Source: a virus
Strand: one strand, 5' to 3'
IMG/VR virus record: IMGVR_UViG_3300027733_000215
Location: 1 to 22,670 of that record
Length of the DNA stretch: 22,670 bases
Shown one piece after another: positions 1 through 22,670 of this stretch (positions within the stretch are counted from its first letter, which is position 1; the number at the start of each line of letters is the position of its first letter). The notes under the pieces were generated by a model that was given only the letters and a program-made list of their open reading frames with translations, searched no databases and was not told the origin of the DNA. Made by a program: the position numbers and the translations under genes.

Positions 1-1
1 C

Positions 2-466
2 TATATCGGGGTTGACCTTGCAATCTCTACTAAGAGTGAAGCCGACTACACCGGGGTTGCTGTTGTATCCCGTGGTGACGATGGCACGATATACGTTAGA
101 GACATCAACCGTACCCGCGCTGACTTTGCTTCCGTGCTACGCTTCATTGAGGCTATGGCTGAGAAGTGGCAACCATCTATGATCGGCATCGAACAGGTGC
201 AGTATCAAGCCGCAGTTGTGCAGGAGCTTCTAAGGCGTACGAAGTTACCGATTAGGGGCATCCGGCCAGACCGTGACAAAGTGACCCGCTTTGCCCCTCT
301 AGAAGCCCGGTACGAGCAAAGCCAAGTAATGCACTGCCAAGGGCTCCCGGCATACTTTGAGGATGAGCTTTTGAGTTTTCCCGTTGGTAGGCACGATGAC
401 GTGGTTGATGCTATGGCGTACGCTTGGCAGGTATGCGGCCAGCGCAAGAGCTGGGGTGCCGTGTAG
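2..466 (+). CDS. terL: Terminase large subunit, C-terminal (nuclease) part, 5' partial
   Basis: The frame is open from base 2, so the gene begins upstream of the window and only its last ~154 codons are present. TerL is the ATP-driven motor that packages DNA through the portal; its C-terminal RNase H-fold nuclease cuts the concatemer. The nuclease signature is visible: an acidic strand YIGVDLA at the left edge followed by DYTGVAVV, a second acidic residue in IGIEQVQYQ, and a C-terminal HDDVVDAMAYAW carrying the last metal-binding aspartates. The ATPase half is not in the window. The gene stops at TAG 464-466, 20 nt before the portal ATG, the usual TerL-portal order. An ATG at 134 is internal and not the real start. 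The assignment rests on motif order and synteny and is strong. Confidence 0.93.
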   Translation, partial: YIGVDLAISTKSEADYTGVAVVSRGDDGTIYVRDINRTRADFASVLRFIEAMAEKWQPSMIGIEQVQYQAAVVQELLRRTKLPIRGIRPDRDKVTRFAPLEARYEQSQVMHCQGLPAYFEDELLSFPVGRHDDVVDAMAYAWQVCGQRKSWGAV

Positions 467-469
467 TCC

Positions 470-480
470 TGTGGGATACT
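470..480 (+). promoter_or_regulatory. Candidate extended -10 promoter P1 (TGTGGGATACT) before portal
   Basis: TGTGG+GATACT matches a TRTGn extended -10 element joined to a -10 box agreeing with TATAAT at 4 of 6 bases. The box ends 6 nt (GAAGCC) before the portal ATG at 487, so transcription would begin at or next to the start codon. No -35 box is recognisable. The same block recurs at 3297, 5693 and 19221. It overlaps no conserved coding sequence here. Promoter activity is inferred. Confidence 0.55.
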
Positions 481-486
481 GAAGCC

Positions 487-2217
487 ATGGGTATCTTTGA
501 CCGCTTCCTTGGGCGTAAAGCCGTAGCCAACCAAACCGAGGCGCTTCCGCTTCCGCTAGCGCAAAGCATGGATCGTATGCTAACCGGCTTTGGCAACGGG
601 CAGCTATACTCCCGGCTCCGCAGGGCACTCCCTGGAAGTCATAAGGACTGGAGCGCAGTAGCTGGTGACCTAGGCCTGAATGGCATCGTCGCAGTGGCGA
701 TTGATTGGTATGTCAGGAACTGGAGTCAAGGCGTAGCCAAGGTATACCGACCGGTTGACTCAAGCCAAGCAGACGCACTGCCAGACCATCCAATCCTTGC
801 GCTCATCGCTGAACCGATGCCAGGCCTACCTGCTAACCTTGTATGGGGTTGGTTCCTTCAGGACTACAAGTTATTCGGTAATGCCTACCTACGGAAGATT
901 CGATCAACAATCGATGGTCAAGTGATTGGGTTGCAGTTCCTGCCGTTTGACATGGTCAGACCTGTAGGTGATGGCACTAACCCGCTGACAATGTACAAGT
1001 ATCAGACCGACGGCAGAACATTCGGTGTCAAGCTCGAGGACATGATTCATCTGCGGTACGGGAGGGAGCCTCTAGATATCCGCCTTGGGCGCTCACCGCT
1101 ACAGGCTATGCTACGTGAGATAGGCACCGACAATGTAGCCAGTTCAGCTGCTTATGGCCTCTTGGCTAATGGTGCCATGCCGTCTATCATCATCGGGCCA
1201 GATGCCAAGGACACCAGCGTAGACATCAGCATCGATGATGCGCGGCAGATAAAGCGCCAGATGCGTGAAGACCTGACCGGCGATAATGCTGGCGGCGTGG
1301 TCGTTATGAACGGCCCATACAAGATGGATAGGGTATCCCTAACGCCTAACGACTTAGCACTGGATGCCATCAGGCGTGTACCGGAGGAGCGCATCTGCTC
1401 TGCTCTTGGACTCAACCCGATGGTGCTTGGCCTTGGCTCTGGCCTTGAGCGGTCTACCTACAGCAATTACGAGAGAGCCCAACAGGCGGCATGGGAAGAT
1501 GGAATGATTCCTCTTTTCCGCGCCATTGCTGATGTCATTACCATCCACCTGCTCCCGGACTTCAGCGAGACACAACCCGGCGACTTCTTAGAGTTCGATG
1601 TGTCGCAGGTGCGCTCATTGGCTGATGACCTAAGCGCGGCAGCTGAACGTGCCGAGCGTCTTTTTAAGGCTGGAATTATTGACCGTGCGGAAGCAAAGCG
1701 CATTGCAAGCATGGAGCCAACGCCAGAAGACGAAGGCATCCTACACCCAACGGCAATATCTACCCAGAACATTGGAACAATCACACCGGCTAAGTCAATC
1801 AGCCTAAAGTACATCCCAAATCAAGGGATGCAGGACGCGGCTAGACGCGCTCTGGCATGGCATGAAGACGGTGAACCCGGCGGTACGATCATAGGCTTGA
1901 CCCGTGCAAACCAGATTGTGAACGGTGAGAAACTATCCGAAGACACAATCCTGCGGATGTACTCATTCTTCGCTCGGCATGAAGTCGATAAGAAGGCCGA
2001 AGGCTTTAGCGCTGGTGAGCCTGGTTATCCTTCACCCGGCCGCGTTGCATGGGACTTATGGGGCGGTGATGCCGGTTTTGCTTGGTCAACATCGAAGCGT
2101 GACCAGATACAAGCAGACGGTAAGAGCCTTGATGGTGACCACGTATGCACTCCGGGGGTAGTGTATAAGAGCCACCCTTTTTACGGGTATTCGCTGGAGG
2201 AAATCTCAAGCGAGTAG
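487..2217 (+). CDS. Phage portal protein (HK97 family)
   Basis: A 576-residue portal, the dodecameric ring at the capsid vertex through which DNA passes and to which the tail attaches. The start at 487 gives MGIFDRFLGRKAV, a very typical portal N-terminus, and rejects the in-frame ATG at 424, which lies inside terL. Portal hallmarks follow: LVWGWFLQDYKLFGNAYL, the DMIHLRYG region, LGRSPLQAML, the VPEERICSALGLNP clip region and RSTYSNYERAQQAAWEDGMIP. The C-terminus (about residues 455-555) is an added domain with GGTIIGLTRANQIVNG, RMYSFFARHEVDKKAEGF and PSPGRVAWDLWGGDAG, a module I recall in other phage structural proteins. No Shine-Dalgarno sequence precedes the start; a -10-like box sits there instead. 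The 3' end carries a possible -1 frameshift site into the MuF gene. Confidence 0.93.
   Translation: MGIFDRFLGRKAVANQTEALPLPLAQSMDRMLTGFGNGQLYSRLRRALPGSHKDWSAVAGDLGLNGIVAVAIDWYVRNWSQGVAKVYRPVDSSQADALPDHPILALIAEPMPGLPANLVWGWFLQDYKLFGNAYLRKIRSTIDGQVIGLQFLPFDMVRPVGDGTNPLTMYKYQTDGRTFGVKLEDMIHLRYGREPLDIRLGRSPLQAMLREIGTDNVASSAAYGLLANGAMPSIIIGPDAKDTSVDISIDDARQIKRQMREDLTGDNAGGVVVMNGPYKMDRVSLTPNDLALDAIRRVPEERICSALGLNPMVLGLGSGLERSTYSNYERAQQAAWEDGMIPLFRAIADVITIHLLPDFSETQPGDFLEFDVSQVRSLADDLSAAAERAERLFKAGIIDRAEAKRIASMEPTPEDEGILHPTAISTQNIGTITPAKSISLKYIPNQGMQDAARRALAWHEDGEPGGTIIGLTRANQIVNGEKLSEDTILRMYSFFARHEVDKKAEGFSAGEPGYPSPGRVAWDLWGGDAGFAWSTSKRDQIQADGKSLDGDHVCTPGVVYKSHPFYGYSLEEISSE
2175..2213 (+). other. 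Candidate -1 ribosomal frameshift signal, portal to MuF
   Basis: Read in the portal frame, CAC CCT TTT contains the heptamer C_CCT_TTT (2175-2181). Both tRNAs could re-pair after a one-base backward slip (CCT to CCC, TTT to TTT). After a 9-nt spacer comes a hairpin: TCGCT (2191-2195) with AGCGA (2209-2213), a G/A mismatch, then GAG with CTC and a 5-nt loop. Shifted ribosomes enter the MuF frame at 2181, which then stays open to 3287 and would give a 933-residue portal-MuF fusion. This is inference, supported by the absence of any ATG, GTG or TTG in the MuF frame before 2301. Confidence 0.4.
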
Positions 2218-2300
2218 ACAGCGGGACAGCAAGAATCTACGCGGCTGGTCAGAAGTTCCGCAACGACCTGCTGGAGCGTGAAGGCGTAGCCATTTCGAAG

Positions 2301-3287
2301 ATGCAACGGGCATACCGTGCCGCCAGCAAGGCAAGCATACGGGAACTGCAAGCACTCGAAGACCGCATAGCAGAGCGCGAAGCGCAAGGGGAACCACGAA
2401 GCGCAACGATTGAATTTATGCGGCAACGCATCATCAGTAACATTGATGAGCTAGGACAAAACCTAAAGAAGTTTAGTATCGAGGGGGCAAAGATAACCGC
2501 TGATGGACAACTCGAATCAGCCATCCTTGCGAACGAGGCAACTCAACGCCTCGTTGAAACGGCAGCGGGAAAAAAGCCAGCCAACGTTAGCGTTGGTTTG
2601 GGATGGACAAACCTACCTGACGAGACCCTCCAAACGTTTGTCGGCATGGCTGGTGATGGCAGCCCTCTGGCGGAGTTATTTGACACAATCCCTCAATTTG
2701 TAACCGATGCTATGAAACTCAGCCTCGCACAAGGCATCAGCCTTGGCGAAAGCCCTCGAACCGTGGCACGTAGACTGCAACGGGTGGCCATGGTTGGTCA
2801 GTCAAGAGCTGAGACGATAGCCCGTACTGAGATGATACGTGCCAGCCGTGAAGCACAGCGGCAACTGTATGCCGAGAACCCATCGGTTACAGGCTTCAGG
2901 CGGCAAGCTACGCAAGATGCGCGGGTATGCCTTGCTTGCTTGGCTTTGTCCGGCACACTTCAAAAGACCGATGAAATCATGCCGAGTCATCCGAACTGCC
3001 GGTGCGTGATGATACCGGAAACGCTCTCCTGGGCTGAGATAACCGGCGATTCTTCTATCCCTGATACACGGCCACAGGTGGCAACCGGTGAAGAGATACT
3101 GAAGGGGCTTACACCGCTTGAAGCTCAGCAGATACTAGGCACTGCCCGCTACAACCTTTACACTGAAGGCCTGCCGCTCAGTGACATGGCAACCGTTGTT
3201 CCTAACGCCGACTGGGGGCCTACTACACGGGTATTGCCGCTTAGAGACCTAGAGGGATACCAACCGGATCTAACAACCTACCTATGA
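2301..3287 (+). CDS. MuF / SPP1 gp7-type minor head (head morphogenesis) protein; true N-terminus unresolved
   Basis: Minor head protein acting with the portal during head assembly and DNA entry. The family signature is clear: TIARTEMIRASREAQRQL, then DARVCLACLALSG and MPSHPNCRCV, a cysteine/histidine pattern typical of SPP1 gp7/MuF proteins. The N-terminal half is charged and helical (RELQALEDRIAEREAQ). The first ATG is 2301, but the frame is open back to a TAA at 2166 and reads convincing protein before the ATG (ARIYAAGQKFRNDLLEREG, the usual gp7 N-terminal helix). No ATG, GTG or TTG exists in that stretch; only CTG codons at 2268 and 2271 do. A strong GGAGGA at 2196 lies inside the portal 3' end without a start behind it. 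The gene may therefore be read by -1 frameshift from the portal, use a rare start, or have lost its start. It ends ATGA-overlapping an ATG at 3284. Confidence 0.88.
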   Translation: MQRAYRAASKASIRELQALEDRIAEREAQGEPRSATIEFMRQRIISNIDELGQNLKKFSIEGAKITADGQLESAILANEATQRLVETAAGKKPANVSVGLGWTNLPDETLQTFVGMAGDGSPLAELFDTIPQFVTDAMKLSLAQGISLGESPRTVARRLQRVAMVGQSRAETIARTEMIRASREAQRQLYAENPSVTGFRRQATQDARVCLACLALSGTLQKTDEIMPSHPNCRCVMIPETLSWAEITGDSSIPDTRPQVATGEEILKGLTPLEAQQILGTARYNLYTEGLPLSDMATVVPNADWGPTTRVLPLRDLEGYQPDLTTYL

Positions 3288-3296
3288 AAAATGCAC

Positions 3297-3307
3297 TGTG
3301 GGATAGT
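3297..3307 (+). promoter_or_regulatory. Candidate extended -10 promoter P2 (TGTGGGATAGT) before prohead protease
   Basis: This copy differs from P1 by one base in the -10 box (GATAGT) and is followed by the identical GAAGCC spacer and ATG (3314-3316). The identity with P1 runs through spacer and start codon: CTGTGGGATANTGAAGCCATGG. No -35 box or Shine-Dalgarno sequence is visible. Promoter function is inferred from repetition and spacing. Confidence 0.5.
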
Positions 3308-3313
3308 GAAGCC

Positions 3314-4327
3314 ATGGACTTGCTGACATCTACCGTGGACGGTATCAAGAGCGACAGGCTGGGCTACGTCAAGGGTTACCTTGTGCGCTTTGGCGATATC
3401 AAGACCGCCGACCTTGAAGGTGACTACTTCACCGCTTCAACCGACTACGGCTTTCCGGTTGCCAAGGGTCAGCGTGTACCGCTCAACGTCTACTATCACC
3501 ACGGTATGGATGCGGCTGTCGGGAAGAAGAGCATCGGTACAGGCTTCATCAAGATGGACGATACCGGGCTTTGGTACGAGGCACAGTTAGATCTAGCCGA
3601 TGAATACGGGAGCATGATCGCGAAGCTCTGCAAGCAAGGCAAGATGGGGTTTTCCTCCGGTGCAGCAGGTCATCTGGTAGAGCGCAAGAGCATGGGCAGT
3701 GCCGCTGAGATAACCCGCTGGCCTATCGCTGAGGCATCGATTACACCGACACCAGCCGAGTATCGTAACAGCGTAAAGACCCTAAAGGATATGTATGCAA
3801 TGGATTCTATGATGGATATGGACATGGAGCAGATGGACAGCGAAGAGTATGCCATCACTCCTGAGCAAGCAGAACCACAAATCGGTGAAGACCCAGCCGC
3901 GTACATTGACAAGGTCTATACAGGCACTGGCGCAAATATCATCCATGAAGGCTTTGAAGGTCTCTACGATAACCTCTGTGCTGGCATCATGGGGCTTTAT
4001 GAAGTCCAAGGCGATAAAACTCCCTACATTATTGCATTGGTCGATGGCTTTGCCGATCGTGCCAAGAAACTTGCAACCGCCATTGGGTCTGACCCGATGC
4101 TGGTAAAGTCCGCTCCGGATTCTCTCCGTGGCGTAGAACGTCGGCTGCGGGATGCAGTCGGACTCTCCCGGTCTGCCGCTAAGCGGCTGGCGCCTGAATG
4201 CTGGGAATCTCTGCGGGATGCAGACCAGCCAGAGACGCAACCGGCCATCGTTGCTCCGGAGGTGAAAGCCTCCACTGACGCTGAGCGAGCAGACTTTCTT
4301 GCCCGCTTGGAGATTATGTCACTATGA
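3314..4327 (+). CDS. Prohead maturation protease with C-terminal scaffold-like region
   Basis: A 337-residue HK97-type prohead serine protease that cleaves capsid delta domains during maturation. Residues 15-30 (LGYVKGYLVRFGD) begin the fold. The active-site pattern is present: YYHHG with His62/His63, and GFSSG with Ser114/Ser115, followed by the family line ITRWPIAEASITPTPAE (residues 133-149). The region after ~160 is not protease: an acidic Met-rich linker, a helical stretch, and SLRGVERRLRDAVGLSRSAAKRLA, a motif known at the C-terminus of phage protease/scaffold proteins, so scaffold and protease are probably fused. The start at 3314 follows the repeated promoter-like block; an ATG at 3284 overlapping the MuF stop would add ten residues that merely translate that block. 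It overlaps the capsid gene by 4 nt (ATGA). Confidence 0.9.
   Translation: MDLLTSTVDGIKSDRLGYVKGYLVRFGDIKTADLEGDYFTASTDYGFPVAKGQRVPLNVYYHHGMDAAVGKKSIGTGFIKMDDTGLWYEAQLDLADEYGSMIAKLCKQGKMGFSSGAAGHLVERKSMGSAAEITRWPIAEASITPTPAEYRNSVKTLKDMYAMDSMMDMDMEQMDSEEYAITPEQAEPQIGEDPAAYIDKVYTGTGANIIHEGFEGLYDNLCAGIMGLYEVQGDKTPYIIALVDGFADRAKKLATAIGSDPMLVKSAPDSLRGVERRLRDAVGLSRSAAKRLAPECWESLRDADQPETQPAIVAPEVKASTDAERADFLARLEIMSL
4312..4323 (+). promoter_or_regulatory. Possible -10 box (GATTAT) 6 nt before capsid ATG
   Basis: GATTAT at 4312-4317 matches TATAAT at 4 of 6 bases and lies 6 nt before the major capsid ATG, the same geometry as P1-P3. It lacks the TGTG extension. A GGAG at 4309-4312 could instead act as a Shine-Dalgarno sequence with a long 11-nt spacer, and translational coupling through ATGA is also possible. 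Weak. Confidence 0.2.
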
Positions 4328-5625
4328 CGATTGAACAACTCGAGTCGAAGAAACTCGGAAACATCGCAACGGCGAAAGAACTCGCCGCTTCCGGTGGTGA
4401 CCTCGCACAGGCTAAGTCCCTGATGTCGGAAGTCAAAGACATTGAAGCCCGCATTGAGATGATGAAGACACTCGGCGAGACTGCACCTGTAGCAACCCCG
4501 GCTGTTCAGCCATGGGCTAACGGTGGTGTAACAAAGTCGGTCTTCTCTGGTACTCGTGATGAGCAGTCCTACAAGGGTTACGTCATGGGACAGTTTGCAC
4601 TGGCTGTCGCTGGAAACAAGCGGTCTACCGAATGGCTCAAGGCTAACGGTCACTTCAAGGCACAGGTCGAAGGCACGACAACCGCCGGTGGATACCTTAC
4701 ACCAGATCTGCTTTCCGCTGACCTCGTATACCTCCGTGAGCAATACGGTGCAGCTCGCCAGAACTGCCGCATTGTTCCGATGACATCGGATGTTCAGTTG
4801 GTACCGAATTCCACTGCGAGCACCACGGTCTATTATCCTGGAGAAAATACTGCAATCACCGATTCCTCGATGACCTTTGCACAGATTAGCTTGACCGCTA
4901 AGAAGATGGCAATCTTGACCATCGTGTCGAAGGAACTTAACGAAGACTCGGTTGTTGACGTTGGAAACGCTCTGGCTCGTGACTTTGCCTACAACTTGGC
5001 GAAGGAAGAAGACCGTGTTGTTTTCAACTCGGCTTTGACTGGCTCGGATGCTTCCGGCTTGGTTGGTATGGGGCGAACGCTTACCGATCTTGCATCTGGC
5101 ACTTATGGTAACTACGGCAACATCGCAAGTGCAGTCGTAGGCCCAGCAAGTTCCGGATCTGCTTGGAGCAACTTCACGCTTGCAAACCTTCAGTCGATGA
5201 TCGGCAAGCTTCCAACATATGCCGACCAGCCGAAGTGGTTCATGCACAAGAACTTCTTCTACACGGGAATCGCCGACAAGTTGGCTGCACTCGGTGGAAA
5301 CAACATTGATGCAATCCAGAATGCATACGGAGTCAATCCACTTTTGTATGGCATCCCTGTTGTGTTTGTCCAGAACATGCCATCGGTTCCAGCGATTGAT
5401 ACTCCGGTTGCATTCTTGGCTGACCTGTCCAAGGGTGTTGCATTCGGTGACCGCCGAGGCATCACAATCGAGATGTCCGATCAACGGTATTTTGTTGAGG
5501 ACAGCTGGGCATTCAAGGCTACCGAGCGCTTCTCGGTCAACTGCTTTGATGCTGGTAACTACAACGCCACGGCTTCTTCTCGTGTCCCTGGTTCGTTCAT
5601 CGGCCTTATCGCAGCTCACACGTAA
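4324..5625 (+). CDS. Major capsid protein, HK97 fold
   Basis: A 433-residue capsid subunit forming the icosahedral shell. The first ~60 residues are charged and helical (LAQAKSLMSEVKDIEARIEMM) like the HK97 delta/scaffold domain removed by the prohead protease. Then come the HK97 gp5 landmarks: the E-loop region, TTTAGGYLTPDLLSADLVYLREQYGAAR, the PNSTASTTVYYPGENTAI strand region, LTAKKMAILTIVSKELNEDS and the long spine helix DVGNALARDFAYNLAKEEDRVVFN, followed by the A-domain up to ITIEMSDQRYFVEDSWAFKATERF. Length and position directly after the protease fit the family. Codon use is strongly biased, which leaves the antisense strand free of stops. It ends 29 nt before a strong terminator. Confidence 0.96.
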   Translation: MTIEQLESKKLGNIATAKELAASGGDLAQAKSLMSEVKDIEARIEMMKTLGETAPVATPAVQPWANGGVTKSVFSGTRDEQSYKGYVMGQFALAVAGNKRSTEWLKANGHFKAQVEGTTTAGGYLTPDLLSADLVYLREQYGAARQNCRIVPMTSDVQLVPNSTASTTVYYPGENTAITDSSMTFAQISLTAKKMAILTIVSKELNEDSVVDVGNALARDFAYNLAKEEDRVVFNSALTGSDASGLVGMGRTLTDLASGTYGNYGNIASAVVGPASSGSAWSNFTLANLQSMIGKLPTYADQPKWFMHKNFFYTGIADKLAALGGNNIDAIQNAYGVNPLLYGIPVVFVQNMPSVPAIDTPVAFLADLSKGVAFGDRRGITIEMSDQRYFVEDSWAFKATERFSVNCFDAGNYNATASSRVPGSFIGLIAAHT

Positions 5626-5654
5626 GGCAGTGCGGAGTGATACCGCAACCGACC

Positions 5655-5688
5655 AAAAGACCCTCGGCAGACGTGCCGGGGGTTTTTT
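5655..5688 (+). terminator. Rho-independent terminator after major capsid gene
   Basis: AAAAGACCCTCGGC (5655-5668) pairs with GCCGGGGGTTTTTT (5675-5688) as a 14-bp stem with two G-U pairs and the 6-nt loop AGACGT, ending in six T. It follows the capsid stop by 29 nt and is followed directly by promoter-like block P3. Confidence 0.85.
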
Positions 5689-5692
5689 CTTG

Positions 5693-5703
5693 TGTGGGAT
5701 ACT
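5693..5703 (+). promoter_or_regulatory. Candidate extended -10 promoter P3 (TGTGGGATACT) behind the capsid terminator
   Basis: An exact copy of the P1 element, starting 5 nt after the capsid terminator T-tract and 6 nt (GAAGAC) before the ATG at 5710. Lying between a terminator and the next gene, it is where a promoter is needed, which is the best contextual support for promoter function of this repeat. No -35 similarity to the other copies is visible; the expected region falls inside the terminator stem. Confidence 0.6.
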
Positions 5704-5709
5704 GAAGAC

Positions 5710-6210
5710 ATGAGCTTGAGCCGCGCCGATGCAATAGGAAGAGTAGCCCTGTACAGTCAAGCGGCGCAATATCCTGCCGTGTCTACTACCGACATTGGCA
5801 TCATCCTCGATGAGCATGAACGCTTTGAAACGTGGACAGCAAGCACCGTCTATGCCATTGGTGATCGGATAGTAGGCACCACTCCTAATGGCCGTGTCTA
5901 CGAATGCCGACAGGCTGGGACATCAGGCACCACTGAGCCAGAATGGCCGAACATCTGGGGATGGGCGTGGGAAGGTTTCCTCCTTACTGAAGGAACATCA
6001 AACCCGCAGTTAGCATGGGTTGATATGGGGCCAGCACACATCGAGCGTTACGATGTACGCACTGCTACCCGTGCTGTATGGCTCCTCAAGGCCGGACTGG
6101 TTGCTACAGAGATTGATGCCAAGGAAGGCACATCTGATGTCAAGCTCTCACAACTGCAAGCGCAGTTTCTGACGATGGCCGACCGCTTCCGCCCGGTGAG
6201 TATCTTTTAG
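5710..6210 (+). CDS. Head-tail connector (gp6-like) with inserted carbohydrate-binding-like domain
   Basis: A 166-residue protein in the position of the first head-tail connector after the capsid gene. The ends look like a small helical connector: SRADAIGRVALYSQAAQYPAVS at the N-terminus and RTATRAVWLLKAGLVATEID...LSQLQAQFLTMADRF at the C-terminus. Between them (about residues 39-105) sits an unrelated module starting ETWTASTVYAIGDRIVGTTP and including GRVYECRQAGTSGTTEPEWP, a pattern known from carbohydrate-binding/decoration domains of phage virion proteins. The insert may be displayed on the virion at the neck. The start at 5710 follows the P3 block; the GTG at 5692 would only add residues that translate it. 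It ends directly before the next ATG (TAG ATG), implying coupling. The connector assignment is moderate; the inserted domain is clearer. Confidence 0.7.
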   Translation: MSLSRADAIGRVALYSQAAQYPAVSTTDIGIILDEHERFETWTASTVYAIGDRIVGTTPNGRVYECRQAGTSGTTEPEWPNIWGWAWEGFLLTEGTSNPQLAWVDMGPAHIERYDVRTATRAVWLLKAGLVATEIDAKEGTSDVKLSQLQAQFLTMADRFRPVSIF

Positions 6211-6576
6211 ATGTCTCCGATTCTACGCGGCATACTAGGCCGTGGGCTTGTCCGCAGCCTAACCCAAGACCGAGTTATTGTCCTCCGTATGACGCTCACA
6301 GAGGACGGCAGAGGCGGTCAGACGCAGGACTGGCGGCAGGTTGATGAGTTCCTGGGCCGTATGGTCAACCTCGGTAATAACGAAGCGTTACTTGATGAGG
6401 GAATCAAGGTTGTATGCAATTGGTACTTAGTTGCTCCAGCCGACAGAGTCATTCAAGCCAATGACCGTATTAGGCTACACGATGAGCCTAATCATTTCTT
6501 TGATGTCATTGGCACAGACCAAGGACAGACTAACCTTTTGATTCAACACGTTAGCCTTAAGGAGCATTTCGCATGA
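6211..6576 (+). CDS. Head-tail joining protein (stopper-like)
   Basis: A 121-residue protein that fits the Phage_H_T_join/SPP1 gp16-type stopper family, which closes the connector and offers the tail-docking surface. It has the expected small beta-barrel signature: DRVIVLRMTLTEDGRGGQTQDW early, and ADRVIQANDRIRLHDEPNHFFDVIGT near the end, followed by LLIQHVSLKE. It starts immediately after the stop of the connector gene without a convincing Shine-Dalgarno sequence and overlaps the next gene by 4 nt, so translation is probably coupled. Size and genome position agree with the assignment. Confidence 0.75.
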   Translation: MSPILRGILGRGLVRSLTQDRVIVLRMTLTEDGRGGQTQDWRQVDEFLGRMVNLGNNEALLDEGIKVVCNWYLVAPADRVIQANDRIRLHDEPNHFFDVIGTDQGQTNLLIQHVSLKEHFA

Positions 6577-6800
6577 CGGCAGAGGCATGGGTTCCCATTG
6601 GCATACAGGCCTTTATAACCGTTACTAGTATTGGTGCCGCGTGGGTTGCTATACAGGTCAGGTTGACGCGCCTGGAGACTCAGGTGGCACACATTATCAA
6701 CACGCTCGATGGACAACAGCAGGAAGTGCGCCGCATCGAGCAACGGCTCGGTAAATTGGAAAACAAGGTTAGCGCGTTGGAGGCGATCATACAAAGATGA
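6573..6800 (+). CDS. Small membrane protein with N-terminal TM and coiled coil
   Basis: A 75-residue protein with one predicted membrane segment (about residues 8-28, IGIQAFITVTSIGAAWVAIQ) followed by a heptad-rich coiled coil (VRLTRLETQVAHIINTLDG and RRIEQRLGKLENKVSALE). It has a good AAGGAG Shine-Dalgarno sequence 8 nt upstream and overlaps the following holin-like gene by 4 nt (ATGA). Membrane-anchored coiled-coil proteins of this size accompany holins in many phages (XhlA-like hemolysin-type proteins have similar parts in reverse order), so a holin-accessory role is plausible. The exact family is not recognised. Confidence 0.6.
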   Translation: MTAEAWVPIGIQAFITVTSIGAAWVAIQVRLTRLETQVAHIINTLDGQQQEVRRIEQRLGKLENKVSALEAIIQR

Positions 6801-7048
6801 ACAGCATAAGCATCAAACGGTTAGTGGTCGTTGTGATCGTGGCTTTCGTAGCTGCTTTTACCAGCGTATTTGGCGATGGCATCCGGACATCCGAAGCACA
6901 CGACCTCGCCGAGCTGGGCGCAGTGCTTGCACTGTACGGCAGCAAGGCGGTAGCGGCTGGTGTCTCAGCTGCGGTGAGTAGTGTGCTGGCGTTCTTGACG
7001 ATGCCTTTCAAGGGTGTAGGCGTGAATGCACTGAAGGTGGGTAAATGA
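6797..7048 (+). CDS. Holin-like small membrane protein
   Basis: An 83-residue protein with two hydrophobic segments: residues ~8-26 (RLVVVVIVAFVAAFTSVFG) and ~42-68 (GAVLALYGSKAVAAGVSAAV onward to FLTM), joined by a short charged loop with DGIRTSEAHDLAELG, and a short basic tail. Size, two-TM layout and Ala-rich second helix resemble r1t-type holins, which make membrane lesions that release the endolysin. It overlaps the preceding coiled-coil membrane gene and the next small gene, so the three are probably co-translated. The location in the head-tail module, almost 12 kb from the endolysin, is unusual. No direct sequence proof of holin function is possible here. Confidence 0.6.
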   Translation: MNSISIKRLVVVVIVAFVAAFTSVFGDGIRTSEAHDLAELGAVLALYGSKAVAAGVSAAVSSVLAFLTMPFKGVGVNALKVGK

Positions 7049-7272
7049 ACCTGCAAAACTTCTACATTCAGAAGGAACCAGCACCGTCTACAGACTGGCG
7101 TGTCTTTGGTGACATCGAAGACGATGCCGGTAATATCCTCGGCACGTTCGGTATTGATGGTACGTCTGTCAATCAATGGTGGGTCACGCAGGATGAAGAC
7201 TTTCAGTATGGCATCGTGCAACAGTTCGCAGTGATTATGGCTCAACAGATTATCAGTGGAGATGCCGAGTAA
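7045..7272 (+). CDS. Hypothetical small acidic protein
   Basis: A 75-residue acidic soluble protein with no signal or membrane segment. Visible features are TDWRVFGDIEDDAGNILGTFG, which reads like a short beta-hairpin, and QYGIVQQFAVIMAQQIISGD. A GGTGGG lies just before the ATG, and the gene overlaps both neighbours (ATGA with the holin-like gene, TAATG with the beta-helix gene), so it belongs to a tightly packed operon. It may be a small structural or adaptor protein serving the next gene, but I do not recognise a family. Confidence 0.55.
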   Translation: MNLQNFYIQKEPAPSTDWRVFGDIEDDAGNILGTFGIDGTSVNQWWVTQDEDFQYGIVQQFAVIMAQQIISGDAE

Positions 7273-9359
7273 TGGCTACTTATTATGTGAGACCAGATGG
7301 AAGTGACGCAAATGCTGGCACTGGCCCTGCCACAAATCAAGCGTGGCAGACTATAACCAAGGCTATCGGTGCAACCGGTATCGCTCCGGGTGACACTTTG
7401 TATATTGCTCCCGGTGTTTATCGGGGAAACTTTACCGCTGGCTTTACAAATCCATCAAGTAATGCACAACGTGTCACAATTTCAGGCAACCCTACAGCAT
7501 CATTATTTAGTGGTGTAACTGCTGGGCCTGTCGTTATTACAAACTTTAGTGGGCCAACTACCACTACGTCTGGTTTAACATTGTCAGTCGTAAAAGATTA
7601 TGTGACTTTGACCGATGTTTACATAGTTGGTTATCAACCCGGTGGTGGTACTACTTTTGGTAAAGTTTTTGAAATTGCAGGCATATATTCAATTGTGCAA
7701 CGGTGTGGATTTTATAGTCCGAGTCAATCAACTGAATCCTATACTTATTCCTTTACTTGCACTGCTGGTAGTCGCGGTGTAACGGTGGAGGATTCTGTCT
7801 TTTTTGGTCATACTTCATATACTCCAAGTGTTGCTGGTTCATCCTACGATTCGCAAAGTTTATTCCGAAACAACATTTTCATTAACCAGAATACGAGTTC
7901 AAATACTCTAGCCGCATTGCGTATTGACAGCGGGAGCACATCAGCAACATTTGGTGGTGTGAAAGTTATCAATTGTCGTTTTACGGCAAATACCGGAATA
8001 CGACCATATCAAAATTTTAGAATAAGTCAGACATTTCCAGTGACAATACAAAACTGCATTTTTGACACTGCAAATGGAATCATCTCAACGATCACAGGTG
8101 ATTTCATTGAGTCTTACAATATTTTCAACTGTACAACTGAACGCACAAACGTAGCTACTGGAACAGGTTCATTAACAAGAGCATTTATTAGCCCTGACTT
8201 TACATTGTCCAGATTATCTGGATGGGCTAATCTTTCGTTCTGGGCAAACCACAATATATCTGCCAGCCAAAATGCTGGCATCAATACCAACTCTGACACT
8301 GTTGACTTTTACGGTGTAACGTGGCTTACTCCATCAACACCGACTATGGGGCCAATTGAATATTTCAGTAACTCGACAGCTGGTGCATATCTGCCAACCG
8401 AGCGCAACGCCTCAGCCATCACAATCGCACCAGCAAGCACCTCACAAAGTATCGAACTCTACCTTGGTGCTACTGGCCTTACCTTCAGCACAACTGGTCT
8501 AGCGGCCTACTACGTCCGCAACCAAGCCGCACCGGTGGCTATTACGCTGGTCACGCAGACAGCAACAGGGGCGTGGACTTCAGGTGGCTTTGCTGAGATA
8601 AGCTCCTCCCTCGTGCCGGGCGTGTATCGGCTTGATGTCCCGAATGCGGCATTTGCTGCTGGTGCATCTGATGTGACTATTGTGGTGCGTGGTGCAAGCG
8701 GCACGAACGGCGCGGTGCTGACGGTCACGCTTTCCTCTAGTGGCTTGACGGCAGCGCAGACAGCCGCAGCGGTATGGGATGAGCCGTACACCTCGCACAC
8801 AACAGCAAGCACGTTTGGAGCACGAACACTAAAGACAACGGTTGACAATCGTCCAGTTGATGTCGGGACATCAAACCACATACAGGCTAACGTCCACGCG
8901 ATTGTGGACAGCACAGCAGCTGCGTCCGAGTTGTCTGGCGCTCTACTTCACAACGGGACAGACTACATCAGCGCGGAACTCGTTACTCCGGTAAGTACGG
9001 CAAGCCTTATCTACATGGGGCCTTTTCAGGTCATCGCTGATGGCGTCACAACTCCGCAGCCTCTCGACATTCAGAAGGGTACACAGCAAGGCATCGGTAT
9101 CCAACTGGTAGACAACAACCTTGCAGGTATCAGCATCACGGGTGCCACGATAACGGCTAAGGTTTACAACTCTGGCGGTACGCTAGTTGCTACCTACAGC
9201 GGTACGGCAACCTATGCAGCTGATGGCAGGGCGCAGTTTACGATTACGACTACCGTAACCAACACTCCAGGCACCTACACCGCTACGATTACACGCACCA
9301 CCGGGGCATCTGATACGCAAGTATTCGGCCCACTCCGAATCTATGTAAGGGACATCTGA
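7272..9359 (+). CDS. Beta-helix tail spike / receptor-interaction protein with C-terminal Ig-like domains
   Basis: A 695-residue protein. The N-terminus MATYYVRPDGSDANAGTG...AWQTITKAI...PGDTLYIAPGVYRG is the classic start of a right-handed parallel beta-helix (pectate-lyase-like) domain, running to about residue 365 with many short polar turns (CRFTANTGI, NCIFDTANGI). Such folds occur in phage spikes that bind or cut surface polysaccharide; catalytic residues cannot be assigned by eye. From ~390 there are beta-rich modules common in phage proteins: IELYLGATGLTFSTTGLAAY, the AVWDEPYTSHTTASTFG motif, and a final Ig-like domain from LIYMGPFQVIADG to VFGPLRIYVRDI. The beta-helix part is AT-richer: I count 42% and 38% G+C in 60-base samples at 7501 and 8041, against 57% at 8461, suggesting acquisition by domain swap. 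TAATG overlap couples it to the gene before. Confidence 0.75.
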   Translation: MATYYVRPDGSDANAGTGPATNQAWQTITKAIGATGIAPGDTLYIAPGVYRGNFTAGFTNPSSNAQRVTISGNPTASLFSGVTAGPVVITNFSGPTTTTSGLTLSVVKDYVTLTDVYIVGYQPGGGTTFGKVFEIAGIYSIVQRCGFYSPSQSTESYTYSFTCTAGSRGVTVEDSVFFGHTSYTPSVAGSSYDSQSLFRNNIFINQNTSSNTLAALRIDSGSTSATFGGVKVINCRFTANTGIRPYQNFRISQTFPVTIQNCIFDTANGIISTITGDFIESYNIFNCTTERTNVATGTGSLTRAFISPDFTLSRLSGWANLSFWANHNISASQNAGINTNSDTVDFYGVTWLTPSTPTMGPIEYFSNSTAGAYLPTERNASAITIAPASTSQSIELYLGATGLTFSTTGLAAYYVRNQAAPVAITLVTQTATGAWTSGGFAEISSSLVPGVYRLDVPNAAFAAGASDVTIVVRGASGTNGAVLTVTLSSSGLTAAQTAAAVWDEPYTSHTTASTFGARTLKTTVDNRPVDVGTSNHIQANVHAIVDSTAAASELSGALLHNGTDYISAELVTPVSTASLIYMGPFQVIADGVTTPQPLDIQKGTQQGIGIQLVDNNLAGISITGATITAKVYNSGGTLVATYSGTATYAADGRAQFTITTTVTNTPGTYTATITRTTGASDTQVFGPLRIYVRDI

Positions 9360-9541
9360 TGAGCATACTAAGCCAGTTAGCAAAGCGGGTGTTACGCATC
9401 CCGGAGGTTAAGATTCCATTCGGCGAGGTGATGCTTTTGAACCAGATCAAGGACACCCTGCACTACCTTTCGTCAAGCGACCTTGAGCTTTTGATTCTGG
9501 CCATCAAGGCTGAAAGGGCTACCCGTGGCACTAATCTTTGA
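9359..9541 (+). CDS. Hypothetical small helical protein
   Basis: A 60-residue protein overlapping the stop of the beta-helix gene (TGATG) with AAGGG about 7 nt upstream. It looks wholly helical: SILSQLAKRVLRIPEVKIPFG and then SSSDLELLILAIKAERATRG. It carries basic and hydrophobic faces but no clear membrane segment. Its 3' end overlaps the next gene, which starts at GTG 9525. The tight packing supports a real gene. It might be a small tail or assembly factor for the spike, but no family is recognised. Confidence 0.5.
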   Translation: MSILSQLAKRVLRIPEVKIPFGEVMLLNQIKDTLHYLSSSDLELLILAIKAERATRGTNL

Positions 9542-9878
9542 CCTAACCGAAGACCCTCAGCAGATTGTGCAGGTATCCGCATGGGTCGGTGACTGGCATT
9601 CCTACGTTGTCCGGCTGGTGGATGAACTGGGAAGCCCGGTAGACATTACTACCGGTACGCTTGGTGCTACCTTCACCAACATCAATACAGGCGCGGCTTA
9701 TTCCTTTGTGAGTGGTTCGGTGACCCTCACGAAACAATACAGCGCTCAAGGCATCATGAGTGTACTAAACCCCGCGGCTTACCCTACAGCGGCAAATATC
9801 CGGCTTACCGTATCCTTCACGGTATCAACCACGGTGCGGCGCTTTGGGCCTTTAGAGATTGAGGTGCTGGCTCCATGA
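9525..9878 (+). CDS. Ig-like / BppU-type beta-sandwich structural protein
   Basis: A 117-residue protein starting at GTG 9525 with GAAAGGG as Shine-Dalgarno sequence 6-8 nt upstream. It is beta-rich: QIVQVSAWVGDWHSYVVRLVD, SPVDITTGTLGATFTN, then RRFGPLEIEVLAP at the end. The overall plan (an imposed-field line, ATFTN-type strand, and closing FGPLxIxV) matches the C-terminal domain of the beta-helix protein, which ends VFGPLRIYVRDI, and resembles baseplate-upper-protein N-terminal Ig folds. The two products may be paralogous and occupy equivalent positions in the virion. The gene overlaps the HK97 gp10-like gene by 4 nt. Confidence 0.6.
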   Translation: MALIFDLTEDPQQIVQVSAWVGDWHSYVVRLVDELGSPVDITTGTLGATFTNINTGAAYSFVSGSVTLTKQYSAQGIMSVLNPAAYPTAANIRLTVSFTVSTTVRRFGPLEIEVLAP

Positions 9879-10288
9879 GTGTAACCGTATCCCTGAAGAC
9901 TACCGGTATAGACCAGTACAAGCGCAACCTAGCCAAGATAAACAAGATTGTGGGTAAAGCTGCGGCAGATGTCGAAAGCACCGCAAAGCGGAGCATCAAG
10001 ACATCGAGCGGCAAGTATCGTGAGTATGAAAAGGGGCATTGGTCAAGCCCTCCCGGTTCACCGCCAAACTCCGATACAGGCTTTCTTGCCAACAGCATCA
10101 TGCACCGGATGCTTACTACTACCAGTGCCGAAGTGTCCGTGATGGCTAAGTATGCAATACCGCTGGAACTTGGATGGACATCGAAGGGCGGCAACACCGT
10201 ACCGCCGAGACCGTTTCTAGATCCAGCCTTACAGCACGTAAGACCAGCATTTGTCAAAGCATTAACCGTGGTGCTGAAGGGTAAGTAA
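9875..10288 (+). CDS. HK97 gp10-like tail completion / neck protein
   Basis: A 137-residue protein of the HK97 gp10 family, which bridges the head connector and the tail tube. It begins with VSLKTTGIDQYKRNL and a helix with KAAADVESTAKRSIKT, and ends with the family hallmark: YAIPLELGWTSKGGNTVPPRPFLDPALQ, then a C-terminal helix (FVKALTVVLKG). A GAGGTG lies about 9 nt before the ATG and the gene overlaps its upstream neighbour by 4 nt; its last base is shared with the next ATG. Position just before the DUF3168-type tail terminator and the major tail gene agrees with standard siphovirus synteny. Confidence 0.88.
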   Translation: MSVTVSLKTTGIDQYKRNLAKINKIVGKAAADVESTAKRSIKTSSGKYREYEKGHWSSPPGSPPNSDTGFLANSIMHRMLTTTSAEVSVMAKYAIPLELGWTSKGGNTVPPRPFLDPALQHVRPAFVKALTVVLKGK

Positions 10289-10767
10289 TGGCATTTGAAC
10301 CAGCGGTAATCGAACAATGGATTTATGAGACCCTTAGCGGTGATACTACCCTGATGGATTTACTATCCACTAGTAATCAACCATCCGGATACCAGCAAGG
10401 TATCTACAACACGGTTGCGCCGCAGGTTGACCCGGTATCACGAAGGCCACCACAGCTGCCTTATGTGGTCTTTAGTCGAGCTGGTGCAAGCGGTGATGAC
10501 GAGGATGCGCTATGCGGCGCTCGTGTCTTCACCTTTCCTAACTACAGAATCACTGTGTGGGATAGTGAAAGTGGAGCGATGAGCATGAGTGGTATCCAAA
10601 CCATCATGTCGCGCGTTGATACACTTTTGGATAATCAGACGGTTACATCCACGACCCCACGGCTTTATGTCCGCAGGACTTCAACGGATCAAACCTTTTC
10701 TTTATCTGATGGTGGTCGGACGGATTACGGGGTCACAGCGGTCTATCGCTGCTTGACCCAGCAGTAG
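10288..10767 (+). CDS. Tail terminator protein (DUF3168-like)
   Basis: A 159-residue protein in the tail terminator slot, whose hexamer caps the tube at the head-proximal end and stops its growth. Features match the DUF3168/gpU-type fold: an N-terminal helix (PAVIEQWIYETLSGDTTLMDLL), IYNTVAPQVDPV, PYVVFSRAG, then NYRITVWDSESG and a helix ending VDTLLDNQ, with a final TDYGVTAVYRC strand. AAGGG precedes the ATG. The codons for TVWDSES happen to recreate the promoter-like repeat TGTGGGATAGT. The gene ends 8 nt before the major tail gene. Confidence 0.78.
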   Translation: MAFEPAVIEQWIYETLSGDTTLMDLLSTSNQPSGYQQGIYNTVAPQVDPVSRRPPQLPYVVFSRAGASGDDEDALCGARVFTFPNYRITVWDSESGAMSMSGIQTIMSRVDTLLDNQTVTSTTPRLYVRRTSTDQTFSLSDGGRTDYGVTAVYRCLTQQ

Positions 10768-10775
10768 GAGTAGAC

Positions 10776-11228
10776 ATGGCATTTACAAAATCATTCGGTC
10801 TGGTAGGCGAAAACTGCGTTGTCACCATCGCTTTTGGTGGCTTCCAAGATGGTAGCCCGACAGCCTTCACCGCTAACACTTACACCTGTTTGGCTAAGTC
10901 AGTGCGTACATCTACAAGCGTAGATACCGCTGATGTCAGCGCTCTTTGTGACACAACTAAGAAGATGCAGGTTACCAAAGCATCTGGCTCTATCGACATC
11001 GAGCTGCTGGTAGACGGCACACAACAGGCTGACGGTTCACCTATCTTTTTCAACAAAGAGGGTTACTATTGCCAAGTGGTTATCACTCCTGGCGCTCTTT
11101 CCGCTAAGACCTTTGTAGGCATCGTTACCGCTACTGGTATTGGCATTGCGGCAGGTGAAGCGGTTACAGAGACAGCGACAATCATGCTCGGTGCTAACGG
11201 CGTAACGACCGCATGGGCTACCGCATAA
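10776..11228 (+). CDS. Major tail (tube) protein
   Basis: A 150-residue beta-rich protein in the position of the tail tube subunit, between the tail terminator and the tail assembly chaperones. It has the expected tube style: IAFGGFQDGSPTAFTANTYT, LAKSVRTSTSVDTADVSALC, a KMQVTKASGSIDIELLVDG beta segment and ITPGALSAKTFVGIVTATG, close to the lambda gpV / TP901-1 type tube fold in strand pattern and size. A good AGGAG Shine-Dalgarno sequence lies 6 nt before the ATG, as suits a highly expressed structural gene. It ends TAATG-overlapping the chaperone gene. Named from synteny and composition rather than a strict motif. Confidence 0.8.
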   Translation: MAFTKSFGLVGENCVVTIAFGGFQDGSPTAFTANTYTCLAKSVRTSTSVDTADVSALCDTTKKMQVTKASGSIDIELLVDGTQQADGSPIFFNKEGYYCQVVITPGALSAKTFVGIVTATGIGIAAGEAVTETATIMLGANGVTTAWATA

Positions 11229-11620
11229 TGGGTATCAAAGCCATCAAGGCAGTTGCCCCTGAAGTGGAACACGGCATCCTTGAAGTTAACCTAAGCGAGT
11301 GGGCCGGTGAAGGAGCGATAGTAAAGTTCCGCCAGCCAAAAGCGGCAGACTACTTCCCAGATGCAACTGAGCTACAGAAAATCAGGATGTCTTACGCTGA
11401 GATGGCACCTAACCTTTTGGTCAACTGTCTCATAATTGGCAAGTGCTACGTCCCTGATATGGATGACCCATCGGATGCGGCTTTCATTCGTGTGCTCCTT
11501 GACCTAAGCCGCAAGAATACGCAGGCGTTCTACGCTATCTATTGGTCGTTCATTGGTAAGTATATTGATGTGTCGGTTACCAAAGAGGTAGACGAAGCAA
11601 AAAACGACTCGGCGGTGTAG
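11228..11620 (+). CDS. Tail assembly chaperone, short form (gpG-like)
   Basis: A 130-residue protein (MGIKAIKAVAPEVEHG to NDSAV). It is the first of the two tail assembly chaperones that coat the tape measure protein while the tube polymerises. It lies directly between the major tail and tape measure genes, and its 3' end carries a -1 frameshift site that produces a longer form, which is diagnostic. The start at 11228 (TAATG overlap with the major tail stop) is preferred over the ATG at 11213, which is inside the upstream gene. The protein has a beta N-terminus (GAIVKFRQPKAADYFPDA) and helical C-terminal half. No good Shine-Dalgarno sequence is present, so coupling to the tail gene is likely. 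Confidence 0.88.
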   Translation: MGIKAIKAVAPEVEHGILEVNLSEWAGEGAIVKFRQPKAADYFPDATELQKIRMSYAEMAPNLLVNCLIIGKCYVPDMDDPSDAAFIRVLLDLSRKNTQAFYAIYWSFIGKYIDVSVTKEVDEAKNDSAV

Positions 11621-11775
11621 GGTCAGTCATCGCGTACTACTGCGTGAAATACCTACACCGTCACCCTTCAGAAGTTGACCTTACGCTGGAGCAGATTTGG
11701 GAAGTTGCTGTGATTGCTCAGGATCTAGAGAAGCACGAAGTAGCCGTGATTAAAGCAACAAGGGGCATATTTTGA
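11228..11775 (+). CDS. Tail assembly chaperone, frameshifted long form (gpGT-like)
   Basis: A -1 shift on A_AAA_AAC at 11599-11605 moves ribosomes into a frame that stays open from the site to TGA 11773-11775. The product has 182 residues: 125 from the short form plus 57 new ones including VIAYYCVKYLHRHPSEVDL and EQIWEVAVIAQDLEKHEVAV. The new helical domain has no initiation codon of its own with a Shine-Dalgarno sequence and fills a gap of about 150 bases that would otherwise be non-coding in a tightly packed operon. In lambda the equivalent GT fusion recruits the tape measure and tube proteins at a low fixed ratio to G. The extension ends overlapping the TTG start of the tape measure gene (TTGA). 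Confidence 0.88.
11599..11660 (+). promoter_or_regulatory. -1 programmed frameshift signal: slippery heptamer plus stem-loop
   Basis: The heptamer A_AAA_AAC is in the correct reading phase (GCA AAA AAC). It is followed by a 7-nt spacer and a perfect 9-bp stem, CGGTGTAGG (11613-11621) with CCTACACCG (11652-11660), around a 30-nt loop. The zero-frame stop TAG (11618-11620) lies inside the stem. GTCA in the loop (11622-11625) could pair with TGAC at 11676-11679, hinting at a pseudoknot, but that pairing is short. Confidence 0.9.
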
Positions 11776-13352
11776 CAGTAGCACAACTGACCGTAAAGCT
11801 CGGCGTGGATGGCATGGGGCAAATTGTTTCTGCCCTTGATAAAGTCAAATCCGGGTTAGGCCAAGTCGCACAAAAAGCCCAAGGTGCCGGGTCAGCCCTT
11901 GGTGCTATGGGTGGCGTGGCTATTGCCGGAAGCATTGCTGGCTTTGGTATGTTGGGTAAAACTGCCTTTGATGCGGCGGTGTCTTTTGAGTCGCTCAACT
12001 CCAGGCTAACCGCCATTACCGGTAGTGGTGAAAAAGCGGCTCAAGTACTTGACATGGTTCGCAAGGTCGCCGGGCCTTCCCCCTTCACCTTTAGCCAGTT
12101 GGCAAACTTAGCCGTAGGGCTTGAGTCTATCGGGCTTGAAACTAATGCTTTGCTTCCACGCCTTGCCAACCTTGGCGCTGCTTTTGGTGCCGATGAAGAG
12201 CATCTGAAATCCTTGTTAAACATGGTCGGTAAGTTCAAAGCTGGTCAGATGCCTGATAGTGAGCAGATGGCTATGTTTGGTATGAGCCGTTCACAGTTTG
12301 CTAAAGAAGGCATTAAGTTTGACAAGGGCGGCGGGCTTGATCCGGGGCAAGAGCTGAAGGTATTTGAAACCTTTATAAAGATTATTGATACCAAATACAG
12401 CGGGATGCTTGATGGTCTATCCGGTGACACGGCCACAAAGTTAGCATCGCTTGAAGACGCATGGGAAGGGGCTATGCGTACCATTGGTCAAAAGCTGATA
12501 ACCATCTTGACCCCATACATCAAGTACGCTACCGACTTCCTGGGCCGCATGATGGACAGCGGAATCTTAGCGGATCTAACTACAAAGTTCTTTGGGCCTA
12601 TGCAAGAATTTACTAAGGGTTTCACCGATGGCAACGTCCAAGCAAGCGTAGATAAGTTGCTGGCCTCTATCCTTGCCGTTGGTGCATCTATCCCGGACAT
12701 CCTCAGCGGCACTTTCCAGAATGTCGGCAAGATTCTACAAAACTTTTTGACCAACATAAACGCCAGTATCGGGAAGCTCAACCCATTCTTGGCGATGCAA
12801 GGTCATAAAAAGATTGATGACCTGAAGACGGATTATATTTCTGGTCGTATTACCAAAGCAGAACTAGATGCACGGCGTAGCCAGATCTCTAACGAGTACG
12901 GCTTTGGTGCTACCGGTGACATCATGCAAGGCGTTGACTTTGGCAAGCCTTTTGCGGATGCTCAAAAGTTTGCAGACAGTATCATCGGAAAGATGGCAGG
13001 TAGCAAGGCCCCTGAAGTGGGCGGCGTACCTAAGCCGTTCGGCCCTTACTTCAAACCCGGTGAAGAGCCGGGTATGGGTGGCGCTGGTGAAACCGGAGAC
13101 CTGCTACTCCGCATTGCAAAGAATACGCAAGAGACCACCGAAGCCTTGACCCTACGGCGTGAAACTTTAGGCGGCGGGACGATGGGTGCCATAGGCCTAA
13201 CTGGTGCCGAGGTTGGAGCCGTGAACGCCTCCTTCGGTAGGTTTGGTAATGGCCTTATCCCAGCAGGCACAGACCTCGAACGAGCCATGCGTAGACTTAT
13301 CCGGGATGAGGGTAGACGCAACGGACAACCCGGCATAATGGGACGGTTCTAA
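11772..13352 (+). CDS. Tape measure protein
   Basis: A 526-residue protein that fills the tail lumen and sets its length. It starts at TTG 11772 with AGGGG 6 nt upstream, overlapping the long chaperone form by TTGA. The N-terminus is typical: LTVKLGVDGMGQIVSALDKVKSGLG, then an Ala/Gly-rich hydrophobic segment (GAMGGVAIAGSIAGFGMLG, about residues 45-63) and FDAAVSFESLNSRLTAITGSGEKAAQVLDMVRKVA with the SPFTFSQL line of minor tail/tape measure proteins. The middle is helical and Gly/Ala-rich with further hydrophobic stretches around 280-320. It is short; at roughly 1.5 angstrom per residue the tail would be about 80 nm. Confidence 0.9.
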   Translation: MTVAQLTVKLGVDGMGQIVSALDKVKSGLGQVAQKAQGAGSALGAMGGVAIAGSIAGFGMLGKTAFDAAVSFESLNSRLTAITGSGEKAAQVLDMVRKVAGPSPFTFSQLANLAVGLESIGLETNALLPRLANLGAAFGADEEHLKSLLNMVGKFKAGQMPDSEQMAMFGMSRSQFAKEGIKFDKGGGLDPGQELKVFETFIKIIDTKYSGMLDGLSGDTATKLASLEDAWEGAMRTIGQKLITILTPYIKYATDFLGRMMDSGILADLTTKFFGPMQEFTKGFTDGNVQASVDKLLASILAVGASIPDILSGTFQNVGKILQNFLTNINASIGKLNPFLAMQGHKKIDDLKTDYISGRITKAELDARRSQISNEYGFGATGDIMQGVDFGKPFADAQKFADSIIGKMAGSKAPEVGGVPKPFGPYFKPGEEPGMGGAGETGDLLLRIAKNTQETTEALTLRRETLGGGTMGAIGLTGAEVGAVNASFGRFGNGLIPAGTDLERAMRRLIRDEGRRNGQPGIMGRF

Positions 13353-13353
13353 C

Positions 13354-13632
13354 ATGTCAAACGTCCATCAGCTGAAGGTCGAGTTTGATGTAGTTGAACC
13401 TCGCCCGCAGTTTGGTAGGCTGATGGCTCCACTAGATGGAACAAAGGTAGACCTAACCAATAGCTACAACGTCTGGCAAGACCCGGCCACGCTTACGATT
13501 GCTTGCTCCGCTCCCGGTTACAACGGCATGGTCTACAACTTTCAGCGGATCGTATGCAAGGTTTCAAAAGACCGACTATACGCTAATCACGGCGGCATCT
13601 TGGAAGCAGATGCAGATCAGGGCAAGCGGTGA
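13354..13632 (+). CDS. Minor tail protein, N-terminal part (possibly split from the next frame)
   Basis: A 92-residue reading frame beginning 1 nt after the tape measure stop: SNVHQLKVEFDVVEPRPQFGRL and PLDGTKVDLTNSYNVWQDPA, ending DRLYANHGGILEADADQGKR at TGA 13630-13632. It overlaps the following large frame, which lies in +1, and it ends where that frame starts to look like protein (SGDYYLQSLNITERATL). The joined sequence reads as one continuous beta-sandwich, jelly-roll-like domain. It could be a separate small protein with an overlapping downstream gene, a programmed +1 shift, or a single gene broken by an indel; the sequence does not decide. No homology can be named. Confidence 0.55.
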   Translation: MSNVHQLKVEFDVVEPRPQFGRLMAPLDGTKVDLTNSYNVWQDPATLTIACSAPGYNGMVYNFQRIVCKVSKDRLYANHGGILEADADQGKR

Positions 13633-15589
13633 TTACTATCTGCAAAGCCTCAACATTACCGAGCGGGCAACGCTTACAACGGCCTTCAGTGCGAATCAAG
13701 CGGTCTACTTATCTTTGTACGTCCCTGGACTAAAGGACACTGACAAGAGCATCATTCTCAAGTGCGGCTGGGGTGTCGGTGCGGCTGGAAGCGTTGAGGT
13801 CTGGTTTGCCGCAAACGGGAGCGCTCAGGTGTTCAAGTCCGGTGTAGTCGTTGGCACTTACGAGCGGGGAGATTCTAACATCGCTCCTGCCGTTGGCGCT
13901 CAGACATCCAAGTCTAGCCGGTCTGACTTCATCGGCATAATGATGATTCCAGCACGGCGGCGAGAACTGCTAGTAACAACTTCAGACGGTACAAACTTTA
14001 GCCATGTCTTTGAAGACCTAGACCCCGGCATCCAGAATAACATCTTGCCTGCTGCCGCTTTTAGTTGGTTGGTTCCAACCGGCCAGGCTACGGTTCAACT
14101 TGCTAAGTGCAACTTTGAAACCAGCGGCTACGTGCTATCGCAAGTCAAAGCCCTGCGGTATCCGCCTCCGGTTGGTGCTACCTTTAGCCCAACGTATGCC
14201 GGTGACAATGTCGGCTTTGGTGCTTACACTTTTACCGGGTCGGTAGTCAAGTCTGACGGAACGGCATACACGCCGAATGGTGCCATCAAGGACGTACGTC
14301 TAAAGGTTGCCCTTACGGGTGCAGGTACCGGCTCACTTGGTCTGTACTCAGCTGAAGGCGTCTACGATGCCACTATAGGTGCTACTTACAACGGCACGGT
14401 TGATGTTACGCAATACATACAGTCACTGAGCATGGCGGTAGATGAAGACGGCAAAGCCACCTGCACGATTGGCGCGATTGCTAAACCATTGATAGATGCC
14501 GGTATTCAACAAGCCAATGTGACATCAGACCGACCGGTTAGGATTGCGCTTGGTGATGGCCCTGCTGTTTATCCGGGAGTGGTTACCTACAAGGACATCT
14601 TTCGGGGTACGCTTCAGCCACCGAAGATAAAGTTTCTAGACCGTGACACAACGGCCAGTTGGGCAACCTATGTGTACAGCGGTACGGATCGTAGCCGTGA
14701 TTTTGACCTTGCTTGGTTGGTTGAGTCTTACCCTTACGATGGCATCTTGGCAATCAATGCCATCATCGACCTCATGCTGATTGCTGGCTATGATGCCAAC
14801 ATCTACTATGGTGGCTCTACTCCAGATCAAGAGCTACCGTATACCTCCAACATCTCGAAAGGTCAGTACACCCTTGCACCTGATTACGGAGATACCGTTG
14901 CGTCTTACTTAGACAAAATCAAGCAGGAATATTACGCTACTTGGATAACCGGTTGGATGCCTACCGCTTCCGGCTACCTCTACCAGTGGCTTGATGTGAA
15001 CGCCGCTAGCACGGCATCTACGATGACGCTATATCAAAGCATATCGACGGCAACCACGGCGGGAGTGGCTGAAGAGCTACGCCCGCAAAGGGTGATTCGT
15101 AGCCTTAACAGTTACAACGAAGAAGCCGAATGCACTCAGGTTACGGTCATTGGTCAAGACCCCAACACCGGTAAATTCATTCCGTATACACAGATAGATT
15201 CAGCCGCTGAGATTGCGGCAACAGCACCGGCATCAAGGCCTAGAAACTGGCGCGGAAGACCGGTGTGCTACCAGTTCCGAGACCCGGCGCTGAACACCCT
15301 TGATGCGGTTACGGCAGCCTGTTTGATGCTCTACACCCGGCTAACCACTGGGCGCACGATGATTGAGTTCGACGCTACATTCTTGGTTTACAACGTAAGC
15401 AACAGACCAGTCTGGCTTGGTGATGTCATCAAGCTGATGGACACAGACGGGGTTGGAGTGCTTGGCAACTATCGCATTATTGCCATCCCGTCTATCGAGT
15501 TTGTGCAGGAGAACACGGTCGGATCTAGTACGTTATTCAATGTGCGTAAGGCTTCCTACCGGGCAGTGTATGTGAGCGCAGGAACTTAG
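13610..15589 (+). CDS. Minor tail / tail-tip hub-like protein
   Basis: About 659 residues from ATG 13610 (upstream GGAAG only 3 nt away); a weak TTG at 13499 is an alternative. Residues 5-200 look beta-rich and lectin/jelly-roll-like (ERATLTTAFSANQAVYLSLY and SVEVWFAANGSAQVFKSG). The second half has the character of a tail hub: WATYVYSGTDRSRDFDLAWL, AINAIIDLMLIAGYDANIYY, DTVASYLDKIKQEYYATWI, and CTQVTVIGQDPNTGKFIPY, followed by TGRTMIEFDATFLVYN and PVWLGDVIKLMDTDGVGVLG, like gp27-type hub domains. Position between tape measure and fibre supports a distal tail or tail-tip protein. It is possibly continuous with the preceding 92-residue frame. It ends directly at the next ATG. Confidence 0.65.
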   Translation: MQIRASGDYYLQSLNITERATLTTAFSANQAVYLSLYVPGLKDTDKSIILKCGWGVGAAGSVEVWFAANGSAQVFKSGVVVGTYERGDSNIAPAVGAQTSKSSRSDFIGIMMIPARRRELLVTTSDGTNFSHVFEDLDPGIQNNILPAAAFSWLVPTGQATVQLAKCNFETSGYVLSQVKALRYPPPVGATFSPTYAGDNVGFGAYTFTGSVVKSDGTAYTPNGAIKDVRLKVALTGAGTGSLGLYSAEGVYDATIGATYNGTVDVTQYIQSLSMAVDEDGKATCTIGAIAKPLIDAGIQQANVTSDRPVRIALGDGPAVYPGVVTYKDIFRGTLQPPKIKFLDRDTTASWATYVYSGTDRSRDFDLAWLVESYPYDGILAINAIIDLMLIAGYDANIYYGGSTPDQELPYTSNISKGQYTLAPDYGDTVASYLDKIKQEYYATWITGWMPTASGYLYQWLDVNAASTASTMTLYQSISTATTAGVAEELRPQRVIRSLNSYNEEAECTQVTVIGQDPNTGKFIPYTQIDSAAEIAATAPASRPRNWRGRPVCYQFRDPALNTLDAVTAACLMLYTRLTTGRTMIEFDATFLVYNVSNRPVWLGDVIKLMDTDGVGVLGNYRIIAIPSIEFVQENTVGSSTLFNVRKASYRAVYVSAGT

Positions 15590-18520
15590 ATGGCATACAT
15601 AGACGGCACTAGAACATCAACGCTCACGATGTCACATACTCAGAATGTCAATGTTAGGATTTACAATCCGTCTGTCATTGCGCCAACTGACCCGACATGG
15701 CAAACCAACTTTACAGACTTTACCTTTGGTGGTCATTTAGGCTTTTCTGGTTCTTTGAAGGTTGATGTATTTAGATATCAAACAACGCCAATGGGGCCGT
15801 GGAGTTGGGAAGTTGGAGCAACCATAACCGTAAACAACGGACACGGCTCAACGAATACCGGCTTTGTCGTATTGTCTTCAGCCAATGAGACTTCAGGCAC
15901 AACCTTTGTAGATGTTAGCGTTACTTGTGCAGGTACCTTCAGTGCATCCGTATCAACCGATAAGTTATGGAACTTTGCCGAAGCGGCGTTTTCTTCTTCT
16001 AGCGCACCAACGCAATTCCCTAGCCTAACCTCTGTTACTTGGTACGAGATGACTACATCAGGGGCTACAGCGGCTTGTACCCTTACCGCTGGCAGTGGCT
16101 CGGTTGCGGTGTCAGCTGCGGCATCATCTAGGCAGACGGCAAACTACACGGCTACGCTCTCGGCAAGCGGTAACTGCACTGGGCCAGGTACACACAACTT
16201 TGCGGTGAGCCTTGCTAAGGTCAATGCGGTTGCCGTGCATGACATCACACACGCCCACACTTTCCACGACCAAAGTGCTACCGAGTGGAGCCTAAGCCTA
16301 AAGGGTGCAGTAGATGCTTTTGGGATATATGAAGGTGCTGGCGGAACGATCAGCACTTCATCATGCCTTGATCGTGCTGTCTCGATTATTGGCAGGATAC
16401 GGGCTTGGGAGGGTGCATACCCCGACAACCTCGATGTATTCGTGACCGGCTACGATGGCGGCACCCGTACGGTTATAAGCTCTGGCGGGTCTTACGGTGG
16501 GCAGGATACCTTTGTAGCCTACAGCACGACCACGGTGCTAACCGACCCGACGTATGGGAGCAACACGCTAACAACCAGCCTTAACGATGTCCCTGAATGG
16601 ATATCGGCGCAGCTCTCAAGCCTTGGGCTTATTGCTAACGGGGACTACTCAGCAGACAATCGTGTTCTCTTCCGTGGCTTCCGCTTCAACGGTTGGTCAA
16701 TCGCTGAAACAAACAACCGTGCCATTTCTGGTACAGGTAACGACCGAACCTACAGCCCCTATCAAGGCATGTCTGGCTATCGGTATCTACAGATACAAAT
16801 CAAAGCGCAAAGCGGCACTAACCAGACCGGATACATTGAACTAACCGACTACAAGAACAATACTAAACGGTGGCAGGTTGTGGCTCCTACGACCTCCTAC
16901 AGCACGGTAACCCTTGACCTTTGCAGCCCTGATATCTGGAGCCTTGGTGCATTACCGGCAACTGAAGATAAAGATAATCCGTACCCTCGCAAGAATCTTG
17001 TTAATGCGGCGTACGCAGGTAGCGAAAGCCTTGACACCGCTTACTGGGGTATCACCAGCTGCAGACGGTTGCGGGTCTTCAGCGGATCCATTGACATTGG
17101 TACAACCACGCTGGTCTATACCAACACGGATTCTACCTACGTGCCTGATACCTTCATGGCGGCATTCGAGCGCATCACACCGTCAGTGGTATCTGAAGCA
17201 GACACAACCACCTACTTCTATGGGCGGCGCTTTTGGCAACAGGATCGCGATGGTCGCACGGAGGAAGAGTCTGATGTTTGGTGGCAGAAGACCGTAGGCG
17301 GTGCTACCGGGGTGACATCGTACAGCGTCCAGCCGGTAACCATTAGCGGACTATGTGACCAGATAAATACCTCCGATGATTCGATAGTCAGACACCCCGG
17401 ATGGGCGGCTACAAACTCGGTAGCCTACCCGGCGGGTGCTACTTGTACGGTGAGCCAACCGCCGCTTAGGGATTGTTTCCTCAACGGCGTAACCGGCTAT
17501 TCGACATGGCTAAGGGGCGGCGGTATCCTTGCCACCCCACACGCTACAATCGGTACAGACTTTGCTTACGGTCATCAACTGGCGGCTGGTACGATTACAG
17601 CCCAGACACTCTTTGACCGCATCAATGGTAACTTTCCTCCTGACCTTCCAGACCCTTTTGATGTCAACGGAGGTACAGATTCTGGCTTGTACTTGGCGGG
17701 TGGAAGTTTGCTCAGGGGCATCGCACACGGTGCCATCTTAGACAGCGCTGGAGACCCTGCCGCATCCGGTACGGTAGACCTGCTCCTTGCTACCACGAGC
17801 GCCAACCGTGGTACGGATAGCAGTCTAGATGCCGAGGGACGATATTACACCTCGGATCCCTGGGGGCTTGGTGAAAGCAACCACGATGTCATTCAAGGTG
17901 CTAACAACATTGGTTTAGATCCGCTTCATACTAGCCACCGCTTCCGCTGTTGGTTCCGGAGCTTGACGGCGGCAGGTGGTTGCCTATCGGTTGATGTAGC
18001 CCCGAATAAACGGCTCTGCTATGCCAACGTGGAGAGCCATACGGTACGGCTACACTTTGCCGATGGGCCTAACGCCACCAATTTCTCAGAAGTCATAACC
18101 GGCATTACCGAAGTTGATTGCGTGGCTATTGCCTACGACCCTACCAGCGCAGTAAGCCGACTTTACATCTTGGTTGAGAAACAATCCGGCGGCGGGGTGT
18201 CATCGTACTACACCGACAACGAGGGAGGGAGCGTATCCGTGGCAACAGTAGTGAGCGCAACAGGCAACAATGTCAGCGTTGGTATCAACCCTATGGGAAA
18301 AAGAATCGTAGCCTTTAGGGGTGCCAGCAATGACCTCTACCGGGTCATCTATGACCCACAGGGCAACGTCATCACGGCAAGTAGTGCAGTGGTGGCAAGC
18401 GGGGTAAGCAACGACCAGACGGCGATTGCTTGGAGACTTGGTAGATGGTTCCTCTACTACCACGATACAGCCGGCATTACGCAACTGACCAGTCTGGATG
18501 ATGGCGAGACATTCGCCTAA
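15590..18520 (+). CDS. Large tail fibre / receptor-binding protein with C-terminal Asp-box
   Basis: A 976-residue, Ser/Thr/Gly-rich, beta-rich protein at the end of the tail module and just before lysis, where host-recognition fibres usually lie. An AGGA sits 7-10 nt before the ATG. The N-terminal ~200 residues look like repeated beta-sandwich segments (GATITVNNGHGSTNTGFVVL and FVDVSVTCAGTFSASVSTD). Residues ~400-520 contain GYIELTDYKNNTKRW and VTLDLCSPDIWSLG, suggesting a carbohydrate-binding-like domain. The last ~150 residues form propeller-like repeats (NDLYRVIYDPQGNVITAS, then RWFLYYHDTAGITQLTSLDD), and the very end SLDDGETF (968-975) fits the Asp-box SxDxGxTF of BNR/sialidase propellers. 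Enzyme activity is not demonstrated. An unusually strong AGAGGAGG follows its stop. Confidence 0.7.
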   Translation: MAYIDGTRTSTLTMSHTQNVNVRIYNPSVIAPTDPTWQTNFTDFTFGGHLGFSGSLKVDVFRYQTTPMGPWSWEVGATITVNNGHGSTNTGFVVLSSANETSGTTFVDVSVTCAGTFSASVSTDKLWNFAEAAFSSSSAPTQFPSLTSVTWYEMTTSGATAACTLTAGSGSVAVSAAASSRQTANYTATLSASGNCTGPGTHNFAVSLAKVNAVAVHDITHAHTFHDQSATEWSLSLKGAVDAFGIYEGAGGTISTSSCLDRAVSIIGRIRAWEGAYPDNLDVFVTGYDGGTRTVISSGGSYGGQDTFVAYSTTTVLTDPTYGSNTLTTSLNDVPEWISAQLSSLGLIANGDYSADNRVLFRGFRFNGWSIAETNNRAISGTGNDRTYSPYQGMSGYRYLQIQIKAQSGTNQTGYIELTDYKNNTKRWQVVAPTTSYSTVTLDLCSPDIWSLGALPATEDKDNPYPRKNLVNAAYAGSESLDTAYWGITSCRRLRVFSGSIDIGTTTLVYTNTDSTYVPDTFMAAFERITPSVVSEADTTTYFYGRRFWQQDRDGRTEEESDVWWQKTVGGATGVTSYSVQPVTISGLCDQINTSDDSIVRHPGWAATNSVAYPAGATCTVSQPPLRDCFLNGVTGYSTWLRGGGILATPHATIGTDFAYGHQLAAGTITAQTLFDRINGNFPPDLPDPFDVNGGTDSGLYLAGGSLLRGIAHGAILDSAGDPAASGTVDLLLATTSANRGTDSSLDAEGRYYTSDPWGLGESNHDVIQGANNIGLDPLHTSHRFRCWFRSLTAAGGCLSVDVAPNKRLCYANVESHTVRLHFADGPNATNFSEVITGITEVDCVAIAYDPTSAVSRLYILVEKQSGGGVSSYYTDNEGGSVSVATVVSATGNNVSVGINPMGKRIVAFRGASNDLYRVIYDPQGNVITASSAVVASGVSNDQTAIAWRLGRWFLYYHDTAGITQLTSLDDGETFA

Positions 18521-18530
18521 AGAGGAGGGG
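18521..18530 (+). promoter_or_regulatory. Strong Shine-Dalgarno (AGAGGAGGGG) immediately after fibre stop
   Basis: AGAGGAGGGG begins at the base after the TAA of the fibre gene. The only starts at usable spacing are GTG 18530 and GTG 18533 of the small frame below; the endolysin ATG is 85 nt further on. A sequence this close to the anti-SD consensus is unlikely to be idle. Confidence 0.6.
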
Positions 18531-18532
18531 TG

Positions 18533-18646
18533 GTGGGCAGTTTGAGGAAACAGCAAAGGGAAGAAGCCTGCCCAGCGTGTCGGGAGATAAGGTCGACAAA
18601 GGGAGTATATCGCTATGACAAGACCTATCGCTTTAAGGGCAGCTAA
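18533..18646 (+). CDS. Small basic protein with a CxxC knuckle, overlapping the endolysin start
   Basis: A 37-residue frame starting at GTG 18533 (or GTG 18530), 4 nt behind a perfect AGGAGG. Its product carries a CPAC motif (REEACPACREIRSTKG) and a basic-aromatic tail (YRYDKTYRFKGS). One CxxC pair alone would need a dimer to bind zinc. The 3' end overlaps the first 32 nt of the endolysin gene in another frame, so its translation may open or couple the endolysin start. A 7-bp inverted pair TGGGCAG/CTGCCCA (18534-18540, 18568-18574) lies inside. It may be a real small gene, a translational lead for lysis timing, or chance; the strong ribosome site favours translation. Confidence 0.4.
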   Translation: MGSLRKQQREEACPACREIRSTKGVYRYDKTYRFKGS

Positions 18647-19151
18647 AGAAGCCCTAGACAACATCGGTGTTCAGGAAACCGGAGACAATCGCGGCAAGGC
18701 GGTTGAGACCTACCAAGCATCAACGGTTCCACCTATACCACCGGGTAGCCCGTGGTGTGCTGCCTTTGTTGTCTACCGGCTAAAGAATGCAGCTCATGAC
18801 CTATCGCTAACAATCCCGGTTGACTGGCCACGCTCTGGCTATTGTCCCGATCATGGCAACTGGGCGCGGCATACAGGTAAGTGGCTAAGCGTGAAGGATG
18901 CGGAAGCCGATCATACCAAAGTACGCATCGGTGACCTTGTGTGCTTTTGGTTTGCACCGCTGAACCGGCTTGCCCATATCGGTATTGTGATCGGCGTATT
19001 CCCCTGGGGGGTCAAGACCGTTGAGGGTAACACCTCACCTGAGATGGAAGATGAGGATGCAGTAACGCGTGAAGGTGACGGGGTCTATCGCAAGGCCAGA
19101 GCATGGCGTGAGCTAGGCAGTAACGGTGGATTTGTTTCCATAGACTGGTAG
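18615..19151 (+). CDS. Endolysin-type peptidase/amidase (CHAP/NlpC-P60-like, TIGR02594-like)
   Basis: A 178-residue papain-like cysteine hydrolase expected to cut peptidoglycan at lysis or DNA entry. The catalytic Cys48 lies in GSPWCAAFVVYRL, His121 in RLAHIGIVIG, and a polar Asn139 in TVEGNTS, the order and spacing of CHAP-like TIGR02594 proteins; the line RIGDLVCFWF before the His is also typical. There is no signal peptide and no separate cell-wall-binding domain, so a holin is needed for release. The start at ATG 18615 has GGGAG 9 nt upstream. The gene follows the fibre and is followed by a strong terminator, ending the main late transcript. A virion-associated role is an alternative. Confidence 0.82.
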   Translation: MTRPIALRAAKEALDNIGVQETGDNRGKAVETYQASTVPPIPPGSPWCAAFVVYRLKNAAHDLSLTIPVDWPRSGYCPDHGNWARHTGKWLSVKDAEADHTKVRIGDLVCFWFAPLNRLAHIGIVIGVFPWGVKTVEGNTSPEMEDEDAVTREGDGVYRKARAWRELGSNGGFVSIDW

Positions 19152-19178
19152 AATATCTGCGGGTCGAACGGTTGACCG

Positions 19179-19214
19179 AAAACCACTCCAACGCGCATCA
19201 TGGGGTGGTTTTTT
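19179..19214 (+). terminator. Rho-independent terminator after endolysin
   Basis: AAAACCACTCC (19179-19189) pairs with GGGGTGGTTTT (19202-19212) with one G-U pair around a 12-nt loop, followed by a run of six T (19209-19214). It ends the late operon and is followed after 6 nt by promoter-like block P4. Confidence 0.85.
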
Positions 19215-19220
19215 CTTTGG

Positions 19221-19229
19221 TGGGATACT
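19221..19229 (+). promoter_or_regulatory. Candidate extended -10 promoter P4 (TGGGATACT) behind endolysin terminator
   Basis: TGG+GATACT repeats the core of P1/P3, 6 nt behind a terminator T-tract. Here the ATG (19248) is 18 nt from the box rather than 6. If transcription starts near 19236, the mRNA would have a 12-nt leader beginning GAGG, a Shine-Dalgarno sequence 7-8 nt from the ATG. The base before TGG is G instead of T-G, so the extension is one base shorter than in the other copies. Confidence 0.5.
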
Positions 19230-19247
19230 GCTATCGAGGTATCACCA

Positions 19248-20153
19248 ATGACAGTCATTGAACATAAAGCGGAATCAAACGAACTCTCCTTGTGTCTTAT
19301 GTCCGATCTGCACATTGGTGGGCTACACGTAGACTATAACCTGATTGAGAAAGAGCTGAAACACGCCAAAGATGTAGGCGCAAAGATACTTATAAACGGC
19401 GATGTCTTTGATGCCATCATGCCGGGAGACCGCAAGCGATACCGGGCTAACAACTTGCACCCAAGGATGTTTGAGGCTGGCGATGACATGATCGGCGAAT
19501 CTATCCGCTGGGCTATTGAAATCCTCAAGCCATACAAAGACAGCATCATGATGATTGGCGATGGCAACCACGATGACGCGGTAGCCAGATACCATCACAT
19601 CGAGCCTGTGAAGCATCTTGTAATCGCGCTCAATGGCGTAGGTGACGCAACGATAAAGTATGGCGGCTACCACGGGTTTGTCCATATCAAAATGCCTATC
19701 AGTGAATCAACAGGTAATGCGCGCTGGGCTAACTACGTTATGCATTATCACCATGGTGCAGGTGGTGGCGCTCCGGTTACCAAGGGGGCGATTACCTTTT
19801 CCCGTGCGGCGATGTGGCTCGAAGGCGTGGATGCAATCTGGCGCGGTCACACTCATCAGCGGCAAGCGGGACGCGACAGCAAGGTATCATTCAACCCTAA
19901 AATCCTAGTGCCAAGCGAACGCGTCATAACGAAAGATGTGCTTACGCTGCGAACCGGATCATACATAGACACCTACACGGGTACGAGCAGCGAGGAGCTG
20001 ATAAAGCATGGCCGCAAAGATGGTTACGCGGCTTTGTGGGATGCGCCCAATCTCCCTAAGGGTGGCTTGATGCTACACTTACGCGCTGGGCGTAATCAGT
20101 CAAACCCTAATCAGCCACATCTTCCAAGGGTTGTAGACACCTTGGAGATTTAG
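19248..20153 (+). CDS. Calcineurin-like metallophosphoesterase
   Basis: A 301-residue phosphoesterase with the complete two-metal motif set: SDLHIG (Asp20, His22), NGDVFD (Asp52), GDGNHDD (Asn107, His108), HYHHG (His166-His169) and GHTHQ (His201, His203). Substrate cannot be told; related phage enzymes include nucleotide or nucleic-acid phosphodiesterases. The start at 19248 gives MTVIEHKAESNEL with GAGG upstream; the in-frame ATG at 19200 lies within the terminator and is rejected. The gene forms its own unit between two terminators with its own promoter-like element, the layout of a moron or separately timed gene placed at the boundary of late and early regions. No membrane or signal segment is seen. 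Confidence 0.9.
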   Translation: MTVIEHKAESNELSLCLMSDLHIGGLHVDYNLIEKELKHAKDVGAKILINGDVFDAIMPGDRKRYRANNLHPRMFEAGDDMIGESIRWAIEILKPYKDSIMMIGDGNHDDAVARYHHIEPVKHLVIALNGVGDATIKYGGYHGFVHIKMPISESTGNARWANYVMHYHHGAGGGAPVTKGAITFSRAAMWLEGVDAIWRGHTHQRQAGRDSKVSFNPKILVPSERVITKDVLTLRTGSYIDTYTGTSSEELIKHGRKDGYAALWDAPNLPKGGLMLHLRAGRNQSNPNQPHLPRVVDTLEI

Positions 20154-20158
20154 ACAGC

Positions 20159-20188
20159 AAAAAGACCACTGGGCAATCAGTGGTCTTT
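20159..20188. terminator. Bidirectional terminator between convergent genes
   Basis: AAAGACCACTG (20161-20171) and CAGTGGTCTTT (20178-20188) form a perfect 11-bp stem with loop GGCAAT. It has A residues on the left flank and TTTCT on the right, so it can stop the rightward metallophosphoesterase transcript and the leftward early transcript alike. Confidence 0.88.
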
Positions 20189-20217
20189 CTACTTTGGTGT
20201 TGCGCCTACAGTGTACC

Positions 20218-20550
20218 CTACGGCATCAGCTCTTTTGCCATGTCACCAATCCACGATTTGATTTGCCAATCTGAAGGAGCACCCATCGTAAATTGCTCAA
20301 CATCAATGTGGATGTCAACCCCACCGGAGCTGTAGACCACGCTAAGCAGCTCACCCTTGCAGGTGGTGAACCAGAGCATTCTGGCGATGTTGTGGATGGT
20401 GCATCGCAAAGAGCGCTGATACTGCCACGCTCCGAGCGCCTCATTCCATACGCTGGAAAAGTCCAGCTCTACGTTTTCAAAGGTTGTGTGGCCGTGCTTT
20501 AGCACGTCCTCTAACCTTTCCATTGTGTACACTTCTTCTACTACTGTCAT
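20218..20550 (-). CDS. Hypothetical early protein
   Basis: A 110-residue soluble protein, MTVVEEVYTMERLEDVLKHG to GDMAKELMP. It begins acidic/helical, then has ELDFSSVWNEALGAWQYQRS and LRCTIHNIARMLWFTTCKGELL, mixed beta/alpha, and ends with a short helix. The start has the strong GGGAGATAA ribosome site shared with the other early genes, and a promoter (TTGACA, 18 nt, TATATT) lies just upstream within the tail of the previous gene, so this last gene can be expressed by itself. It ends 30 nt before the bidirectional terminator. Family not recognised. Confidence 0.65.
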   Translation of the reverse strand: MTVVEEVYTMERLEDVLKHGHTTFENVELDFSSVWNEALGAWQYQRSLRCTIHNIARMLWFTTCKGELLSVVYSSGGVDIHIDVEQFTMGAPSDWQIKSWIGDMAKELMP

Positions 20551-20564
20551 CTATTATCTCCCTG

Positions 20565-20595
20565 CGGTGTATAACCACACCCGGAATATACACCG
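20565..20595. repeat. Inverted repeat CGGTGTATA / TATACACCG overlapping an early promoter (candidate operator)
   Basis: CGGTGTATA at 20565-20573 and its exact complement TATACACCG at 20587-20595 have centres 22 bp apart, about two helical turns. The right arm covers the -10 box of the leftward promoter at 20585-20614 and the left arm covers its early transcribed region. A further TATACACCG stands at 22210-22218 over the other leftward promoter. A repressor or activator site is inferred. Confidence 0.5.
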
Positions 20596-20614
20596 GATGC
20601 GGATATCTTGTCAA
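20585..20614 (-). promoter_or_regulatory. Leftward promoter for the 20550 gene
   Basis: Read on the minus strand: TTGACA (20614-20609), 18 nt, TATATT (20590-20585). Predicted start is near 20578, giving a leader of about 28 nt that contains GGGAGATAA. It overlaps the 3' end of the upstream gene and one arm of the CGGTGTATA inverted repeat. Confidence 0.65.
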
Positions 20615-21153
20615 ACTGTTTTTATCGTTACCGATTCTGAAGCCGGGATTATCTCTGTCCCTGGGGGCAGGTCACCAGCGGTAAGCCCTGTAAGCTTGCT
20701 AACCAAGATCGTGTGCTTTGTCTTCACCGCTTCCGGATCGTGCTTTAGGCAGTAGGCTACTGCTTGCTCTTCGTCAACCACCTTGACCCGCTCGGCTATT
20801 GTCCTAAAGGCAACCGTACCGAATGGACACGTCCATGTCTTGACCTTCAATGTGCCGTCGGCTTTGCGGGGTAGTTGGCTCATTGCGTAGTCTTGCAGCT
20901 GGGCGTTGTATTGACGCTCCAACCATTCAAGCCGGGCCTGATGCTTGCCGATCATCTTGCGGGTGTTCTCTACGATCGCATCAAGCTTGGCTTTTTCGGC
21001 TTGGATGCTTGCCTCGATGTCCATGCGCTTCCGCATCACCAGGAGCGCCAAGTCTTCAGGTGATTCGTTGCCCTTTATCCAGCCGGACATAGGGCCAGCA
21101 TACTCGCCGGTCTCCTCGTCCCATAGCTCGCCGTCTACTAAGTAATATCCCAT
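20611..21153 (-). CDS. Gam / Gp157-like coiled-coil protein (nuclease-inhibitor type)
   Basis: A 180-residue early protein. An N-terminal segment (YYLVDGELWDEETGEYAGP) precedes a long coiled coil at about residues 38-95 (RMDIEASIQAEKAKLDAIVE and RLEWLERQYNAQLQDYAMSQ). The beta C-terminus CPFGTVAFRTIAERVKVVDE leads to KTKHTILVSKLTGLTAGDLP and closes with IIPASESVTIK. Coiled coil plus this G-x-V-x-FR...V-x-V-x-DE and terminal E-x-x-x-IK layout matches the Gam host-nuclease inhibitor and siphovirus Gp157 families. The gene lies just after ERF, so protection of DNA ends during recombination is a fitting role. The start overlaps the ERF stop by one base (TAATG) and has GGAGG about 9 nt upstream. 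Confidence 0.7.
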   Translation of the reverse strand: MGYYLVDGELWDEETGEYAGPMSGWIKGNESPEDLALLVMRKRMDIEASIQAEKAKLDAIVENTRKMIGKHQARLEWLERQYNAQLQDYAMSQLPRKADGTLKVKTWTCPFGTVAFRTIAERVKVVDEEQAVAYCLKHDPEAVKTKHTILVSKLTGLTAGDLPPGTEIIPASESVTIKTV

Positions 21154-21647
21154 TATCTATTTCCTCCAAGCGGCCTAGCCTTCAGTGGCGCATCGATTAC
21201 GATGTTGCCCTGTGGCCCTCTACGGAACGATTCCTGAGGGGTTACCGCTCCGTTGGCATCGTCATCCTCATCGGCACTTATTGCCAGCAGTGCGGACACC
21301 GAGTAGCGGCGGCCATAAGTAAGAGCAGAGCCAAGCCCGTGAGCGTCCGGCTTGGTTACCGGGATGGTTGCCACGGTACTGATCCACTCGCCGGATGCAT
21401 GGATGATGCGACTCTCTACAGTAATCGCTGTGACTTTGCCATCTGTGACGTGAGTTTCCGTAGTGCCTTGGGTAAGCATCAAATCGTTTGCCGTCAGGAT
21501 AGGGCGCAGAGCGTCCAAGATACTGTCAAGGGTTACATACTTGGATTTGAAGGCGGGGTTGTTGCCTTCCTTGCTGATGCCCTGCATCCGGCTTTGAGCC
21601 TTGATGAGTGCAGGGGCTATTGCCCCTATAGTTTCGCTACTTGCCAT
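21153..21647 (-). CDS. erf: ERF-family single-strand annealing recombinase
   Basis: A 164-residue ERF superfamily protein, which anneals complementary single strands in phage recombination and circularisation. The family line is clear: IAPALIKAQSRMQGISKEGN, AFKSKYVTLDSILDALRPIL, a LTQGT segment, SRIIHASGEWISTVATIPV, then DAHGLGSALTYGRRYSVSAL and ISADEDDDANGA, the hallmark GSA-x-TY-x-RRY plus acidic run. The C-terminal ~35 residues are disordered and basic. AGGAGATAA lies a few bases before the ATG. It is followed by the Gam/Gp157-like gene, a common recombination pair. Length is slightly short but within the usual range. Confidence 0.93.
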   Translation of the reverse strand: MASSETIGAIAPALIKAQSRMQGISKEGNNPAFKSKYVTLDSILDALRPILTANDLMLTQGTTETHVTDGKVTAITVESRIIHASGEWISTVATIPVTKPDAHGLGSALTYGRRYSVSALLAISADEDDDANGAVTPQESFRRGPQGNIVIDAPLKARPLGGNR

Positions 21648-21657
21648 TGTTTATCTC

Positions 21658-21924
21658 CTAATCGATTCTGTCTGCCATGCGGGTGTTGATGATATCGCAA
21701 GCCGCCATGATGTCGACACGGTTGGTTATGTCTATCCCGATGTCATTGCTAAAGTGCTGAGCAATCTTGCTGGTCGGGTCAGTGATTACAAAGTCTGCTG
21801 TCTCCTCTGGCCTAAGCTCGTTGATCCGCGCAACGATGGGGCCATGCCCGCCGCACTCCACCTCGTCCATGAGGTGAGCCGGGATGTCAATCTCCAAATA
21901 TTCGGAAGCGTCGAAATGTTGCAT
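21658..21924 (-). CDS. Hypothetical early protein
   Basis: An 88-residue acidic protein beginning MQHFDASEYLEIDIPAHLMD, with CGGHGPIVARINELRPEETA and a C-terminal helix (VDIMAACDIINTRMADRID). The AHLMDEVECGG and FVITDPTSKIAQHF stretches suggest a small alpha/beta fold. The GGGAGAATAAG ribosome site lies in the last codons of the upstream gene. It belongs to the leftward recombination operon, directly before ERF (10 nt). No family is recognised; a small host-takeover or DNA-metabolism role is only a guess. Confidence 0.6.
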   Translation of the reverse strand: MQHFDASEYLEIDIPAHLMDEVECGGHGPIVARINELRPEETADFVITDPTSKIAQHFSNDIGIDITNRVDIMAACDIINTRMADRID

Positions 21925-21926
21925 TC

Positions 21927-22175
21927 TTATTCTCCCGTAACGTGGTTGGATGCGTCAGCGTTGTAGTCATCTGGATCGGCAATCTTGATGCAGACATCGC
22001 CCATACCAAAGATAACCACGTCATCGATTACCCGGATGTCCTCGTCTTCACACTCGTTGATTGCGTCGATGGCTTCGTCAAGGTCGATATCGTGCAAGCC
22101 TGAAGGGCTACTGAGCTGAAGGCCCATGCCTTCTTCGATTGCCCACTTGACTGTTGCGATTGCTGATGCTTTCAT
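21927..22175 (-). CDS. Hypothetical first gene of the leftward early operon
   Basis: An 82-residue strongly acidic protein. An N-terminal helix (MKASAIATVKWAIEEGMGLQ) is followed by HDIDLDEAIDAINECEDEDI and a beta-rich VIDDVVIFGMGDVCIKIADP. The very acidic composition recalls DNA-mimic or host-protein-binding early phage proteins, but that is only composition. It has a strong GGGAGATAA ribosome site 3 nt after which AGTAATG begins, and it is first behind the TTGCAT-TATATT promoter. No family recognised. Confidence 0.6.
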   Translation of the reverse strand: MKASAIATVKWAIEEGMGLQLSSPSGLHDIDLDEAIDAINECEDEDIRVIDDVVIFGMGDVCIKIADPDDYNADASNHVTGE

Positions 22176-22187
22176 TACTTATCTCCC

Positions 22188-22201
22188 GTACCCCTTGGTA
22201 C
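22188..22201. repeat. Small palindrome GTACC-CCTT-GGTAC in the early leader
   Basis: GTACC (22188-22192) and GGTAC (22197-22201) flank CCTT. It sits at the predicted 5' end of the leftward transcript, just before the ribosome site. It may stabilise the mRNA 5' end or bind a regulator; it may also be chance. Confidence 0.35.
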
Positions 22202-22207
22202 ATCAAC

Positions 22208-22236
22208 AATATACACCGCCAATATATATAATGCAA
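22208..22236 (-). promoter_or_regulatory. Leftward early promoter
   Basis: On the minus strand: TTGCAT (22236-22231), exactly 17 nt, TATATT (22213-22208), with start expected near 22201. The -10 region shares the 11-base block CGGTGTATATT with the promoter at 20585, so both are probably under one regulator. Confidence 0.7.
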
Positions 22237-22240
22237 GGAC

Positions 22241-22271
22241 TTGACACAATAATATATATATATGGTATATA
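22241..22271 (+). promoter_or_regulatory. Rightward repressor promoter giving a probable leaderless mRNA
   Basis: TTGACA at 22241-22246 and TATATA at 22266-22271 (19-nt spacing; GTATAT one base earlier gives 18) lie before the ATG at 22278, with GATTGC as a 6-nt gap. This matches the box-to-ATG distance of the late repeats and leaves no room for a Shine-Dalgarno sequence. Leaderless repressor mRNA is known from lambda cI at PRM. Confidence 0.55.
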
Positions 22272-22277
22272 GATTGC

Positions 22278-22502
22278 ATGATTAGAGGATTGACACAAAA
22301 CGAGTTATCGCGGCGTACTGGTTTCAAACAGCCGCGCATCAGTGACTACATGACCGGCAAAAAGGCGCCCAACGATGACAGCCTATTACAGTTGGCTGAA
22401 GCGATGGATATGGATCCGGCGGAACTGAGTAAGCAGCTGTTACTGCGTAGGACGCTACGCAAGGGCAAAGCACCGGAAGCACCAGAGCAACCGGGCGTAT
22501 AA
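22278..22502 (+). CDS. Cro/C1-type helix-turn-helix regulator
   Basis: A 74-residue DNA-binding protein: RGLTQNELSRRTGFKQPRIS then DYMTGKKAPNDDSLLQLAEA, an HTH_3/XRE fold with the recognition helix near residues 16-27. It consists of little more than the HTH plus a short basic, Pro-rich tail (RRTLRKGKAPEAPEQPG), so it is Cro-sized and lacks a C1 peptidase domain. It is divergent from the leftward recombination operon and its ATG lies 6 nt behind a -10-like box without a ribosome site. It probably regulates the two facing promoters. TTGACACAA occurs both in its -35 region and in its first codons. Confidence 0.88.
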   Translation: MIRGLTQNELSRRTGFKQPRISDYMTGKKAPNDDSLLQLAEAMDMDPAELSKQLLLRRTLRKGKAPEAPEQPGV

Positions 22503-22510
22503 GGTACATA

Positions 22511-22523
22511 GGGAGATAAGACA
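22511..22523 (+). promoter_or_regulatory. Strong ribosome site GGGAGATAAGACA
   Basis: GGGAGATAA sits 4 nt before the ATG at 22524. The same 9-base site or a one-base variant precedes the starts of the leftward genes at 20550, 21647, 21924 and 22175. Confidence 0.7.
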
Positions 22524-22670
22524 ATGCGACGATGCATAGAGTGCGGTTCGGAAGTAATCGATTTTGACAAGACGTGTACAGCTTGCCGTTTGGCTGAGTG
22601 GCGCGACCAGCAGGAGCAAGCCCAGCGGCTGAGGGAACGGGCTTATGCGCTGGAGGCTAACCGCGATGCT
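22524..22670 (+). CDS. Zinc-ribbon / coiled-coil small protein, 3' partial
   Basis: The first 49 residues of a protein cut by the window end. Two CxxC pairs, CIEC (4-7) and CTAC (18-21), form a short zinc ribbon, followed by a charged helix rich in Arg, Glu and Gln (LAEWRDQQEQAQRLRERAYA). A GGGAGATAA ribosome site precedes the ATG. It lies 21 nt behind the repressor in the same direction, so probably in one transcript. Such small treble-clef proteins are common in phage early regions; function unknown. Confidence 0.65.
   Translation, partial: MRRCIECGSEVIDFDKTCTACRLAEWRDQQEQAQRLRERAYALEANRDA

Follow-up and report, generated by a model that had tools for sequence, protein, structure and literature searches.

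Comparative sequence evidence for a probable programmed -1 ribosomal frameshift between the portal and MuF genes of uncultured tailed phages

RESULTS

Genes and reading frames at the junction

The DNA described here, referred to as the window, is the whole stretch of 22,670 nucleotides that was analyzed (positions 1 to 22,670 of IMG/VR record IMGVR_UViG_3300027733_000215), and the genes and signals at the portal-MuF junction lie on its plus strand. The portal gene occupies positions 487 to 2217 in frame 1, the zero frame in what follows, and ends with a UAG at 2215-2217. Its 576-residue translation contains the Phage_portal domain of HK97-type portals (Pfam, 4e-51) and matches PHROGs 2662 and 12. 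The next open stretch in the list of open reading frames (2169 to 3287) uses frame 3, the -1 frame with respect to the portal gene; its Phage_Mu_F domain (Pfam, 4e-14) and its place between the portal and the protease and capsid genes identify it as an SPP1 gp7-type MuF protein. The gene pair is not an in-frame fusion, since the stop at 2215-2217 and the -1 frame separate the two domains. The two proteins match PHROG 2662 separately, at 74-435 and 490-709.

The MuF frame is closed on its 5' side by a TAA at 2166-2168, and its first ATG, GTG, or TTG is the ATG at 2301-2303, a candidate additional internal start that is kept in close relatives. The absence of any such codon between the stop at 2166 and the ATG at 2301 had been noticed in a first-pass annotation made from the sequence alone and is confirmed here. 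Read from 2181, after a -1 slip, MuF would comprise 368 residues (2181 to 3287) that match Phage_Mu_F (4e-14), PHROG 115, and other families, and relatives found with tblastn align with it from residue 1. The predicted fusion would have 565 + 368 = 933 residues, with the junction ...VYKSHPF-LRVFAGG..., and the peptide stretch LRVFAGGNLKRVDSGTARIYAAGQKFR would be expected in it; portal residues 1-565, ending ...VYKSHPF, are common to the plain portal protein and the fusion. AlphaFold prediction for MuF with 20 sequences was of low confidence (pLDDT 51), and a sequence search of the PDB gave only weak, unrelated matches.

The C-terminal domain of the portal protein (window 1813-2100, residues 443-537, RMYSFFARHEVDKK...WDLWGGD) matches PHROG 2859, the function of which is not known. 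Its DNA also matches part of Synechococcus phage S-CBS3 and of Roseobacter phage CRP-406 where a capsid protein is annotated; the domain is shared and probably mobile. A search of GTDB genomes with the portal protein recovered this shared C-terminal domain only, and a search of the same genomes, covering prophages and hosts, with MuF found no relative.

On the 3' side of MuF, the next gene could start at ATG 3314, directly after a promoter-like motif, instead of at ATG 3284. The motif, GTGGGATA(C/G)TG, recurs at window positions 471, 3298, 5694, 10557, and 19220 and is also present in L170, the distant relative described below. In three cases it sits about 6 nt 5' of an ATG (487, 3314, and 5711), and it looks like an extended -10 promoter that would give nearly leaderless mRNAs. 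Ordinary Shine-Dalgarno (SD) sequences precede several genes of this phage.

A slippery heptamer that does not vary

Near its end the portal frame reads CAC CCT TTT TAC, which places the heptamer C_CCU_UUU (2175-2181) in the phase X_XXY_YYZ, so that a -1 slip gives CCC TTT TTA and leads straight into the MuF frame, as the first-pass annotation had proposed. Over its full length the portal gene has only one other in-phase heptamer of the X_XXY_YYZ type, at 1815. C_CCU_UUU falls in the motif class H_HH.U_UU.Y, which is efficient in -1 frameshifting in E. coli (PMC4066793).

A tblastn search of IMG/VR, with a query that began directly behind the heptamer, gave 317 relatives, and nearly all of the best 80 align from that first residue. 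The sequence CACCCTTTTTACGG is present in all 77 of the contigs that cover the junction among the best 80 of the 317; the other 3 end at a contig edge. Each search took the 80 nearest loci, and the outer limit of the family may lie beyond them. In all, more than 130 distinct IMG/VR junctions carry the heptamer unchanged, and no relative has an alternative.

A codon alignment of 117 members gives a mean synonymous diversity of 0.449 for the 241 conserved portal codons that lie 5' of 2140, with 2% of these codons below 0.02; at CAC, CCT, TTT, and TAC the value is zero. The members of this alignment were gathered with the junction 14-mer, and therefore scans without that condition are the proper test of heptamer conservation. 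We scanned 2.9 million contigs for the pattern VVYKxHPFYG, degenerate at every synonymous position, which avoids conditioning on the heptamer. The scan recovered at least 120 stretches and, with the earlier loci, at least 123 distinct sites, all of which read CAC CCT TTT TAC GG. Patterns that forced CCA, CCC, CCG, or TTC into the heptamer had no match in the 2.9 million contigs, and one that forced CAT into its context matched a single, unrelated contig outside the family. At 2181, exchanging T and C would alter neither protein (portal Phe, MuF Leu), yet such a change was never seen. The heptamer is thus in phase and is kept beyond the needs of the encoded proteins, and the invariance of the junction in more than 130 distinct relatives is far beyond chance. 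A search of annotated phages with the junction DNA gave chance matches only.

Hairpins on both sides of the heptamer

A hairpin of 8 bp, a G.A mismatch, and 3 further bp (2188-2216), a putative stimulator, follows the heptamer after the spacer UACGGG (2182-2187). The first-pass annotation had placed a hairpin 9 nt downstream; the hairpin is there, with a spacing of 6 nt in the window and of 9 nt in most relatives. Its minimum free energy in the window is -14.5 kcal/mol (z = -4.63), as good as which none of 200 shuffled sequences was, and its 3' arm contains the portal stop UAG. Nearly all of forty 36-nt variants fold as hairpins that begin 6 to 9 nt after the heptamer. Their forms differ, and include UAUUCGCU...AGCGAGUA (the window type), GAGCUG-N5-CAGCUC, GAGAUG-N5-CAUCUC, and, in L170, CCCGG-UUUAA-CCGGG. 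The downstream structure is conserved, within the 5 to 9 nt from the heptamer expected of a bacterial -1 signal, and is weak in a few relatives, such as L089 and L103 (predicted -2.5 kcal/mol). Among 24 distinct variants, one pair of this hairpin changes from CG to AU on both sides (7 cells; 0/500 shuffles), and shifting the partner abolishes the pairing. We saw no consensus for a pseudoknot or long-range partner past the hairpin itself, and no Rfam family matched within 2000-2500.

A second hairpin, absent from the first-pass annotation, lies 9 nt 5' of the heptamer at 2146-2165 (UGCACUCC-GGG-GG(U)AGUGUA). All 8 of its pairs are kept in all 24 distinct variants (100% of cells paired), while the pair 2151/2160 varies among UA, CG, and GC. 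The codons TGC, CCG, GGG, and GTG at this site, which only the portal frame reads, show zero synonymous variation, which we attribute to the hairpin. On a tree of the downstream MuF DNA, the two sides changed together in 8/8 independent pairs for the upstream hairpin and 6/6 for the downstream one, counts that stem from one fully covarying pair per hairpin and that block recombination of the junction could inflate. Partly inside the upstream hairpin lies GGGGG (2154-2158), an SD-like candidate by its sequence. SD-like stimulators have been reported over a range of 6 to 17 nt (PMC4066793), and this element fits the GGNGG class at the far edge of that range.

Evidence that MuF is translated from upstream of its first ATG

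The first-pass annotation had described the MuF frame as protein-like before its first ATG, and the substitution pattern bears this out. Between the portal stop and ATG 2301 (MuF codons at 2217-2300), pN/pS in the MuF frame is 0.16 across 120 distinct in-register junctions, compared to 1.67 and 1.91 in the other frames, and in the stretch before 2268 alone it is 0.18. These codons are under purifying selection at the protein level and are thus translated, by an evolutionary criterion. Where the genes overlap, over 36 nt, both frames have a ratio near 1, the pattern expected of DNA under dual coding and RNA structure.

This -1 reading frame, translated by that criterion, has no start of its own. 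Across 78 junctions, that of the window among them, the first 90 nt behind the heptamer contain no ATG, GTG, or TTG in the MuF frame, and in 42 of the 78 a TAA 9 nt before the heptamer closes the frame. Hence the relatives that cover the junction keep both the heptamer and the missing start, the two features for which the first-pass annotation had asked for an alignment of homologues; the single exception to the missing start, in the wider set, is an in-frame GTG at +21 in L115.

The strongest single case for a MuF without its own start is the distant relative L170, judged by its sequence. Its MuF is 51% identical to that of the window, and the heptamer is kept. A stop 6 nt 5' of the heptamer closes its MuF frame, and the first ATG, GTG, or TTG comes at +243 nt, leaving 81 codons without a canonical start. 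A CTG replaces ATG 2301, and the hairpin at the equivalent place is unrelated in sequence and holds the portal stop in its loop.

Two other candidates were considered and rejected. The GGAGG at 2196-2200, as ribosome-binding site of a noncanonical start, is mostly GGAGA, GGAAA, or similar in relatives, with no NTG after it. In Synechococcus phage Sc-Yong805-2 (L192, 2242-2288), portal and MuF-like reading frames share 47 nt, but the MuF-like one begins with an ATG, and so we do not regard it as the same device.

DISCUSSION

Proposed mechanism

The heptamer is conserved at the nucleotide level, the MuF N terminus is translated by the evolutionary criterion, and canonical starts are absent. We consider it very probable that portal and MuF are linked by programmed -1 ribosomal frameshifting. 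The comparative data strongly support the interpretation that the first-pass annotation had offered. The majority of ribosomes would end at UAG 2215-2217 and yield the 576-residue portal protein. A fraction would pause on C_CCU_UUU while the downstream hairpin (2188-2216) sits where the mRNA enters the ribosome; the upstream hairpin and its GGGGG element (2146-2165), whose stimulating role is presumed, would probably assist. The Pro and Phe tRNAs would then re-pair on CCC and UUU, and decoding would resume at UUA 2181 in the MuF frame to give the 933-residue portal-MuF fusion, with slippage in the host, and its rate, being inferred.

Such a fusion would presumably join the portal ring and carry MuF into the procapsid. 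In-frame portal-MuF fusions, which the first-pass annotation had mentioned in other phages, do occur in related phages (see below), and therefore the fusion should be structurally acceptable. Given these fusions and the entry of a few copies of SPP1 gp7 by way of the portal, the best reading of its role is that the slippage ratio would set the number of MuF-bearing subunits per portal ring, a model that we hold to be somewhat more probable than its negation. We propose more tentatively, at a little below even confidence, that a three-part signal, consisting of the 5' hairpin as an integral stimulator, C_CCU_UUU, and the 3' hairpin with its stop, meters the MuF domains in each ring and so produces portals in which both plain and MuF-bearing subunits are present.

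Alternative routes to a MuF protein

The fusion might be accompanied by free MuF made from ATG 2301. This ATG is kept, and a second constrained stretch, 2274-2300, lies just 5' of it; only one stretch of MuF is more constrained at synonymous sites, and 2274-2300 could serve an internal start. It offers no good SD at the usual spacing, though, and L170 lacks this ATG, so that we regard such a dual route as unlikely, if still worth bearing in mind.

Alternatively, MuF could be solely a free protein, started internally at ATG 2301 or at a noncanonical codon near the portal stop, with frameshifting absent or irrelevant. The ATG is present in 120 of 120 in-register close relatives, which had been aligned on it, synonymous diversity at 2274-2300 is low, and MuF is a separate gene in some related phages. 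Against this, the codons at 2217-2300 are selected as MuF protein, so the protein reaches upstream of 2301, the nearest SD-like sequence (AAGG) is about 16 nt from the ATG, and L170 has a CTG in its place. Nor is there an NTG near the portal stop, and the CTG codons at 2268/2271, a start at which would have spoken against the frameshift according to the first-pass annotation, can be excluded, since they vary to CTT, CTA, TTA, or TTG in relatives. With the invariant heptamer and the hairpins also left unexplained, a purely free MuF is very improbable, and we retain the frameshift as the source of its N terminus.

Slippage of RNA polymerase, rather than of the ribosome, on the C3T5 run CCCTTTTT is a far-fetched source of the fusion: the run consists of two homopolymers, and a suitable change in its length would likewise bring MuF into frame, but selection for an in-phase C_CCU_UUU and hairpins at 6 to 9 nt with a compensatory change would go unexplained. 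Five T residues are also fewer than in the runs known for bacterial transcriptional slippage, which speaks against this route. An assembly error or a decayed gene pair, conceivable while the first-pass annotation drew on one contig only, is refuted by the relatives: over 130 distinct junctions, drawn from many metagenomes, agree in their frame relation, keep the MuF frame open, and show purifying selection. The probability of such an error or decay is negligible.

Relation to known systems

We found no portal-to-MuF frameshift described in open-access papers, the literature that was searched. Judging from the sequences, portal and MuF are probably a new gene pair for the known -1 frameshift mechanism, in uncultured tailed phages whose group is widespread, and would join the few frameshifts that are known to be conserved among phages. 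With standard annotation, the MuF starts of this group would be placed at least 40 codons late, here at ATG 2301. The upstream hairpin, if active, would broaden the known stimulators of bacterial -1 frameshifting.

The identical heptamer, C_CCU_UUU, followed by structured RNA is found at the NS1' site of West Nile virus (PMC11507841), an unrelated virus with unrelated proteins, in which the ribosome is eukaryotic and the structure is a pseudoknot, compared to a hairpin here. In phages, frameshifts are known for tail chaperones, capsid proteins, and tail proteins (PMC5009743). The lambda-type tail chaperone genes G/GT, whose frameshift is conserved in tailed phages, share with the present case a -1 slip on an X_XXY_YYZ sequence near the end of a structural-module gene, which fuses the next, start-less reading frame at a set ratio (PMC5009743). 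However, gpG and gpGT are tail chaperones that are absent from the mature virion, whereas the protein shared by the two products here, the portal, is a subunit of a virion ring. The window itself has what is likely a classical tail-chaperone G/GT -1 frameshift at 11213-11775, directly 5' of the tape-measure gene, with A_AAA_AAC at 11599-11605 and a -1 reading frame that extends to 11775.

In Lactobacillus phage A2, in the T3/T7 capsid, in Listeria phage PSA, and in SPP1 gp17.1*, as would be the case here, a frameshift gives some virion subunits a C-terminal domain (PMC5009743, PMC6316719). In those examples the extension is on a major capsid or tail protein, whereas here a whole conserved head protein, MuF, would be placed on the portal. 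The same two domains in the same order occur in the in-frame portal-MuF fusions, with a portal part about 30% identical to that of the window; PHROG 2662 covers both domains, and such fusions are found in Sinorhizobium phage Aussie and Microcystis phage Mwe-Yong1, as well as in Microbacterium phage clusters EA3, EA5, EA8, and EB (PMC7302621). Those phages have MuF on every portal subunit, whereas here a stop lies between the genes and the fusion would come from slipped ribosomes only. In SPP1, a small number of gp7 (MuF) copies reach the procapsid by binding the portal protein gp6 (PMC6316719). Every phage with a portal ring and MuF must reconcile the symmetry of the one with the low copy number of the other; SPP1 does so with a separate protein that binds the portal, whereas the covalent fusion predicted here would be set by recoding, fixing the ratio of portal to MuF through translation alone.

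Follow-up and report, generated by a model that had tools for sequence, protein, structure and literature searches.

The stretch of DNA analyzed here (the window) is a 22,670-base IMG/VR virus record that carries the structural operon of a tailed phage. The operon encodes a terminase large subunit, portal, MuF-like protein, S78 protease, HK97-type capsid, connector proteins, major tail protein, and tape measure protein; no Rfam family or tRNA was found in the window. All features of the chaperone locus described below lie on the plus strand. The major tail protein candidate (positions 10776 to 11228; phrog_10528 major tail protein, E value of 3.3e-4) adjoins a short gene (11228 to 11620), with which it overlaps at TAATG. 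This short gene encodes, in the zero frame, a 130-amino-acid protein that is probably a G-like tail assembly chaperone, as judged from the open reading frame, its relatives, its gene position, and a fold that weakly matches the HK97 chaperone. Downstream lies the tape measure gene (11772 to 13352), which has a TTG start and whose product matches phrog_12798 (tape measure; E value of 5.9e-8) and PF20155 TMP_3 (E value of 6.3e-8; 33 bits, below the curated cutoff of 41). The chaperone gene is located between the genes of the major tail protein and the tape measure, which is the position of a lambda G/GT-type chaperone.

Two other genes of the window deserve mention. The product of a small head-tail gene (5692 to 6207) has a weak match to a carbohydrate-binding module (CBM_5_12; E value of 1.2e-4, below the curated cutoff). 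A tail gene at 13354 to 15589 is split into two frames in this record, a 92-amino-acid open reading frame ending at 13632 being followed by another frame to 15589. Its counterpart is a single open reading frame of 738 to 747 amino acids in all eight nearer relatives whose locus reaches the gene end, and the break is probably a one-record indel, sequencing error, or mutation rather than a frameshift signal.

Near its 3′ end, the chaperone gene contains the slippery heptamer A_AAA_AAC (11599 to 11605), in phase with the codons GCA AAA AAC and separated by 12 nt from the zero-frame stop TAG (11618 to 11620). Open from 11569 onward, the −1 frame yields 56 residues between 11605 and a TGA stop at 11773 to 11775, which overlaps the tape measure TTG at 11772. 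Including its stop codon, this extension, a putative T-like domain, spans 11605 to 11775, and a shift at the heptamer would give a fusion product of 182 amino acids. Recomputation confirmed all coordinates and lengths that the first-pass annotation had given for the phase of the heptamer, a 7-nt spacer, a 9-bp stem, and the 182-residue product, and likewise its observation that the −1 frame stop meets the tape measure start.

AAAAAAC occurs only once in the window. With the codon usage of the window, any in-phase X_XXY_YYZ heptamer arises in 5.6% and A6[CG] in 0.17% of 17-codon stretches; with the peptide fixed, A6N arises in 8.3% of draws. Thus, the window alone is suggestive rather than conclusive, and it is conservation that settles the matter. 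The 5,288 codons of the window hold 15 in-phase heptamers. Apart from those at 11599 and 2175 (see below), all but one give −1 extensions of 10 residues or fewer, the exception being the heptamer at 10030, with an extension of 37 residues.

A scan of viral contigs yielded 33 relatives with 60 to 98% identity to the chaperone, making 34 sequences with the window; three of these (L014, L020, and L032) are cut by contig ends before the heptamer site. AAAAAAC is present at the identical offset (371) and in the same phase in 31/31 sequences long enough to include the site (the window and 30 IMG/VR loci). A −1 extension of 55 to 56 codons follows in all 29 sequences that do not run off the contig, and its stop overlaps or abuts the tape measure start in 29/29. 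The first-pass annotation had made its proposal depend on conservation of the heptamer and the −1 frame in relatives, and both are conserved (31/31 and 29/29). The counts over 31 sequences are those of the heptamer offset and of in-frame start codons; the alignments (A1 to A3) hold 22 of the 31, nine close sequences (L002 to L006, L009, L012, L016, and L026) having been left out. The tape measure start codon is TTG or GTG in the clade nearer to the window and ATG in a second, more distant clade. The contact of this start with the extension stop (29/29) suggests coupled translation, with strengths that differ.

Selection was assessed on 28 distinct sequences among the 29 full-length ones. Over the extension, dN/dS is 0.12 in the −1 frame, compared with 1.24 and 2.02 in the zero and +1 frames, respectively, and the zero frame is interrupted by stops in 28/28 sequences. 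The four stops counted in the −1 frame are the terminal codon in four sequences with an extension shorter by one codon. In the upstream gene, the residue is invariant in 61 degenerate codon columns; a single codon is used in just 7 of them, three of which, in a row, are the heptamer codons 124 to 126. GCA AAA AAC is the only codon choice in 28/28 and in 30/30 distinct sequences, without synonymous variation at the heptamer. Taken together, these data indicate selection on both frames and on the letters of the heptamer itself. Compared with the window, sequences of the second clade are 53 to 59% identical in the tape measure and 48 to 58% in the C-terminal half of G, and 89 to 93% in the major tail protein and 67 to 75% in the extension; among the relatives as a whole, the major tail protein is 89 to 97% identical. 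As a correlation only, this pattern of divergence agrees with contacts of G with the tape measure and of the extension with the tail protein.

Downstream of the heptamer, a perfect 9-bp stem can form between 11613 to 11621 and 11652 to 11660, with a loop of 30 nt and a spacer of 7 nt. The minimum-energy fold adds two more pairs, giving an 11-bp stem (5′ arm, 11611 to 11621; 3′ arm, 11652 to 11662) and a spacer of 5 nt. The 95 nt after the heptamer fold at −32.7 kcal/mol, compared with a mean of −25.0 for shuffled sequences (z = −2.28; 5/200 shuffles are as good), and the 57 nt that follow the heptamer rank 7th in folding energy among 4,522 windows. Single-sequence folds predict a stem beginning 5 to 8 nt past the heptamer in all 25 distinct sequences. 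Across the alignment, the stem cells are paired in 90.9% of cases, compared with 34.6 to 54.1% in slid controls, a paired fraction reached by 1/500 shuffles. Two stem pairs show two-sided changes, a number reached by 165/500 shuffles; in alignment A1, the pair of columns 29 and 66 is broken in 5/21 distinct rows and the outermost pair in 10/21. Conservation of the stem is partly forced, because it sits in coding sequence that is itself conserved.

Burial of the zero-frame stop by the stem, to which the first-pass annotation had drawn attention, holds for the clade of the window. However, in the second clade the zero-frame stop lies 3 nt past the heptamer, ahead of the stem, so that stop burial is not the mechanism. 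A pseudoknot between loop positions 11622 to 11625 and 11676 to 11679 had also been considered in that annotation. It was rejected, since its pairing is not conserved (48.8% of cells are paired, no better than in shuffles), and an alternative loop segment tried as the partner performed no better than 11622 to 11625.

Upstream of the heptamer, we found an element that is absent from the first-pass annotation. The tetramer AGGT (11586 to 11589; part of GAGGT at 11585 to 11589), a candidate 5′ stimulator resembling a Shine-Dalgarno (SD) site, precedes the heptamer by 9 nt. AGGT, usually as GAGGT or AAGGT, is found at this distance in 30/30 distinct sequences and occurs elsewhere at 0.3 per sequence. 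The corresponding codon 120 varies among Glu, Lys, and Gln yet always ends in G, whereas the same residues elsewhere in the gene end in G in 57% of cases. Judged by sequence, the SD-like site, heptamer, and hairpin would together resemble the three-part signal of Escherichia coli dnaX, in which an A6N heptamer is preceded by an SD-like site at about 10 nt and followed by a hairpin. The two differ in that the dnaX site is A_AAA_AAG (PMC5009743), with G instead of C in the last position, and in that the frameshift product here is longer than the standard one; the genes are unrelated.

The identity of the protein cannot be read from family libraries: Pfam, PHROGs, and NCBIfam hold no fitting family for the 130-amino-acid protein, 22 members of which gave matches at chance level only. 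The extension weakly matches phrog_13019 in 11/22 members (best E value of 0.099). A tblastn search of the "phages" collection with the 130-amino-acid protein gave no match, and among named phages the extension gave chance-level matches only, while the DNA region of the chaperone locus, the major tail protein, and the capsid protein gave none. The tape measure search returned 57 distant records, every one with less than 60% identity, and none of 28 and none of 30 pattern matches in bacterial genomes encoded relatives. A predicted structure of the 130-amino-acid protein (mean pLDDT of 73.4) has as its top Foldseek match in the PDB the HK97 tail assembly chaperone 2ob9, at a weak E value of 0.46, all others being at 0.46 and above; YqbN (3klu) and then PICI ORF19 follow with weak scores. 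The Z scores are 4.7 for the HK97 chaperone, 6.9 for YqbN, and 4.5 for PICI ORF19, all under 8, and values of 4.5 to 6.9 may merely reflect a common arrangement. Annotated tail assembly chaperones are also listed among the BFVD matches, at weak scores. Given the location of the gene, with that of the major tail protein on one side and that of the tape measure on the other, and given the frameshift, a chaperone of the lambda G/GT type is by far the most likely identity of the protein and its extension. The resemblance to lambda G/GT noted in the first-pass annotation is thus borne out by gene order and frameshift, the fold match to the HK97 chaperone being weak. In sequence, the chaperone belongs to a family that Pfam, PHROGs, and NCBIfam lack; in kind, it is already known and largely expected in such phages.

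Lambda has the same order of major tail protein, G, −1 extension, and tape measure; its heptamer is G_GGA_AAG, whereas here it is A_AAA_AAC. Close to the 3′ end of its G gene, lambda makes a −1 shift that gives a short and a long product (PMC5009743), as would be the case here. The present locus is unlike that of lambda in its strong hairpin and SD-like site and in its lack of a tblastn match in the "phages" collection. According to PMC5009743, the G-T frameshift is a widely conserved feature of phages with long tails, known G/GT chaperones share little sequence, and A_AAA_AAC is the G-T site of the haloarchaeal virus HCTV-2. A chaperone frameshift at the same heptamer has been predicted for Caulobacter phage phiCbK (gp93/gp94) and its relatives (PMC3556154) and for Acinetobacter phage Loki (gp12/gp13) and IME_AB3 (PMC5313236), and possibly for Dragolir (PMC6003738). 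The phiCbK and Loki genes are likewise tape measure chaperone genes with a predicted −1 frameshift at AAAAAAC; unlike them, the 130-amino-acid protein is without a tblastn match in the phage collection. For PRFect, 2,397 annotated frameshifted chaperones in 3,679 SEA-PHAGES genomes are given (PMC10885494). The site had been called a textbook frameshift, a label that goes slightly too far because A_AAA_AAC is described as much less shift-prone than A_AAA_AAG in E. coli (PMC5009743), from which the host of this phage may differ.

On the strength of conservation, selection in the −1 frame, the sequence signal, and gene order, we consider it very likely that two tail assembly chaperones are made from one start by a conserved programmed −1 frameshift. 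The majority of ribosomes would read A AAA AAC GAC TCG GCG GTG TAG and stop, giving the short chaperone of 130 amino acids. A minority would be stalled by the hairpin that starts 5 to 7 nt downstream, with pairing of GAGGU to the anti-SD sequence of the ribosome probably aiding slippage, and tRNA-Lys and tRNA-Asn would slip back by one base to AAA AAA, at a rate that we can only infer. Slipped ribosomes would then read 56 further codons to produce the 182-amino-acid fusion. If lambda G and GT are a guide, the part shared by both products would coat the tape measure protein, and the extension, which is rarer, would recruit the major tail protein.

Three other explanations were weighed against this frameshift. 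(i) The −1 frame could be expressed independently, as a small gene that has a start of its own and yields no fusion. Counted from the first codon of the extension, the window indeed has in-frame GTG codons at +39, +105, and +141. However, none of the start positions is shared throughout the 31 sequences: 14/31 lack the GTG at +39, and L029 has only ATG codons at +141 and +153. Moreover, residues of the extension are conserved from the first codons on, upstream of any start, and a separate gene would leave the invariant heptamer unexplained, so that we regard it as very improbable. (ii) RNA polymerase slippage on the run of six A residues would yield the same fusion product as ribosomal slippage. 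Six A residues are short for transcriptional slippage, and such a mechanism would need neither the conserved hairpin at 5 to 8 nt nor the SD-like site at 9 nt; the phase with zero-frame AAA AAC is kept in 31/31. We give this mechanism an equally slim chance. (iii) The frame could have been broken by sequencing error or gene decay, as might be suspected from the other broken gene of the window (13354 to 15589). That break exists in this record only, whereas the two-frame layout of the chaperone is found in 31/31 sequences with both frames under purifying selection; error or decay is refuted by this conservation, and its probability is negligible.

The programmed frameshift in the chaperone gene may have a counterpart at the head end of the operon. 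C_CCT_TTT (2175 to 2181) lies in phase with the portal gene, 13 codons ahead of the portal stop TAG (2215 to 2217), and from this site the −1 frame runs on for 368 codons, through the MuF-like gene. The portal open reading frame was read from 481 and ends at 2217; that of the MuF-like protein extends from an ATG at 2301 to 3287. In the window, the MuF frame opens at 2169 and has no ATG, GTG, or TTG before the ATG at 2301. Among the matches listed (80 of 317 relatives, or 81 loci with the window), 76 have enough upstream sequence, and CACCCTTTTTACGG is present in 76/76 of these usable loci. Its distance to the MuF ATG is 126 nt in 75/76 and 129 nt in one, owing to a whole-codon insertion that keeps both frames. 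No canonical start exists between the opening of the MuF frame and the ATG in 37/76 loci. In the remaining 39, ATG or TTG codons are scattered at −33, −30, +93, or +96, and MuF may be separately initiated in some of them.

The MuF frame is very probably translated already ahead of its first ATG, over the 81 nt that separate the portal stop from this codon, because dN/dS in these 81 nt is 0.10 in the MuF frame, compared with 2.22 and 2.49 in the other two (61 distinct sequences), and the frame is without a stop in 61/61. Within the overlap of portal and MuF, dN/dS values are 0.95 and 0.69; neither frame stands out, as is expected for double coding. No strong hairpin was found by folding after C_CCT_TTT (z = −0.99), which counts against a frameshift. 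Immediately upstream of the heptamer lies a 20-nt block (2146 to 2165) that is invariant in the 61 distinct sequences, synonymous sites included. This block is possibly an upstream stimulator or another DNA or RNA signal, and the GGGGGT within it (2154 to 2159) could act as an SD-like stimulator.

Portal and MuF seem to occur as one in-frame protein elsewhere, since the front of phrog_2662, a portal family of 717 positions, matches the window portal and its back matches the window MuF; in-frame portal-MuF fusions are also described for some Microbacterium phages (PMC7302621). In the literature searched, we found no report of a frameshift that fuses portal to MuF. Both a 2175-type site and the chaperone heptamer were present on 7/7 contigs, which were chosen by hand. 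We consider it probable, with distinctly less confidence than for the chaperone, that the operon contains two programmed −1 frameshifts, that of the chaperone and one at C_CCT_TTT that fuses a fraction of the portal subunits to the MuF-like protein, a minor head protein.

Two further observations concern the portal. Contig IMGVR_UViG_3300042429_000522 (62,434 bases) carries two portal-MuF junctions with CACCCTTTTTACGG (L186 and L214), which represent either two related head modules or a joined assembly. Portal residues 445 to 539 of the 481-to-2214 translation (about 1813 to 2097 in the window) match phrog_2859 (E value of 2e-33), a family of 740 positions of unknown function; this match marks a putative additional domain, located after the portal core and ahead of the candidate frameshift site.

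Our analysis names and completes a chaperone family that was unrecognized by the libraries searched. In 31 viral sequences, it also recovers coding sequence of about 150 bases that would otherwise be overlooked. The locus provides a clean comparative case of a three-part signal composed of an SD-like site, A_AAA_AAC, and a hairpin. The chaperone frameshift is ordinary in kind, and the portal-MuF junction is the more surprising lead. If true, the portal-MuF frameshift would matter more than that of the chaperone: by setting how many portal subunits carry MuF, the ribosome would fix the dose of this low-copy head protein per portal ring in a simple way.
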